From Melastoma dodecandrum (Eukaryota > Streptophyta > Magnoliopsida > Myrtales > Melastomataceae): 64,000 bases of DNA. A program made the position numbers and the translations under genes. The notes below the pieces were generated by a model that searched no databases, was not told the origin of the DNA, and worked only from the letters and a program-made list of their open reading frames with translations. Shown here in pieces: positions 1-64,000 of the stretch (position 1 is the stretch's first letter; every line of letters starts with the position of its first letter). The stretch covers positions 3,564,001 to 3,628,000 of the forward strand of contig JARUPY010000398.1 of assembly GCA_029817715.1 (NCBI GenBank), in the 5' to 3' direction.

Positions 1-2
1 TC

Positions 3-1103
3 CGGCGGCCCGGAAGCGACATCGACATCGCGACGACGGCCGAGCCGCGGATCGTCGAAGCGCGCGCGCGCGCGGCGGGCCTTCGCGCCGTGCGCACCGG
101 CTTCGAGCATGGGACGGTGACGCTCGTCGTCGACGGGCGCCCGTTCGAGGTCACGACGCTGCGCGAGGATGTGGCGACCGACGGGCGCCACGCCACGATC
201 CGCTTCGGCCGCGATTTCGCGCGGGACGCGGGGCGCCGCGACTTCACGATCAACGCGCTGTCGATGGGGCGCGACGGGCGCGTACACGACTACGCCGGCG
301 GGCTCGACGATCTCGCGGCACGACGCGTGCGCTTCATCGGCGATCCCGGGGTGCGCATCCGCGAGGACTATCTTCGCATCCTGCGTTTCTTCCGCTTCTC
401 CGCGGACTATGCCGACGGCCCGCTCGACGCCCCCGGGCTCGCCGCCGCCGTGGCCGCGCGCGACGGTCTTGCGGTGCTCTCGCGGGAAAGAGTGCGCCAG
501 GAGCTCTTGAAGCTGCTTCGCGCCCGCCGCGCGCCATGTGTCGTCCCCGAAGTCGCGGAGACGGGCATCCTCGGCGCGCTCCTGCGCGGCGTACCGCGTG
601 TCGCACGCTTCGCTCGCGTCGTCGCGATCGAGCCGGACGCGGACGCGATGCTGCGCCTTGCGGCGGTGGCGGTCGCGGTCGCCGAGGACGCGGAGCGCCT
701 GCGCGCGGCGCTGCGGCTGTCGAAGGCCGAGCACCAGCGTCTCGAGCGCGCGGCGCGGGGGCTCGAACGGCTGCACGGGCTCGCTGCGCCGCCCGCACCC
801 GACGGCCTGCGCGGGCTGCTGTTCGATCTCGGACGACAATCTGCTCTCGACGTGCTCGCGCTCGCCTGGGCGCAGAGCGGCGCCGCGCCCGACGACGCGG
901 GTTGGTCTCGCGCCCGCGCCTTTCTCCAGGACACGCCGGAGCCGCGCCTGCCCTTCTCCGGTGCCGACCTTGCCGCGCGCGGGATCGCGCCGGGGCGGCC
1001 GATGGGGGCGGCGCTGAAGCAACTGCAGGCCGATTGGATCCGCGCCGGCTTTCCGGACGATCCCAAGCGCCTGGCGGAGCTGCTCGCGCGGGTTTCGGGC
1101 TGA
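3..1103 (+). CDS. cca: CCA tRNA nucleotidyltransferase (5' truncated by window edge)
   Basis: The reading frame is open from base 3, so the gene begins before the window and its N-terminal start is missing. The first visible residues include SDIDIATTAEP, the metal-binding DxD region of the polymerase-beta-type head domain. Next come RRDFTINAL and the neck segment RIREDYLRILRFFRFSA, both typical of class II CCA-adding enzymes and poly(A) polymerases. The C-terminal part is the helical tRNA-binding body. The enzyme adds or repairs the 3' CCA end of tRNAs in the cytoplasm. In a bacterium with one such gene a CCA-adding role is more likely than poly(A) polymerase, but the two cannot be told apart by motif alone. 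Confidence 0.9.
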   Translation, partial: RRPGSDIDIATTAEPRIVEARARAAGLRAVRTGFEHGTVTLVVDGRPFEVTTLREDVATDGRHATIRFGRDFARDAGRRDFTINALSMGRDGRVHDYAGGLDDLAARRVRFIGDPGVRIREDYLRILRFFRFSADYADGPLDAPGLAAAVAARDGLAVLSRERVRQELLKLLRARRAPCVVPEVAETGILGALLRGVPRVARFARVVAIEPDADAMLRLAAVAVAVAEDAERLRAALRLSKAEHQRLERAARGLERLHGLAAPPAPDGLRGLLFDLGRQSALDVLALAWAQSGAAPDDAGWSRARAFLQDTPEPRLPFSGADLAARGIAPGRPMGAALKQLQADWIRAGFPDDPKRLAELLARVSG

Positions 1104-1161
1104 CGTGTCGTCAAGTTGCCGGCCGCGATCTGTCCGGCTATATATCCGGGGAGGAGGTCGA

Positions 1162-1458
1162 ATGGTCGAGAAGGCGCAGACGCGTGCGGTTCAGCGATAT
1201 CGCGGGCGACTGGCCGAACGAGGCCTGGCGCGCTTCGAGATCCTGGCATCCGATCACGACCGAGAGCTCATCAAGACGCTTGCGCGACGCCTCGCGGAAC
1301 CGGGCCCCCGGGCTGACGAGGTGCGCTCAGCCGTCAACGCCGCGATCGCGCGAACCGATGCGGTCCCCGGCGGAATGTTCGCGGCGCTTCGACGCTCGCC
1401 GCTTGCCGAGATGGATGTGGAGCGGCCTTTCGAGGTTGGACGCGACGTCGACTTGTGA
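1162..1458 (+). CDS. Ribbon-helix-helix-like antitoxin of a VapBC-type pair
   Basis: A 98-residue basic protein. The start ATG at 1162 is chosen because GGGGAGGAGG lies 6 nt upstream; an ATG 57 nt earlier in frame lacks such a site. The N-terminal half (about residues 8-45, QRYRGRLAERGLARFEI then a helix) looks like a short beta strand followed by two helices, as in ribbon-helix-helix DNA-binding antitoxins. The C-terminal half would be the toxin-binding tail. Its stop codon overlaps the GTG start of the PIN-domain gene by 4 nt, so the two are translationally coupled. By analogy it neutralises the PIN ribonuclease and represses their shared promoter. I assign it mainly by context. Confidence 0.75.
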   Translation: MVEKAQTRAVQRYRGRLAERGLARFEILASDHDRELIKTLARRLAEPGPRADEVRSAVNAAIARTDAVPGGMFAALRRSPLAEMDVERPFEVGRDVDL

Positions 1459-1886
1459 CTCGCTATCTGCTCGACACGAACATCCTCAGCGATGCCGTCA
1501 AGGCGAGGCCATCGGCGCCGTTGGCGACATGGCTCGCAGTGCAGGCGGACGCGGATCTGTTCATCGCATCCCTGACGCTTGCGGAGATCCGGCGCGGCAT
1601 CCTGCAATTGCCGTCGGGAAAGAAACGGGCGGCGCTTGAGGCATGGTTCGCCGGGCCAGAGGGACCGACGAGATTGTTCGCGGGCCGCGTGCTGTCGTTC
1701 GATGAACGCGCTGCGCTCTGCTGGGCGCGTCTGATGGCAGATGGCACGATGCAGGGGCGCCCGCGAAGCGCCCTCGATATGATGATCGCAGCCATCGCAG
1801 AGGCGAACGGATGCATGCTCGTGAGTGACAACACGCAGCATTTCGTCGGCCTCGAAACCTTCAATCCGATGCGGTCGTCCGAGTGA
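1455..1886 (+). CDS. vapC: PIN-domain ribonuclease toxin, VapC family
   Basis: A 143-residue PIN-domain protein starting with GTG inside the antitoxin stop codon. The four acidic positions expected for Mg-dependent RNA cleavage are present: D7 (LLDTN), E44 (LAEI), D108 (SALDMMIAA) and D125 (VSDNTQHF). VapC toxins cleave tRNA or rRNA and are held inactive by the co-encoded antitoxin. Length and motif order match intact family members, so there is no sign of decay. The RNA target cannot be read from the sequence. A FitB-type protein is the closest alternative name. Confidence 0.9.
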   Translation: MTRYLLDTNILSDAVKARPSAPLATWLAVQADADLFIASLTLAEIRRGILQLPSGKKRAALEAWFAGPEGPTRLFAGRVLSFDERAALCWARLMADGTMQGRPRSALDMMIAAIAEANGCMLVSDNTQHFVGLETFNPMRSSE

Positions 1887-1929
1887 CTCAGACGTGCCGC
1901 AGCAAACGCCACCACGCGTATGACGTCCC

Positions 1930-3901
<1,972 letters not shown>

Positions 3902-3917
<16 letters not shown>

Positions 3918-4240
3918 GGAGGGGCGACCTCGTCACGGTCGCAGCACAAGGCGATTACGGCAAGCCGCGGCCTGCGGTGGTCGTTCAGTCTGACGCGCTT
4001 GATGCGGCCGACAGCGTGCTCGTCGTTTTACTGACGAGCGCTATCGCTGATGCGCCGCTTTATCGGCTGACCGTTGCACCGACCGCCGACAACGGCCTTG
4101 CGGCGCTCTCACAGGTCATGGTCGACAAGGTTCTAGCTTTTCCCCGGGCCAAGTGTGGGCGCGTGATCGGTCGTCTGTCGCGGGATGACATGTCCGCATT
4201 GACCAGGATGTTGTCGGTGATGATCGGTCTTGCCGACTGA
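3902..4240 (+). CDS. MazF/PemK-family endoribonuclease toxin
   Basis: A 112-residue protein with the MazF fold signature: RRGDLVTV near the N-terminus, then GKPRPAVVVQ and a strand-rich core ending in GRLSRDDMSALTRML. Family members cleave mRNA at short sequences and are neutralised by the upstream antitoxin. The start lies 16 nt inside the antitoxin gene. Length and motif order suggest an intact protein. Sequence specificity is unknown. Confidence 0.88.
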
Positions 4241-4255
4241 CGCCGATGCGTATTG

Positions 4256-5195
4256 CTACGCCGGCTTGCCGAGCGGCACGGCAGCGGGGCGCCCGATCGC
4301 GGCCTGGGCGGCGGCGAGGCGGGCGATCGGCACGCGGTACGGGGAGCACGACACGTAGCTGAGGCCCACCGTCTCGCAGAACTCGATCGAGCGCGGGTCC
4401 CCACCGTGCTCGCCGCAGATGCCCATCTTGATGTCGGGACGCGTGCGCCGGCCACGCTCGGCGCCGATCTCGACGAATTCGCCGACGCCGGCGCGGTCGA
4501 TCGTCACGAACGGGTCGTGCGGCAGGATGCCCTTCGCGGTGTAGGGCCCGAGGAACGAGCCGGCATCGTCGCGCGAGATGCCGAGGCCGGTCTGCGTGAG
4601 GTCGTTGGTGCCGAAGGAGAAGAACTCGGCGGACTCGGCGATCTCGGCGGCCCGGAGGCAGGCGCGTGGCAGCTCGATCATCGTGCCGACGGAATAGGGG
4701 ATCGTCTCTCCGGTCTCCTTGGCGACCGCGGCGCCCATGGCGTCGATCACCGCTTTCACGAGGTCGAACTCGGCCTTCGCGATGACGAGGGGCACCATGA
4801 TCTCGGGGGTCACGACCTTGCCGGTCTTTCGCTTGGCGGCGATCGCGCCCTCGAAGATCGCGCGCGCCTGCATCTCGGCGATTTCGGGGAAGGCGATCGC
4901 GAGCCGGCAGCCGCGGAAGCCCAGCATCGGATTGAACTCGTGCAGTTCGGCCGCGCGGCGCCGCAGCTTGTCCTCCGTCACGTTCAAGGCGGACGCCGTC
5001 TCCTCGATGTCCTTGTCGGTCGAGGGCAGGAACTCGTGCAACGGCGGGTCGAGCAATCGGATCGTGACCGGCAGGCCGGACATGATCTCGAAGAGATCGG
5101 CGAAGTCCTGACGCTGGATCGGCAGCAGCTTGTCGAGCGCCTTGCGGCGACCCTCCTCGTCCTCGGCGAGGATCATCTCGCGCACCGCGACGATG

Positions 5196-5228
<33 letters not shown>

Positions 5229-6946
5229 GAGAGGCCGATGCCTTCGGCGCCGAATTCGCGCGCCGCCTTGGCGTCCTGCGGCGTCTCGGCGTTGGTGCGC
5301 ACCGCCATGCGGCGGAACTCATCGGCCCACTGCATGAGGGTCGCGAACTCGCCCGACACCTCGGGCTTCAGCATCGCGATCTCGCCCCGCATGACCTGGC
5401 CGGTCGTGCCGTCGATGGTGATGACGTCGCCGGCCTTGAAGGTCTGGCCCGCCGCCGCCATCGTTTGCGCTTTGTAGTCGACCCGGATCGTCCCAGCGCC
5501 CGAAACGCAGGGCTTGCCCATGCCGCGGGCGACGACGGCCGCATGCGAGGTCATGCCGCCGCGCGTGGTCAGGATGCCCTCCGCGACGTGCATACCGTGG
5601 ATGTCGTCCGGCGAGGTCTCGATGCGCACCAGGATCACTGCCTTGCCGGCGGCCTTCTGGGTCTCGGCGTCCTCGGAATTGAAGACGATCTCCCCCGAAG
5701 CCGCGCCCGGCGAGGCCGGCAGGCCCTGGGCGACGATCTTGCGCTCCGCCTTCGGGTCGATCGTGGGGTGCAAAAGCTGGTCGAGGCCTGCCGGATCGAT
5801 CCGCATCACCGCCTGCTGGCGGGTGATGACGCCCTCGTTCGCCATATCGACGGCGATCTTGATCGAGGCCTTCGTCGTGCGCTTGCCGGAGCGCGTCTGC
5901 AGCATCCAGAGCTTTCCGGCTTCGACCGTGAACTCGAGGTCCTGCATGTCGCGGTAGTGCTGCTCGAGCAGCTTCGTGACGCGGACGAACTCGTGGAAGA
6001 CCTCCGGCAGCGCGGTCTCCATGGACGGCTTTTCGGAGCCGGCCTCGATGCGCGCGGCCTCCGTGATGTTCTGCGGCGTGCGAATGCCGGCGACCACGTC
6101 CTCGCCCTGCGCGTTGATCAGGAACTCGCCATAGAGGGCGTTCTCGCCGGTCGAGGGGTTGCGGGTGAAGGCGACGCCGGTGGCCGACGTGTCGCCCATG
6201 TTGCCGAACACCATCGACTGCACGTTCACCGCCGTGCCCCACGACGCCGGGATGCCCTGCAGGCGACGGTAGGTCTTGGCCCGCTCGTTCATCCAGGAAT
6301 TGAACACGGCGCCGATGGCGCCCCAGAGCTGCTTGCGCGGGTCCTGCGGGAACGGCTCGCGGATGATCTCCTTCACTTTGGCTTTGTAGGCCTGGATCAC
6401 CTGCTTCCAATCCTCGGCGGCGAGCTCCGTGTCGAGCGTCGCGCCCTTGCGCTCCTTGTAGCTCTCGAGGATCTCCTCGAAATTGTGATGGTCGATGCCG
6501 AGCACGACGTTCGAGTACATCTGGATGAAGCGGCGATAGGAATCGTAGGCGAAGCGCTCGCTGCCCGAGCGTCGCGCCAGCGCCTCGACCGTCGCGTCGG
6601 TGAGCCCGAGGTTGAGGACTGTGTCCATCATGCCCGGCATCGAGGCGCGGGCGCCCGAACGCACGGAGACCAGCAGCGGATCGCTCTCGTCGCCGAAGCT
6701 GTGACCGACGATCTGGCCCATATGCGCGAGCGCGGCGTCGACCTCCGCTTCGAGGCCGGCCGGGTAGGACTTCTTGTTCGCGAAGAAGTGCGTGCAGGCC
6801 TCGGTCGTGATCGTGAAGCCGGGCGGGACGGGCAGCCCGAGATTGGCCATCTCGGCGAGGTTCGCGCCCTTGCCGCCGAGAAGGTCGCGCATCTCGGCCG
6901 TGCCCTCGGCGTCTCCGTCGCCGAACCGATAAACCCACTTCGTCAT
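4256..6946 (-). CDS. ppdK: Pyruvate, phosphate dikinase
   Basis: An 896-residue enzyme catalysing reversible conversion of pyruvate, ATP and phosphate to PEP, AMP and pyrophosphate. The start is set at MTKWVYRFGDG. A frame extending 24 codons further upstream has no family support, and AAGGGGAC precedes this ATG. In order the sequence shows the ATP-grasp N-terminal domain (LLGGKGANLAEM), the phosphohistidine domain (GGMTSHAAVVARGMGKPC, with the catalytic His) and the TIM-barrel PEP/pyruvate domain with the catalytic Cys in GICGEHGGDP. All are intact. It is cytosolic and likely supports gluconeogenic PEP supply. Confidence 0.97.
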
Positions 6947-6978
6947 CTGACAGACCGTCCCCTTCGCGGCGGGCCATA

Positions 6979-7557
6979 TCACGCGTGGCTGCGCAACCTC
7001 AAGCCAAAGCCGATCCACATGAACCCCGTCACCAACAGGTCCGCGCCGAGGAGCGTGCCGAGAATGATGAAGCTATTGCCCGGCCATCCGAGGATGACGA
7101 GGAGCCCGACCAGCGCCGTCACCCCCCCGCCGATCATCACCATCGTGCGGGCGTGCGAGTGCATATGCGAGCCGATGACGACGCGGGTCAAGCCCGCCGC
7201 GAACATCGCCGCCCCGAGCAGCAGCGTCAGGATGATCGCCGCATGGCCCGGCTGGGCCAACGCGAAGGCGCCGGCGACGACGTAGAAGAGGCCGGCGGCG
7301 ATCCAGAGGAAGAAGCGGCTCCAGGTCTTGGCGCCGAAGCCCACGCTGATCTCGGTGCCGCCCGCGACGATCATCATGATCGCGATCATGTAGACGGTGG
7401 CGATCGTCGCATGGACAGCGAGCGTCAATGCGACGACACCGAAGAGGCCGGCGAGGAGGCCGAGGCCGACGAACCAGCCCCACCTGTGGCGCAGCTTCTC
7501 CATCGCGGAGCCGAGGGAATGGCGCGAAGCTTGGGGGTCGGGAAGGGTGACGGGCAT
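6979..7557 (-). CDS. HdeD/DUF308-family integral membrane protein
   Basis: A 192-residue protein with about six hydrophobic segments, starting after MPVTLPDPQASRHSLGSAMEKLRHRWGW. The repeated pattern of a glycine-rich helix, a short polar loop and another helix, and segments such as FVGLGLLAGLFGVVAL and WIAAGLFYVVAGAFAL, match HdeD-like proteins. In enterobacteria HdeD is linked to acid resistance; its biochemical role is not established here. The gene ends 32 nt before ppdK begins on the same strand, so the two may be co-transcribed. A longer frame upstream of the chosen start is rejected because the family begins near MEKLRHRWGW. Confidence 0.82.
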   Translation of the reverse strand: MPVTLPDPQASRHSLGSAMEKLRHRWGWFVGLGLLAGLFGVVALTLAVHATIATVYMIAIMMIVAGGTEISVGFGAKTWSRFFLWIAAGLFYVVAGAFALAQPGHAAIILTLLLGAAMFAAGLTRVVIGSHMHSHARTMVMIGGGVTALVGLLVILGWPGNSFIILGTLLGADLLVTGFMWIGFGLRLRSHA

Positions 7558-7852
7558 GGCGGGCGCCTCGCGGTCCGGGCAGCGCCGTCGCTTGCTTTCG
7601 CGACGGGGCCGTGGTGAAGCAAGTAGGTGCAGGCTCGCGCTGCCGCAACGCTTCGCAGCGGTCTGTTGTCTCCCGTTCATCAGTGTGACGGTAATGTCGC
7701 ACGCCGCGGTGAGGGCGGCCCCGATCCGTTGTGCGGAGAGGGGAAACTGGCTATTCAGCCCGATGGCCTGACGGCCTTGCCCGACGTCCCTGGGAGCGCC
7801 GCGATCCGGTAACGGATCGGCGGACCACACGAGACCGATCAACGAGGCGCAT
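7558..7852. promoter_or_regulatory. Divergent intergenic region, hdeD-like gene / dxs
   Basis: About 295 bp between two divergently transcribed genes, so it must carry both promoters. I could not pick out a convincing -35/-10 pair or a riboswitch by eye. Confidence 0.4.
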
Positions 7853-9784
7853 GTGACGGCCAATCCATCGAAGACCCCTCTGCTCGACACGATCGCGACC
7901 CCCGCCGCCCTGCGCACGCTGCCCGAGACGGAGCTGCGGCAGGTCGCGGACGAGCTGCGGGCCGAGACGATCGAGGCGGTCTCGGTCACCGGCGGCCACC
8001 TCGGCGCCGGCCTCGGCGTGGTGGAGCTGACCGTCGCGCTGCACTATGTTTTCGACACGCCGCGCGACCGTCTGATCTGGGACGTCGGCCATCAGGCCTA
8101 TCCGCACAAGATCCTGACCGGACGACGCGATCGCATCCGCACCCTGCGCAAGGGCGGCGGCCTCTCCGGCTTCACGAACCGCGGCGAGAGCGAATTCGAC
8201 CCCTTCGGCGCGGGCCATTCCTCGACCTCGATTTCGGCCGGCCTCGGCATGGCGGTCGCGAACAAATTCTCCGGCAAAGACAAGGCCAATGTGATCGCCG
8301 TGATCGGCGATGGGGCGATGTCGGCCGGGATGGCCTACGAGGCGATGAACAATGCCGGCGCCATGCATGCGCGCCTCATCGTCATTTTGAACGACAACGA
8401 GATGTCCATCGCCCCGCCGGCCGGCGCGCTGTCGTCCTATCTCGCGCGTCTGGTCTCCGGCGGCACCTACCGGACGGTGCGCGAGGCCGCCAAGCAGCTC
8501 GGCCGTCACCTGCCGAAGTTCGTCTACGACCGTGCCCGCAAGACGGAAGAGTTCGCCCGCAATTTCTGGGCCGGCGGCACGATGTTCGAGGAATTGGGCT
8601 TCTATTATGTCGGGCCGATCGACGGCCACAATCTCGACCATCTGCTGCCCGTGCTGAAGAACGTCCGCGATGCCGAGACGGGGCCGATCCTCGTCCACGT
8701 CGTGACGCAGAAGGGCAAAGGCTACGGGCCGGCCGAGGAGGCCTACGAGAAGGGCCACGCGGTGGTGCCCTTCGATGTCGTCACCGGCACGCAGAACAAG
8801 CCGAAGGCGAACGCCCCGGCCTACACCAAGGTGTTCGCCGAAGCTCTGATCAAGGAAGCGGCAACCGACGACAAGATCGTCGCCGTGACGGCCGCGATGC
8901 CGAACGGCACCGGCCTCGACCTCTTCGCCAAAGCCTATCCGGAACGCGCCTTCGACGTCGGCATCGCCGAGCAGCACGCGGTGACCTTCTGCGGCGGCCT
9001 CGCGACCGAGGGCTACAAGCCGTTCTGCGCGATCTATTCGACCTTCCTGCAGCGCGCCTACGATCAGGTCGTGCACGACGTGGCGATCCAGAACCTGCCG
9101 GTGCGCTTTGCCATCGACCGCGCCGGTCTTGTCGGGGCCGACGGCGCCACACACGCCGGCTCGTTCGACACGTCCTTTCTCGGCATCCTGCCGAATTTCG
9201 TCGTCATGGCGGCGGCCGACGAGGCCGAGCTCGTCCACATGGTTGCGACCGCGACCGCCTACGACAAGGGGCCGATCGCGTTCCGCTATCCGCGCGGCGA
9301 GGGCGTCGGCGTCGAGATGCCCGAGAAGGGGCAGGTTCTCGAGATCGGCAAGGGCCGCGTCATGCGCGAGGGCAAGCAGGTCGCGATCCTCTCGCTCGGC
9401 ACGCGCCTCAAGGAGGCGATGCTCGCCGCCGAGGACCTGCAGAAGCACGGCGTTTCGGCGACGGTCGCCGACGCGCGCTTCGCCAAGCCGCTCGATGCCG
9501 CGCTGATCCGCAAGCTCGCCGCCGAGCACGAGGTGCTGGTCACGATCGAGGAAGGCTCGGTCGGTGGCTTCGGCTCCTTCGTGCAGCAACTGTTGTCGGA
9601 CGAGGGTGCCTTCGACCAGGGACGGCTCAAGTTCCGCGCCATGGTCCTGCCGGACGTGTTCATCGAGCACGACAAGCCCGAGAAGCTCTACGCCAATGCG
9701 GGCCTCGACGCGAAAGGCATCGTCAAGAAAATCCTCGACACCCTGGGTCAGAGCCAGGCGGTCGAGCGAAGCCTCAGCGCCTGA
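7853..9784 (+). CDS. dxs: 1-deoxy-D-xylulose-5-phosphate synthase
   Basis: A 643-residue thiamine-diphosphate enzyme that condenses pyruvate and glyceraldehyde-3-phosphate, the first step of the MEP isoprenoid pathway. Visible features are [21 protein letters not shown], the [14 protein letters not shown] segment and the TPP motif [18 protein letters not shown]...NDNEMSI. The transketolase pyrimidine domain ([18 protein letters not shown]) and the C-terminal domain follow. The start is a GTG. Length is typical. No partner MEP genes are nearby. Confidence 0.97.
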
Positions 9785-9866
9785 CGACTTCGATGTGCTG
9801 ATCGCGGGCGTGTATAGAGCGCATCTCACCTACCGGAAGTTGTCTTAAGCTGCGACGATAAGCTAC

Positions 9867-9885
9867 GGGAGAAAATATTTCTCCC
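9867..9885. promoter_or_regulatory. AT-rich perfect palindrome between dxs and EAL gene
   Basis: GGGAGAAA and TTTCTCCC are perfect inverted halves around ATA, flanked by AGCT on both sides (9861-9864 and 9886-9889). It lies 83 bp after the dxs stop and about 85 bp before the EAL gene start, in a conspicuously AT-rich patch. It could be an operator for the EAL gene or a weak bidirectional terminator. No T-tract follows on the + strand. Confidence 0.4.
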
Positions 9886-9968
9886 AGCTAATCAAGCACT
9901 TGTTTAGGTGCACGCGTCTAGGGTGATGCACCGCCGAGAGGTGCAATCGTCATGACGACAGCGAGACC

Positions 9969-11114
9969 ATGACAGCGAGCCGCCGCGACGTCTCCAGGCT
10001 CGTCCAGCACGGGCACGTCATCGCCTATTTTCAGCCCGTCGAAGATCTTCAGACGGGGGTCTGCCATGGCTTCGAGGCGCTGGCCCGCTTGCCCTGGAAG
10101 GGCGGAATCCTGTCGCCAGACCAGTTCCTGCCGCTGCTCGGCCCGGACGACAGGCTCAACCTCTTCGGCACCATGCTCGGCGAGGCGATCTCGCTGCTGC
10201 GCGAGCAGAACGCGCGCGGGCGCGACGTCTACGTCTCGATCAACGTCGAGATCTCGTTGCTCGTCAGCGACGACTTCGTCGACGTGCTGCAGTACATCCT
10301 GGAACGCTACGAATTCTCGAAAGAGCGCCTCGTGCTCGAGATCCTCGAAAACGAGGAGGTGCCGGACCTCCGCCGGCTCGCGGCCCGGCTCGAGGCGATC
10401 CGCGCTCTCGGCATCTCGTTCGCCCTCGATGACATCGGCAGCGGCTATGCCTCGCTGAGCAAGGTGCAGGCTCTTCCGATCAACGTCTGCAAACTCGACC
10501 GCGCGTTCGTCCGCGATCTCGCCGAGAAGCCCGAGGACCTCGTGTTCGTCATGAGCGTCCAACTCCTCACGCAGGGGCTGGGCAAAGCGCTGGTCGTCGA
10601 AGGAATCGAGACGCCGGAAGTCTACGACGCGCTTCGCATCCTCGGCGTCCGCTTCGGCCAGGGCTATGCGATCGCCGCGCCGATGCCGGCGCACGAGGTC
10701 GACGGATGGCTGGCGGGACGGGTGTCGCGTACGCCGGGCCGCGTCCCAAAATGCCTTCTCGGCACCTATGCCAGCGTGCTGTGCGTCGGCGAGACCTGCC
10801 GCGCGCTGCGCCTCCAGCCGTTGCCGCTCGCCTGGACCGCGGAGGCCCTCGACCATGTCAATTGCGCGGTCGGGCAACTCTTCACGCCGCGCGGCTGGCA
10901 CGACACGACGTTCGGGCGGGCGCACGCCGCCTTCCACGCGGCGCTGACCCGCTACAGCGTCGAACCGGCGGTCTACGAGGCCGCCTTCGCACGCTTCAAA
11001 GATACGATGGCCGAGGCCCTGCGGGCGCGCCCCAGCGCGTACCGATGCACGCCGGAAGCGCCGGGCGCGACGATACCGTTGCCGCAGCGTCGCCGCCGGC
11101 GCGCGATCGCCTGA
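9969..11114 (+). CDS. EAL-domain cyclic-di-GMP phosphodiesterase
   Basis: A 381-residue soluble protein with an N-terminal EAL domain (about residues 10-245). Catalytic signatures look intact: FEALAR for the EAL motif, EILENEE, LDDIGSGYASL (the DDFG region), CKLDRAF, VEGIET and FGQGYAIAAPM. This predicts hydrolysis of c-di-GMP to pGpG. A further domain of about 120 residues holds a Cys/His pattern (DHVNCAVG...HDTTFGRAHAAFH) recalling zinc-binding CZB-like sensory regions. That similarity is a guess from residue spacing. There is no membrane segment. The gene converges on yebC with a 9-nt gap. Confidence 0.88.
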   Translation: MTASRRDVSRLVQHGHVIAYFQPVEDLQTGVCHGFEALARLPWKGGILSPDQFLPLLGPDDRLNLFGTMLGEAISLLREQNARGRDVYVSINVEISLLVSDDFVDVLQYILERYEFSKERLVLEILENEEVPDLRRLAARLEAIRALGISFALDDIGSGYASLSKVQALPINVCKLDRAFVRDLAEKPEDLVFVMSVQLLTQGLGKALVVEGIETPEVYDALRILGVRFGQGYAIAAPMPAHEVDGWLAGRVSRTPGRVPKCLLGTYASVLCVGETCRALRLQPLPLAWTAEALDHVNCAVGQLFTPRGWHDTTFGRAHAAFHAALTRYSVEPAVYEAAFARFKDTMAEALRARPSAYRCTPEAPGATIPLPQRRRRRAIA

Positions 11115-11123
11115 CGGCGCCGC

Positions 11124-11870
11124 TCAGGCGTCCATCTTCGCGACGAGGGCGTCCGACACCTCGAAGTTCGCATAGACGGTCTGCACGTCGTCGTTGTCCT
11201 CGAGCGAGCCGACGAGCTTCAAGATCTTCTCCCCCGCCTCGTCGTCGACGGCAATGGTCGACTGGGGCCGCCAAACCAGCGTCGCCTTGCGCGGTTCGCC
11301 GAACCTCGTCTCCAGCGCTTGCGCGACTTCGCGCAGGCTCTCGAGTGTCGTCGTGATCTCGTGGCCGTCCTCGCTCGAGACGACATCCTCGGCGCCTGCC
11401 TCGATCGCAGCCTCCATCATCGCGTCCTCGCTCGCCGCCTTCGCGTCGAATTCGACAAGACCGACGTGATCGAACATGAACGAGACGGCGCCCGTCTCGG
11501 CGAGAGCGCCGCCCGCCTTCGTGAAATAGCTGCGCACCTCGCCCGCCGTCCGGTTGCGGTTGTCGGTCAGCGCCTCGATGATGACGGCGACGCCGCCCGG
11601 TGCGTAGCCCTCGTAGCGCACCTCGTCGTAATTTTCCGCGTCCGCGCCCGACGCCTTCTTGATGGCGCGCTCGATGTTGTCCTTGGGCATATTCTCGGCG
11701 CGTGCGGCGATGACGGCGGCGCGCAGGCGCGCGTTCATCGCCGGATCCGGCAGACCCATCTTGGCGGCAACCGTGATCTCTCGCGCGAGCTTGGAGAAGA
11801 GCTTGGAGCGGATCGCGTCCTGCTTGCCCTTCTTGTGCATGATATTCTTGAACTGACTGTGGCCAGCCAT
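11124..11870 (-). CDS. yebC: YebC/PmpR-family protein (TACO1-like)
   Basis: A 248-residue protein beginning [18 protein letters not shown], the signature start of this family (usually MAGHSKW..I..rK). The start is therefore set at 11870 and not at an upstream in-frame ATG. The segments [14 protein letters not shown] and [22 protein letters not shown] are highly characteristic. Members were named as transcriptional regulators. More recent work links the family to relief of ribosome stalling (TACO1-like). Length is typical and the gene appears intact. Confidence 0.95.
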
Positions 11871-12070
11871 TTTTCGCGTCCCGTCTCCTCGGCGTGAGAG
11901 GCGTTGCATAAAGAAGCGCGACGCCCTTGGAAAGGTCGCGGCTCCCGATCCGCTCTGCCCCCTCCGAAAGTCTTGTTGCGCAATCCAAGATTGTCGTTCA
12001 ATCAAGAGCGCATTCTAGAAGTTGCATAAGCCGCCGTCTTCGCCGGTCATTCATTTCAAGGACATCAAAC

Positions 12071-13933
12071 ATGTTTCGTGCACGACGGCTCGCCCACGCG
12101 ACCAGTGTCCTCGTTCTCGCTTCATTCGTCTTCGGCGCGGTTCCAGCGAGCGCGGGCGAGGGTGTCGTCTATCTCGATCAGGGTCCCAATTGGGGCACCG
12201 GCGATCGCGCGAGCTTCTACGTCGGCGATCAAGGCTCCGAGATGATCCCGATGGCCTGGATCAAGGCCTTGAAGCACGACGGGCAGGAGTTCCTCGCCGG
12301 CTCCCTGGAGCGTTACGGTTATCTGCCCAATCCGTCGCCCGGCAATCCAAGCGGGCTCCCCGTCGGCTTCACTCTGGCGGACTCGCCTCAGGGGCCGATG
12401 GTCGGGATGAGCTGCGCGGCCTGCCATACGCGGCAGATCACGGCACAAGGGACATCTTATCGGGTCGACGGCGGTCCGGCGATCGTCGACTTCGAGGCGT
12501 TTCTCGCCGATCTCGATGCGTCCGTGCTCGATGTCCTTTCCTCGGACGCCGCGTTTCTTCCATTCGCCGCGGCGGTTCTGGGAACCAAGACGCCGGACCC
12601 TGCCGCAGTGGCGCTGCTCAAGGCCGACGTGACGGTATGGTCCGCGCGCTTCCATACGCTGATTTCCAAGTCCCTGCCCAAGCAGCACCCGTGGGGACCC
12701 TCGCGCCTCGATGCGGTCAGCATGATCTACAATCGACTGACCGGACTCGATCTCGGTCCGAAGCCGACCTATCTCATTCCCGGCAACATCAAGCTGGCCG
12801 ACGCGCCGACGCGTTACCCGTTTCTGTGGAACGCGCCGCGCCAGTCGATGACGCAATGGCCGGGCTTCGCAGACAATGGCAGCGATCTCCTCGCTCTTGC
12901 CCGCAATCTTGGCGAAGTCTACGGGGTCTTCGGACGCTTCCATCCGCAGAAGCCGACGTTCCCGCTCGCGCCGATCAACCGCGAATACAACGCGGACAAT
13001 TCCGCGAATTATACGGGCCTCAACGCGCTAGAGCGTCTCGTCATCAAAATCGGACCGCCACAATGGCCGGCAGCATGGCCGCTTCGGCAAGATCTCGTTG
13101 CGCGCGGCAAGCAGGTCTTCAATCGCACCGACGACCAGGGATGCATCAACTGCCACGGCCAGACCAAAGGTCCGGACCGGATCGGCATCAGCCCCTTCCT
13201 AAATCCGACCTGGGCGACGCCCATCATGGACACGGGCACGGACCGTCATGAATGGGATGTCCTGTATCGCACGGCAGATTCCGGTTCGCTCGAAGGCGCC
13301 TACATCCCATTCCTGACGAAATCGATCTGCAAGCAGGACACGGCGTTCAGCATCCTGTCGACCTCCGTGATAGGGGGCATCATCCAACATTACGCGCCCC
13401 TGCTCACCATGACGGCCGACACGATGAGCGCCGGAGCGATCGCCCCGCAGACGCGTGCAACCGATCGCTTGAACCAAGGCGCCTCTCCCGCGGCCAGTCC
13501 TCTCGTCGCCAGTTCGCAGGCCTTCACCAGCCTTCGACCCGAGCAACTCGTCGAATTGCGCGGCGCCTTCGCCACCCAGACGGCGCAGGCTTGTACGGCT
13601 CCGCCTCCGACTTACGCTTACGAGTCCCGCGTGCTCTACGGCATCTGGGCGGCTGCCCCCTACCTCCACAATGGTTCGGTGCCGACGCTCGCGGATTTGC
13701 TGAAGCCGGCCGCGCAGCGCGCGAAATCGTTCAGGGTCGGTCCGGCCTACGATCCGATCAACGTCGGTCTCGCCGTCGAGCAGACGAAGTTCGACGCCAC
13801 CCTCGTCACGACTGGTTGCGATCAGCTCTCCTCCGGCGACAGCAATTGCGGGCACGAGTATGGCACCAAGCTGCCTGCTGCCGACAAGGAAGCGCTGATC
13901 GAATATCTGAAGGTCATCAAGCCCAACGACTGA
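12071..13933 (+). CDS. Exported di-haem cytochrome c (peroxidase-like), copy 1
   Basis: A 620-residue protein. Residues 1-28 form a Sec signal peptide ending ASA, so the mature protein is periplasmic. Two haem c attachment motifs are visible, CAACH (C115-H119) and CINCH (C358-H362). Their spacing fits the large di-haem cytochrome c peroxidase superfamily that also includes the rubber oxygenase RoxA. The N-terminal LDQGPNWGTGDRASFY...IPMAWIKAL segment and the C-terminal YLHNGSVPTLADLLKP block are shared with its downstream paralogue. AAGGA lies 8 nt before the ATG. The substrate is unknown, and no methylamine-utilisation or nitrogen-oxide genes are adjacent. Confidence 0.82.
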   Translation: MFRARRLAHATSVLVLASFVFGAVPASAGEGVVYLDQGPNWGTGDRASFYVGDQGSEMIPMAWIKALKHDGQEFLAGSLERYGYLPNPSPGNPSGLPVGFTLADSPQGPMVGMSCAACHTRQITAQGTSYRVDGGPAIVDFEAFLADLDASVLDVLSSDAAFLPFAAAVLGTKTPDPAAVALLKADVTVWSARFHTLISKSLPKQHPWGPSRLDAVSMIYNRLTGLDLGPKPTYLIPGNIKLADAPTRYPFLWNAPRQSMTQWPGFADNGSDLLALARNLGEVYGVFGRFHPQKPTFPLAPINREYNADNSANYTGLNALERLVIKIGPPQWPAAWPLRQDLVARGKQVFNRTDDQGCINCHGQTKGPDRIGISPFLNPTWATPIMDTGTDRHEWDVLYRTADSGSLEGAYIPFLTKSICKQDTAFSILSTSVIGGIIQHYAPLLTMTADTMSAGAIAPQTRATDRLNQGASPAASPLVASSQAFTSLRPEQLVELRGAFATQTAQACTAPPPTYAYESRVLYGIWAAAPYLHNGSVPTLADLLKPAAQRAKSFRVGPAYDPINVGLAVEQTKFDATLVTTGCDQLSSGDSNCGHEYGTKLPAADKEALIEYLKVIKPND

Positions 13934-13986
13934 GCGGAATTCGCCGTCAGCGGGCAATTCGCTAAATCGGGCGGCGCGCGTTATCC

Positions 13987-14021
13987 TTGCCTGCGACGGC
14001 TTCGTGAGCCGTCGCAGGCAA
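13987..14021. terminator. Perfect 15-bp hairpin between cytochrome paralogues
   Basis: Bases 13987-14001 and 14007-14021 are exact inverted repeats with a 5-nt loop (TCGTG). The hairpin sits 54 bp after the copy 1 stop and 55 bp before the copy 2 start. No T-tract follows, so it may act as an mRNA 3' stabiliser or attenuator and not as a strong intrinsic terminator. Confidence 0.55.
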
Positions 14022-14075
14022 AGACGCATGCGGGGCTGGCGTAACCGCGCGACGCCGACCATCGAAGGGGTTGGC

Positions 14076-15788
14076 ATGGTCGCTCGCTTGACACGGATCG
14101 CCGCGACAGTCGCGAGCCTTGCCCTCGCTGCGCCAGCCCGCGCAGACGAAGTGACGGCGTCCCTCGACCAGGGGCCGGCCTGGACGGTCGCGCTCCGCGA
14201 GCGCTTCTATGAGGTCGACCAGGGCTCGCGCCTCATCCCGCGCGCCTGGCTCGAGGCGCTGCTGCAGCCGGACGGCTCGCCGTTCCTCGCCGACGGCCTC
14301 GCGCGCTACGGCTATCTCGCCAATCCGGGGGGCAACGGCCTGCCGGTCGGCTTCTCGCTCGCGGACACGGCGCAGGGGCCGTCGGTCGGCATGACCTGCG
14401 CGGCCTGCCATGTGCGCGAGATCCGCGCGCGCGGCGTCACCTATCGCGTCGACGGCGGCCCGGCTTTCGCGGATTTCGGCGCGTTCGTCGGCGATCTCGA
14501 CGCGGCGGCGCTCCGCGCCCTCGCGAGCGAGGCGAGCTTCAAGGCGTTCGCCGACAAGGTCTCGGGGCCGAACGCGACGCCGCAGGAGCGGGACAGGTTG
14601 CGCGAGGAGGTCTCGCTGTGGTCCCGGCGTCTGCACACGCTCGTCGCGCGCTCGTTTCCGAAGGACAAGCCCTGGGGTCCGGCTCGCCTCGACGCGATGG
14701 GACTCATCTACGACTTCCTCGTCGGCACCGACATCGGTCCCGCGCCGACCTACCTCCTGCCCGACAATCTCGAGCGCGCGGATGCGCCGGCGCGCTATCC
14801 ATTCCTGTGGGACGAGTTCCACCAGGATTTCAACCAATGGGGCGGTTTCCAGAAGAACGGCACCGACACGCTGGCGCTGGCCCGCAACCTCGGTGAGGTG
14901 ATCGGCGTCTTCGCGATCTTCCATCCGATGCCGGCCCCGGCCGGCGCGCCGCTCGACCGCGACTATCTCAGCCGGAACACGGCCAACCTTGCAGGTCTCC
15001 AGGCCGCCGAGGAGATGGTGAAGCGCATCGGCGCGCCGAAATGGCCCTGGCCGATCGATGCGGCGCTCGCCGAGCGCGGCGCCGCCATTTTCGCGCGACC
15101 GACCGCCGAGGGCGGCTGCGCCGAATGCCACGCGGTCGCGCCGGGGGAAAAACGCGGATCGGAGCCGACGTGGCGAACGCCGGTGCTCGATGTCGGGACG
15201 GACACGCGCGCCTGGCAGATCCTGCTGCGCCAGGCGAACACGGGATCACTGAAAGGCGCCGACATTCCCGCCTTCTACGGTCCGTTGAAGGGCCGCGACC
15301 TCGCGATCAACATTCTCAAGGTCGCCGTCGTCGGGGCGATCGCGGATGCGCAGGCGCGGCAGGCCGCCGCGCTGGCGAAGGCGAAGGGCTTGCCTCCGCC
15401 GCAGCCCTCGCCCGAAGAAATTGCGGCTGCCGCGAAGCCGAACGGCCCGGTGCCCGCGGGCGCGGCCCCGATCGTCGTCAACGGCTACGAAGCGCGCGTG
15501 CTGCACGGCGTCTGGGCCGCCGCGCCTTTTCTCCACAACGGCTCCGTCCCGACCTTGGCCGATCTGCTGAAGCCCGCCGCCGAGCGACCGGCGAGCTTCA
15601 CCGTCGGCGACGCCTACGATCTTGCGAAGGTCGGCCTCGCCGCAGAGCAGCCGGGCGCCGGCCGCACGCTGCAGACGACGGGATGCGAGGATCGCAATTC
15701 CGGCGACAGGCGCTGCGGCCATGACTACGGAACGCGGCTGCCCGAGGCGGACAAGGCCGCGCTCCTCGAATACCTGAAGAGCCTGTGA
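14076..15788 (+). CDS. Exported di-haem cytochrome c (peroxidase-like), copy 2
   Basis: A 570-residue paralogue of the preceding gene, aligned over its whole length. The signal peptide MVARLTRIAATVASLALAAPARA is the reason for choosing the ATG at 14076, which also has GAAGGGG upstream. Haem motifs are CAACH (C108-H112) and CAECH (C348-H352). It is about 50 residues shorter than copy 1, mainly around the region between the second haem and the LHNGSVPTLADLLKP block. An Ala/Lys/Pro-rich stretch (about residues 445-480) replaces the linker there. Tandem duplication is the simplest explanation. Function is probably periplasmic electron transfer or peroxide/organic oxidation; no substrate can be assigned. 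Confidence 0.82.
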   Translation: MVARLTRIAATVASLALAAPARADEVTASLDQGPAWTVALRERFYEVDQGSRLIPRAWLEALLQPDGSPFLADGLARYGYLANPGGNGLPVGFSLADTAQGPSVGMTCAACHVREIRARGVTYRVDGGPAFADFGAFVGDLDAAALRALASEASFKAFADKVSGPNATPQERDRLREEVSLWSRRLHTLVARSFPKDKPWGPARLDAMGLIYDFLVGTDIGPAPTYLLPDNLERADAPARYPFLWDEFHQDFNQWGGFQKNGTDTLALARNLGEVIGVFAIFHPMPAPAGAPLDRDYLSRNTANLAGLQAAEEMVKRIGAPKWPWPIDAALAERGAAIFARPTAEGGCAECHAVAPGEKRGSEPTWRTPVLDVGTDTRAWQILLRQANTGSLKGADIPAFYGPLKGRDLAINILKVAVVGAIADAQARQAAALAKAKGLPPPQPSPEEIAAAAKPNGPVPAGAAPIVVNGYEARVLHGVWAAAPFLHNGSVPTLADLLKPAAERPASFTVGDAYDLAKVGLAAEQPGAGRTLQTTGCEDRNSGDRRCGHDYGTRLPEADKAALLEYLKSL

Positions 15789-15791
15789 GCC

Positions 15792-16337
15792 TCAGTCGCT
15801 CTGCTGCATCGCCTGGCTGAGCTTGTCGAAATTCGCCTTCACGAGATCGACGTTGCCGGGCAGCGGCTTGTCGGCGTCGCCCTGCTTCAGGGCCTCGTTC
15901 AACTCGCCGAGCGCTTCGCTTTTGTCCTTGGCGGACATCGATTTGTCCGCCTGGACCTCCGCGATCTGCTTCTTCAAAATGGCCGAGGGTCCGACATAGG
16001 ATTTCGTTTCCGGATCGAGGCCCGCGAGCACGAGGCCGACCGAATAGCTGACGTCGGTGTATTGGTCGAGGCTTGAGAAGCCGTGCGCCTTCACGACGGA
16101 GGCGATCTTGGCCTCGGCCTTCGGGTCGGGCTTGTCGGGCGTTCCCGTCTGCGCGCCGTGGAGATCCTTCTGCGCCGCGACGAGATTGTCGATCTGCGCC
16201 TGCGTCACGGCCACCTGCTTCGGCGCCTGTTGCTGGCCGCCGGCGTCCTGCGCGGAGGCGGGCAGGATTGGAGCCAAGGCCGGAAGGCCGCTCGCGAGAA
16301 CCGTGGCCATCAGAGCCGTACGAAGCGTCATCCGCAT
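15792..16337 (-). CDS. Exported protein of unknown function
   Basis: A 181-residue protein with a signal peptide (MRMTLRTALMATVLASGLPALAPILPASA). A predominantly helical, charged mature part follows, with an AQIDNLVAAQKDLHGAQ segment and a KAHGFSSLDQYTDVSYSVGLVLAGLD segment. I do not recognise a characterised family. It is expected to be periplasmic. It converges on the second cytochrome with only 3 nt between the stop codons. A second in-frame ATG two codons later is an equally possible start. Confidence 0.72.
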   Translation of the reverse strand: MRMTLRTALMATVLASGLPALAPILPASAQDAGGQQQAPKQVAVTQAQIDNLVAAQKDLHGAQTGTPDKPDPKAEAKIASVVKAHGFSSLDQYTDVSYSVGLVLAGLDPETKSYVGPSAILKKQIAEVQADKSMSAKDKSEALGELNEALKQGDADKPLPGNVDLVKANFDKLSQAMQQSD

Positions 16338-16430
16338 GAGATCTCTCTCCTCCTGTCCGGCACAAGAACGCCGGGGCGGGGCGGAACCTTACGCGGGAAG
16401 CGGGCGATTCGATGGGCTCTCGGGCCGAAA

Positions 16431-16457
16431 CGAAAAAGCCCCGCGCGAGCGGGGCTT
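16431..16457 (-). terminator. Intrinsic terminator of trxA
   Basis: Read on the - strand, a 9-bp perfect stem (AAGCCCCGC with GCGGGGCTT, 4-nt loop) is followed by TTTCG and further T-rich sequence. It starts 27 nt after the trxA stop codon. Confidence 0.8.
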
Positions 16458-16483
16458 CGTGACAGGATGAGGAGCCGGCGCGA

Positions 16484-16804
16484 TCAGATCGCCGCGTCGA
16501 TCCACTTCTTCAGTTCGCCTTTCGGCGCTGCGCCGACCTTCTGCGAGGCGACCTTGCCGTCCTTGTAGAGCATCAGGGTCGGGATCGAGCGAATGCCGAG
16601 CTTGCCGGCAATCCCCGGGTTCTCGTCGACATTGACCTTCGCGATCTTGACCTTCCCGTCCAGCTCCTTCGCGATCTCCTCGAGCGAGGGACCGATCATC
16701 TTACAGGGGCCGCACCACTCGGCCCAGAAGTCGACGACGACGGGCACGTTCGCGCTCAGGACGTCGGACTGAAAGCTGTCGTCCGTGACTTTGAGGGTGC
16801 TCAT
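16484..16804 (-). CDS. trxA: Thioredoxin 1
   Basis: A 106-residue thioredoxin with the active site WCGPC in the context [18 protein letters not shown] and the cis-proline loop [13 protein letters not shown]. It is the cytoplasmic dithiol reductant for ribonucleotide reductase, methionine sulfoxide reductase and other proteins. Length and all key residues are canonical. A clear intrinsic terminator follows. There is no signal peptide, so it is not a periplasmic relative. Confidence 0.97.
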
Positions 16805-16883
16805 AAGGCTACCTTTGACGGAGAATGGCGGACAGTGCAGCCCGCCTTAGATGTGTCCAAAGTAAGAACGGGTGGCAGGGGCG

Positions 16884-17534
16884 TCAAGGTGAGGGGGGCA
16901 GGGCGCGCATCTCCCCTTGAACACGCATCGCGAGGGCGAGGATCGCCTCGACGTCGGCGACAGTGGGCATCGGCGCGCTTGCATCATGGACGGAGACATC
17001 GCGTCTGGCTCGGGCGTCGGTGATCTCACGTCGCGTCGGTTCATCGAGAACCCCGCGTACCACAAGCTCGCGGACGAGACCCGCCGACGCCGCATTCGCG
17101 GGATTGATCCCCTCCTTCGCCGCTGCGTGCGCCAGAAGGTTTTCCAGGGCTGCATAGGCGAAGACGAACGCTTGTACGACAGCCCCGCCACGAAGGAGTT
17201 GACGCACCATGTCGGCGCTCCAGGCAAGGTCAGGTTCCGTAATCGCCTGCGTGTCTGAGACAGCAATCAGCTCGAAGCGCCACCCGGGGTGGGCGGCGAC
17301 ACGATCGGCGATCTCAACGAGATCATTCGAGCCTGGCACTGCGTTTGAGCGCTTGATCTCGACGACGACCTTGTCGTCCGGACGTTCCGCAACGAGGTCT
17401 GGTGAAAGGTCGCGAAGGAAGTCCGGGATGCCTTCAAGATCTCCCCGCTTGTGAACCGCATAGCCGGCCCGACGATAGCGTCGGGCTGCGGCCAGCATTT
17501 CGCTCGTTTCTCGGGACGTGATGGTTGCCTTCAT
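16884..17534 (-). CDS. PD-(D/E)XK-like nuclease-fold protein
   Basis: A 216-residue protein I cannot assign to a named gene. The N-terminal half has SPDLVAERPDDKVVVEIKRS: D46 followed by E59-x-K61. That is the D...ExK core of PD-(D/E)XK restriction-type nucleases; the AHJR-like REase group is the nearest family I can suggest. The C-terminal half is helical (FVFAYAALENLLAHAAAKEG). Its start overlaps the stop of the RusA-like gene by 4 nt, so both nuclease-like proteins are probably made together. Base use looks somewhat less GC-biased than in the neighbouring dnaJ, judged by eye. It could be a DNA-repair factor, a defence component or a decayed mobile-element gene. Confidence 0.62.
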   Translation of the reverse strand: MKATITSRETSEMLAAARRYRRAGYAVHKRGDLEGIPDFLRDLSPDLVAERPDDKVVVEIKRSNAVPGSNDLVEIADRVAAHPGWRFELIAVSDTQAITEPDLAWSADMVRQLLRGGAVVQAFVFAYAALENLLAHAAAKEGINPANAASAGLVRELVVRGVLDEPTRREITDARARRDVSVHDASAPMPTVADVEAILALAMRVQGEMRALPPSP

Positions 17535-17971
17535 AAGGTCAACGTCTCCGGCGAGCGATGGCGATATACACGGATCCAGACAAACTCGCTGCCTTCGATC
17601 AACGCTTCCGCTAATGCGCGCGACATGTAGCGCACTTTATACGCGCCGTTGATATCGTACCAGTCGCTCGCCAGCGCGGCGACCTGCTTGTCGTTTTGGA
17701 ACAGAATGCCTTCGAGAGCGTCCTGGATCGGCTTCGCCACGTTGTCGCGATCGCGACTACGCACTTCGCTGAATTCGCTGAGTTGAATAGCGACTAGCCC
17801 GAAGTCAGCGCACGCTCCCGCAGCAGCTGCTCGCGCTTCCATGGCGATCTTTGCTTGCCATGCCCGCAAACGCTCGCGGTTCTTAGACTGGGCGGATAGC
17901 GCGATTCCGTGAACACAGAACTCGTAGAGAAGCTCGCGGCCCGCGCCAGGGAGGTTTTGCGGTCTCGCCAA
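17531..17971 (-). CDS. RusA-like Holliday junction resolvase
   Basis: A 146-residue protein with a RusA-type signature DRDNVAKPIQDALEG...NDKQV. D74, D76, K80 and D94 line up with the catalytic Asp/Asp/Lys/Asp set of Escherichia coli RusA. RusA proteins cut Holliday junctions and are usually carried by lambdoid prophages. Here no phage genes are visible. The only usable start is TTG at 17971, just 9 nt after the dnaJ stop on the same strand. The downstream partner is a PD-(D/E)XK-like protein with a 4-nt overlap. The family call is good; the role outside a phage is unknown. Confidence 0.72.
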   Translation of the reverse strand: MARPQNLPGAGRELLYEFCVHGIALSAQSKNRERLRAWQAKIAMEARAAAAGACADFGLVAIQLSEFSEVRSRDRDNVAKPIQDALEGILFQNDKQVAALASDWYDINGAYKVRYMSRALAEALIEGSEFVWIRVYRHRSPETLTL

Positions 17972-17980
17972 GCGCCGTAC

Positions 17981-19117
17981 CTACGCCCCGCTGAGGTTCT
18001 CGAAGAAATCCTTCATCTTCGCGAAGAAGCCGGAGGCTTCGGGCTGCGTCTTGTGCGAACTCTCGGTCTCGAACTCGGCGAGAAGCTCGCGCTGGCGGCG
18101 GGTGAGGTTTTGCGGCGTCTCGACGGTCGCCTGGATGTAGAGGTCGCCGACGTCGCGCGAGCGCAGCACCGGCATGCCCTTGGCGCGTACCTTGAACTGC
18201 TTGCCGGACTGGGTGCCCTCCGGGATCTTCACCTTGGCCTCGCCGCCGTCGACGGTGCGCACCGCGATCTCGCCGCCGAGGGCGGCCTGCACCATCGAGA
18301 TCGGGACGCGGCAGAAGAGGTCGGCCCCGTCGCGCTGGAAGAAGGGGTGCGGCTTCGTCGAGACGAAGATGTAGAGGTCGCCAGACGGACCGCCGCGCGT
18401 CCCCGCCTCGCCCTCGCCGGACAGGCGGATGCGCGTGCCGTCCTCGACCCCGGCGGGCACGTTGACCGAGAGCGAGCGCTCGCGCGTGACGCGGCCCGAA
18501 CCCGCGCACTTGTCACAGGGATTGTCGATGGTCTGCCCGCGCCCGTGGCAGGTCGGGCAGGTCCGCTCGATGGCGAAGAAGCCCTGTTGAGCGCGCACGC
18601 GGCCGTGGCCGGCACACATCGAGCAGGTCTTCGGCTTGGCACCGGGCCGCGCCCCGGAGCCCGAACAGGTCTCGCAGGAGACGGAGGTCGGCAGCTTGAG
18701 GCTCGCGGTCTTGCCGTTGAAGGCGTCCTCGAGCGTGATCTCCATGTTGTAGCGCAGGTCCGAGCCGCGCCCGGCGCCGCCGGAGGCGCGGGCGCCGCGC
18801 CGGCCCATCATGTCGCCGAAGAGATCGTCGAAGATGTCGGCCATCGAAGAGCCGAATCCGTCGGCCGGCTGGCCGCCACCGAAGCCGCCGTTCTCGAACG
18901 CGGCATGGCCGAAGCGGTCGTAGGCGGCGCGCTTCTGCCCGTCGGAGAGAATCTGATAGGCCTCGTTCAGTTCTTTGAACTTGGTCTCGGCCGCTTTATT
19001 CCCCGGATTGCGATCGGGATGGTGGACCATCGCCGCCTTGCGGAACGCGGCTTTCAGCTCGACCTCGGTGCAGGTCCGCGAGACGCCGAGAATTTCGTAA
19101 TAATCGGCCTTGGCCAT
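17981..19117 (-). CDS. dnaJ: Chaperone DnaJ
   Basis: A 378-residue type I Hsp40. The J-domain (residues about 1-70) holds the HPD motif in [11 protein letters not shown], which stimulates DnaK ATPase. A Gly/Phe-rich linker (FENGGFGGG) follows, then four CxxCxGxG zinc repeats ([32 protein letters not shown]) and the substrate-binding C-terminal domains. It is complete. It lies 210 bp downstream of dnaK on the same strand, with terminator-like hairpins between, so it may also have its own promoter. Confidence 0.97.
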
Positions 19118-19230
19118 CTCACTCTATTCCTGAGCGCGCCGCCTCGACGGCGTCCGCGCTTGCTCGTCTACCAATCGATGCGGGGCGAATCGTCTTGTGT
19201 CATGAAACCGAGCGCACACAAAAGAAGAAA

Positions 19231-19254
19231 CGCGCCGCCGACGACAGCGGCGCG
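19231..19254 (-). terminator. Terminator-like hairpin downstream of dnaK
   Basis: CGCGCCGC and GCGGCGCG form an 8-bp stem. On the - strand it is followed by TTTCTTCTTTTG, a good T-rich tract. It lies about 75 bp after the dnaK stop and may reduce readthrough into dnaJ. Confidence 0.6.
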
Positions 19255-19284
19255 GGGCGGCGGCGATCCACCTCGGACGAAGCA

Positions 19285-19314
19285 GGACTGACGCTCGACC
19301 TCGAGCGTCAGTCC
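19285..19314 (-). terminator. Perfect 14-bp hairpin immediately after dnaK
   Basis: GGACTGACGCTCGA and its exact reverse complement are separated by only CC. The hairpin begins 14 nt after the dnaK stop. There is no T-tract, so it may protect the dnaK mRNA 3' end or serve as part of a two-hairpin attenuator. Confidence 0.55.
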
Positions 19315-19327
19315 CGCACCCGTCCGC

Positions 19328-19805
19328 TTACGCCGACTTCTTCTCGTCGGGCCCGACTTCCTTGAAGTCGGCGTCGATGACGTCGTCCTTCGCGGGATCG
19401 TTGGCGGGGCCCGCCTCGCCGGGCGCGGCACCGGCGGCCTCACCCTGCGCCTTGTACATCGCCTCGCCGAGCTTCATCGACGCCTGGACGAGCTCGTTCG
19501 TGCGCGTCTTGATCACCTCGACGTCGTCCCCCTCGAGCGCGGTCTTGAGACCGGCGACGGCCGTCTCGATGGCGCTCTTGTCGGCGGCCGAGACCTTGTC
19601 GCCGTAGTCGACGATCGACTTCTCGGCCGAGTGAATCATCGCCTCGCCCTGGTTCCGGGCGTCGACCAGATCACGACGCTTCTTGTCCTCGGCGGCATTG
19701 GCCTCCGCGTCCTTGACCATCTTCTCGATGTCGGAGTCGGACAGGCCGCCCGACGCCTGGATGCGGATCTGCTGCTCCTTGTTCGTCGCCTTGTCCTTGG
19801 CCGTC

Positions 19806-19840
<35 letters not shown>

Positions 19841-20647
19841 CACCTCGATCTGCGGTACGCCGCGCGGCGCCGGCGGAATCCCCATCAGGTCGAAATTGCC
19901 CAGCATCTTGTTGTCCGCCGCCATCTCGCGTTCGCCCTGGAACACGCGGATGGTGACGGCACCCTGGTTGTCCTCCGCCGTCGAAAACACCTGGCTCTTC
20001 TTGGTCGGGATGGTGGTGTTCCGGTCGATGAGGCGGGTGAACACGCCGCCGAGCGTCTCGATGCCGAGCGACAGCGGCGTCACGTCGAGCAGCAGCACGT
20101 CCTTGACGTCGCCCTGCAGCACGCCCGCCTGGATCGCCGCACCCATCGCGACGACCTCGTCGGGGTTGACGCCGGTGTGCGGATCCTTGCCGAAGAAGGT
20201 CTTCACCGCCTCGCGCACCTTGGGCATGCGTGTCATGCCGCCGACGAGGACGACCTCGTTGATCTCGCCCGCCGTCAGGCCGGCGTCCTTCAGCGCCTTG
20301 CGGCACGGCTCGACGGTCTTCTGAATCAGGTCGTCGACGAGCGACTCGTATTTGGAGCGCGAGAGCTTCAGCGTGAGGTGCTTCGGGCCCGAAGCGTCGG
20401 CGGTGATGAAGGGCAGGTTGACCTCGGTCGACTGCGCCGACGACAGCTCGATCTTCGCCTTTTCGGCGGCTTCCTTCAGCCGCTGGAGCGCCAGCTTGTC
20501 CTTGGTGAGATCGATGCCCTCGTCCTTCTGGAAGCCCTGCGCGAGATAATCGACCAGCTTGTTGTCGAAATCCTCGCCGCCGAGGAAGGTATCGCCGTTG
20601 GTGGCCTTCACCTCGAACACGCCGTCGCCGATCTCGAGGATCGACAC

Positions 20648-20682
<35 letters not shown>

Positions 20683-21247
20683 TCGTGCCCGAGCCTTTCT
20701 TGTCGAGGCCATAGGCGAGCGCCGCCGCCGTCGGCTCGTTGATGATGCGCAGCACTTCGAGCCCCGCGATCTGGCCGGCGTCCTTGGTCGCCTGGCGCTG
20801 GGCGTCGTTGAAATAGGCGGGAACGGTGATGACGGCCTGCGTGACCTGCGTGCCGAGATGCGCTTCCGCGGTCTCCTTCATCTTCTGAAGGATGAACGCG
20901 GAGATCTGCGAGGGCGAATATGGCTTGCCGTCCGCCTCGACCCAGGCGTCGCCGTTGGCGGCCTTGATGATTTTATAGGGGACGAGGCCGATGTCCTTCT
21001 TGGTCATCGGGTCGTCGAAGGTGCGGCCGATCAGCCGCTTGATGGCGAAAAAAGTCCGCTCGGGATTGGTGACCGCTTGACGCTTCGCGGGCTGCCCCAC
21101 AAGCCTTTCGCCATCGTCCGTGAACGCGACGATGGAGGGCGTGGTGCGCGCGCCCTCGGAGTTCTCGATCACCTTCGGCGTCGAGCCCTCCATGACGGCG
21201 ACGCAGGAATTGGTTGTCCCGAGGTCGATACCGATGACTTTTGCCAT
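19328..21247 (-). CDS. dnaK: Chaperone DnaK (Hsp70)
   Basis: A 639-residue Hsp70 starting [21 protein letters not shown], the classical phosphate-1 loop of the ATPase domain. Other Hsp70 signatures are [20 protein letters not shown] (here [17 protein letters not shown]) and [12 protein letters not shown]. The substrate-binding domain ([19 protein letters not shown]) and the helical lid follow. It ends in an acidic tail, [18 protein letters not shown]. The frame stays open well upstream but the family start is unambiguous. It works with DnaJ and GrpE in folding and in control of sigma-32. A sigma-32-type promoter lies upstream. Confidence 0.98.
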
Positions 21248-21358
21248 ATGCCGTTGTCCTTTCTTGTCGCGGAACCGCCGGACCCCGGAGCGGTCCAGCC
21301 TATGGGCGGACGTAAGATCGCCCGGTCCCCGATTTTCCTCAGATTGGGTGTGGCTCAG

Positions 21359-22327
21359 GTGAGCGCAAGATGGGCCGTATATAAGCGGGGCCAAGGGGCA
21401 CGCAACCCGGTTTTCCCGAGGGCGCGAGCCTTCGAAATCGCCGTCGCCGCGGGCCTCGCGACGCTCGCGTTTTCGGCGCCCGTCGACGCTCAGCTGCAGC
21501 TTCCCGGCGCGGTCGGCGGTCAATCCGGGGCGAGCCCGCCGCGCGAGGCCGGCGTGGCGCCTACGCCCCATGCGCCGCCGCGCCCGACGCTGATCAAGCC
21601 GCCCGAGATCGACACGATCGCCGGCCAGGCGTTGAGACACGACGGCACGCGCGGGCAGATGACCTTCGACAAGCGCGGCACGGACCTCGTGCTGGGCAAG
21701 CTCGTCTTTTCGGGCGAGAAGCTCTCGCACCCCACGGAAAGCTGCAGCCTCGACGTGAAGCTCGATCCCCCTTTGGTGGCGCGCCCGCTGGGGCGTCCCG
21801 CCGGGGCCTTCCGGTATGACGTCCCGGTCGCGCTCTGCCCCTTCATCGTCGACGTGCTCGACGGCGCCGTCCTCGTCGCGCCGACGACGCCGCGCTGCGA
21901 GATCGCCTCGGCCGACTGTCGCATCGCGCCGAGCGGTCTGTGGGGCCCCGCCGCCGCGGACGTCTCGCCCGCCCGCACGAAGGACCTCGAGCACGACCGC
22001 GTGCGCCTCGAGACGACGATGCGCTCCAACTTCCGCGCCCTCGTCGCCAAGGCCGGCAAGGATCGGGCGGCGGTGAAAGCGATGGCGCGCGACCAGGCGG
22101 CCTTCTCGTCCGATCGCGAGATGACGTGCCGCGACTACGACAAGGAGAGCGAAATCGGCTTCTGCTCGACGCAGGTCACCGAGGCACGCGCGCTGGCGCT
22201 GATCGCCAAGTTCGGGCCGGAGGCGGAGAGGGAGGCGAAAGCGCACGCGAGGCCGCGCCTGAAGCCGGCGCCCGCGCCTGTACCGCAAGCCCCGCCGGCG
22301 GCTGCGCCGACGACCGGGGCGCAGTAA
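21359..22327 (+). CDS. Exported protein of unknown function, possibly LprI-like at the C-terminus
   Basis: About 322 residues from the GTG at 21359. Other in-frame starts are GTG 21350, TTG 21344 and ATG 21302, and none has a clear ribosome site. The hydrophobic stretch [20 protein letters not shown] with a cleavage-like site before QLQLPG suggests export. The mature part is Pro-rich, with a cysteine-containing domain ([19 protein letters not shown]...[11 protein letters not shown]). A second region, [28 protein letters not shown], recalls the Cys pattern of LprI/DUF1311 proteins. That similarity is weak. The 5' end overlaps the dnaK promoter on the other strand. Confidence 0.6.
21368..21395 (-). 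promoter_or_regulatory. RpoH (sigma-32) type promoter of dnaK
   Basis: Read on the - strand: CTTGGCC (21395-21389), 14 nt, then CCCATCT (21374-21368). This fits the sigma-32 consensus CTTGAAA - N11-16 - CCCATnT and lies about 120 bp upstream of the dnaK start. It overlaps the beginning of the oppositely oriented gene at 21359. Confidence 0.65.
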
Positions 22328-22333
22328 GCGCGC

Positions 22334-22990
22334 CTACTCGCCGATGGCCGCCATCGCGCGGATATAAGCCGGCCGCGCTTGGATGCGTGCCAGGAAATCC
22401 GTCAGCCTGGGGCGGCTCGCATCGAGGCCGCCGCGCAGGACCGCCATTTCCAGCGGGAAGCTCATCTGAATATCGGCGCCGGTGAACGTCGCCCCCGCGA
22501 ACCAGGGGCGCTCGGCCAACTCGCTTTCGAGGAAGTCGAGGATGCGCCGTAGGTTGGGGCCGACGAAGAGCGTATCGACCGGCTTCGTCACGGCCCGCAC
22601 GAGCGGGCGCACGACGAAGGGCGACCGCGAGACCATTGCGTGGAGGATCAGCGCGAGCAGCAGCTGCGGCATCATCGAGCCTTCCGCGAAATGCAGGAAG
22701 GTCGTGTAGGCGAGGTCCTCCGGCGTGCCGGCGGCCGGTTTCAGCCCACGGCCGCCGTCGTAGCGGACGAGCAGGTGATCGATGATCGCTCCGGACTCGA
22801 TCAGAACCGTCCCGTCGTCGACGACGACCGGCGCCTTTCCGAGCGGATGCACGGCCTCGAGGTCGCGCGGCGCCAGCATCGTCGCTTTGTTGCGGGCGTA
22901 GCGTTTGATCTCGTAGGGTCGGCCGAGTTCCTCCAGAAGCCAGACGATGCGCTGCGAGCGCGAACGCTCGAGATGGTGGACGACGATCAT
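22334..22990 (-). CDS. Glutathione S-transferase family protein
   Basis: A 218-residue protein with the N-terminal thioredoxin-like domain (MIVVHHLERSRSQRIVWLLEELG...YEIKRY) and the glutathione-binding PLGKAPVVVDDGTVLIESGAIIDHLL, in which ES is the gamma-glutamyl contact. The helical C-terminal domain with ADIQMSFPLE follows. The start at 22990 overlaps the stop of the DUF2721 gene by 4 nt, so both are co-translated. It is a cytosolic conjugation or reduction enzyme; the substrate is not predictable. Confidence 0.9.
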   Translation of the reverse strand: MIVVHHLERSRSQRIVWLLEELGRPYEIKRYARNKATMLAPRDLEAVHPLGKAPVVVDDGTVLIESGAIIDHLLVRYDGGRGLKPAAGTPEDLAYTTFLHFAEGSMMPQLLLALILHAMVSRSPFVVRPLVRAVTKPVDTLFVGPNLRRILDFLESELAERPWFAGATFTGADIQMSFPLEMAVLRGGLDASRPRLTDFLARIQARPAYIRAMAAIGE

Positions 22991-23448
22991 GGCAAGGATT
23001 CCGCCTTCTCGATCTTGCGGTTGACCTCGGCGCGGATGTGCCGGCTGGCGATCAGCACCTCGATCATGAACGAGCAGAGCGCGCCGATCGTGCAGCAGAC
23101 CGCGATCGCGAAGAGGTAGAAGAGCGGCTGCACCGTCTCCTTCGCGCGCAGAAGGCCGAAGAAGAGCACGAGGACGACGCCGGTCACGCAGGCGCCCGCG
23201 AACGCCGCGAGCACCACGGCGAGATCGAGCAGCCGCGAGCGCACGCGCAGCAGCGCGAGGCGCTTGCGGGCGATCGGGTCGTCGCACCCGGTCTCGGCCA
23301 CCGCCTTCACCTGGTCCGAGATGCGGGCAAGACGCGTCGTGAAGACGTTGAGCAGGCTGCCGACGGCGGTCAGCAGGAACGCCGGCGTCAGCGAGGACTG
23401 GATGACGCGGACGACGGCTTCCAGGCTCGTATGGTCGAATTCATCCAT
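22987..23448 (-). CDS. DUF2721 membrane protein
   Basis: A 153-residue protein with three to four hydrophobic helices (SLTPAFLLTAVGSLLNVFTTRL, LLDLAVVLAAFAGACVTGVVLVLFFGLL, YLFAIAVCCTIGALCSFMIEVLI). The arrangement, with RLARISDQV after the first helix, is characteristic of DUF2721. It is an inner-membrane protein with no known activity. It overlaps the GST gene by 4 nt. Confidence 0.85.
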   Translation of the reverse strand: MDEFDHTSLEAVVRVIQSSLTPAFLLTAVGSLLNVFTTRLARISDQVKAVAETGCDDPIARKRLALLRVRSRLLDLAVVLAAFAGACVTGVVLVLFFGLLRAKETVQPLFYLFAIAVCCTIGALCSFMIEVLIASRHIRAEVNRKIEKAESLP

Positions 23449-23467
23449 GGCCGGTCTGATGGGTGGA

Positions 23468-24193
23468 TCAGGGCGCGCTTGTCAACGCGGCAAGCCCATC
23501 GTCCCGCAAACGCGCGGCGAGTTGCGGCACGGTCTCGCTGGCCGGCCCGTAGATCGCGACGTCGAAGAGCCGCGCGTTGTCCGCCGGTTCCAGATTGAGC
23601 TCGCAGGTGAGCCGCCCGGCCCCGCGCGCGGCCGCGACATAGCCGGCGGCGGGGTAGACCGCGCCCGACGTGCCGATCGCGACGAAGAGGTCCGCGCTCC
23701 GCAGCGCCGCGGAGATTTCGTCGAGCCGGTGCGGCATCTCGCCGAACCACACGATGTTCGGCCTGAGGCCGCCGGCCCCGCCGCACGCCGGGCACGGCGT
23801 CTCGGTCGAGAGGTCGTCCGCCCAGGGTATGACGGCTCCGCAGGATTGGCAGCGGATGTGCGTATGCGAGCCGTGCATCGGGATCACGGTCGAACCGGCG
23901 CGCTGATGCAGGTCGTCGACGTTCTGCGTCACGAGCGTCAGCCGGTCCCCGCGCGCGGCGAGGTCGCGCTCGAGCGCGGCGAGCGCGTGGTGGGCGGGGT
24001 TCGGCTGCGCGGCGCGCGCGGCCTGCCGACGCCAGTTGTAGAAGCGGTGGACGAGCGCGGGGTCGCGGGCGAAGGCCTGCGGCGTCGCGAGCGCCATGGG
24101 ATTGTGGTTCTCCCACAGGCCGCCGGGATCGCGGAACGTCTTAAGGCCGCTCTCGGCGGAGACACCGGCGCCGGTCAGGATGAAGACGTGCAT
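23468..24193 (-). CDS. cobB: Class III sirtuin, NAD-dependent protein deacylase
   Basis: A 241-residue Sir2 protein. Visible elements are the NAD loop LTGAGVSAESGLKTFRD, TQNVDDLHQRAG, the catalytic His in MHGSH, a zinc site with CQSC and CPAC, and IGTSGAVYPAAG. Residues FYNWRR give the Tyr-x-x-Arg pair that in E. coli CobB and human SIRT5 recognises acidic acyl groups. Desuccinylase activity is therefore likely alongside deacetylation. It probably controls acyl-CoA-linked modification of metabolic enzymes. Confidence 0.93.
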   Translation of the reverse strand: MHVFILTGAGVSAESGLKTFRDPGGLWENHNPMALATPQAFARDPALVHRFYNWRRQAARAAQPNPAHHALAALERDLAARGDRLTLVTQNVDDLHQRAGSTVIPMHGSHTHIRCQSCGAVIPWADDLSTETPCPACGGAGGLRPNIVWFGEMPHRLDEISAALRSADLFVAIGTSGAVYPAAGYVAAARGAGRLTCELNLEPADNARLFDVAIYGPASETVPQLAARLRDDGLAALTSAP

Positions 24194-24277
24194 GGCGCGT
24201 TCTATCCCGCGTCGTTCGCGGCGGCCAATGGAGGGGGCGCGCGGGACGCCCTATGTGAGGCGCGCGAAAGGAGCACG

Positions 24278-25054
24278 ATGCCGATGGCCTCCCACGTCCA
24301 TCAATTCCTCTGCCTCAAGGACAATTACGGGGTTCTCCTGCACGACCCCGAGACGCGACGCACCGCCGCGATTGACGCGCCGGAGGCCAAGCCCATCCTT
24401 GCGGCGCTGGAGGCGACCGGCTGGGAGCTGACCGACGTGCTTGTGACCCATCATCATGCGGACCACACGCAGGGCTTGCCCGAGCTGAAGGCCGCCTACC
24501 CCGATGTGCGGGTGGTCGGGCCCGCCAAGGAGGCGGAGAAGATCGGGGGCCTCGACGTCGCGGTCGGGGAGGACGATTATGTCATGGTCGGCGCGCTGAA
24601 GGCCCGCGTGATCGAGGTGCCGGGCCATACGCTGGGGCATATCGCGTATTATTTCGCCGAGGACGAGCTGCTGTTTGCCGGCGACACCCTTTTTGCGCTG
24701 GGCTGCGGCCGGCCGTTCGAAGCGCCGGCGCCCACGCTCCACCATTCGCTGATGAAGCTCGCCCGCCTGCCCGGCTCGACGCAGGTGTATTGCGGGCACG
24801 AGTATACGGGCTCGAACGCCAAGTTCGCCCTCTCGGTCGATCCCGACAACGACCTCCTCGAAGAGCGCGCCGCCGAGATCGAGACGCTGCGTGCCGCCGG
24901 CGAGTTCACGCTGCCGACGACGATCGCCATCGAGCGCGCCACCAACCCGTTCCTGCGGTCCGGGGAACCGGAGCTGAAGGCCGCGCTCGGCATGCCCGAG
25001 GCCGACGAGGTCGACGTTTTCACCGAACTGCGGGAGCGCAAGAACCGGAGCTGA
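24278..25054 (+). CDS. gloB: Hydroxyacylglutathione hydrolase (glyoxalase II)
   Basis: A 258-residue metallo-beta-lactamase-fold enzyme that hydrolyses S-lactoylglutathione to lactate and glutathione, the second step of methylglyoxal detoxification. The metal motif is H58-x-H60-x-D62-H63 (THHHADHTQG). Further ligands lie in VPGHTLGH, FAGDTLFALGCGRPFE and CGHEY, and HAGH-type C-terminal residues are present. The ATG at 24278 has AAAGGAG 5 nt upstream. A long frame reading upstream is not coding. Confidence 0.95.
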   Translation: MPMASHVHQFLCLKDNYGVLLHDPETRRTAAIDAPEAKPILAALEATGWELTDVLVTHHHADHTQGLPELKAAYPDVRVVGPAKEAEKIGGLDVAVGEDDYVMVGALKARVIEVPGHTLGHIAYYFAEDELLFAGDTLFALGCGRPFEAPAPTLHHSLMKLARLPGSTQVYCGHEYTGSNAKFALSVDPDNDLLEERAAEIETLRAAGEFTLPTTIAIERATNPFLRSGEPELKAALGMPEADEVDVFTELRERKNRS

Positions 25055-25068
25055 AGCGCGCCCGTCGT

Positions 25069-25210
25069 CGTCATCCCGGCCGGAGCGCAGCGGAGGGCCG
25101 GGACCCATGCTCGCCCTAGCTACCGTCGTGTCCCCGGCATCGCTGTGCCCAGTTTGGCCACTCCGAGCGCCTGGGTTCCGGGCTCTCGCTCCGCTCGCCC
25201 CGGAATGACG
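25069..25210. repeat. REP-like inverted repeat pair at a convergent gene junction
   Basis: One arm at 25069-25106 begins CGTCATCCCGGCC. The other, at 25174-25210, is an imperfect reverse complement ending CCCCGGAATGACG. The second arm is almost identical to 31317-31353. It lies between the stops of gloB and glmM, which face each other. REP-type palindromes are typically scattered in such places. Confidence 0.75.
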
Positions 25211-25216
25211 TCGAGA

Positions 25217-26557
25217 TCACGCCGCCTTGCGCAGCGCCTCGCAGACGTCGTCGACCACCTGCTCCACGAGGTCCTGATCGTCGCCCTCGGCCATCACGCG
25301 GACGACGGGCTCGGTGCCCGAAGGGCGGATGACGAGGCGCCCGCCGGCCCCGAGGCGCGCGCGCCCGGCTTCCGCGGCGGCGGCGACGGTCTCCTCCGGC
25401 AGTTTGCGGCCGGCCTCGAAGCGCACGTTCTTTAGGATCTGCGGCACCGGCTCGAAGCGCCGGCAGACTTCCGACACCGGCCGGCCGCGCCGGCGCACGA
25501 GCGCGAGCACCTGCAGGGCCGCGACGAGGCCGTCGCCCGTCGTCACATAGTCCGAGAGGATGATGTGGCCCGATTGCTCGCCGCCGAGATTGTAGCCGTG
25601 CTGGCGCATATACTCGAGCACGTAACGGTCGCCCACCGCGGTACGCGCCAGCGAGAGGCCGAGCGAGGCGAGGTAGCGCTCGAGCCCGAGGTTCGACATC
25701 AGCGTCGCGACGATGCCCGGCTGCTTCAGCCGCCCGTCCTCGTTCCAATATTCGGCGACGGCCGCCATCATCTGGTCGCCGTCGACGACATGGCCGCGCT
25801 CGTCGACGATCAGAACGCGGTCGGCATCGCCATCGAGCGCGATCCCGATGTCGGCGCGCATCTCGCGGACCTTGGCGACGAGCGCTTCCGGTGCCGTCGA
25901 GCCGACGCGCCGGTTGATGTTGAAGCCGTCCGGCTCGCAGCCGATCGAGAAGACCTCGGCGCCGAGCTCCCACAGCGCTTCCGGCGCGACCTTGTAGGCG
26001 GCGCCGTTCGCGCAATCGACGACGATGCGCAGCCCGTCGAGCGAGAGATTGCGCGGCAGGGTCATCTTCGCGAACTCGATGTAGCGCGCGATCGCGTCGT
26101 CGACGCGCTTGGCGCGCCCGAGCGCGTCCGGCTTCGAGAGCTTGATCGGCAATTCGCCGTCGATCAAGCGCTCGATCTTCGTCTCGATCTCGTCGGAGAG
26201 CTTGTAGCCGTCCGGCCCGAAGAGCTTGATGCCGTTGTCCTCGTACGGATTGTGCGAGGCCGAGATCATGATGCCGACGTCGGCACGCATCGAGCGCGTC
26301 AGCATGGCGACGGCGGGCGTCGGCATCGGGCCAAGCAGCAGCACGTCCATGCCCACCGAGGTGAACCCCGCCTGCATCGCGCTCTCGATCATGTAGCCGG
26401 AAAGTCGCGTGTCCTTGCCGATGACGACGCGATGGCGATGATCGCCGCGCTGGAACAGGATGCCCGTCGCCTGCGCGACCTTCATGGCGAGGTCGGGCGT
26501 GATGACGCCGTTCGCCTTGCCGCGGATGCCGTCCGTGCCGAAGTGCTTGCGTGCCAT
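25217..26557 (-). CDS. glmM: Phosphoglucosamine mutase
   Basis: A 446-residue enzyme converting glucosamine-6-phosphate to glucosamine-1-phosphate for UDP-GlcNAc, and so for peptidoglycan and lipopolysaccharide. [16 protein letters not shown] is the family start, which sets 26557. The phosphoserine is S101 in [13 protein letters not shown]. The metal loop DGDADR, the sugar loop GGEQSGH and the phosphate loop [11 protein letters not shown] are intact. No ftsH or folP gene lies next to it, unlike in many bacteria. Confidence 0.97.
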
Positions 26558-26751
26558 GACCCGCTCTTTAGCCGTCCGGACGCCAAAATACCACGCGGGC
26601 TTCCGCGGGCGGAGCCCAGCTGGCGGCATGGTTGACAGGTCACACCTCGCCGCAAGCGGACGGCCGGCCGCGTCCGGCGGTTGCCGGGTCCCGCACCCCA
26701 CGCTAAGGGGGCGACGGCTTTGCGCCGTCACCACCCCGTTGAGGAGGCCTC

Positions 26752-27621
26752 ATGGATCGCCGCACCTTCCTCGCCTCCGTCGCCGCGACGGCCACTGTCG
26801 GCCTCGCGCGGCCCACATGGGCCAACGTGCCCGTCCCGTATTCGTGGGACGAGACGCCGCCGATGGAATCGCAGGCGAAGTTCATCGCCTGGGCGGAAAA
26901 GAACCGCGGCGAAGATCCGAAATATCTCGCCGAACGCTTCGAGCGCTTCCGCCATCTCGTCGGCAACCGCGACGTGACGGACGACAAGGACAAGCGCGCC
27001 TTCCTGATGACGCCGCGCGAATCCTTCGTGCTGAAGCAGAACCTCGATCGCGCCTACGACCACGCGTTCCTCGACATCGGCTTCGGCGTCACGATCTCGG
27101 GCCCGCATATCGTCGGGCGGATGACGCAGGTGATCGACGTCAAGAAGGGCGACAAGGTGCTCGAGATCGGCACCGGCTCGGGCTACCAGTCGGCCTATCT
27201 CGCGAACCTGACCGATAAGGTCTGGACGATCGAGATCATCAAGCCGCTTGCCGAGCGCACCGCCGCGATCCGCGACGACCTGATCAAGAAGGGCTACTCG
27301 GAATACAAGGCGATCAACTGGAAGAACGCCGACGGCTATTACGGCTGGGAGGACGCGGGCCCGTTCGACGAGATCATCGTGACCTGCGGCATCGATCACG
27401 TGCCGCCGCCGCTCCTGCAGCAGCTGAAGGACGGCGGCGTGATGGTGATCCCCGTCGGGCCGCCCGGCGCGCAGCGCGTGCTGAAGATCACCAAGGAGAA
27501 GGCCGCCGACGGCCAGATCACCGTGGCGCGCTCGGACATCTACAACGGGCGCATCGTGCCCTTCGTGCCCTTCACCAAGCTCGCCGACGACGGCAAGATC
27601 GAGGGCACGCACAACAAGTGA
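26752..27621 (+). CDS. PCMT-family SAM methyltransferase with a twin-arginine-like signal
   Basis: A 289-residue protein. Residues 1-24 (MDRRTFLASVAATATVGLAR then PTWA) look like a Tat signal: RRTFL, a hydrophobic Ala-rich core and an AxA-like site. The rest resembles protein-L-isoaspartate O-methyltransferases: VGRMTQVIDVKKGDKVLEIGTGSGYQSAYLA is the SAM motif I region, then IEIIKPLAERT, FDEIIVTCGIDHVPPPLLQQLKDGGVMVIPVG. GAGGAGG precedes the ATG. An exported SAM-dependent enzyme is unexpected because SAM is cytosolic. Either the leader is not cleaved or the enzyme folds with bound cofactor before export. Confidence 0.82.
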   Translation: MDRRTFLASVAATATVGLARPTWANVPVPYSWDETPPMESQAKFIAWAEKNRGEDPKYLAERFERFRHLVGNRDVTDDKDKRAFLMTPRESFVLKQNLDRAYDHAFLDIGFGVTISGPHIVGRMTQVIDVKKGDKVLEIGTGSGYQSAYLANLTDKVWTIEIIKPLAERTAAIRDDLIKKGYSEYKAINWKNADGYYGWEDAGPFDEIIVTCGIDHVPPPLLQQLKDGGVMVIPVGPPGAQRVLKITKEKAADGQITVARSDIYNGRIVPFVPFTKLADDGKIEGTHNK

Positions 27622-27636
27622 CGCGCCGCGAGCGCT

Positions 27637-27691
27637 CCTTCTCCCGCTCGCGGGAGAAGGTGGCCCCGGCGCAGCCGGGGTCGGATGAGGG
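27637..27691. repeat. REP-like palindromic element, copy A
   Basis: CCTTCTCCCG-CTCG-CGGGAGAAGG forms a perfect 10-bp stem, followed by a GCCCCGGCGCAGCCGGGG-like second hairpin and GTCGGATGAGG. This layout is common among dispersed intergenic repeats of alphaproteobacteria. It follows the PCMT gene stop. Confidence 0.75.
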
Positions 27692-27762
27692 GGCTTGCCG
27701 TGTCGTCGATCTCTAGATTCATGGCGGCGACAGCCCGCATCCGTCACCGCTTCGCGGCGCGA

Positions 27763-27786
27763 CCTTCTCCCGCAAGCGGGAGAAGG
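27763..27786. repeat. REP-like palindromic element, copy B
   Basis: CCTTCTCCCG-CAAG-CGGGAGAAGG has the same 10-bp stem as copy A with a different loop. Its right arm runs directly into AAGGGGAG, which serves as the ribosome-binding site of the gene at 27798. Confidence 0.75.
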
Positions 27787-27797
27787 GGAGACGCGCG

Positions 27798-30443
27798 ATG
27801 ATCGGGACCCGTCCCACGACCCTCGTCTATCTCGCCGTCGGCCTCGTCGCGGGCAGCGTCATCGCGCTGCAGATCGCGATCATGCGCATCTTCCAGATCG
27901 GCTCGTGGGCGCATTTCGGCTCGCTCGTCGTGTCGCTGGCGATGCTCGGCTTCGGCCTGACCTCGGCCGTGATGTGCGTCGGCAAGGGCTGGTTCGAGCG
28001 CCATTGGCGCGGTGTCGCATCCGCCTCGCTGCTGCTCTTCGGCCCACTCGCGGTCGGCGCGAACCTCGCGGCGCAGCAGCTGCCGTTCAACGCGATCTTC
28101 CTCGTCTCGGACCCCGTCCAGAAATGGCGGCTGTTCGACAATTTCGTCCTTTATCTGCTGCCCTTCCTCGCCGGCGCGAACTTCCTCGGCACGGTGTTTT
28201 TGCGCGCGAAAGAGGGCTTCAACCGCGTCTACTTCGCCGATCTCGCGGGGTCCGGCCTATGCGGCCTCGTCGTCCTCGGGGCGATGTACGTGGTGTGGCC
28301 GCAAGATCTCATCGTCGCGCCGCTCGCCCTCTGGGCGCTTGGCAGCTTGCTCTGGTTCGCCGGAACGGGCGCGCCGCGCACCGGCATCGCCTTCGCCGTC
28401 GTGGCGGCGCTCACGATCATCGCGCATTTCGCGGTGCCCGAGACCTTCGGCCTCACCAAACTCGCGGTCTCCGACTATAAGGGCGTCGCCTATGCCCGCA
28501 AATTTCCGGACGCGCGGCGCGTCTATGCGCGCGACACGCCGTTCGGCTTCTTGGAGGTCTATTCCTCCTCCTATCTGCACTTCGCGCCCGGACTTTCCGA
28601 CAACGCCGCCTTCAACCTGAAGACGATGCCGAAGAACGCCTATCTCGGTCTCTACATCGATGGGGAGGGCCCGCTCGGCATCATCAAGGACCTGCCGGCG
28701 GACCAGACGGATTACTTCCGCTACCTGCCGATGTTCTATCCGTTCACGATCAAGCAGAACCCGTCGACCTTCGTGGTGCAGTTCGGCGGCGGGTTGTCGA
28801 CGACGGTGGCGCTGCACGCCTCGCGGCGTGTGACGGTGGCGGAAGGCAATCCCGCCATCCTCAACGCCTTCCGCACGGACCCGACGCTGAAGGCGTTTAC
28901 CGGCGACATCCTGCGCAAGCCCAACCTGGACGTGATCGGCTACGAGGGGCGTCTCTACCTCGCCGGTACGGCGAACCGTTACGACGTCATCGACCTCAGC
29001 CTCGCCGATTCCGCCGGCCTCTCGGCGCCGGGCGGCTTCGCCATCGTGGAGAAATACGGCTACACGCGCCAGGCGATGGAAACCTACATGCGGGCGCTGA
29101 AGCCCGGCGGGATCCTGTCGGTGACGCTGTGGAACAAGGAGGAGCCGCCGAAAAGCGTCCTGAAGCTTTACGCGACGCTCGGCGCCGCGGCCCGCGCGCA
29201 CGATCCCCAGACGCTCGCGCGCTCCTTCTTCGTCGTCTCGAGTTACCTGTCGACCGCCACCGTTCTCTACAAGCAAGGCGGCTTTACCGCCGACGAGATC
29301 GCGATCCTCCGCAAGCATACGTCCGCGATGTCCTTCGACGAGATCTACTATCCCGGGATGCCCGCGCCCAGAACGGATGCCGCCAAAACGGATGCGGCCA
29401 AGATCTTCACGGACTATACGGCGCAACTGTTCGGCGCCCAACAGAAGCCCGGCGCCGCACCCGCGCCGGGGGGCGAGGACGCCGAGCCGCCGGTCGGCGA
29501 CGCGTCCGACGCGGCCCCGAGCGTGCTGCCGGCGACAAGCCTCGGGCGCATCGCCTGGCAGTCGATCGTCGACGGCGATTGGGACGAGGTCTCGAAGGCC
29601 TACGTCTTCGACGTTCGTCCGCTCACAAACGATCGTCCCTATTTCGCCGCCTACATCAAACCGAAGGATCTGACGAAGATCACCGACCGGCTCGAGCTCG
29701 TGCAGGACGAATGGGGTTACCTGCTGCTTTGGGCGACGCTCTTCATCGCAATGGCGACGGCCTCGACGCTCATCGTGATCCCCGTCGTCTTCGGCTGGCG
29801 CGCCGCCTTCGCGCATGCGCCCGGCAAGCTCCGCACGATCGTCTACTTCGCCTGTCTCGGCCTCGGCTACATCATGGTCGAGGTCGGCATGATCGCCGAA
29901 TTCGTGCTTGCGCTTTCCAATGCGACGATCTCGGCCTCGATCATGATCACCGGCATGCTGGTCTTCTCCGGCCTCGGCAGCTTCGTGTCGGAGCGCATTC
30001 TTCCGCGCGCCCGCGAGGCCATGCCCGTCGTCTTCGTCGGCATCGCCGCTCTGCTCGTGCTCTACGGCCTCTTTCTCCACGTCCCGCTCGAGCGCATCGG
30101 CACCTATCCTTACGCGCTGCGCCTCGTCCTCTCGTTCCTGCTCGTGTTCCCGCCCGCGTTCCTCATGGGCTTTCCGATGCCGACCGCGATGGCGACGCTG
30201 GCGCGGCTGAGGAAGGAGACGATGTTTCTTTGGGCTTGGGGCATCAACGGCTGTTTCTCGGTCGTCGGCGCGGCTTTGGTGCCGATCGTCTCGACGGCGT
30301 TCGGCCTGTCCAGCGTGCTCTTCGTCGGCGCGGCGGCTTACACGCTCGCGATCCCGGCTTTCTTCGCCGTGCTGCTGCCGGCCCACGAGACGCGCGAGCG
30401 TTTCGCATCGGACGTCGCGTCCGCGGGGTTCGCGGGGGAATAG
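27798..30443 (+). CDS. Spermidine-synthase-like integral membrane protein
   Basis: An 881-residue protein. Hydrophobic helices fill residues 1-220. A soluble central part carries a Rossmann-like SAM/polyamine-synthase signature (FVVQFGGGLSTTVALHASRRVTVAEGNP, then YDVIDLSLADS and a KPGGILSVTLWN strand). The last 250 residues hold about six more helices. Proteins of this layout are annotated as spermine/spermidine synthase-like transporters; no substrate is established. The ATG follows AAGGGGAG, which overlaps a REP element. The preceding gene also encodes a SAM-fold protein, so the pair may be linked. Confidence 0.72.
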   Translation: MIGTRPTTLVYLAVGLVAGSVIALQIAIMRIFQIGSWAHFGSLVVSLAMLGFGLTSAVMCVGKGWFERHWRGVASASLLLFGPLAVGANLAAQQLPFNAIFLVSDPVQKWRLFDNFVLYLLPFLAGANFLGTVFLRAKEGFNRVYFADLAGSGLCGLVVLGAMYVVWPQDLIVAPLALWALGSLLWFAGTGAPRTGIAFAVVAALTIIAHFAVPETFGLTKLAVSDYKGVAYARKFPDARRVYARDTPFGFLEVYSSSYLHFAPGLSDNAAFNLKTMPKNAYLGLYIDGEGPLGIIKDLPADQTDYFRYLPMFYPFTIKQNPSTFVVQFGGGLSTTVALHASRRVTVAEGNPAILNAFRTDPTLKAFTGDILRKPNLDVIGYEGRLYLAGTANRYDVIDLSLADSAGLSAPGGFAIVEKYGYTRQAMETYMRALKPGGILSVTLWNKEEPPKSVLKLYATLGAAARAHDPQTLARSFFVVSSYLSTATVLYKQGGFTADEIAILRKHTSAMSFDEIYYPGMPAPRTDAAKTDAAKIFTDYTAQLFGAQQKPGAAPAPGGEDAEPPVGDASDAAPSVLPATSLGRIAWQSIVDGDWDEVSKAYVFDVRPLTNDRPYFAAYIKPKDLTKITDRLELVQDEWGYLLLWATLFIAMATASTLIVIPVVFGWRAAFAHAPGKLRTIVYFACLGLGYIMVEVGMIAEFVLALSNATISASIMITGMLVFSGLGSFVSERILPRAREAMPVVFVGIAALLVLYGLFLHVPLERIGTYPYALRLVLSFLLVFPPAFLMGFPMPTAMATLARLRKETMFLWAWGINGCFSVVGAALVPIVSTAFGLSSVLFVGAAAYTLAIPAFFAVLLPAHETRERFASDVASAGFAGE

Positions 30444-30496
30444 GAACCGCTACGGCATGCCCGACGTTGCGGGACACCCCCGGAGACGCCGCGCCG

Positions 30497-31204
30497 ATGC
30501 CGACGCCGACCATCATCTGCCACATGACGAGCACCGTCGACGGACGCATCCGCGAGACGCGATGGAGCTCCCTGGCCGAAGAGGGCTTGAGCGCGAAGCT
30601 CTACGAACAGGTCCACGAGAGGCTCGCGGGCGACGCGTGGATCTGCGGGCGCAAGACGATGCGCGGCTACACGCGCGGCGAGCCGCCGGGGCCCTACGAC
30701 GGACCCGCCCTCCCGCGCGAGACCCATGTCGCCAAGCGCGATGCGGGCGGCTACGCGATCGGCCTCGATCCGCACGCGCGTATGCACTGGGGCGAGCGCA
30801 ACGACATTTCCGGCGATCACGTCATCATGGTGCTGACCGAGCACGCGAGCGACGCGCATCTCGATGCGCTCCGCCGTTCCGGCGTCTCCTACGTCTTCGG
30901 CGGGCGCGACGCGATCGATCTCGCACACACCGTGGACATCCTCGCGCGCACGTTCGGGATCAAACGGCTGCTCCTCGAAGGCGGCGGTACGATCAATGGA
31001 TCGTTCCTCAAGGCCGGTCTTGTCGACGAGCTCAGCCTTCTCCTCGCCCCAGCCGTCGACGGCCTCATGGGTCAGCCTGCCGTGTTCGACTACGAGGGCG
31101 CGGAGGACGACGCCACGCCGAAAAAGATGAAGCTGACGCTCGCCGCGCACCAGGTGCTCGAGGGCGGCGTCCTATGGCTGCGCTATCGGATTGCGCGGAC
31201 CTAG
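30497..31204 (+). CDS. Dihydrofolate reductase/RibD C-terminal family reductase
   Basis: A 235-residue protein of the RibD C-terminal fold. Visible elements are HMTSTVDGRI near the start, WICGRKTM, VSYVFGGRDAIDLAHTVDIL, and the NADPH-binding LLLEGGGTINGSFLKAGLVDELSLLLAP. The last two are the family hallmark. These are NAD(P)H-dependent reductases. Without a deaminase domain this is unlikely to be the main riboflavin RibD. The start at 30497 is chosen from family length; reading further upstream lies inside the preceding gene. The true substrate is unknown. Confidence 0.85.
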   Translation: MPTPTIICHMTSTVDGRIRETRWSSLAEEGLSAKLYEQVHERLAGDAWICGRKTMRGYTRGEPPGPYDGPALPRETHVAKRDAGGYAIGLDPHARMHWGERNDISGDHVIMVLTEHASDAHLDALRRSGVSYVFGGRDAIDLAHTVDILARTFGIKRLLLEGGGTINGSFLKAGLVDELSLLLAPAVDGLMGQPAVFDYEGAEDDATPKKMKLTLAAHQVLEGGVLWLRYRIART

Positions 31205-31222
31205 AGGGACCGGCCCGCCGAC

Positions 31223-31353
31223 CGTCATTCCGGGGCGGCGCAGCCGAGCCCGGAACCTGTGTGCTCCGATGATGGCGCCGAATCGGGATCGCTGCCGACA
31301 TGCGATAACGCGCACCGGTTCCGGGTTCTCGCTCCGCTCGCCCCGGAATGACG
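31223..31353. repeat. REP-like inverted repeat pair between convergent genes
   Basis: The left arm at 31223-31257 begins CGTCATTCCGGGG. The right arm at 31317-31353 is its imperfect reverse complement and differs from 25174-25210 at only one of 37 positions. It occupies the 156-bp gap between the reductase gene and phaB. Confidence 0.75.
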
Positions 31354-31360
31354 CGCGGCC

Positions 31361-32086
31361 TCAGTGCAGGTATTGGCCGCCGTTGATCGAGAGCGTCGAG
31401 CCGGTGATGAACCCGGCCTCCTCCGAGACGAGGAACAGGACCGCGCGGGCGATCTCCTCGGGCTCGCCCAGGCGTCCGACGGGAATCTGCGGCAAGATCT
31501 TGCTGTCGAGCACGTCCTTCGGCACCGCGCGCACCATCTCCGTGGCGATGTAACCCGGCGCGATCACGTTGACGGTGATGCCTTTGGAGGCGTTCTCCTG
31601 GGCCAGCGCCTTGGTGAAGCCGATGTCGCCGGATTTCGCGGCCGCATAGTTCGTCTGTCCGAACTGGCCCTTTTGACCATTGATCGAGGAGATGTTGACG
31701 ATCCGGCCGAAGCCCCGCTCGCGCATCCCTTCGATCACCGGACGCGTCATGTTGAAGAGCGAGTTCAAATTGGTGTTGATGACGGCGTACCAGTTCTCCG
31801 GCTTCATCTTGTGAAACGGAGCGTCCTTGGTGATGCCGGCATTGTTGATGAGGATATCGATCGGGCCGAGGTCGCTTTCGACCTGCTTCAAACCGTTCGC
31901 GCAAGCCTCGTAATCGGAGACGTCCCACTTGTAGACGGCGATGCCCGTCGCCTGCTTGAACTGGTTGGCGGCATCGTCGTTGCCGGCGTATGTCGCCGCG
32001 ACCTGATAGCCACCGTTCTTCAGCGCCTTGCTGATCGCCGCGCCGATGCCGCGGGAACCACCGCTCACGACCGCCACTTTCGCCAT
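31361..32086 (-). CDS. phaB: Acetoacetyl-CoA reductase
   Basis: A 241-residue short-chain dehydrogenase. The cofactor loop is VVSGGSRGIGAAI and the catalytic part is NISSINGQKGQFGQTNYAAAKSG, with the Ser, Tyr and Lys of the family; the GQFGQTNYAAAKSG context is typical of PhaB. It reduces acetoacetyl-CoA to (R)-3-hydroxybutyryl-CoA with NADPH, the second step of polyhydroxybutyrate synthesis. phaA lies upstream on the same strand with about 108 bp between, suggesting an operon. No phaC synthase gene is in the window. Confidence 0.94.
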   Translation of the reverse strand: MAKVAVVSGGSRGIGAAISKALKNGGYQVAATYAGNDDAANQFKQATGIAVYKWDVSDYEACANGLKQVESDLGPIDILINNAGITKDAPFHKMKPENWYAVINTNLNSLFNMTRPVIEGMRERGFGRIVNISSINGQKGQFGQTNYAAAKSGDIGFTKALAQENASKGITVNVIAPGYIATEMVRAVPKDVLDSKILPQIPVGRLGEPEEIARAVLFLVSEEAGFITGSTLSINGGQYLH

Positions 32087-32194
32087 AAGCGCTTCACTCC
32101 TGCGTCTGCCGGCTGACTCTGACGGTCTGCCTTAGGCAATTGATATGTCCGGCGCCTGACGGTCAGCAAGGCGCCGGACGACAGAGCTTCAGCT

Positions 32195-33370
32195 TCAGCG
32201 CTCGACGCAGAGCGCGATGCCCATGCCGCCGCCGATGCAGAGCGTCGCGAGCGCCTTGTGCGCATCGCGCCTCTGCATCTCGTGCAGCAGGGTGACGAGC
32301 ACGCGTGCGCCCGATGCGCCGATCGGATGGCCGATCGCGATCGCACCGCCATTGACGTTCACGATCTCCGGGTCCCAGCCCATGTCCTTGTTGACGGAGA
32401 TCGCCTGCGCGGCGAAGGCCTCGTTGGCTTCAATCAAGTCGAGGTCCTTCGCCTTCCACCCGGCCTTTTCCAGCGCCTTGCGGGAGGCCGGGATCGGGCC
32501 CGTGCCCATGATGGCGGGATCGACGCCGGCGGTGGCCCAGGAGGCGATGCGCGCGAGCGGGGTCAGGCCGCGCTTCTTGGCCTCGTCCGCGCTCATCAGC
32601 ACCAGCGCGGCGGCGCCGTCGTTGATGCCCGACGCGTTGCCCGCCGTCACCGTGCCGTCCTTGGAGAAGGCCGGCTTCAGCTTCGCGAAATTCTCGATCA
32701 CCGCGCCCTTGCGGATGTACTCGTCCTCGTCGACGACGATATCGCCCTTCTTGCCGGCGACCGTGAAGGGAATGATCTCGTCCTTGAAACGGCCGGAGCT
32801 CTGCGCGGCCTCGGCCTTGTTCTGGCTGGCGAGCGCGAACTTGTCCTGTTCCTCCCGCGAGATCTGCCACTTGGTGGCGATGTTCTCGGCCGTTGTGCCC
32901 ATGTGGTAGCCCTGGAAGGCATCCATCAGGCCGTCCTTGATCATCGTGTCGATGAGCTTCATCTCGCCCATCTTGGTGCCGGCGCGCAAATACGCGGCAT
33001 GGGGCGACAGGGACATGCTCTCCTGCCCGCCGGCCACGATCACGTCCGCATCGCCGTTGGCGATCTGCTGGGCGCCCAGGGCGACCGCGCGCAGGCCCGA
33101 GCCGCAGCGCTGGTTGACGCTCCAGGCTGTCTTGTCCTGCGGCACGCCGGCCTTGATGGCGGCCTGACGCGCCGGGTTCTGGCCCTGGGCGGCGGTCAGA
33201 ATCTGGCCGAGGATCACCTCGTCGACCTCGCCGGCGTCGACCTTGGCGCGCTGCAGCACGCCCTGGATCACGGCCGCGCCGAGCTCGTGAGCCGGCGTGC
33301 TGCCGAAGGCTCCGGAGAAGGAGCCGACGGCCGTGCGGCCCGCGGCGACGATGACGATATCCTGAGACAT
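32195..33370 (-). CDS. phaA: Acetyl-CoA acetyltransferase (beta-ketothiolase)
   Basis: A 391-residue thiolase with the acyl-accepting Cys C89 in [11 protein letters not shown]. The His motif is [13 protein letters not shown] and the C-terminal Cys is in [11 protein letters not shown]. It condenses two acetyl-CoA to acetoacetyl-CoA, feeding PHB synthesis through phaB. The start [16 protein letters not shown] matches the family, so the upstream extension is not used. It is divergent from phaR across a 246-bp promoter region. Confidence 0.95.
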
Positions 33371-33616
33371 GCATGACTCCCTTTGCGCCGCCGACAGCGG
33401 CCTGATTTGATGCTCGACCCGGCTCGCGCCCGAGGGGCGGCCTTGCGGCCGTTCGACACCCGTCAACGGCGCCGGTCAAGGCGCGTTCACCCGCCGTGGC
33501 ATCGGTCTCAAGACGGATTGCGCTGCAGCAAAAATGAGTTTTCGACGGCGTGCAAAGCTCTTAGGCTGTGCTGCGGTGCGGTCTTGCGGCTGGCATCGGG
33601 TTCACGAGTCGGGTTG
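33371..33616. promoter_or_regulatory. Divergent promoter region phaA / phaR
   Basis: A 246-bp gap between the divergent phaA and phaR starts. PhaR-type repressors usually bind near their own and biosynthetic promoters, so operators are expected here. I could not identify a specific site by eye. Confidence 0.4.
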
Positions 33617-34252
33617 ATGAACGAAAAAGCGCCGATCACAATCAAGAAATATGCGAACCGTCGGCTCTACAACACCGGCACGAGCGCTTACGTTACGCTC
33701 GAAGATCTCGCCACGATGGTCAAGAAGGGCGAGGACTTCGTCGTCTACGACGCCAAGACCGGCGAGGACATCACGCGCTCCGTTCTCGCGCAGATCATCT
33801 TCGAGCAGGAGGGCAAGAACGGCCAGAGTCTGCTGCCGATCACCTTCCTGCGCCAGCTCATCCGCTTCTACGGCGACTCGATGCAGATGCTCGTGCCGAG
33901 CTACCTCGAATTCTCGATCGACAAGCTCGCCAAGGAGAAGGGCGGCCTCGTCGATCAGTGCGCGACGTTCGCCGCGGGACCGTTCGCCACTGCCGCGCGC
34001 CCGATGCTGGCGCAGATGGAGGAGCAGACGCGCCAGAACATGGCGATGTTCCGCCAGGCGCTGTCGATGTTCAGCCCGTTCGCGGGCGCAGGCGCTGCGT
34101 CCTCAGCCACAGATGCGGCGCCGACGGTGCCCGAGCCGACCCGGACGAGCGAGGGCGCCGCGGGCGAAGACAGGGACCGCGGCGAATTCGACGAGATGCG
34201 TCGCCAGATCGAGGCACTTCAGCGGCAGATGGAAGACCTCGCCTCGCGCTGA
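33617..34252 (+). CDS. phaR: Polyhydroxyalkanoate synthesis repressor
   Basis: A 211-residue protein. The N-terminal PHB/PHA accumulation regulator DNA-binding domain (ITIKKYANRRLYNTGTSAYVTLEDLATMVKKGEDFVVYDAKTGEDITRSVLAQII) is very conserved, and it sets the ATG at 33617. A phasin-like C-terminal helical part and a Glu/Arg-rich tail (DEMRRQIEALQRQMEDLASR, a coiled coil) follow. PhaR senses PHB granules and represses phasin and biosynthetic genes when no granules are present. The divergent phaA-phaB operon fits this role. Confidence 0.94.
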   Translation: MNEKAPITIKKYANRRLYNTGTSAYVTLEDLATMVKKGEDFVVYDAKTGEDITRSVLAQIIFEQEGKNGQSLLPITFLRQLIRFYGDSMQMLVPSYLEFSIDKLAKEKGGLVDQCATFAAGPFATAARPMLAQMEEQTRQNMAMFRQALSMFSPFAGAGAASSATDAAPTVPEPTRTSEGAAGEDRDRGEFDEMRRQIEALQRQMEDLASR

Positions 34253-34256
34253 GGCG

Positions 34257-35957
34257 TCAGCGCGCGGTCCGGCGCGGCGCCACGTCGGGCGCGACTTCCG
34301 CCTTCCCGAAATAATGGCCCTGCAGGTAGTCGACGCCCCAGTCCGCCAGGATGCGCGCCGTCTCCTCGTCCTCGACCCATTCCGCGACCGTCGGAATCTG
34401 CAGGTTGCGGGCGAGGTCGATAAGCGTGCGGATGAAGAACCGGTCGTCCTGTGAGGTCGCGAGGTTCTGCGAGAAGGCGCCGTCGATCTTCAGATAGTCG
34501 AGCGGGAGCTGGCGCAGATTGCGGAACGACGAATGGCCGGAGCCGAAGTCGTCGATCGCGATACGCACGCCGAGCGGCTTGATCGCGGTCAAGATGGCGC
34601 GGGTCGCGTCGAGATCGGCGATCAGGCAAGTTTCCGTGATCTCGACCGTCAGGCGCCGCGCCGCATCGGGGCGCAGGCGGCAGCATGTCCGCAGGTGCTC
34701 GAACCAACTGGCGTCGTGCAGGCTCGTCACGGACGCGTTGATCGAGAGCACGAGCTTGCGGTCGGATGTGAGCAGCGCGAAGGCGAGCTCGATCACCCGC
34801 CGATCGATCAGCGGCACGAGCCCGTCCTTCTCGGCGTCCGGCACCAGCGCCTCAGGAAAGATCAGGTTGCCGTTGGTGCGGCGGATGCGGACGAGCCCTT
34901 CGTAGAAAGCGATGGCCTGCGTCTTCGCGGCGACGATCGGCTGAAGGGCCAGGACGACGCGCTGATCGTCGAGGGCGGCGAGAATCTCGTCCGACGCCTG
35001 GACGACGGGAGCGGCCTGGGCGCGCGCGCGCTGCTCGGGGTCGTAGCGCACGAACCACGGGCTCGTCGGCTGGCGTGCGACTTCGAGGGCTTCCTCGGCG
35101 AACTGCAGCAAGGCCTGCGGAGTGCGCCCATGCAGCGGGGCGATGACGGCGCCGACACGCGCCTGGACGAGCAGGCGGTCCGCCTCGCTCGCGCCGAGCG
35201 CCTCGACGAAGCGCAGGGCCGCGGCCGTCGCCTGGTTCTCGTCGCAATTCTCGAGCAGGGCCGCGACCTTGGTGGGGGAATGCCGAGCGAGCAATTCATG
35301 CGCGCGCATCTGCCCGCGCAGACGCTCGACGATCTCCGCCATCAGCGCGTCGTCCGGCATCTCGCCGTCGCGGCGCTCGATGCCGAGGAGAATGACGGCG
35401 AAGGTCGAGGTCTTGCGGGCGGCGAGGCTCAGCTGGCGCGCCAGATGTTCGATGAAATGCGTGCGGGTGAAGGCGCCTGTCGCGGAATCGCGCTGGGTGG
35501 AGGCCGCGAGCCGCCGGTCGGCCTCGAAGGCCTTGGTGACGACGCGGATGACGCCGTGTACGCGGCCGGGGCGGTCGCTCGCATCCGCGAACCAGCGACC
35601 GCAATCCTCGATCCAGATGGTCGACGCTTTGGAGCGTTTGGCCGGCAGAAGGCCATAGATAACTTTGAAGGGTACGCCGCCACCGGTGTCGACGCCGCCG
35701 GGCTCCATGATCGCCTCGTAGCGGGACGAGGGGCTTTCGGGCGCCAGATGCTCGGCATAGCCGAGACCGGTCGCGACGATCTCGCAATCGTCGAGCCCCA
35801 CGACGGAGCGCAGATTGGGTCCCCAGGTGATGGCGTCGGTCTGCAGGTTCCAGTCGTAGACGACTTCCGCCGCCTCCGTTTCGGGCAGCAAGCCTTCGGC
35901 CGGCGCGAGCGCGGCTCCCATGGGCGGCGTGCCGCCGTGCTGTACCGGAAGGTCCAC
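34257..35957 (-). CDS. PAS - degenerate GGDEF - EAL signalling protein
   Basis: A 566-residue soluble protein. Residues about 30-150 form a PAS-like sensor. Residues about 160-320 are a GGDEF-like domain whose active-site motif is lost: the position reads ARHSPTKVAALLENCDE. The EAL domain, about 330-555, has YEGLVRI at the EAL motif, TVEITETCL, IAIDDFGSGHSSFRNL, YLKIDGAF, VAEWVEDEE and LQGHYFGKA. EAL motifs with EGL can be active, but activity here is uncertain. It probably degrades or senses c-di-GMP, with the GGDEF-like part regulatory. It converges on phaR with 4 nt between stops. Confidence 0.85.
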   Translation of the reverse strand: MDLPVQHGGTPPMGAALAPAEGLLPETEAAEVVYDWNLQTDAITWGPNLRSVVGLDDCEIVATGLGYAEHLAPESPSSRYEAIMEPGGVDTGGGVPFKVIYGLLPAKRSKASTIWIEDCGRWFADASDRPGRVHGVIRVVTKAFEADRRLAASTQRDSATGAFTRTHFIEHLARQLSLAARKTSTFAVILLGIERRDGEMPDDALMAEIVERLRGQMRAHELLARHSPTKVAALLENCDENQATAAALRFVEALGASEADRLLVQARVGAVIAPLHGRTPQALLQFAEEALEVARQPTSPWFVRYDPEQRARAQAAPVVQASDEILAALDDQRVVLALQPIVAAKTQAIAFYEGLVRIRRTNGNLIFPEALVPDAEKDGLVPLIDRRVIELAFALLTSDRKLVLSINASVTSLHDASWFEHLRTCCRLRPDAARRLTVEITETCLIADLDATRAILTAIKPLGVRIAIDDFGSGHSSFRNLRQLPLDYLKIDGAFSQNLATSQDDRFFIRTLIDLARNLQIPTVAEWVEDEETARILADWGVDYLQGHYFGKAEVAPDVAPRRTAR

Positions 35958-36044
35958 CCGCGTCTCCGAGCCTGGCCGCGCCGACGGCGCAGGGCGCGCT
36001 GACGCTAAGCGACCGAGGTTAAGGGCGGATTGACCGGCGAGCCG

Positions 36045-36644
36045 TCAGTCCCGGATGTCGCTGCCGTGTCGGGCGACGATCGCGAAGAGATCGGCGACGG
36101 CGGCGAGGCTCGCGGCCTGAAGCTGTGCGGCGGGCACCACGGCGCCATCCGGACCGGGCAAGTCCCGCGTCGCCGTGGTGGAGGCCACGACGGTCGGACG
36201 GAAACCGAGGTTGAAAGCGCTGCGGGCGGTGGAATTCACGCACATATGCGTCATGAAGCCGGTGATGATGACGTCCTTGACGCCGGCCGCCTCCAGCTTG
36301 GATCGCAGGTCGGTCCCGACGAAGGCGCTCGGATAGTTCTTGACGATCACCGGCTCGCCGTCGCGCGGCGCGACCTCGTCCGAGATGGCGCCGATCCGGG
36401 CTGACACGTCGTATGGCGAGCCCGCGCCGGCATCGTGCTGGATGTGGAAGATCGGGATGCCGGCCGCCCGGGCCCGTTCCAGCAGCGCGGCCGCCTCGAC
36501 GATCGCCGGCTCGACCCCATCGAGCTTCATGACACCTTCGCGATAGGTGTTCTGCAAATCGATCATGACGAGGGCGGACCCTGCGAGCGTGGCCGGCTGC
36601 GTGCCGAGGCCGGCGACATCCCGAAGCGTCTTGGGCAGGGACAT
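36045..36644 (-). CDS. Isochorismatase-like cysteine hydrolase
   Basis: A 199-residue protein with the cysteine hydrolase triad in family positions: Asp in VMIDLQNTY, Lys in VKNYPSAF, Cys in MTHMCVNSTARSAF. The cis-peptide context GFMTHMC is classic. Members hydrolyse amides, ureas or isochorismate; specificity is not clear here. The start MSLPKTLRDV is chosen over a Met 20 codons earlier. It is separated from lptC by a divergent 186-bp region. Confidence 0.9.
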   Translation of the reverse strand: MSLPKTLRDVAGLGTQPATLAGSALVMIDLQNTYREGVMKLDGVEPAIVEAAALLERARAAGIPIFHIQHDAGAGSPYDVSARIGAISDEVAPRDGEPVIVKNYPSAFVGTDLRSKLEAAGVKDVIITGFMTHMCVNSTARSAFNLGFRPTVVASTTATRDLPGPDGAVVPAAQLQAASLAAVADLFAIVARHGSDIRD

Positions 36645-36830
36645 GGCGTTCGTCTTCCTTGTGTCGGTCGTGCCGGGAGATAAGGCAACGCGCCGCGCCG
36701 GCAAATCGGCCTAAGGTCGATCACCGACGCCCGCATCGCTGTTTCCTCCCGCGCCCCTGCCTTGTCTTCGCCGTGGTGCGCGCGCAAACAGGAGGCTCGG
36801 GATCAGGACGGGCGCCGGCGCCCGGGAGCC

Positions 36831-37583
36831 ATGACGAATCTGACGAGCGGCACGGACCACGGCCGCCCCGGTGCGCGCCGTGACGAGGCGGTGCGCCCGC
36901 GGGCCGACGGTGCGCGCCTCGTGATGGACTACACGCCACCGCCGCGCCGTGCCGCTTTCCGGGCCGCTGGGCGCCATACCGCGCGGGTCAAGTTCCTGCG
37001 CCGTGCGATCGTCGTCGGTACGATCGGCCTCAGCGTCGTGATCCTCGCCGCGGTCGTCTTCAACCCGTTCCGCCACCTGCCGGGCGCGGTCAGCCTCGCG
37101 GGAGTCGGCATCAAGGGCACGACGATCACGATGGACTCGCCCAAGATCACGGGGGTGCAGCAAGGCGGCGGCGCCTACGAGATCAAGGCGCGCTCCGGCA
37201 TCCAGGACATCACGAAACCGTCCGTCGTGGAACTCCTCGGCGTCGACGCTCGGGTCGGCATGGCCGATCACACGACGACGCACATCCTCTCGAAGACGGG
37301 CGTCTTCGACAACAAGGCGGACACGATGACGCTGACGGGGGATGTGCATATCGCCAATACGAGCGGCTACGTCCTCAACATGAAGAGCGCGCTGATGAAG
37401 TTCCGCGAAGGAGTGTTCGACTCGCACGAGCGTCTGCGGGTCGATCTCACCGGCGGCCAGGTCTCGGCCGACGCGATGACGATCAGCAACAACGGCCACG
37501 TGATCCTCTTCCGCGGCAACATCGCGTCGAGCTTCGATTCGGGGCCGGCGGAGGTCGCGTCCGCATCGGAGCCGACGCCGTGA
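36831..37583 (+). CDS. lptC: LPS export protein LptC
   Basis: A 250-residue bitopic protein. Residues 1-55 are cytoplasmic and basic. One membrane helix (AIVVGTIGLSVVILAAVVFNPF) precedes a periplasmic beta-jellyroll (ITMDSPKITGVQQGGGAYEIKARSG...LTGDVHIANTSGYVLNMKSA). LptC bridges the LptB2FG transporter to LptA in lipopolysaccharide transport. The ATG at 36831 is preceded by GGGAG. Its stop overlaps the start of lptA. Confidence 0.9.
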   Translation: MTNLTSGTDHGRPGARRDEAVRPRADGARLVMDYTPPPRRAAFRAAGRHTARVKFLRRAIVVGTIGLSVVILAAVVFNPFRHLPGAVSLAGVGIKGTTITMDSPKITGVQQGGGAYEIKARSGIQDITKPSVVELLGVDARVGMADHTTTHILSKTGVFDNKADTMTLTGDVHIANTSGYVLNMKSALMKFREGVFDSHERLRVDLTGGQVSADAMTISNNGHVILFRGNIASSFDSGPAEVASASEPTP

Positions 37584-38149
37584 TGCGGTGGATCGTCGTC
37601 ACGATCGCCGCCTGGACCGTCGCCGCGATATCGGCCGAGGCCGGGATGATCCTGCCCGGCGGCTCCTCGAACAAGCCGATCAACATCGAATCGACGAAGC
37701 TCGACTATTTCGACAAGGAGCAGAAGCTCATCTATTCGGGCAACGTCCTCGCGCAGCAGGGCGATGCGAAGCTCAAGGCGACGACCCTCACGATCTTCCT
37801 CGCCGCGAAAGGGGCGGCGGGCGCCGCCTCGACCAACCAGGTCCAGCGCATGATCGCCGCCGGTCCCGTCACCCTCGTGCAGCGCGATCAGGTCGGCACC
37901 GGCGATAACGGCCTCTATGACAAGGCGGCCAACACCGTGATCTTGACCGGCAACGTCACGCTCAGCCAGGGGCCGAATGTCACCAAGGGGGACAAGCTCA
38001 CCTATGACCTTCGGACGGGGCAGGCCGTCGTCACGGGCCGGGTGAAGAGCATGTTCCTACCGAGTTCCAATTCCGGCGGCGGGGACGCGGCGCCCGAGAC
38101 GCCGCGCGGGCGTTCCGCCCGTCGCCCTGCGGCGAGCGCCGACGATTGA
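37583..38149 (+). CDS. lptA: LPS transport periplasmic protein LptA
   Basis: A 188-residue periplasmic protein. The signal peptide MRWIVVTIAAWTVAAISAEAG precedes an OstA/LptA jellyroll: PINIESTKLDYFDKEQKLIYSGNVLAQQGDAKLKAT, then NTVILTGNVTLSQGPNVTKGDKLTYDLRTGQAVV. It forms the LPS bridge across the periplasm. The start is ATG 37583, with GTG 37580 just upstream as an alternative. Either overlaps the lptC stop, showing tight coupling. The tail is Gly/Arg/Ala-rich. Confidence 0.92.
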   Translation: MRWIVVTIAAWTVAAISAEAGMILPGGSSNKPINIESTKLDYFDKEQKLIYSGNVLAQQGDAKLKATTLTIFLAAKGAAGAASTNQVQRMIAAGPVTLVQRDQVGTGDNGLYDKAANTVILTGNVTLSQGPNVTKGDKLTYDLRTGQAVVTGRVKSMFLPSSNSGGGDAAPETPRGRSARRPAASADD

Positions 38150-38204
38150 CCGCCGACGATTGACAGCCATTGCGCGGACGTGAACGGGCGTCGATGTTAA
38201 CGGC

Positions 38205-39191
38205 GTGACCGAGACCGCCGAGTTCGCTAATTATCCGCCGCCGAGAGCGCCAAGGGGGTCGCCACGGCCGCGAGGGACCAAGACCACGTCGCCCGATCCG
38301 CTTCATTTCATGCGTCGGCTTCGCGCGCGCTTCGCGCCGCAGGCGCCCTCGCTCGCCCTTCCCGGCGCGGCGGTGCCGCTGCCCGTCGCGGCGTGGCCGT
38401 CGGAGCCCGTCAGCGGCGTGCTGGCGTCGGATGCGCGCGGCTACGGCATCGAGGTGCCCGAGACCGGAGAGGGCGTCCTCTCGATCCTGCACATCAAGAA
38501 GGCCTACAAGGCGCGCCGCGTCGTGGAGGACGTGAGCCTCACGGTGCGTCGGGGCGAGGCGATCGGCCTGCTCGGCCCGAACGGCGCCGGCAAGACCACG
38601 ACCTTCTACATGGTCACCGGCCTGGTGCGGCCGGACTCGGGGACCATTTCCCTCGACGGGCACGACGTGACGAGCCTGCCGATGTACCGGCGCGCGCGGC
38701 TCGGCGTCGGCTACCTGCCGCAGGAGGCGTCGATCTTCCGCGGCCTCAGCGTCGAGGACAACATCCGCGCCGTGCTCGAGATCACCGAGAAGGACAGGGA
38801 TCGGCGCGAGGCGGAACTGGACGGCCTGCTCGACGAATTCGACTTGACGCGGTTGCGCAAATCGCCCGCTGTCGCGCTATCCGGCGGCGAGCGGCGCCGC
38901 TGCGAGATCGCCCGCGCCCTTGCCAACCGGCCGAGCTTCATGCTGCTCGACGAGCCCTTCGCCGGCATCGATCCGATCGCCGTCGGCGACATCCGCGTTT
39001 TGACGAAGCATCTGACGAAACGCGGCATCGGCGTGCTCATCACCGACCATAACGTGCGCGAGACGCTGGGCCTGATCGACCGCGCCTACATCATCCATTC
39101 CGGGACGGTTTTGACGTCGGGAACGCCGGACGAGATCGTGGCGAACCCCGAGGTGCGGCGCTTCTACCTTGGCGAAGATTTCAGGCTGTAG
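38205..39191 (+). CDS. lptB: LPS export ABC transporter ATPase LptB
   Basis: A 328-residue ATPase; GTG 38205 is used as start, with ATG 38310 possible. The ABC core from about residue 85 shows Walker A GPNGAGKTT, signature LSGGERRR, Walker B FMLLDEPFAGID and the switch His in ITDHNVRE. The LptB hallmark VGYLPQEASIFRGLSVEDNI is present. The poorly conserved N-terminal extension of roughly 80 residues is Pro/Arg-rich; extensions are known in some alphaproteobacterial LptB. It powers LPS extraction with LptF and LptG, which are not in this window. Confidence 0.95.
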   Translation: MTETAEFANYPPPRAPRGSPRPRGTKTTSPDPLHFMRRLRARFAPQAPSLALPGAAVPLPVAAWPSEPVSGVLASDARGYGIEVPETGEGVLSILHIKKAYKARRVVEDVSLTVRRGEAIGLLGPNGAGKTTTFYMVTGLVRPDSGTISLDGHDVTSLPMYRRARLGVGYLPQEASIFRGLSVEDNIRAVLEITEKDRDRREAELDGLLDEFDLTRLRKSPAVALSGGERRRCEIARALANRPSFMLLDEPFAGIDPIAVGDIRVLTKHLTKRGIGVLITDHNVRETLGLIDRAYIIHSGTVLTSGTPDEIVANPEVRRFYLGEDFRL

Positions 39192-39346
39192 GGCGCGAGC
39201 CGGCCGGACCAGTCGTCAAACCGTCACGCGGCGCGCCGCAGGAAAGCGTTAAGCAAGTTCCGCGCCGTGGGGCGAGACAAGCCTTTGGTCGAGTGCTACA
39301 AGCAAGAAGCGGGCCGGTTGCCCGCCTCATCTGTGTGGCGTGAAAC

Positions 39347-40897
39347 ATGGCACTGTCGACGAAGCTCATGATGCGCCAGGGGCAATCCCTGGTGATGACT
39401 CCCCAGCTTCTTCAGGCCATCAAACTTCTGCAATTCTCGAGCCTGGAACTGGCCTCGTTCGTTCAAGAGGAGCTGGAGCGCAATCCGCTGCTGGAGCGCG
39501 CGGACGAGACGCGCGGCGAGGAGCCTTCGGCGCCGCTCGACGTCGATCCGCGCGAGGGGCAGATGTCGGACGGCGCCTTCAACGACGGCGCCGAAGCGGA
39601 CTGGAGCTCCGAGAGCTTCGCGACGGATCGCGCCGCGCTCGAAACGAGCCTCGGCACCGAATTGACGAACAGTTTCGACGAGGATCGTGCGGCGACCCCG
39701 GCCGAACCGCGGGACAGTTTCGCCGAGGCGGGTCTCAGCGCCGCCGCCTGGTCCGGCTCGGGCGGATCGGGCGTCGACGGCGAAGCCGCCAATCTCGAGG
39801 CCTATCTGGCGGCGACTCTCTCGTTGAAGGATCATCTCCTCGAGCAATTGCCGCTCGCGGTGATCGAAGCCGGCGACCGGCTGATCGGCCACGCGCTCAT
39901 CGACGCCATTGACGAGGCCGGCTACCTCACCGAAGCGCCGGAGGATGTCGCCGCCCGTCTCGGGGCCTCGCCGGCGCGTGTCGCGGATGTCCTTGCCGCG
40001 GTGCAGAAGCTCGACCCCTCGGGCGTCGGGGCACGCTCGCTCGCCGAGTGTCTCTCGATCCAGCTGCGCGACCGCGACCGGTTCGACCCCGCGATGCAGG
40101 CCCTCATCGCCAACCTCGACCTCGTCGCCAAACGCGACATCGTGGGGCTGCGACGGATCTGCGGCGTCGACGAGGAGGACATCCTCGACATGATCGCGGA
40201 GATTCGGCGCCTCGACCCCAAGCCGGGCCGCGCGTTCGGCAGCAACGCGATCCAGCCCGTCGTGCCGGACGTGCATGTGCGCGCCGCGCCGGACGGCTCC
40301 TGGATGATCGAGCTCAACACCGAGGTGCTGCCGCGCCTCCTGGTGAATCACACCTATGCCGCGCGCATCTCCCGCGGGAAGGGCAGCGAGGCGGACCGCA
40401 GCTTCGTCTCGGGCTGCCTGCAGACGGCGAACTGGCTGACGAAGAGCCTGGAGCAGCGCGCGCGCACGATCCTGAAGGTCTCGACCGAGATCGTGCGCCA
40501 GCAGGATGCGTTCTTCGCCCACGGCGTCGAGCACCTGCGGCCGTTGAACCTCAAGGCGATCGCCGAGGCGACCGGCATGCACGAATCGACGGTCTCGCGC
40601 GTCACCTCGAACAAGTATCTCTCGAGCCCGCGCGGCCTCTTCGAGCTGAAATATTTTTTCACCGCCTCGATCGCGTCGAATTCCGGCGGCGAGGCACATT
40701 CGGCGGAATCGGTGCGCTTCCGCATCAAGCAGATGATCGAGCGCGAAAGTGTCGGTGAGGTGCTGTCCGACGATGCCATCGTCGAGAAGCTCCGCGGCTC
40801 GAATATCGACATCGCGCGGCGCACCGTCGCGAAATACCGCGAGAGCATGCGCATTCCCTCTTCCGTCGAACGGCGCCGGCAGAAGGCGGCGCTCTAA
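39347..40897 (+). CDS. rpoN: RNA polymerase sigma-54 factor
   Basis: A 516-residue sigma-54. Region I is Gln/Leu-rich (MMRQGQSLVMTPQLLQAIKLLQFSS) and binds activators. Region II is acidic (EDRAATPAEPRDSF). Region III contains the core-binding and DNA-binding HTH (LKAIAEATGMHESTVSRVTSNKYL). The RpoN box is ARRTVAKYRESM near the C-terminus. It directs activator-dependent transcription, for example of nitrogen-assimilation genes. Its position after lptB is conserved in alphaproteobacteria. Start MALSTKLMM agrees with the family. Confidence 0.97.
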   Translation: MALSTKLMMRQGQSLVMTPQLLQAIKLLQFSSLELASFVQEELERNPLLERADETRGEEPSAPLDVDPREGQMSDGAFNDGAEADWSSESFATDRAALETSLGTELTNSFDEDRAATPAEPRDSFAEAGLSAAAWSGSGGSGVDGEAANLEAYLAATLSLKDHLLEQLPLAVIEAGDRLIGHALIDAIDEAGYLTEAPEDVAARLGASPARVADVLAAVQKLDPSGVGARSLAECLSIQLRDRDRFDPAMQALIANLDLVAKRDIVGLRRICGVDEEDILDMIAEIRRLDPKPGRAFGSNAIQPVVPDVHVRAAPDGSWMIELNTEVLPRLLVNHTYAARISRGKGSEADRSFVSGCLQTANWLTKSLEQRARTILKVSTEIVRQQDAFFAHGVEHLRPLNLKAIAEATGMHESTVSRVTSNKYLSSPRGLFELKYFFTASIASNSGGEAHSAESVRFRIKQMIERESVGEVLSDDAIVEKLRGSNIDIARRTVAKYRESMRIPSSVERRRQKAAL

Positions 40898-40977
40898 ACC
40901 TCTTCCGCAGCGGAAGCTGCGCTTGCTAAACCCTGGGTTGTATTTTACCAATCCAGGATTGAAGCAGGCGGCGCGGC

Positions 40978-41169
40978 ATGACTGATTTCGAGGTGACGGC
41001 GACGCCTCTGGCGCCCGGTCACGACGGCGACCTCGAGTATCTGCTCGACATGATCGCCGAGCTGGCGAAGCTGGCACGCAACAGCGGCGAGCCAGCCGTG
41101 GCGATCCATCTCGAAGCGATCCTCGCCGCGCGCGAGGCGACGCTCGCTGGCGAGGCGCGAGAAGGGTAG
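40978..41169 (+). CDS. Small acidic protein of unknown function
   Basis: A 63-residue protein, rich in Ala, Leu and Glu and mostly helical (LEYLLDMIAELAKLARNSGEP, AIHLEAILAAREATLAGEA). An unusually AT-rich stretch (GGTTGTATTTTACCAATCC) lies 20-50 nt upstream and may hold its promoter. In many relatives the hibernation factor gene hpf follows rpoN; this is not hpf. I do not recognise a family, and it is only moderately likely to be real. Confidence 0.55.
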   Translation: MTDFEVTATPLAPGHDGDLEYLLDMIAELAKLARNSGEPAVAIHLEAILAAREATLAGEAREG

Positions 41170-41174
41170 CGGTT

Positions 41175-42419
41175 TCAGGCCGTCGTCGTCTGGTGGAAGT
41201 CGCGGATGCGCGGCACGATCTCGTTGCGGAATCGCGAGCCGTTGAAGACGCCATAGTGGCCGACGTCTTTTTGCACGTAATCGACCTTGCGCTCGGCTGG
41301 CAGGTTCGAGCACAGCGCATGCGCCGCCTCGGTCTGGCCGATGCCTGAAATGTCGTCGTTCTCGCCTTCGACCGTCATCAGGGCGGTGCGACGGACGGCG
41401 GAGAGATCCACCCGGCGGTTGCGGTGCGTCATCTCGCCCTTCGGCATCCGATGCTCCACGAAGACGGTGTCGATGGTCTGCAGGTAATACTCGGCCGTCA
41501 GGTCCATCACCGCGAGATATTCGTCGTAGAAGTCGCGCTGCTTCTCACCCGATTCGCCGTCGCCGCGCACGAGATGGCGAAACATGTCGAAATGCGCGTC
41601 GACGTGGCGGTCGATGTTCATTGCCATGAAGCCGGAGAGCTGCAGGAAGCCCGGATAGACGCTGCGGCCGAAGCCCGGATACGGGTAGGGCACCGGGAAG
41701 ATGCAATTGTCGCGGAACCACTGGCTGCCGCGCTTCTCGGCCAGAAGGTTGACCGCGGTGGGAGACTTCCGCGTGTCGATCGGGCCGCCCATCAGCACCA
41801 TCGAGTCGGGACGGTGCGGATCGTCCTGCGCCTCCATCAGTGCGACGGCGGCGATCAGCGGCACCGCAGGCTGGCACACACCGAGCGTGTGAACCGGTCG
41901 ACCGTCCTCTTTCAGGGCGTGGCAGATGTCGATCAGGTAGTCGATGTAGTCGTCGAGGTCGAACGAGGCGGTGGTCTTCGGCACCATCCGCGCGTTGACC
42001 CAATCGGTGATGTAGACGTCGTAATGCGGCAGGAAGGCCTCGACCGTGCCGCGCAGCAGCGTCGCGTAATGGCCCGACATCGGCGCGACGATCAACAGCT
42101 TCGGCTGGTTGGCCGCGGCCGGGGACAGGCGCTCGAACCGCAGCAGCTTGCAGAACGGCCGGCGCCAGACGATCTTTTCTTCAACCGCAACCTCGCGGCC
42201 ATCGATCTGCGTCGTCTCCAGGCGGAACCGGGGCTTCCCGTACCGGCGCGTCAGACGCTCGAACATTTCGGCGGACGCGACGACCGTGCGCCCGACGACG
42301 GTGCCGGAGATCGGATTGAAGGGGTTGCGAGCCCAGAAACGGGCGGCCTCCGACGCCATCCGGGCGGGGGCCATCGCGAAATAGGAGAATTCGTGGAATT
42401 GATAGGACAAAGGATTCAC
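41175..42419 (-). CDS. phaZ: Intracellular polyhydroxyalkanoate depolymerase
   Basis: A 414-residue alpha/beta hydrolase that mobilises stored PHB. The start GTG at 42419 gives MNPLSYQFHEFSYFAMAPAR, close to other PhaZ N-termini (LYQLHEL..  APxR). The nucleophile is Cys in GVCQPAVPL, where lipases have Ser, as in intracellular PhaZ of Ralstonia. The acid is Asp in GENDDISGIGQ and the base is His in DVGHYGVFNG. It converges with the small rpoN-distal ORF and is divergent from regB. Together with phaA, phaB and phaR it covers PHB turnover, except the synthase. Confidence 0.92.
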   Translation of the reverse strand: MNPLSYQFHEFSYFAMAPARMASEAARFWARNPFNPISGTVVGRTVVASAEMFERLTRRYGKPRFRLETTQIDGREVAVEEKIVWRRPFCKLLRFERLSPAAANQPKLLIVAPMSGHYATLLRGTVEAFLPHYDVYITDWVNARMVPKTTASFDLDDYIDYLIDICHALKEDGRPVHTLGVCQPAVPLIAAVALMEAQDDPHRPDSMVLMGGPIDTRKSPTAVNLLAEKRGSQWFRDNCIFPVPYPYPGFGRSVYPGFLQLSGFMAMNIDRHVDAHFDMFRHLVRGDGESGEKQRDFYDEYLAVMDLTAEYYLQTIDTVFVEHRMPKGEMTHRNRRVDLSAVRRTALMTVEGENDDISGIGQTEAAHALCSNLPAERKVDYVQKDVGHYGVFNGSRFRNEIVPRIRDFHQTTTA

Positions 42420-42651
42420 GTGTCTCTGCCGCCTGCGCGAGGGGTCGAGCTTAAGCCCGAGTTGTGCAACGCGAAATGGGACCTTTCGGCACGTCGAACG
42501 CCGACGACAAATGGTTGTCCGTTGCCGCGATGACGCAGCAAGTATCGCCTGAGATGATGAACAGTTCCGCCAGCTTGGCCTTGTCGGTCGGCAGAGCCTT
42601 CCGCTGCGACAGGGGTCAGCGCGAGAACTTCGGCAAAGCAAGGAGATAGAG
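42420..42651. promoter_or_regulatory. Divergent intergenic region phaZ / regB with a strong ribosome site
   Basis: A 232-bp gap. AAGGAG at 42640-42645 is followed by 6 nt and then CTG at 42652, in frame with regB. No ATG, GTG or TTG occurs in that frame between the upstream stop (42550) and TTG 42673. Confidence 0.5.
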
Positions 42652-44019
42652 CTGTCGGACTTCTCGCGATCGTTGGAACTCACGCGCCGCTCGCGCCACC
42701 CGCGCATCGACACGCTCGTGCGGCTGCGATGGCTTGCCGTCAGCGGCCAGCTCTCGGCAATCCTGATCGCTCGCTTCCTGCTGGCGTTCCCGATCCCGCT
42801 CGGATGGTGTTTGCTCACGGTCGGCGCGTCGATCTGGCTGAATATCGGGCTGCGCATCCGCTTCCATCCGAACGATCGGCTGGACGACCGGACCGCATCC
42901 GTCCTGATGGCCTTCGATCTTCTGCAGTTGACGGGGCTGCTCTATCTCACGGGCGGCCTCGAGAACCCGTTCGCGATGCTGTTCCTCGCCCCGCTGATGA
43001 TCGCGGCCGTCTCGCTGTCGGCCGTCTACACGACGGCGCTGACGCTGCTCGTGATCGTCTGCGCGACGACGCTCACGTTCTACCATCTGCCGTTGCCGTG
43101 GTTCCCCGGGCAGACGTTTCATCTGCCGTTCCTCTACCGCGTCGGCATTTGGGCCGCGATCGCGCTCGGCGCGAGCTTCGCCGCGGCCTACACTTGGCGC
43201 ATCGCCGAAGAGGCCCGGCGGCTCGCCGACGCGCTCGCCGCCACCGAACTCGTGCTCGTGCGCGAGCAGCATCTGACCCAGCTCGACGGCCTAGCCGCGG
43301 CCGCCGCGCACGAACTCGGCACCCCTCTGGCGACCATCAAGCTCGTCGTCAACGACATGCAGAAGCAGTTTTCGAGCGCTGGTCCCGTCGGCGAGGACCT
43401 CGAACTCCTCAAGCAGGAGGTCGAGCGGTGCCGCACCATCCTCGGCACGCTCACATCGCTCGGCGGCGTGGAGCCGGGCGATATCATCGGAACGCTCACG
43501 CTGAGCCATCTGCTCGAGGAGGTCGTGCATCCGCAGCGCGATTTCGGCGTCGCGATCTCCGTGGTGAAGGAGAGCGAAGGTCCGGAACCGACCTGCCGGC
43601 GCAACCCGGGCGTGCTCTATGGACTCGGCAATCTGGTCGAGAACGCGATCGACTTCGCTCACGCCGAAGTGCGGATCGTGGCGCGCTGGAGCGAGACGAC
43701 CGTCACCGTCGTCGTCGAGGACGACGGACCCGGTTTCGCGCCGGACGTTGTTCTCTGGCTGGGCGAGCCCTATCTGAAGCACAAGGCAAAGCGCCGCGCG
43801 AAAAGCGACGACAGATCCGGACTCGGTCTGGGGCTCTTTATCGCCAAGACTCTGCTGGAACGGTCCGGAGCGCGCGTCTCGATGGCGAACGCCGTGCCTC
43901 CCGGGCACGGGGCGCGCGTCACCATCCTCTGGAGCCGCGCGGATTTCGAGCAGGGCCACACAACTCGCTCGCTGTTCGCCCCGGGGGAGCGGCGTGCGGG
44001 CGCCGAGGAGACCGCGTGA
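42652..44019 (+). CDS. regB: Redox-sensing histidine kinase RegB/ActS/PrrB
   Basis: About 455 residues from a proposed CTG start (42652); TTG 42673 would give 448 residues. The six-helix membrane domain carries the quinone-sensing motif GGLENPF. The H-box AAAAHELGTPLATI holds the phosphorylated His (H220 by the CTG numbering). The redox-active Cys lies in KQEVERCRTILGTLTSLGG (C260). N, G1 and G2 boxes (NLVENAIDFA, DDGPGFAP, GLGLGLF) follow. RegB senses the aerobic quinone pool and phosphorylates RegA. regA follows 42 nt later. Confidence 0.92.
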   Translation: MSDFSRSLELTRRSRHPRIDTLVRLRWLAVSGQLSAILIARFLLAFPIPLGWCLLTVGASIWLNIGLRIRFHPNDRLDDRTASVLMAFDLLQLTGLLYLTGGLENPFAMLFLAPLMIAAVSLSAVYTTALTLLVIVCATTLTFYHLPLPWFPGQTFHLPFLYRVGIWAAIALGASFAAAYTWRIAEEARRLADALAATELVLVREQHLTQLDGLAAAAAHELGTPLATIKLVVNDMQKQFSSAGPVGEDLELLKQEVERCRTILGTLTSLGGVEPGDIIGTLTLSHLLEEVVHPQRDFGVAISVVKESEGPEPTCRRNPGVLYGLGNLVENAIDFAHAEVRIVARWSETTVTVVVEDDGPGFAPDVVLWLGEPYLKHKAKRRAKSDDRSGLGLGLFIAKTLLERSGARVSMANAVPPGHGARVTILWSRADFEQGHTTRSLFAPGERRAGAEETA

Positions 44020-44060
44020 GCCGCACGGGCGCGCCGGTCGCCGCAACAGGAGCTTGGTTT

Positions 44061-44657
44061 ATGAGCGAGGTGAGCTTCCCGCAGTCCAACAGCCCATCGC
44101 CGGCGGTCCCGCAACTGGCGCTCGATGCCGGCGCCGACAAAAGCCTTTTGATCGTCGACGACGACCGGGCCTTCTGCCAACGCCTCGCGCGCGCCATGGA
44201 AGCGCGTGGCTTCGCCGTCGAGGCCGTCGCCTCGGTGGCCGAAGGGCTGGCCGCCATCGGCCAGCACCCGCCGGCCTTCGCCGTGATCGACATGCGCCTC
44301 ACCGACGGCAACGGCCTCGATGTCATATCCGAGCTGAAGGCCAAGCGACCGGATGCGCGCGCCGTGATCCTCACCGGGTACGGCAACATCGTCACCGCCG
44401 TGACAGCTGTAAAGCTCGGGGCCTTCGACTATCTCGCGAAGCCCGCCGACGCGGACGAGATCTTCAACGCCCTAATGGCCACGCAGCACGACAAGGCGGA
44501 ACTGCCGGAAAATCCGATGTCGGCCGATCGCGTCCGCTGGGAGCACATCCAGCGCATCTACGAACTGTGCGGGCGCAACGTGTCCGAGACCGCGCGGCGC
44601 CTCAACATGCACCGTCGGACCCTTCAGCGCATTCTCGCCAAACGCGCGCCGCGGTAG
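44061..44657 (+). CDS. regA: Redox response regulator RegA/ActR
   Basis: A 198-residue two-component regulator. The receiver domain has LLIVDDDRAFC, the phosphorylated Asp (D77 in VIDMRLTDG), LTGYGNIVTAV and KPADADEI. A short linker leads to a Fis-type HTH (HIQRIYELCGRNVSETARRLNMHRRTLQRILAKRAPR), nearly invariant in this family. AACAGGAGC precedes ATG 44061. RegA controls respiratory, CO2- and N2-fixation and other redox genes. regB is immediately upstream. Confidence 0.96.
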   Translation: MSEVSFPQSNSPSPAVPQLALDAGADKSLLIVDDDRAFCQRLARAMEARGFAVEAVASVAEGLAAIGQHPPAFAVIDMRLTDGNGLDVISELKAKRPDARAVILTGYGNIVTAVTAVKLGAFDYLAKPADADEIFNALMATQHDKAELPENPMSADRVRWEHIQRIYELCGRNVSETARRLNMHRRTLQRILAKRAPR

Positions 44658-44666
44658 GGAGTGGTC

Positions 44667-47600
44667 TCAGGCGAGGATGCCCTTCATCGTCTGCGCCTTC
44701 TCGCGGACGAGGTCCGCCTTGTCCGCGTAGCGCTCGGCGACCCCGGCGCCGAGGTGCCGCTCGGCCATCGTTTTTTCCAGGGCGTCGTTGTCGCTGAGCG
44801 CGCCCGTGGCCAGCCCGATCACATGGTCGGCGAGCTCGTTGACGGTGAAGCTGCTGGCGGTCGTCGAGAGGGGTGCGTTGAGAGTGAACCTCTCTTCCAG
44901 GCCCATCGCGAGTTCGACGGCCATCAGCGAGTCGAGACCGATCTCCGACAAAGGCGTCGTCTTTGCGACGTCTTCGCGCGGCAGCCGAAGCACGCGTGCG
45001 ATCTCATCGCCGATCAAACCGCCGATGGTTTTGCGCGCCTCCTCGGGCGAGGTCTGCGCAACAAGGGCTGCGATGTCGATCTTCTTCGTGTCGCTCGCGA
45101 CCGTCTCGCCCTCGCTCATGAGCTTGCGATACGCCGGCGCCGTCAGCACCGCGAGGTGCTGGCGGGCGGCGCTCCAGTTGATGGGTGCGATGGCGACCAC
45201 GGCGTCGTCCGGCACGTGGGACGGCAGCGCCAGGACGTCGGCCATTGCCCGAAGCGCGTCCTGCGCCAGCATGCCCTTGATGCCGACGCGGCTCGCCAGC
45301 GCCTCGCGCGTCGCGTCCGATCGGGCGAGGATGCCGACGTCCTCGAGCGCCCCCCAGGCGATGGCGAGGGCCGGCAGGCCGGCCTTGCGCCGGCGCCGCG
45401 CGAGGCCCTCGAGGTAGCCGTTGGTCGCCACATAGGCCGCCTGGCCCGGATTGCCGATCAGCGTCGTCGCCGAGGAATAGAGCACGAAATAGTCGAGCCG
45501 CATCTCCCGCGTCAGGCGGTCGAGGAGATCCGCGCCGGTGACCTTCGGGCGCAGGACGCGTTCCATCCGCTCGGCGTCGAGATTTGCGACGAGGGCGTCG
45601 TCGAGCACCATCGCCGCATGGATGACGCCGGCCAGCGGCGGCAGGTCACGGCCGAAGCGTGCGAAGAGCGCTTCCAGCGCCTCCTTGTCGGTGATGTCGA
45701 GCGCTTCGGCGCGCACCCGGACACCCTGCGCGGCCAATGCGGCGATGGCTTCGCGCGCGGCATCGCTGGCGGCGCCGCTGCGGCCGACGAGCATGAGGTT
45801 TCGGGCGCCGCGCTCGGCGAGCCAGCGCGCCGTCTCGAGCCCGAAGCCGCCGAAGCCGCCGGTGACGAGATGCATCTTGTCGGGGGCGATCGGGAAGCTG
45901 CGCCGCTGTCGAAGGGTGATGTCCGAGAGTTTCGGAGGGCGCACGACGAGCTTGCCGACATGGCCGGCCTGCTGCATCAGCCGGAACGCCTCCACCGTCT
46001 CGACCGCATCGAAGGCGCGGTAGGGCAGCGGCGTCAGCTCGCCGCTCGCAAAGAGCCGCGTGACGGAGCGCATCAGCAGCTTGCTGGTCGCGGGGTCCTC
46101 GATGAGCAGCTGGTCGAGGTCGACGCCGAAATAGGAGAGGTTGCGCCGGAAGGGGCGCAGCCCGATGTGCGTGTTCGCGACATAGTCGCGCTTGCCAAGC
46201 TCCACGAAGCGGCCGAAGGGCCGCAGCACCGCGATGGAGCGCTCCATCGCCTCGCCGCTCAGGCTGTTGACGACGACGGCGACGCCGTCGCCCGTCACGG
46301 TGCGGACGTCTTCCGCAAAGGCATTGGAGCGGCTGTCGAAGGCGTGCTCCGCGCCCAACGCGCACAGGAGCGCCCGGCGCTCGGCGGAGCCCGCCGTCGC
46401 GATGACACGCGCCCCACGCCACCGTGCGATCTGGATGGCCGCCAGGCCAACGCCGCCGGCCCCGCCATGGATCAGCACCCATTCCTGCGGCTTCAGCCGG
46501 GCGCAGATCATCAGGGCATGATAGGCCGTGAGGAAGGCGACAGGGACCGTCGCGGCCGCCTCGAACGTGAGCTCGTTGGGGATCGGCGCAACGACGACGG
46601 CGGGCGTCGTCACATGCGTCGAGAAGGCGTTCTTGGCGAAGGCCATCACCCGGTCGCCGGGTTTGAGGTTGCGGACCGCGGCGCCAACACGTTCGACGCG
46701 TCCGGCGCATTCGAGGCCGAGCGTCGGACCGGCAAAACCGTGCTCCAGAATTTCTTCCGGCAACAGGCCCAGCCCGAACATCACATCGCGAAAGTTGAGG
46801 CCGACCGCGCCGACGCTGATCTCGACGTCGTTCGGGCCCGGTGCCTGCCGAGGCACCGCGTCCCAATGGATGCGGTCGAAGCCGGCGCCGTCGCCGCGCT
46901 TGAGCCGCGCCGCCTCGACGCGGCCGCCCCGGCCGCGATCGTGCGCGGACCCGGTGACGAAGCGCACGACCCGCGTGCCGCTCGAGGCGATCAGAATCTC
47001 CGTCTCGTCGCTGCCCGCGAGCACGAGGTCGCGCAGGCGCGGCGCGAGCGCCTCGGCCGGAATATCGGGAGCCACGTCCACGCGCCGCAGGTCGATGTGC
47101 GGCGTCTCGTTCGCCAGCGTCCGCGAGAAGGCCCAAAGACCGTTCGCGACATCTCCGGAGGGCTCGCCCGAGGCGTAGATCGCGCCCGACGTGACGAGCC
47201 AGACGGTCGTCGCCTGCTGCCCGAGGTCGGCGATGATCTGGCGCAGATGAAGGCACGCATCGAGCAGCGATTTCGCGGGCGCCGCGCCGTCGTGGCCGAG
47301 CGCGAGCACCATCACGAAGGCGGGTGCCTCGCCGGTGGGGACGCCGACCGGTTCGCCGTCCGGCACGATCGATACATGCAAGCCGCTGCTCGCCAGCAAC
47401 GTCGCGATGGCGGTGGGGCGCGCCTCGTCGATCGGGTCGCCGAGGCCGACGAGCAACGCCGTGCCCGTTCCCTCCAGCGCCGCCCGTTCGCCGTCCGCCT
47501 CGGCCGTGAGCAGCAGGCCCGTGCCGGCTTCGGTGGCGACGGGCGCCACCTTGGGGTCGGAGAGACCGATGGCCAGCAGCGTGTCGAGCCAGTCCGCCTC

Positions 47601-50600
47601 GCTGACCGACTGGCCGTCGTAGCCGCGATCGCCGTCGGACAGGCAGGCGTCGAGCCCGAGGACCAGACTGCGGAAGAAGGAGGGCTGCGGCTCGACGGCG
47701 ACGAGCAGCGCGCCGCGCGCCATCGCCCGCCGCACGCCGGCCCAGAAGCCCGGCAGGCGCCTGTAGCGGTAGAGGGCGTCGGCCGCGACGACGAAGTCGA
47801 AGGTGCTGCCGCCGAGATCCTCGATTTTCTCCACGCAGACGATGTCGCTGCCGTTCGCCAGCGTCATCCGCGCCCGCTCGAGGCGCCGCCGATCGGGATC
47901 GAGGATCGTGAGGCGGGCCTGGTGCAGCTCGGCGAATTGCGCGCAGAGCGTGCTGAGCGGCCCGAAGCCGATCTGCAGGATGCGCATCGCGCGATCGGCC
48001 GGCCAGGCCGGCACCGAGCGGCGCAGGAGATCGACGACATAGGCCGAGAAGCCCTGCGCCTGGCTCGAGCCGAGTTCGAGCCCGTCGAGAACCTTCGCGC
48101 TCAGCGGGCGCTTCAACGCATCGCCCTTGTTGGCGAGGATCGCATCGATCGCGGTGATCGCGCTCGCGGCGACGAGCAATTCGGCCGACAGGCTCTGATG
48201 CTCGCTGACGATCGTGCGCAGGATCTCGTCCGGCGCCGGAAGTTCGATGTCGGGATCGATGTGGCGGCCGAGCCGGTCCTTGTGGCAGAGGCCCGAGCGA
48301 TCGAGCGCAACGAGCATGTCCTCGAGCCAGGGTTTGACCTTCGCCGGGAGGCGGCCCGTGGTGACGAGGGCCTCGACGTCGATGAAATTTGCTGTCGCGA
48401 GATCGCGTGCCGTCTGCAGCGCGAGCGACGTCGCCCAACCCTCGAGGAGGACGAAGTCTTCCGTCATCTGCGCGGGTTCGCTCGCCACGCCGCGCCGGAT
48501 GACCTGAAGGCTCATGTCGCCGCGCTGCTGGCGCGAGGCCGTCGGCTCGCCGGCGAGCACGGACGTTCGGTAGATCATCTGCTTGACGACGTCCGCGCCG
48601 CGCGACGTGCGGATCGCCTGGAAACGGGCGTCGCGCATGAACACGACAATTTCGCCGTCCGCGTCCATCAGAAGGAAATTGGCGAGGATGATGCGCTCGT
48701 CGCGGCGCAGGACGTCGATGCGCGCCTTATGGAAGGTGCGCCCGGGCTTGCGCAGCATGATCTCGCCGAACCGCACGGGGACGTAGGCCGTGCCGTGCAC
48801 GGCATCGCGCAGGCTCGAGAAGATGAGCACGAGCGCGTGGAAGCACGAATCGAGGCGCGCGGGATCGATGCCGAAGGCGGGGTCCGCCGGCTCGTCGGTG
48901 AGTTCGAGCGCGATCCGGTCCGGGCGCACGGCCGCGGCCGTCGCGAGCTTGCGGAACGTCGGGCCGTATTGCAGGCCGGCGCGATCGGCCATGGCGTAGA
49001 TTTCGGCGCCCGTCACGGGATGCGAGGGCGACAGCGGCGCGTGATCCTCCGGCTCGGGAAGCGCGCCGACGGTTGGATCGCGGAGGATTTTCGCGGTCGC
49101 GTGCACCTGCCACGGCGTCTGGCCGAGGCGCGGCCGACTCGCGATCTCGAGCTGGTTGCCGATCGGCGAGAGGCGGCACACCACTTCGCGCGCCGCGTCG
49201 GGACTGAGCTGCATGGGGCTCGAAATCTCGAGGTCGGCCACCGTGGCCTGCTCGGTCCCGAGCCAGTCGCGTGCGACGGCGAGCGCCATTTCCGCGAAGG
49301 CGGCGCCCGGCAGGATCGCGCGCCCATCGACGCAATGGTCGGCCAGCGAGGGGTGAAGCGTCGTGTCGAGCGCGCTATGCCATTCCAGCCTGTCCGTGCC
49401 ATATCGCGCGCCGATCAGCGGGTGCCACGCGCCCGCACGGATCAGCGCGGAAGCCTCGCTCGTCTCGGCGGTCTGGTAGGTCTTGCGCTGCCAGGGATAG
49501 TGCGGAAGCGCGACCCGCGCCGCCGGATCGATGTGGCCGAAGACGCGCGTCGCGTCGACCGTCGCGCCGCGCGTCAGCGCCGTCGCGACCGCCAGTTTGA
49601 TCGGGTCGCAGCCCCTGTCGCGCTTTTCGAGCGCGCCGAGCGTCGCGATCCGCGTCACGCGCTCGTCGATCGTATCGTTGACGTGCGTGAGCAGGGTGGC
49701 GTTCGGCCCGATCTCGACGAAGATCCGCGCCCCGGCCGCGACCGCGGCGGTGACGGCCTCCGAGAAGCGCACCGGCTCGCGCACGTTGCGCCACCAGTAA
49801 TCGGCCTTCGGCGCGCCGCCCTCCCAGAGCTTGCCGGTCACCGACGAAATGAAGGGGATCGAGGGGGCACGCTGCTCCAGATCGGCCAGCGAGCGCAGCA
49901 GCGGCCGCCTCACCGGCCCCATCAGCGCACTGTGGAAGGGATAGGCGAGATCGAGCTTGCGAATGCGCGCCTGATGTTGGCGCGCGAGGTCCGACAGGCG
50001 GGCGATGTCCTCGACAGGCCCCGAGACGGTGAAGGCGCGGGGCGAATTGTAGGCCGCGATCTCGACGTCCGGCAGCTCGCTCAGAATCTGCCGGACGACG
50101 TCGAGGCCGGCGATGATCACCGCCATGCCGCCGTGGCCGTTGGTCAGCTCCTGGTGCAGGCTGCGGGCGAAGATCGTACGCAGCGCATTGGAGGTGTCGA
50201 GGATGCCGGCCGCCTCCGCCGCCGCGACTTCGCCGACGCTGTGCCCGAGCGTCAACGAGGGCCGCAGACCCGCCTCGCGCAGCGCCACCACGGTCGCGGA
50301 CTGGATGGCGAACAGCAGCGGCTGGGAAATCTGCGTGAGTTCGAGCTTGGTCGCGAGGTCGGGTGCCCGCAGCGTCTCGACGATCGACCAGCCGGCGATC
50401 TCCGCGAACTCTTCGGAGATCGCGTCGAGCCTGTCGCGGAAGATCGCGCTGTGCTCGTAGGCGGCAAGGCCCATGCCGGCGAACTGGCTGCCGTTGCCGG
50501 AGAAGACGAAGGCGACGGGCGCCCCACGCGCGACAGCCGTGCCCCGCGCGGCCTCGACGACCTCCTGCTCCTCGTCGCAGAGGCGCTCCAGGATATCCGC

Positions 50601-52103
50601 CATCGCGCCGGGCTCGCGCATCGGCAAGACGAGGCGGTGGGGAAGACGGTCGCGGCGCTGGCCCGTCGCGGCGGCCAGGACATCCGCCTCGGCGGGATCG
50701 GCGTCGCGCAGACGCAGAGCATAGTCGGACGCGAGCGCGCTGAGCGCGCCGCGGCTGTGCGCCGACAGAACGAGGTAGCCCGGCGCGGTCGTCGGCGCGG
50801 CGATGCGGCGCGGCGCCGTGCCGTCCGCGAGGACGACATGCGCATTGGTGCCGCCGAACCCGAAGGAATTGACGCCCGCGAGCCGCGGATCCCCGTCGCG
50901 CGGCGCGAGCGGCGTCAGCTCTCGCGCAACCTCGAGGTTCAGCTCCGCGAAATCGATGTGCGGGGAGAGGGTCTCGCTATGGAGCGAGGCGGGCAGCGCG
51001 TCGTGTTCCAGCGCGAGCATGGCCTTCAGAACGCCGCCGAGTCCCGAGGCGGCTTCCATGTGGCCGATGTTGGTTTTGATCGAGCCGATCAGGAGCGGCG
51101 TGCGGCGCCGCTTCGCCAGCACTTCGCCGATCGCGCCGGCCTCGATCGGGTCGCCGACGGGCGTCCCGGTGCCGTGCGCCTCGATGAAGGCGATGTTGTC
51201 GAGATCGAGCTTGCGATCGATGTACAGCTTCTGAAGGAGCCGAGCCTGGAAGGTCTTGGACGGCAGCGAGATGCCGTTGGTGCGCCCGTCCGAATTGACG
51301 TCGGACGCCTCGATGAAGGCGTGCACGTGGCGCCCCGCGCGTTCGGCGGCGGCCCGCGTCTGCAGCACCAGCACGATGCCGCCTTCGGCGCGCACATAGC
51401 CGTCGGCCTGGGCGGAGAACGCCTGGCAGAGCCCGCGCTTCGACAGCATCGTGGCCTGCGAGAAGCCGATGAAGCTGTGCGGACTGAGCAGGATGTTCAC
51501 ACCGGCGACGACGGCGGTGTCGATGCGCCCGCTGCGCAGGCTCACGACCGCCTCGTTGAGCGCGACCAGCGCCGACGAGCACGCCGTGTCGATCGTGAAG
51601 CTCGGGCCGTGCAGATCGTAGATGTAGGACAGGCGATTGGAGACGATCGACAGCGTGTTGCCGGTCATCATGTATGCGTCGGCCGACGCGATATCGAGGA
51701 GGCGCAGGTTCGCGTGATCCACGGCGGAGGCGCCGACGAAGACGCCCGCCTCGCTGCCCGCGAGAAGCGAGGGCGGCACGCCGGCATCCTCGAACGCCTC
51801 CCAGGACAGTTCGAGCAGGAGCCGCTGTTGCGGATCCATCTGCTCGGCCTCGCGCGGCGACAGGCCGAAGGCGGCGGGATCGAAGCCCCAGACGTCGGGG
51901 AGGACGCCGGCGGCCCAGGTATAGCTGCGCCCGCGCTCGGCCCCGCGCGGATGGTATATCCGCTCGAGCGACCAGCGATCGGCCGGGATCCGGGAGACCG
52001 CGCACTCACCGGACGCCAGCAGAGTCCAGAGGCGATCGACGGACGGCGCGCCGGGAAGACGGCACGCACGTCCGACGATGGCAATGTCGGGCTGTTCTTT
52101 CAA
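44667..52103 (-). CDS. Highly reducing type I polyketide synthase, single module
   Basis: A 2478-residue multidomain enzyme starting at TTG. Order: KS (1-425; C175 in DTACSSA, H310, H348); AT (527-830; GHSVGE with S622, and YPFHS at 721-725); DH (893-1165; H923 in HCVDGRAILPG, D1085); methyltransferase-like region (1290-1475; ILQIGFGP); pseudo-KR (about 1540-1720); ER (1755-2055; GAGGVGLAAI); KR (2076-2310; TGGFGGFGLE, Y2224); ACP (2355-2430; S2392 in GLDSL). There is no thioesterase. All reducing domains keep their key residues. Fully reduced, possibly methylated, chains made iteratively are predicted. It ends 9 nt from regA, convergently. The alpha-oxoamine synthase gene lies 100 bp upstream on the same strand. 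Confidence 0.93.
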   Translation of the reverse strand: MKEQPDIAIVGRACRLPGAPSVDRLWTLLASGECAVSRIPADRWSLERIYHPRGAERGRSYTWAAGVLPDVWGFDPAAFGLSPREAEQMDPQQRLLLELSWEAFEDAGVPPSLLAGSEAGVFVGASAVDHANLRLLDIASADAYMMTGNTLSIVSNRLSYIYDLHGPSFTIDTACSSALVALNEAVVSLRSGRIDTAVVAGVNILLSPHSFIGFSQATMLSKRGLCQAFSAQADGYVRAEGGIVLVLQTRAAAERAGRHVHAFIEASDVNSDGRTNGISLPSKTFQARLLQKLYIDRKLDLDNIAFIEAHGTGTPVGDPIEAGAIGEVLAKRRRTPLLIGSIKTNIGHMEAASGLGGVLKAMLALEHDALPASLHSETLSPHIDFAELNLEVARELTPLAPRDGDPRLAGVNSFGFGGTNAHVVLADGTAPRRIAAPTTAPGYLVLSAHSRGALSALASDYALRLRDADPAEADVLAAATGQRRDRLPHRLVLPMREPGAMADILERLCDEEQEVVEAARGTAVARGAPVAFVFSGNGSQFAGMGLAAYEHSAIFRDRLDAISEEFAEIAGWSIVETLRAPDLATKLELTQISQPLLFAIQSATVVALREAGLRPSLTLGHSVGEVAAAEAAGILDTSNALRTIFARSLHQELTNGHGGMAVIIAGLDVVRQILSELPDVEIAAYNSPRAFTVSGPVEDIARLSDLARQHQARIRKLDLAYPFHSALMGPVRRPLLRSLADLEQRAPSIPFISSVTGKLWEGGAPKADYWWRNVREPVRFSEAVTAAVAAGARIFVEIGPNATLLTHVNDTIDERVTRIATLGALEKRDRGCDPIKLAVATALTRGATVDATRVFGHIDPAARVALPHYPWQRKTYQTAETSEASALIRAGAWHPLIGARYGTDRLEWHSALDTTLHPSLADHCVDGRAILPGAAFAEMALAVARDWLGTEQATVADLEISSPMQLSPDAAREVVCRLSPIGNQLEIASRPRLGQTPWQVHATAKILRDPTVGALPEPEDHAPLSPSHPVTGAEIYAMADRAGLQYGPTFRKLATAAAVRPDRIALELTDEPADPAFGIDPARLDSCFHALVLIFSSLRDAVHGTAYVPVRFGEIMLRKPGRTFHKARIDVLRRDERIILANFLLMDADGEIVVFMRDARFQAIRTSRGADVVKQMIYRTSVLAGEPTASRQQRGDMSLQVIRRGVASEPAQMTEDFVLLEGWATSLALQTARDLATANFIDVEALVTTGRLPAKVKPWLEDMLVALDRSGLCHKDRLGRHIDPDIELPAPDEILRTIVSEHQSLSAELLVAASAITAIDAILANKGDALKRPLSAKVLDGLELGSSQAQGFSAYVVDLLRRSVPAWPADRAMRILQIGFGPLSTLCAQFAELHQARLTILDPDRRRLERARMTLANGSDIVCVEKIEDLGGSTFDFVVAADALYRYRRLPGFWAGVRRAMARGALLVAVEPQPSFFRSLVLGLDACLSDGDRGYDGQSVSEADWLDTLLAIGLSDPKVAPVATEAGTGLLLTAEADGERAALEGTGTALLVGLGDPIDEARPTAIATLLASSGLHVSIVPDGEPVGVPTGEAPAFVMVLALGHDGAAPAKSLLDACLHLRQIIADLGQQATTVWLVTSGAIYASGEPSGDVANGLWAFSRTLANETPHIDLRRVDVAPDIPAEALAPRLRDLVLAGSDETEILIASSGTRVVRFVTGSAHDRGRGGRVEAARLKRGDGAGFDRIHWDAVPRQAPGPNDVEISVGAVGLNFRDVMFGLGLLPEEILEHGFAGPTLGLECAGRVERVGAAVRNLKPGDRVMAFAKNAFSTHVTTPAVVVAPIPNELTFEAAATVPVAFLTAYHALMICARLKPQEWVLIHGGAGGVGLAAIQIARWRGARVIATAGSAERRALLCALGAEHAFDSRSNAFAEDVRTVTGDGVAVVVNSLSGEAMERSIAVLRPFGRFVELGKRDYVANTHIGLRPFRRNLSYFGVDLDQLLIEDPATSKLLMRSVTRLFASGELTPLPYRAFDAVETVEAFRLMQQAGHVGKLVVRPPKLSDITLRQRRSFPIAPDKMHLVTGGFGGFGLETARWLAERGARNLMLVGRSGAASDAAREAIAALAAQGVRVRAEALDITDKEALEALFARFGRDLPPLAGVIHAAMVLDDALVANLDAERMERVLRPKVTGADLLDRLTREMRLDYFVLYSSATTLIGNPGQAAYVATNGYLEGLARRRRKAGLPALAIAWGALEDVGILARSDATREALASRVGIKGMLAQDALRAMADVLALPSHVPDDAVVAIAPINWSAARQHLAVLTAPAYRKLMSEGETVASDTKKIDIAALVAQTSPEEARKTIGGLIGDEIARVLRLPREDVAKTTPLSEIGLDSLMAVELAMGLEERFTLNAPLSTTASSFTVNELADHVIGLATGALSDNDALEKTMAERHLGAGVAERYADKADLVREKAQTMKGILA

Positions 52104-52203
52104 AGGCGCGCTTCGACTTGTGTCGACGGATGTCAGGGTGTCGGCAATCGTTGACTTGGATAATGAGACGATTTCAAGCCCGGCAGGTGTGTACGACTTC
52201 GCC

Positions 52204-53562
52204 TCACGTGGTCAGCGGCAGCGAAGCGGGGCCGGCGCTCGCACGCCCCACGCTCTCCGCGATCGTTTGGATGGTCTGCGTGATCTGGTCCGGCGTGTGC
52301 TCGCACGACACGAAGAAGCGCAGCCGAGCGTGACGTTCCGGCACAGCGGGATGGATGATGGGCTGGACGTTGATGCCCTTGTCGAACAGATGCTGCGCGA
52401 GCGTGCCCGCAGCGAGCGAGCTGTGCACGACGATCGGCACGATCGCGTGGCCCTCGCTCGTGCCGACATCGAGCTTGCGCGCCTTGGCCTGCGTCCAGAA
52501 CAGGGCCCCGTTGCGCTGGAGGCGCGCCACCCGCTCGGGCTCGCGATGCAGGAGCCGCAACGCCATCAGCGCGGCCGCGGCGAGCGGCGGCGGCATGCCG
52601 ACGCTGTAGACGAAGCCGCCGGACATGCACTTGAGGAACTCGACGAGGAGGCGCGAGCCGGCGATGTAGCCGCCGCAGCCCGCCAGAGTCTTCGACATCG
52701 TGCCCATCCAGATGTCGACCTCGGACGGCGCCACGCCGGCCTGCTCGAAGATGCCGCGGCCGGTCTCGCCGAGCGTTCCGAGGCCGTGCGCCTCGTCGAT
52801 CATCAGCCAAGCGCCGTGACGCGACTTCGCCTCGACGAGCGCCGCCAGATCGCAGCAATCGCCATCCATGCTGTAGAGGCCCTCGGCGACGATCAGCACG
52901 CGCTCGTATTGCGCGCGGCACGCGCTGAGGATGCGATCAAGCGCCACGACGTCGTTGTGAGGGAAGGAGCGGCGCGCGGCTCCCGAGAGCGTCGCGCCCA
53001 TGACGACGGAATTGTGCACGAGCGCGTCGTGGATCACGAGGTCCCTCGCGCCGACGAGCGCGCCGATCGCGCTCACGTTGGTCGCGTGACCGCTGACGAA
53101 GGTCACCGCATCTTCCTGGCCGTAGTGGTCGGCGAGCGCGCCTTCGAGTTCGCGGTGGATCGGCCGCTCGCCGGCGACGAGACGGCTCGCCGAGCACGAG
53201 GTGCCGTACCGCGTGATGGCTTCGTGCGCGGCGAGCTGCACTTCGAGCCGGCCGTTGAAGCCCAGATAGTCGTAGGACGAGAAGTTCGCGTAGCTGCGGC
53301 CCGAGATCTGCGTCGTCGCGCTCGCCCGCGTCTCGTGCACGCGGAAGAACGGGTTCGTCAGGCCGATCACCTCGGCGGCGGAGCGCTGCAGCTTGAGCTC
53401 CTGCATGCCCGGCAGCGTCGAGAAGTCGGTGCTCGCGGCGTAGGGGTTGAGATCGCGGTCGGAGCTGCGGACGGCGTCACGTTCGGCGTTCAATCTGCGG
53501 GCGACGATATCCTGAAGAGCGCCGCGGCGATTGTCCTGCCGGTCGACGACATTGCGCTTCAT
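52204..53562 (-). CDS. Alpha-oxoamine synthase (PLP-dependent, AONS/SPT/KBL family)
   Basis: A 452-residue fold-type I enzyme. The start at 53562 has AGAGG upstream; further in-frame Mets upstream give unlikely extensions. Motifs are YDYLGFNG, HNSVVMGA, the PLP contacts D256 and H259 in MIDEAHGLG, and the Schiff-base Lys K291 in TMSKTLAGCGGYI. About 85 residues precede the core. Members condense an amino acid with an acyl thioester with loss of CO2, giving a 2-amino-ketone. Next to a PKS lacking a thioesterase, the likely role is off-loading the polyketide as a sphingoid-like amino-ketone, as in fumonisin synthesis. The amino acid used cannot be read from sequence. Confidence 0.9.
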   Translation of the reverse strand: MKRNVVDRQDNRRGALQDIVARRLNAERDAVRSSDRDLNPYAASTDFSTLPGMQELKLQRSAAEVIGLTNPFFRVHETRASATTQISGRSYANFSSYDYLGFNGRLEVQLAAHEAITRYGTSCSASRLVAGERPIHRELEGALADHYGQEDAVTFVSGHATNVSAIGALVGARDLVIHDALVHNSVVMGATLSGAARRSFPHNDVVALDRILSACRAQYERVLIVAEGLYSMDGDCCDLAALVEAKSRHGAWLMIDEAHGLGTLGETGRGIFEQAGVAPSEVDIWMGTMSKTLAGCGGYIAGSRLLVEFLKCMSGGFVYSVGMPPPLAAAALMALRLLHREPERVARLQRNGALFWTQAKARKLDVGTSEGHAIVPIVVHSSLAAGTLAQHLFDKGINVQPIIHPAVPERHARLRFFVSCEHTPDQITQTIQTIAESVGRASAGPASLPLTT

Positions 53563-53963
53563 GCGACCTCTGTGTCCGCTTTTGCGATGCACCCAACGGG
53601 GCTCGAAATGGCTGAAGAAACTGTTAACGCACCGTCCGGTAGGTTGCAGCACGGCGAGGTAAGGCAACCTCTGTAATCCATAGGCCGGCGCGCCACGATG
53701 GTAGATCGGCAACACCCGGGGACTTCTTGCATGGTGGGAGGAAGGCGGAAAAGCGGTCGGATTGTGCTCGCGTCCGCGGGCCATTCGCCGGATGATCGCG
53801 GCATTCTCCTTCAAGCGGTTGGGAACGCTCTCGTTTCTGCGACGTCGCCGGCTGCCACGGCCTCGCCCAGGTGGAATGATGTTCTATGGGTTCTGGCCCG
53901 GCGGGGGGTGTCCTCCCGTGCCCGTGCCGTGCAAGATGACGCTTCGCTTCGTCCGAGGCCCGT
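53563..53963. promoter_or_regulatory. Divergent promoter region of the PKS-AOS and phosphatidyltransferase genes
   Basis: A 401-bp gap between divergent genes. A 7-bp inverted repeat (AGGTTGC at 53641-53647 and GCAACCT at 53664-53670, 16-nt loop) sits about 80-110 bp upstream of the AOS start and could be an operator. I saw no clear -35/-10 pair. Short open frames here do not look coding. Confidence 0.4.
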
Positions 53964-54743
53964 ATGACGCTTGTGAGTGCTGCGACGCAGCATCAGTCGT
54001 TCAAGACGACGCGGGTGCAACGCAACGTCGTCGCGCGCGGCGAGCGCGCGGTGCTCGACTGGCTCTGCGAGCGCATGCCGCCAGGCATGACGCCGGACGG
54101 ACTGACGGTGATCGGCGTCTGCGGCGCACTCATCGTTCTGGCGGGCTACGTCGCGAGCCGTTGGAACCCGGCCTTCCTGTGGCTCGCGAGCCTCGGCTTC
54201 GTCGTGCATTGGTTTGGTGATTCGCTCGACGGCAGTCTGGCGCGTCATCGCCGCAGCGAGCGGCCGATCTACGGCTATTTCCTCGATCATACGGTCGATG
54301 CGATCTGCAACTTGATGATCATGATCGGGCTCGGCCTGACCCGACATGTGCGCATGGACGTCGCGCTCTTCGCACTCATCGGTTATTATCTGCTCTGCAT
54401 CTACGTCTTCATCAACAATCATTTGTCGGGCGTCTTCCGCCTCTCGTTTCTCGGCTTCGGTCCGACGGAATTGCGTCTCGGTCTCATCGCCCTCAACGTC
54501 GCGATCTACGTCTTCGGCGTTCAAACGTTCGCGATCGGCGGCGAGACGGCTTCGGTCTACGACGTCCTGCTCTTCGCCGTCGGCGTCATCTTCACGGTCG
54601 TCTTCCTGATCCAGGTGATCGCCGGCATTCGAATGCTTCGCGATCCGGCGCACAGCGGCGCCGCCGCGAAGACCGCGGTGCTCTCGAAGGGCACGCGTGC
54701 CATTCAGAGCCGATCGAGAAACGTCTCCAGGGCGGCGAAATAA
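53964..54743 (+). CDS. CDP-alcohol phosphatidyltransferase family protein
   Basis: A 259-residue membrane protein with the family motif D-x2-DG-x2-AR-x9-G-x3-D-x3-D complete: D86, D89, G90, A93, R94, G104, D108, D112 (GDSLDGSLARHRRSERPIYG then YFLDHTVD). About five or six helices surround it. Members transfer a phospho-alcohol group from a CDP-alcohol to an acceptor, as in phosphatidylglycerol, phosphatidylinositol or phosphocholine lipid synthesis. Next to the PKS-AOS pair a head-group role on the new lipid is plausible. It overlaps the convergent glycosyltransferase gene by 40 nt. Confidence 0.88.
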   Translation: MTLVSAATQHQSFKTTRVQRNVVARGERAVLDWLCERMPPGMTPDGLTVIGVCGALIVLAGYVASRWNPAFLWLASLGFVVHWFGDSLDGSLARHRRSERPIYGYFLDHTVDAICNLMIMIGLGLTRHVRMDVALFALIGYYLLCIYVFINNHLSGVFRLSFLGFGPTELRLGLIALNVAIYVFGVQTFAIGGETASVYDVLLFAVGVIFTVVFLIQVIAGIRMLRDPAHSGAAAKTAVLSKGTRAIQSRSRNVSRAAK

Positions 54744-55984
54744 TCCGACCACTCTCGCCGCCGTGCGCGAGGCGGTGCGCTCGGACGCGGCGTGTGCACG
54801 TGGTGGAGGATCGCCTCCATCCAAGCCTCGCCGTCGAGGGGCGAAATCAACGTCGGCTTCGGTGCTTCGATCTCGCGGAACACGGCGATGTCCGAGGCCA
54901 GCACGGGCGCGCCGCTGGCGAGCGCCTCGTGCACCGGCAGGCCGTAGCCTTCCCCGAAGCTCGGCATCAGCACGGCGCAGGCGTTGTCGACGAGCCGCTT
55001 CAGGCTCGGCGTCGCGAGGCCGTTGACCTCGACGACGTGCTCCCGGAGTGCCGGCGCGCGCGTGATCAGATCCAGGATCGGCTGGTAGTGCCAGCCGCGC
55101 GTGCCGACGAGCACGAGCTTCGGCGCGCCCGCGCCGAGCCGGGCGACGAGGGCGCGCCATACCGCCAGGATCATCAGGTGATTCTTGCGGGGCTCGAGCG
55201 TCGCGCACATCACGAAATAGGGAATGCCTGCCAGGTCGGGCTCGATGACCCGGGCCGTCGAGAACACCGGAGCGATCGGCGTCGGTGCGACGAAGATCGG
55301 CACGTCCCTGCGCCCCAGCGTCTCGAGATGGGCGGCGAGATCGTCCGCGACGGTGCGGGTCGTCACGAGGGCCGCCGCCCCGAAACGCGCGAAATTGCGC
55401 AGCCGGGCGAGATGGCGCTCGTATTCCGCCGCGCGAAAATATTCCGGCATCTGCACGGGCAGCAGATCGTGGATGAAGAAGGCGGCGCGCACGTCCGGCC
55501 GCGCCTCGAGCCAAGTGAAGGAGGAGGCGATCCAGAGCGGGAACTGGCTGGCATTGACGTAGATCGCGTGCGGCGGCAGCGCGCCGCGCGGCTGCGCCGT
55601 GGGCAGTCCGTTGCGGCGCAGCCAGGCGGCGATCGCGGGCGGATCGACGCGCGGCGCACGGGGCGGGGCCAGCCGGCGGCGATCGGGGGCGGGACCCGGC
55701 GCGCCTTTCAGGCGCGAGACGACGTCGCGATAGATCGGGTCTTGCCCATCGGGGTCCCGCGCCTCGCCCCAGTGGCGGGCGATCCCGGCGACGGCTTGCG
55801 CGGCGGCCGGTCCGGGTATCACGCGCGCGCCGAAGCCGGTCGCCGTCGCGCCGAAGGTGCGATCCGCGTGCCCGGAGAGCAGATGACTCGCCAGCGCGTG
55901 GTCCACGCGATCGATGCCGTTCGGCGTCGCATTGAGGATGCGCGTCAGGAGACGGGTGACGTCATAGCAGACAGGGCGCCGCAT
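54704..55984 (-). CDS. GT4-type glycosyltransferase
   Basis: A 426-residue GT-B glycosyltransferase. The N-terminal acceptor domain is followed by a nucleotide-sugar domain with CATLEPRKNHLMIL, LVLVGTRGWHYQ and the ExxxxxxxE motif in PSFGEGYGLPVHEALASGAPVLASD. The LEPRKN segment is typical of GT4 mannosyltransferase-like proteins (GT family 1 in older annotation). It may glycosylate the lipid made by the neighbouring PKS-AOS genes or belong to exopolysaccharide synthesis. Its 3' end overlaps the phosphatidyltransferase gene by 40 nt on the other strand. Confidence 0.85.
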   Translation of the reverse strand: MRRPVCYDVTRLLTRILNATPNGIDRVDHALASHLLSGHADRTFGATATGFGARVIPGPAAAQAVAGIARHWGEARDPDGQDPIYRDVVSRLKGAPGPAPDRRRLAPPRAPRVDPPAIAAWLRRNGLPTAQPRGALPPHAIYVNASQFPLWIASSFTWLEARPDVRAAFFIHDLLPVQMPEYFRAAEYERHLARLRNFARFGAAALVTTRTVADDLAAHLETLGRRDVPIFVAPTPIAPVFSTARVIEPDLAGIPYFVMCATLEPRKNHLMILAVWRALVARLGAGAPKLVLVGTRGWHYQPILDLITRAPALREHVVEVNGLATPSLKRLVDNACAVLMPSFGEGYGLPVHEALASGAPVLASDIAVFREIEAPKPTLISPLDGEAWMEAILHHVHTPRPSAPPRARRREWSDYFAALETFLDRL

Positions 55985-56024
55985 GGCGCCCTGTTATCAG
56001 ACCGATCCCGAGGCCGACAGGCCG

Positions 56025-56489
56025 TCAGGGCTTCAACGGCGCGAAGTCGTTGATGTCCTCGCTCTGGCGATAGGCCGGCGGGACATCGGGCGGCGTCGGG
56101 TAAAAATAGTAGTTCTGGTAGCTGATCGAATTGTCGACCACCACGGCACCGTTCGGCTGCGTCGAGAATTCGACGACCGGCACAGTGCGGCCCGGCACGT
56201 AGGGCTGGCCCTTGATCACGTCGTTGCCGTAGGAGTCCGGCGCGAAGATCTGGTCCTGCGACTTGGCGAACTGGGTCGAAGCGGACATGTACGCCTGCTG
56301 CGAGCCGGCGGAGACCGCGGTGCCCGGATCGAGCCAGCTGCGGCGGTTGACCGTCAGCGGAATACCCGATGTCGAATATTCCTCCTGTACGACCGTGACC
56401 GCATGGCGGCGGCTGCGGGCGGAGGCATCGGAGGCCACGGCCGTCACGGCCACGGCGACAGCCATGGCGGTCAAAAGCGTCGTGCGCAT
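56025..56489 (-). CDS. Exported protein of unknown function
   Basis: A 154-residue protein with a signal peptide (MRTTLLTAMAVAVAVTAVASDASA). A mature part rich in Tyr, Pro and Ser follows, with SWLDPGTAVSAGSQQAYM, DNSISYQNYYFYPTPPDVPPAYRQ and other low-complexity segments. I recognise no family. It lies 40 bp upstream of the glycosyltransferase on the same strand, so it may share a transcript. A cell-envelope location is likely. Confidence 0.7.
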   Translation of the reverse strand: MRTTLLTAMAVAVAVTAVASDASARSRRHAVTVVQEEYSTSGIPLTVNRRSWLDPGTAVSAGSQQAYMSASTQFAKSQDQIFAPDSYGNDVIKGQPYVPGRTVPVVEFSTQPNGAVVVDNSISYQNYYFYPTPPDVPPAYRQSEDINDFAPLKP

Positions 56490-56569
56490 TGTGAGATCCC
56501 CTCTCGTTGCCCGGTCAACGTGCGAGACTGAGCTTTAGTTCATGTCACGAGATTCGTCGCACGGAAACC

Positions 56570-57367
56570 TTAATGCCGCCGCAAACTCTTCCGTGATGTG
56601 GCCGGCGCGTCGTCGAGCCACGCCGCATGCACCTGATCGGGGGCGAGCCGGGCCCCGCTGCAGGTGGAATTCCGGGCCAGCTCCGTGCGCGCGAAGAAGA
56701 GGATCAACGCCTCGTCCTCGCCCGCGGAGGCGAGATCGAGCCGGTCGATGAGGCAGCCGAGAGCCGGGCGCGTGAGGGGATGCGCCGCCGTTCCGCAGGC
56801 CAGCCCGGTCATCGTCAGCGCGGGCTCCGCCATGGCCAGACGGAAGCCGCTGCAGGCGCGCGGCGTCGCGGCGTCGAGCGTCACGTCCACGATGTCGAAA
56901 CTGCCGAAGCGCGTCGGCATCGCCGCCGGGAGGCCGGTGCGCAGGATCGCGAGGCCGGCGTCCGCGGCCTCGCGGGCCAGAGCTGAAAACAGCGGGAGCG
57001 GCGCGGGCGCAGCGGCGCGTCGGTAGAGGCGCAGGCGCAGGGCGGGGTCGGTCCCGCTCAGCGTGCCGAAGCCGAGGACGTCCTGGCGCTCGGTGCCGTC
57101 CTCGAGCCGTCGGGCCGTGTAGGCGAACGGCAGCGCTCTGAGCGCACGCGCCTCGAGGCTGTAGATCTGGATCGGGCGCGCGATGTCGATCCAGGCGGGA
57201 CTGCGAGGTGGCGCGGGCGCCGGCGGCGCGACGGGCGGCGGCGTCGGACGATCGAGGGCGAGCGTCACGCAGGCGACCGTCAGCAGCAGGGCCAAGATGC
57301 CGCCGGCGATGCCGTGCCCGCGCGACGATCGCCTCAGGTTCCAGCCGTCGAAAACCGCCTCGCTCAT
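56570..57367 (-). CDS. Membrane-anchored protein of unknown function
   Basis: A 265-residue protein from ATG 57367 (another Met 14 codons earlier is possible). Residues about 18-36 form one membrane helix (GIAGGILALLLTVACVTLAL). A Pro/Ala-rich linker (PTPPPVAPPAPAPPRSPAW) and a periplasmic domain with two widely spaced Cys pairs follow. I do not recognise the domain. The gene is 179 bp from asd and divergent to it. Confidence 0.68.
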   Translation of the reverse strand: MSEAVFDGWNLRRSSRGHGIAGGILALLLTVACVTLALDRPTPPPVAPPAPAPPRSPAWIDIARPIQIYSLEARALRALPFAYTARRLEDGTERQDVLGFGTLSGTDPALRLRLYRRAAAPAPLPLFSALAREAADAGLAILRTGLPAAMPTRFGSFDIVDVTLDAATPRACSGFRLAMAEPALTMTGLACGTAAHPLTRPALGCLIDRLDLASAGEDEALILFFARTELARNSTCSGARLAPDQVHAAWLDDAPATSRKSLRRH

Positions 57368-57546
57368 CGCCCTCGCCCGCTGGCCCGGCTCGAACCGGGC
57401 GCGGTGCATGTTGGGGCGGGGGGCTTGAGTCGGAGGTTACCGGCACGCTAGGACATGCGGACAGCGTCAACAGCGCCTTTATGATGCCGGCCGCCCGCGG
57501 CGACGATGCCGCGATGAACCGCCCGGCCTTCGGAGACTAGAGAAAG

Positions 57547-58493
57547 ATGGGTTTCAAGGTTGCCGTCGTCGGCGCCACGGGCAACGTGGGCCGCGAGATG
57601 CTCGACATTCTCGCCGAGCGCCGCTTCCCGGCCGACGAGGTCGTGGCCCTCGCCTCCTCGCGCTCCAACGGCGTCGAGGTCTCGTTCGGCGACAAGACGC
57701 TGAAGTGCAAGACGCTCGAGACCTACGACTTCACCGGCACCGACATCTGCCTCATGTCGGCGGGCGGCAAGGTCTCGAAGGAATGGTCGCCGAAGATCGG
57801 CGCACAGGGTTGCCTTGTCATCGACAACTCCTCCGCCTGGCGCATGGACCCGGACGTGCCGCTGATCGTGCCCGAGGTCAATGCCGAGGCGATCGACGGC
57901 TATCAGAAGAACATCATCGCCAATCCCAATTGCTCGACCGCGCAGCTCGTCGTCGCGCTGAAGCCGCTGCACGACAAGGCGACGATCACGCGCGTCGTCG
58001 TCTCGACCTACCAGTCGGTCTCCGGCGCCGGAAAGGACGCGATGGACGAGCTCTTCGCGCAGACCCGCGCGGTCTTCGTCTCGGACCCGGTCAAGACCGA
58101 GAAGTTTCCCAAGCGCATCGCCTTCAACGTCATTCCCGAGATCGACGTCTTCATGGAAGACGGCTTCACGAAGGAAGAGTGGAAGATGACGGTCGAGACG
58201 AAGAAGATCCTCGACCCGAAGATCAAGCTCACCGCGACCTGCGTGCGCGTGCCCGTGTTCATCGGCCATTCCGAGTCGGTCAACATCGAGTTCGCCAACC
58301 CGATCTCGGCCGAGGAGGCGCGCGACATCCTGCGCGAGGCGCCGGGCTGCCTCGTGATCGACAAGCGCGAGCGCGGCGGCTACGTCACGCCGCACGAGGC
58401 GGCAGGCGAGGACGCGACCTACATCTCGCGCATCCGCACCGATCCGACGGTCGACAACGGCCTCGTGCTCTGGTGCGTGTCGGACAATCTGCG

Positions 58494-58526
<33 letters not shown>

Positions 58527-58578
58527 CGAGACGCTGGTGAACCGAAAGCTGATCCAGCCCAAGCAGAAGGCGGCCTGA
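57547..58578 (+). CDS. asd: Aspartate-semialdehyde dehydrogenase
   Basis: A 343-residue NADPH enzyme that reduces aspartyl-4-phosphate to the semialdehyde for lysine, diaminopimelate, threonine and methionine synthesis. The cofactor loop VVGATGNVGREML is at the start. The catalytic Cys lies in IANPNCSTAQLV. The substrate segment KIKLTATCVRVPVFIGHSE and the catalytic His are present. AGAAAG precedes the ATG. It is intact and typical in length. Confidence 0.97.
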
Positions 58579-58674
58579 CGCCGACGAAGGTCGTGTGCGC
58601 CGCACCGCGCCGCATCTTGCCGCGGCGCACGCCCCGCTCGAAGCTAAGGGCGCGCGTGCACCGAGGAGAGGGTG

Positions 58675-59598
58675 ATGGTGGTGGTGAATGGCTCGACGCT
58701 GTCCGGCGTGCTGCTCACGCTGGCGGTCATCGCCGCGCTGATCGCGATCGCCTCCGGTCTCTTCACCGTCGAGCAGCAGGATCGGGCGATCATCGAGCGC
58801 TTCGGCAAGTTCGCGAGAGTTGCGGGGCCCGGGCTCAACCTCAAGATCCCGATCGTCGAGCGGCGGGCGGCCACGGTGAACCTGATGGTCAACCAAGTGA
58901 CGCTGCAGGCCGACACGAAGACGAAGGACAACGTCTTCGTGCAGGTCCATTTCGCGGTCAATTACCGCATCGACGTCGGCAAGGAGACGCTGGCCTATTA
59001 CGGGCTCGCCGATGTCCAGGCGCAGATCAGCGCCTACGCGCTCGATTCCGTGCGCTCGCACGTCCCCAACATGGACCTCGACCATGTCTTCGAGCGCAAG
59101 GACGACATCGCCAATGCGATTCAGCAGCATGTCGGCCCGGCCATGGGCACCTACGGCATCGCGATCGTCTCTTGCCTCGTCATCGACATCACGCCGGCGC
59201 CGCAAGTCGTCGCCGCGATGAACGACATCCAGGCGCAGGCGCGTCTCCAGGTCGCGGCCGCCTCCAAGGGCGAGGCCGAGAAGATTCTCGTCATCAAACG
59301 GGCCGAGGCGGAGGCCGCCTCGAAACGCCTGCAGGGCGAGGGCATCGCCAACCAGCGCAAGGCGATCATGGAGGGCTATCAGTCCTCGGTCGAGGAATTT
59401 CAGAAGCACGTCTCGGGCGTGCCGGCCTCCGAGGTCATGCAGATGCTGCTGCTGACGCAGTACTTCGACACGCTGAAGGAGTTCGGCACCGCTTCGGCCG
59501 CCAAGGTGCTGCTCGTGCCGCACTCGCCCGCCGCGATGAAGGATTTCGGCGAGCAGATCCGCCAGGCCGTCACCGTCGGGCAGGAGATGACGAACTGA
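58675..59598 (+). CDS. SPFH-domain (stomatin/prohibitin/HflC-like) membrane protein
   Basis: A 307-residue protein from ATG 58675, preceded by GAGGAGAG; a GTG 3 nt upstream is possible. One N-terminal helix (LLTLAVIAALIAIASGLF) anchors an SPFH domain (QQDRAIIERFGKFARVAGPGLNLKIPIVERR). A helical coiled-coil stretch (AQARLQVAAASKGEAEKILVIKRAEAEAASKRL) follows, then a tail. Such proteins form membrane microdomain scaffolds and often partner NfeD-type proteases. None is adjacent here. Confidence 0.88.
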   Translation: MVVVNGSTLSGVLLTLAVIAALIAIASGLFTVEQQDRAIIERFGKFARVAGPGLNLKIPIVERRAATVNLMVNQVTLQADTKTKDNVFVQVHFAVNYRIDVGKETLAYYGLADVQAQISAYALDSVRSHVPNMDLDHVFERKDDIANAIQQHVGPAMGTYGIAIVSCLVIDITPAPQVVAAMNDIQAQARLQVAAASKGEAEKILVIKRAEAEAASKRLQGEGIANQRKAIMEGYQSSVEEFQKHVSGVPASEVMQMLLLTQYFDTLKEFGTASAAKVLLVPHSPAAMKDFGEQIRQAVTVGQEMTN

Positions 59599-59605
59599 AG
59601 AAGCC

Positions 59606-60268
59606 TCATCTCGAGGCATCCCGCGGATCGCGCTCCGCGGGTCCCAGCCGCGTCGCGGCCAGCGTGAGCGCCGCGGCGGCCGCCACCGCGCCCCACAGAG
59701 CCGTCATGCCCACCCGGCCATACACCTGCGCGCCGAGGATCGCGCCGGCGACGAGACCCAGCCACAGCAGCAGGTAGGGCAGCCAACCAAACGGCTCGCC
59801 GCCGAAGAGCGCCGCGGTCGCGCGCTGCCCGAGCTTCACCAGCGCCCCCGTCATATAGGTGACGCCGATGCTGACCTCGCCGCCGCGGAGAAAGACGGCG
59901 TTCTCCGCGCCCATCGCGACCGCCATCAGCGCGAGCGTGCCGCGACCGGCCGTCAGGGCTTCGAGGCCGGCCGCCGTGGCGAGCAGTAGGGTCACCGCGG
60001 CGAGGACCGCCGGCTTGCGGGCGCGGCCCGCCAGGGTGGCGATCGCCGCGCCGACCATCACGCCGAGCACGAAACACGCGATGAGCCCGGCTGCGGTCGC
60101 CGCCGTCACGGTGCCGGTCGCCACGCCCACCGCGAGGCGCGTGGAATTGCCGCTCATGAACGAGATGAAGAGGCCGTTGAGTTCGAGAAAACCGATCGCG
60201 TCGACGTAGCCGGCGAGCGATGCGAGACAGATCGCCAGGCCCCAGTAACGGCGACGATAGGCGTTCAT
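59606..60268 (-). CDS. DUF1275 (YoaK-like) membrane protein
   Basis: A 220-residue protein with about six helices. The motif GYVDAIGFLELNGLFISFMSGNSTRLAVG is the family hallmark. The start at 60268 follows the family. It lies 13 nt after the DUF2093 gene and probably shares the xseA transcript. Function is not established; transport has been proposed for relatives. Confidence 0.85.
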   Translation of the reverse strand: MNAYRRRYWGLAICLASLAGYVDAIGFLELNGLFISFMSGNSTRLAVGVATGTVTAATAAGLIACFVLGVMVGAAIATLAGRARKPAVLAAVTLLLATAAGLEALTAGRGTLALMAVAMGAENAVFLRGGEVSIGVTYMTGALVKLGQRATAALFGGEPFGWLPYLLLWLGLVAGAILGAQVYGRVGMTALWGAVAAAAALTLAATRLGPAERDPRDASR

Positions 60269-60281
60269 CGCCGCTCGACGC

Positions 60282-60503
60282 TCAGCCTCGCGGCATGATG
60301 CCGAGGCGCTGCAGCTTGGCCTCGGGGCCGGCATAGGCCTCCTGCAGGTCGACGTTCCAGTAGCGCAGTTCCTCGACCGGGACCGCTTCGCCGGTGACGG
60401 CGCAGCGTACGAACGCACCGGGGCGCATGACGCGAAAGTCCCCGTCGAGATATTCGAGCACGGCCTCGGAGCCGGAGGCGGGTGGGCGTTCGTAGCGGTT
60501 CAT
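60282..60503 (-). CDS. DUF2093 protein
   Basis: A 73-residue protein with the DUF2093 pattern: EYLDGDFRVMRPGAFVRCAVTGEAVPVEELRYWNVDLQEAY. It occurs mainly in alphaproteobacteria, usually next to xseA as here (24 nt downstream of it). It likely forms one transcription unit with xseA and the DUF1275 gene. No biochemical role is known. Confidence 0.9.
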   Translation of the reverse strand: MNRYERPPASGSEAVLEYLDGDFRVMRPGAFVRCAVTGEAVPVEELRYWNVDLQEAYAGPEAKLQRLGIMPRG

Positions 60504-60527
60504 GACCCTCGCGGGCTGCCCCGGCCT

Positions 60528-62093
60528 TCAAAAGAGCGAGCCTTGCTCCGCCTTGACCGCGCCGCGCGGCCGGCGCGGGGCCGGCGCCTGCACGGATATA
60601 TGCCCATCGGCGAATTCGATGTCGAGCGAGGTTTCGCCCGCCGCCTCGCGTGCCGAATGCAGCGGCAGGCCTTTGCCGCTGCGCACCAGCGCATAACCGC
60701 GTGCCAAAACCTGGCGGTAGCCGAGCGTATCGAGGAGCTTGCCCGTTTGCGCCACGCGCTCGCGGCGGGCGCCGAGCGTCGCGGCCATGGCGCTCGCGAG
60801 CGAGACGCCGAGGCGCGTCTCCTGCTCGCGGCGCCGGGCGACGTCCCGCACGAGGACGCCATTGAGGCTCGCCAGCCGCGCACCGCATTGCTGCAGCGCC
60901 TGCACGCGGCGCTCGCGCGCCCGGTCGACGAGGAACGCGAGGCGCTGCTCGAGCGCGTCGAGGGCGCTGCGCTGTCCGGCGAGCCGCGTCAGCGGCGCCT
61001 GGCGCGAGAGGCGGTGCGCGAGGCGCGAAAGGTCGAGGTGGCGCCGGTCTGCCGCAGCGGCGATGCCGGCGCTTAGACGCTCGGCCGCGCGATCGAGCTT
61101 CTGGCGCGGCACGGCGACGATGCTCTCGGCGCTCGGCAGCGCGCGGGCGAGCGCACGTGCCTCCTGCCGGCGCCGGTCGAGGACGCGCCGCGCGCCGCCC
61201 TCGTGCCGCCGCGCGAGGTCGCCGCAGATGGACAGGAGGTCCGAGCGCACCGGCACCGCCTTCTCCGCGGCACCCGAGGGCGTCGGCGCGCGCAGATCCG
61301 CCGCGTGGTCGATCAGCGTGACGTCCGTCTCGTGTCCGATGGCCGAGATGAGCGGGACGCCGGCGGCCGCGGCGGCGCGGACCACGGCCTCGTCGTTGAA
61401 GCCCCAGAGGTCTTCCAGCGAGCCGCCGCCGCGCGCCACGATCAGCACGTCGGGCCGCGGCAGCGCGCCGCCGGGCGCCAGCGCGTCGAAGCCGGCGATC
61501 GCCTCCGCGACCTCGTCCGCCGCCGTTTCGCCTTGGACGCGCACCGGCCAGACGAGAACGGGGCGGGGAAACCGGTCCTCCAGCCGATGCAGGATGTCGC
61601 GGATAACGGCGCCGGTCGGCGACGTCACGACGCCGACGACGCGTGGCAGGAAGGGCAGGGGGCGCTTGCGCGCGGCGTCGAAGAGACCCTCGGCGGCGAG
61701 CGCCTTGCGGCGCGCGTCGAGCAGAGCCATGAGCGCGCCGACGCCGGCGGGTTCGAGCGACTCGATGACGATCTGATAGGCCGACTTGCCGGGGAAGGTC
61801 GTGACGCGCCCCGTTGCGACGACCTCCAGGCCCTCCTGCGGCTTGGTCTTCAGGCGCTGGAAGGCGGTGCGCCAGACGACGGCGTCGATGCGCGCCGTAT
61901 CGTCCTTGAGGCAGAAATAGGCGTGGCCGGAGGAGTGCGGGCCGCGATAATTCGAGATCTCGCCACGCACGCGCACGAAGCCGAAGCGGTCCTCGATGGT
62001 GCGCTTCAGCGCGCCCGAGAGTTCCCCGACGGTGAGCTCGGGGACGTTGCTGGCGGGGCGCTCTGCGGATGCGCGGGCGGCGATGTCGGACAT
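60528..62093 (-). CDS. xseA: Exodeoxyribonuclease VII large subunit
   Basis: A 521-residue protein. The N-terminal OB fold (ELTVGELSGALKRTIEDRFGFVRVRGEISNYRGPHSSGHAYFCLKDD) binds single-stranded DNA. The catalytic domain has VVGVVTSPTGAVIRDILHRL, DVLIVARGGGSLEDLWGFNDE and ISAIGHETDVTLIDHAADLRAPTPS, the last with the catalytic His and Asp. A long coiled-coil follows. With XseB, not seen here, it degrades single-stranded DNA in repair. The MSDIAARASAE start sets 62093. Confidence 0.95.
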   Translation of the reverse strand: MSDIAARASAERPASNVPELTVGELSGALKRTIEDRFGFVRVRGEISNYRGPHSSGHAYFCLKDDTARIDAVVWRTAFQRLKTKPQEGLEVVATGRVTTFPGKSAYQIVIESLEPAGVGALMALLDARRKALAAEGLFDAARKRPLPFLPRVVGVVTSPTGAVIRDILHRLEDRFPRPVLVWPVRVQGETAADEVAEAIAGFDALAPGGALPRPDVLIVARGGGSLEDLWGFNDEAVVRAAAAAGVPLISAIGHETDVTLIDHAADLRAPTPSGAAEKAVPVRSDLLSICGDLARRHEGGARRVLDRRRQEARALARALPSAESIVAVPRQKLDRAAERLSAGIAAAADRRHLDLSRLAHRLSRQAPLTRLAGQRSALDALEQRLAFLVDRARERRVQALQQCGARLASLNGVLVRDVARRREQETRLGVSLASAMAATLGARRERVAQTGKLLDTLGYRQVLARGYALVRSGKGLPLHSAREAAGETSLDIEFADGHISVQAPAPRRPRGAVKAEQGSLF

Positions 62094-62260
62094 CGCGCGA
62101 GTCTGGACCGCTGGCCGGCGGGGGGCAAGCCGGGCCTCGAGGGACCCGCGTCGCGACCTCGACGACGCGACGAGCTGGTCGGCTGTTCCCGGAACATCTT
62201 GCGCCGTTGCAGGCCGTCCTTCGACGCTGCGCCGCGCACGCGGCGCGATGACACTCCCGC

Positions 62261-63637
62261 TCACAAATAGCTCGACGCCAGCGCCGGCTCCTCCGCAAGG
62301 GCGTGGGCCATGAACTCCAGGCCCGAGCGGATTCGCTCGCGCCGCGCCGGCCCACCGAGGCAGATGCGGACGCATTCGCCGGGCTCGCCGGAGACGACGA
62401 AGGCGTCGCTCGGCACGATGCCGATGCCGGTCGCGCGCATGTGGCCGACGAAGGCGGAGCGCGTCCACGGCGCCGGCAGCGGAAGCCAGAGGTTGAAGCT
62501 GAGCGGCTGCGCGCGATAGCTCCCCTTCGGCAGGATCGCGGCGACGATCTGCTGGCGCGCCATCGTCTCCGCGCGAATGAAGCGTAGGATCGAATCCGCC
62601 GTGCCGTCCTCGATCCAGCGCGTCGCCAGCGCAACGGTGAGCGGCGAGGCCATGACGTTGGCGGCGCGCAGCGCGGCGTCGAAGGGCCAGCCCGAGCGCG
62701 CATCGGGCGCCACCACGAATGCGGCGCGAAGCCCCGCGCCGATGCATTTCGCGAGGCCCGCGATGTGCCACGTCAGGTCCGGCGCGATCGCGGCGAGAGG
62801 GTGCACGCCGTGGCTCGGGATGAAGCCATAGGCGTCGTCCTCGATGATGGGGACGCCGAAGCGGCGCGCGACGACGACGAGCGCCGCGCGGCGGGCCTCC
62901 GGCACGGTGATGGTCGTCGGGTTCTGCAGCGTCGGATTGAGGTAGAGCGCCTTCGGCGTCGTGCGTTCGCAGGCCTTCGCAAGGGCATCCGGCACAATGC
63001 CTTCGTCGTCCATCTCGAGTCCGACGAGCGCGAGGTCGAGCTGCGCGGCGATGGCGCGGATGCCCGGATAGGTGATGCGCTCGCACAGGATCGTATCGCC
63101 GGCCTTCGCGAGGATCGACAGGATGCCGAAGATCGCGGGATGCGCGCCGGGCGTCACGAAGATGCGGTCTTGGGACGGGACGAGCGCGCGCCGGCCGAGC
63201 CAGGCGGACGCCGCGTCCTTGTCCGCCCGCGTGCCGCCGAAGCCCTGGTAGCGCAGCAGCGGGATGATATCGCGCGATACCTCTGCGAACCCCTCGCGCA
63301 TGCGGGCGAGCAGGTCCGGGTCGCTCGGCTCGGGCGGCAGATTCATCGACAGGTCGACGATATCCGCGCGGGCCGTCCCGCGGCGCACTTTGCGATCCCC
63401 GCGCACAAACGTGCCTTGGCCGACGCGCGACTCGATGAGGCCGCGCCGCTGCGCCTCGACGTAACCCCGCGCGACTGTCGTGAAATCGATTGAAAGCAGC
63501 GTCGCGAGCTTGCGCTGCGGCGGAAGACGGTCGCCGCCGACAAGGCGGCCAGACTGGATATCCTGGGCGATCGCATCGGCCAAAGCGAGGTAGCGGGGCT
63601 TCTCGCTACGGGAGAGATCGGGCAACCAATCGGACAT
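62261..63637 (-). CDS. MocR-type GntR/aminotransferase regulator
   Basis: A 458-residue protein. The winged HTH at residues 15-80 (GGDRLPPQRKLATLLSIDFTTVARGYVEAQRRGLIESRVGQGTFV) is GntR-like. It is fused to a PLP fold-type I aminotransferase domain with NPTLQNPTTITV and GLAKCIGAGLRAAFVV holding the probable PLP Lys. MocR regulators such as PdxR or GabR usually control a divergent gene for vitamin B6, GABA, taurine or amino-acid export. That target would lie beyond the right edge. Confidence 0.92.
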   Translation of the reverse strand: MSDWLPDLSRSEKPRYLALADAIAQDIQSGRLVGGDRLPPQRKLATLLSIDFTTVARGYVEAQRRGLIESRVGQGTFVRGDRKVRRGTARADIVDLSMNLPPEPSDPDLLARMREGFAEVSRDIIPLLRYQGFGGTRADKDAASAWLGRRALVPSQDRIFVTPGAHPAIFGILSILAKAGDTILCERITYPGIRAIAAQLDLALVGLEMDDEGIVPDALAKACERTTPKALYLNPTLQNPTTITVPEARRAALVVVARRFGVPIIEDDAYGFIPSHGVHPLAAIAPDLTWHIAGLAKCIGAGLRAAFVVAPDARSGWPFDAALRAANVMASPLTVALATRWIEDGTADSILRFIRAETMARQQIVAAILPKGSYRAQPLSFNLWLPLPAPWTRSAFVGHMRATGIGIVPSDAFVVSGEPGECVRICLGGPARRERIRSGLEFMAHALAEEPALASSYL

Positions 63638-64000
63638 CGGCGTTCCAGGTGCGTCGCCCAGGGCATTGCAAGAGATGATCCAGAATTGACTGGGTCGTGT
63701 CCAGTCAATACGCGGACGACCGCCTTGCCCGCTCGGAAGGGCCGCGCGTCGGCGCCACGCAACCTCGCGGGTGCCGCAACGTGATGCGGATCGCGCTCAT
63801 TCCCGACGTCACCGTATCAGATGCCGGCGTAGGCTGCACGTTTGCGCGCTCTGCTGGCGCCGATTCCGGCAGCCTGCCGCCGGAACGCGCACGATCGGAT
63901 TGAATGGACGATTGACGGTTGCCCTCGGGCCGGAGTCGGCACGGGCGCTGGCACGGCTGTTGCGACCATCGACAACGACCCCGCGTCGCACGGGGAAGCC
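63638..64000. other. Terminal intergenic stretch upstream of the MocR gene
   Basis: A 363-bp stretch with no convincing gene. ATTGACTGGGTCGTGTCCAG at about 63685-63704 includes an inverted CTGG...CCAG pair and could be part of a divergent promoter or MocR operator. The two short open frames (63697-63903 plus, 63809-63991 minus) have neither ribosome sites nor family motifs. Confidence 0.4.

Follow-up and report, generated by a model that had tools for sequence, protein, structure and literature searches.

Organization of the gene set

What would be made by a large reducing polyketide synthase (PKS), an alpha-oxoamine synthase (AOS), a CDP-alcohol phosphotransferase and a GT4 glycosyltransferase encoded side by side? 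These four genes form a compact bacterial set at positions 44667..55984 of the window, i.e. the whole 64-kb stretch of DNA analysed here, as judged from open reading frames (ORFs) and Pfam. From sequence comparisons we favour, with a probability of roughly 0.6, a dedicated PKS-type sphingolipid pathway. The features considered are as follows.

44667..52103, minus strand: reducing type I PKS, single module, KS-AT-DH-(degenerate MT)-ER-KR-ACP, RkpA/WcbR/SgaA type, 2478 aa (Pfam; homology to the S. meliloti rkp-1-like PKS; motifs; alignment of 78)
52204..53562, minus strand: AOS, RkpG/WcbT/SgaB type, predicted serine acyltransferase, 452 aa (NCBIfam; homology to the S. meliloti AOS; tree)
53563..53963, no strand: 401 bp separating the divergently transcribed AOS and CDP-alcohol genes; may hold a promoter region used by both (promoter scan)
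53964..54743, plus strand: CDP-alcohol phosphotransferase, 259 aa, motif DSLDGSLAR...YGYFLDHTVD (Pfam, motif, PDB profile, fold)
54704..55984, minus strand: GT4 glycosyltransferase (Pfam, NCBIfam, weak PDB matches)
56025..56489, minus strand: hypothetical ORF behind the GT4 gene (clustering of fetched regions)

Coordinates and Pfam confirmed the layout given in a preliminary description of the locus: the AOS and PKS genes lie 100 bp apart on the minus strand, the CDP-alcohol gene (PF01066) diverges from them on the plus strand, and the GT4 gene (PF13692) follows behind it. The GT4 gene is on the PKS/AOS strand and converges tail to tail with the CDP-alcohol gene, the two overlapping by 40 bp. 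Third-position GC is 0.82-0.90 across all four genes. The promoter scan found no match to the sigma-70 consensus in the 401-bp gap. The hypothetical ORF has no Pfam match; a homologue occupies the equivalent place in 3 (L158, L159 and L160) of 20 fetched regions, which were chosen for the presence of both an AOS and a CDP-alcohol gene.

The Pfam domains of the PKS are KS, AT, DH, a weak methyltransferase, ER, KR and ACP, and Pfam detected no thioesterase. These domains follow the order first described (KS-AT-DH-MT-psiKR-ER-KR-ACP, with a putative pseudo-KR between MT and ER, and no thioesterase), except that the methyltransferase is weak (best Pfam score 21.4 bits, under the cut-off of 30) and probably dead: ILQIGFGPLS is found where a Gly-rich loop is expected. 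Among 78 aligned PKS most of the printed variants of this motif are degenerate, and at least one (LEIAAGSG) looks nearer intact. Since the motif looks dead, a straight chain is expected, and the perhaps methyl-branched chain proposed earlier is disfavoured. Pfam, motifs and alignment identify a single-module reducing PKS without thioesterase, as looked for in an SgaAB-type system. Homology to RkpA and RkpG is full-length for both PKS and AOS: the PKS matches that of the S. meliloti rkp-1-like locus at 39% over 99% of the query, and the AOS matches the one adjoining the S. meliloti PKS at 50%.

Identity of the alpha-oxoamine synthase

The AOS gene was first listed as a longer ORF (52204-53814, minus strand, 536 aa), in which family matches start only at residues 143-176. 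The closest homologues among the matches listed are mostly 450-454 aa long, and we set the start at Met85 of the longer ORF, giving 52204-53562 and 452 aa. In these homologue searches the 8000 or 7997 candidates sharing most words were scored and the best 120 listed.

The AOS could in principle be a BioF or KBL of primary metabolism, standing beside the PKS by accident. Automatic names of the listed homologues do read 8-amino-7-oxononanoate synthase, and the top NCBIfam model is bioF (TIGR00858); however its score, 343.2 bits, is below the cut-off of 426.45, as is the case for every named equivalog. The canonical bacterial serine palmitoyltransferase (SPT) models NF047600, NF047599 and NF047603 gave 279.2, 265.9 and 206.3 bits, under cut-offs of 640, 500 and 670. 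A tree was built from 138 of 152 AOS-matching loci, short or identical pieces being dropped and two E. coli loci serving only as references; the 138 locus rows cluster separately from all four reference sequences (BioF, KBL and two SPT). Of 80 named loci, 76 have a PKS match on the same strand as the AOS, and the contig of the window (C128) has three further AOS-family places. BioF or KBL membership, rejected on the NCBIfam scores and the tree, is thus most improbable, and the grouping with BioF that was to count against the preliminary description did not appear. Placement in an SgaAB-type clade is tentative: the AOS adjoins a PKS and stands apart from the four references, and PfSgaB is represented only by RkpG and a relative on a Pseudomonas plasmid (L004).

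The CDP-alcohol phosphotransferase and its linkage to the AOS

The CDP-alcohol protein matches PF01066 with 33.9 bits (cut-off 22). The motif DxxDGxxAR...GxxxDxxxD, which we take to be the CDP-alcohol phosphotransferase (PF01066) pattern, is present in all 21 CDP-alcohol homologues of the clustered loci, that of the window included. His109, after the third Asp, is at the position of His133 in xlCHPT1; a His is found there in 15 of these 21 homologues and in at least 90% of alignment A3. The Glu partner of this His in choline/ethanolamine phosphotransferases is replaced by Tyr105. A profile of 41 homologues retrieved from PDB CEPT1 (7e-10), CHPT1 (2e-9 and 2e-8) and PgsA1 (0.27). Models NF040950 and NF045883 (archaetidylinositol-phosphate or PIP synthase) scored 44.7 and 29.2 bits, below cut-offs of 180 and 170.

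We then examined the distribution of both genes in 199 genomes of one family (E<=1e-15 for the CDP-alcohol homologue, E<=1e-100 for the AOS). The former was found in 46 genomes, the latter in 53 and both in 25, compared to 12 expected (P 3.7e-6). This count uses all 56 AOS rows and 49 of 65 CDP-alcohol rows, the other 16 being extra matches, none with an AOS, in genomes already counted. At a 180-bit cut-off, set post hoc with the list already seen, 24 of 27 CDP-alcohol carriers have an AOS (P 2.4e-13). The two genes share a contig in 24 genomes, 316 bp to 21 kb apart. In the AOS clade of the window, 17 rows correspond to 12 distinct places (five genomes appear twice): at all 12 the AOS and the CDP-alcohol gene are no more than about 2.6 kb apart. 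The order and orientation of the window recur in 5 of the 20 fetched regions, in two of which a GNAT-like gene separates AOS and PKS; in L170 and L177 gene calling had overlooked the CDP-alcohol gene. With this shared order and 25 genomes carrying both genes, the set is not confined to one strain, a confinement that would have counted against the preliminary description. The CDP-alcohol enzyme is therefore likely a partner of the PKS and AOS. As 53 of the 199 genomes have the AOS, and about half of these a CDP-alcohol homologue, the lineage may own its head-group enzyme.

The other AOS genomes (28 of 53), which have no CDP-alcohol homologue, would suit a secreted specialised metabolite, i.e. 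a sphinganine-like compound directed at hosts or competitors, the CDP-alcohol enzyme and GT4 being unrelated to it. Sphingolipids of Pseudomonas fluorescens MYb115 do affect its nematode host (PMC12134224). The CDP-alcohol gene is closely linked time and again, which argues against this explanation, as does the lack of a recognised exporter in the genes directly flanking the cluster, and we regard it as quite improbable.

The GT4 protein matches PF13692 with 55.3 bits; in PDB it has three weak matches, to inositol-phosphate and phosphatidylinositol glycosyltransferases, with 24.9 bits at best. No SgaC-type short-chain reductase (SDR) is encoded in the cluster; the best SDR match of the window outside the PKS reaches 75 bits about 13 kb away. 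All 12 genomes of relatives that were searched encode SDRs akin to the RkpH/SgaC-type gene in L171 at E<=1e-30 (11 with at least 159 bits), and their best matches lie away from the PKS/AOS cluster.

Relationship to capsule loci

As PKS and AOS are homologous to RkpA and RkpG, they could be their orthologues and make a lipid that builds or anchors a capsular polysaccharide, with capsule genes elsewhere on the chromosome. Five annotated regions of the eight opened (L001, L003-L006) are indeed capsule loci, containing genes for SDR, LTA-synthase/alkaline-phosphatase-like and capsule proteins, and the unannotated L002 has similar matches, but L007 and L008 have no such genes. Of the 56 named loci of at least 19 kb, 48 contain a marker of the SDR, RkpI-like or capsule kind and 30 a capsule export or KpsS/C match (bit cut-offs of our choosing), while 8 have no marker. 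Disruption of KPS genes, rkpA included, alters peptide sensitivity of S. meliloti, whose K-antigen is on a lipid anchor (PMC5539429). In the 64-kb window, however, capsule query proteins found nothing beyond generic ABC and SDR similarity, so that no linked capsule synthesis and export genes were recognised in it, and regions L158-L162 show no such match within their 8-20 kb. For this locus a capsule lipid seems unlikely.

RkpA/RkpG and the PKS-sphingolipid genes nevertheless appear, by sequence, to be one family, and the nature of the capsule lipid therefore becomes testable: if it is a sphingoid base, analysing the lipids of mutants of the kinds already available could reveal this. As a caution, a 2005 paper is said to have described a phospholipid anchor, perhaps a glycerolipid, on the Kdo polymer of S. 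meliloti 1021. PMC12134224 does not mention rkp, wcb, capsule or polysaccharide, and 'rkpA' together with 'sphingolipid' was not found in the literature searched, which omits most subscription papers.

Proposed pathway

Our best reading is a pathway to a phospho- and perhaps glyco-sphingolipid. Judging from its motifs, the single-module PKS would act iteratively, with full reduction of every unit, and build on its own ACP an acyl chain that is long, saturated and probably unbranched. Because the PKS has no thioesterase, the AOS is the candidate release enzyme: as in the SgaB family, this PLP enzyme would condense the chain with an amino acid, likeliest L-serine, under decarboxylation and so free it as 3-ketosphinganine. 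The ketone may be reduced by an SDR encoded elsewhere, for which the relatives offer candidates. Linkage and active site suggest that the CDP-alcohol phosphotransferase moves a phospho-alcohol from a CDP-linked donor to the sphingoid base, either free or N-acylated, the conserved His presumably activating the lipid hydroxyl. Addition of a sugar by the GT4 is the weakest step. In this lineage the expected product is a cell-envelope lipid, either a phospho- or a glycophospho-sphingolipid, and not a capsule anchor.

A wider proposal can be put forward tentatively. This Beijerinckiaceae-like lineage may use a Kennedy-style route, in which a PKS-made sphingoid base would receive a CDP-donor head group via a eukaryote-type catalytic His and then be glycosylated, giving undescribed glycophospho-sphingolipids, and rhizobial capsules and others related to them may obtain their lipid from the same PKS/AOS family.

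Comparison with known systems

The swf PKS/FAS of sponge symbionts is a mono-modular reducing PKS formerly taken for the WcbR type, and its KS is separate from WcbR/RkpA (PMC3908369). The swf operon has reductase and sulphotransferase partners and no AOS (PMC3908369), in contrast to the window, and identity with this type was set aside for lack of an AOS. The fungal fumonisin and sphingofungin pathways follow the same chemical logic with a PKS and an AOS (PMC12134224). As the closest model, which they were initially taken to be, they were rejected on AOS sequence distance: the AOS matches bacterial SPT structures at 1e-61 and the PDB chain named SphA at 3e-23, fungal AOS being far more distant from it than bacterial SPT; the C-methyltransferase of the window, moreover, looks dead.

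Sinorhizobium RkpA (rkp-1) has the Pfam order of the window PKS, save the weak methyltransferase, and a similar length (2502 versus 2478 aa), whereas no rkpH, rkpI, rkpJ or capsule export match lies within the 64-kb window. CEPT1 and CHPT1, the best PDB profile matches of the CDP-alcohol protein, share with it the CDP-alcohol motif and the His by the third Asp; they are longer (380-406 versus 259 aa) and have Glu where it has Tyr.

The set had been called uncharacterised, but its kind is published: that an AOS can release a PKS chain to give a sphingoid base was shown experimentally in 2025 for PfSgaAB of P. fluorescens MYb115 (PMC12134224). There the products are C24-C28 sphinganines and probable phosphoglycerol sphingolipids, with serine as preferred substrate of PfSgaB (PMC12134224). 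The same pairing in MYb115 supports, as a prediction, the earlier proposal that PKS and AOS of the window make a sphingoid base (PMC12134224). Published sga primer sequences matched the collected loci only with 5 or more mismatches, so none of the loci searched is MYb115. Bacterial sphingolipid production has been judged by the presence of SPT (PMC12134224), a test which the PKS route escapes. The window differs from PfSgaAB(C) in having the AOS before the PKS, no adjoining SgaC-type SDR, and a linked CDP-alcohol phosphotransferase and GT4 instead; common to both are the gene pair of iterative PKS and AOS and a predicted sphinganine with a phospho head group.

Organization of the gene set in the window

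The four genes of the preliminary description were all found in window 44667-55984: a reducing polyketide synthase (PKS), an alpha-oxoamine synthase (AOS), a divergent CDP-alcohol phosphotransferase and a GT4 glycosyltransferase.

Features of the gene set
Inside 44667-55984, minus strand: PKS
100 bp upstream of the PKS, minus strand: AOS
Across a 401-bp gap from the AOS, divergent, plus strand: CDP-alcohol phosphotransferase
Convergent with the CDP-alcohol gene, 40-bp overlap, minus strand: GT4 glycosyltransferase

The AOS ORF is listed with 536 aa; alignment and homologue lengths among the matches listed favour a start at Met85. Both flanks look like ordinary chromosome. On one side lie sigma-54, a PHB depolymerase and genes resembling lptC, lptA and lptB; on the other, an SPFH protein and an argC-like semialdehyde dehydrogenase. 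A long ORF at 42729-44657 (plus strand) matches the ActR/PrrA/RegA redox response regulator over its C-terminal 173 residues; its upstream part is probably non-coding.

The window sits on C128, a contig of 3.64 Mb. The assembly comprises 607 contigs and totals 373 Mb, a size which suggests that it is mixed or contains host plus symbiont. Among the matches listed, the named close AOS relatives belong to Methylobacteriaceae and Beijerinckiaceae. More copies, 58-75% identical, are present in the same assembly (C112, C429, C127, C563, C470, C431 and C85). A second copy on C128 is 94.6% identical in DNA over 4.6 kb. The cluster is found near both ends of this contig (G000:C128:6848-11455, locus L010, versus window 50707-55314, L009), which may reflect either a large duplication or the closure of a circular chromosome with a second strain.

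Association of the CDP-alcohol gene with the AOS

In a quick maximum likelihood tree of 142 AOS rows, BioF, KBL and two serine palmitoyltransferases separate from the 138 locus rows (support 99), a split expected from rows gathered by similarity to the window, the reference branches being very long (program warning). The window AOS falls in a clade of 17 rows from 12 distinct places (support 95). The CDP-alcohol gene lies beside the AOS at all 12, except in L022, where it is 2.5 kb off with a methyltransferase gene in between.

Among 199 genomes of one family, a CDP-alcohol homologue (E<=1e-15) was present in 46 and the AOS (E<=1e-100) in 53; 25 have both, versus 12 expected (P 3.7e-6), and 28 AOS genomes are devoid of the CDP-alcohol gene. 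At a 180-bit cut-off, chosen after the list was seen, 24 of 27 CDP-alcohol carriers also have the AOS (P 2.4e-13), the exceptions being G011, G013 and G201. The two genes are 316 bp to 21 kb apart on 24 shared contigs.

Twenty regions were fetched for having both genes, out of the 25 such genomes. Five (L158-L162) display the window's order and orientation, with a GNAT-like gene separating AOS and PKS in L161 and L162. All four homologue clusters occur in 11 of the 20, the GT4 cluster being loose and possibly mixing subtypes. In 9/23 clustered loci the AOS is adjoined by a gene weakly matching GNAT, and in six loci (L163, L171, L172, L173, L175, L176) the neighbour of the CDP-alcohol gene is a short-chain dehydrogenase-type reductase (SDR) resembling RkpH/SgaC; the picture is thus widened to N-acylation and keto reduction. 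In L158:9754-14877 (genome G039) the PKS frame seems to stop early (~1700 aa), the other three genes being in place. Two further homologue clusters occur near the AOS in several genomes (L164-L168): C6, a conserved methyltransferase, and C7, a GT2 related to HpnI, a hopanoid glycosyltransferase (79 bits, cut-off 310).

Nature of the CDP-alcohol enzyme

The predicted model (mean pLDDT 85, pTM 0.80) has the family fold. Sequence profiles point to CEPT1 and CHPT1 (E 7e-10 to 2e-8, versus 0.27 for PgsA1), which also take the top Foldseek ranks; VIA-align gives a tie between PIP synthase (17.8) and CHPT1 (17.6). According to PMC10182977, His133 and Glu129 of CHPT1 are proposed to be catalytic, and are conserved in eukaryotes and absent from most bacterial enzymes. 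Of these two residues, the window protein shares the His (D108-H109), while a Tyr occupies the position of the Glu. Gln or Ser replaces the His in 6/21 homologues. This pattern favours a lipid hydroxyl as acceptor, short of proof. Drosophila ceramide phosphoethanolamine synthase is a precedent within the CDP-alcohol phosphotransferase superfamily.

Comparison with capsule and sphingolipid loci

The PKS and AOS are members of a known family. Plasmid records contain PKS and AOS matches, near each other, in Methylobacterium bullatum (51% and 58%), Sinorhizobium meliloti (39% and 50%), Rhizobium sullae, Shinella, Paraburkholderia, Caballeronia and Pseudomonas. The S. meliloti order is PKS, AOS, SDR, an unannotated sulfatase-fold gene, capsule protein and KpsF, an order that we interpret as rkpA, G, H, I and J. 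Cluster names follow PMC7902896. The PKS match is on the AOS strand in 76 of 80 named genome loci (exceptions L022, L050, L072, L078). With marker cut-offs of our own choice, SDR, RkpI-like or capsule markers are present in 48 of the 56 loci that reach 19 kb or more and absent from the other 8. In 7 Burkholderiaceae loci (L003, L005, L053, L060, L087, L093, L096) the PKS and AOS are separated by a gene for an LpxC-like UDP-3-O-acyl-GlcNAc deacetylase; a deacetylase acting on capsule lipid would be worth attention. In Streptomyces anthocyanicus (L007:8383-13206) and Planktothrix agardhii (L008:3560-11158) the AOS occurs as a fusion, its match lying at the C-terminus of a larger protein that includes a PKS.

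This kind of cluster had been described as uncharacterised; the principle of a PKS and AOS making sphingoids has in fact been known since 2025. According to PMC12134224, PfSgaAB of Pseudomonas fluorescens MYb115 makes C24, C26 and C28 sphinganines, which both deletions abolish, and very probably also phosphoglycerol sphingolipids; purified PfSgaB condenses acyl-CoA almost exclusively with L-serine, the SDR SgaC is the presumed reductase, and 6,101 homologous clusters, mostly Burkholderia, are counted. None of the terms 'capsul', 'rkp', 'wcb', 'polysaccharide' and 'lipid anchor' appears in that text.

The direct observations are of genes, domains, motifs, family relations and linkage. Beyond these, the PKS would act iteratively with full reduction, the AOS would use serine, a head group would be moved onto the sphingoid base, and the product may be glycosylated and serve in the cell envelope. 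The literature searched did not show the variant seen here, in which a Kennedy-like head-group enzyme and a GT4 accompany the PKS/AOS pair at a site apart from capsule genes.

A Pseudomonas plasmid locus has PKS, AOS, four genes and then an SDR, amid capsule genes, and the published SgaB and SgaC locus numbers are compatible with its AOS-to-SDR spacing. From this spacing and the Burkholderia matches, SgaB being known here by locus numbers, we infer that SgaAB and RkpA/RkpG form one family. Specialists are most likely to be drawn to this connection with RkpA/RkpG.
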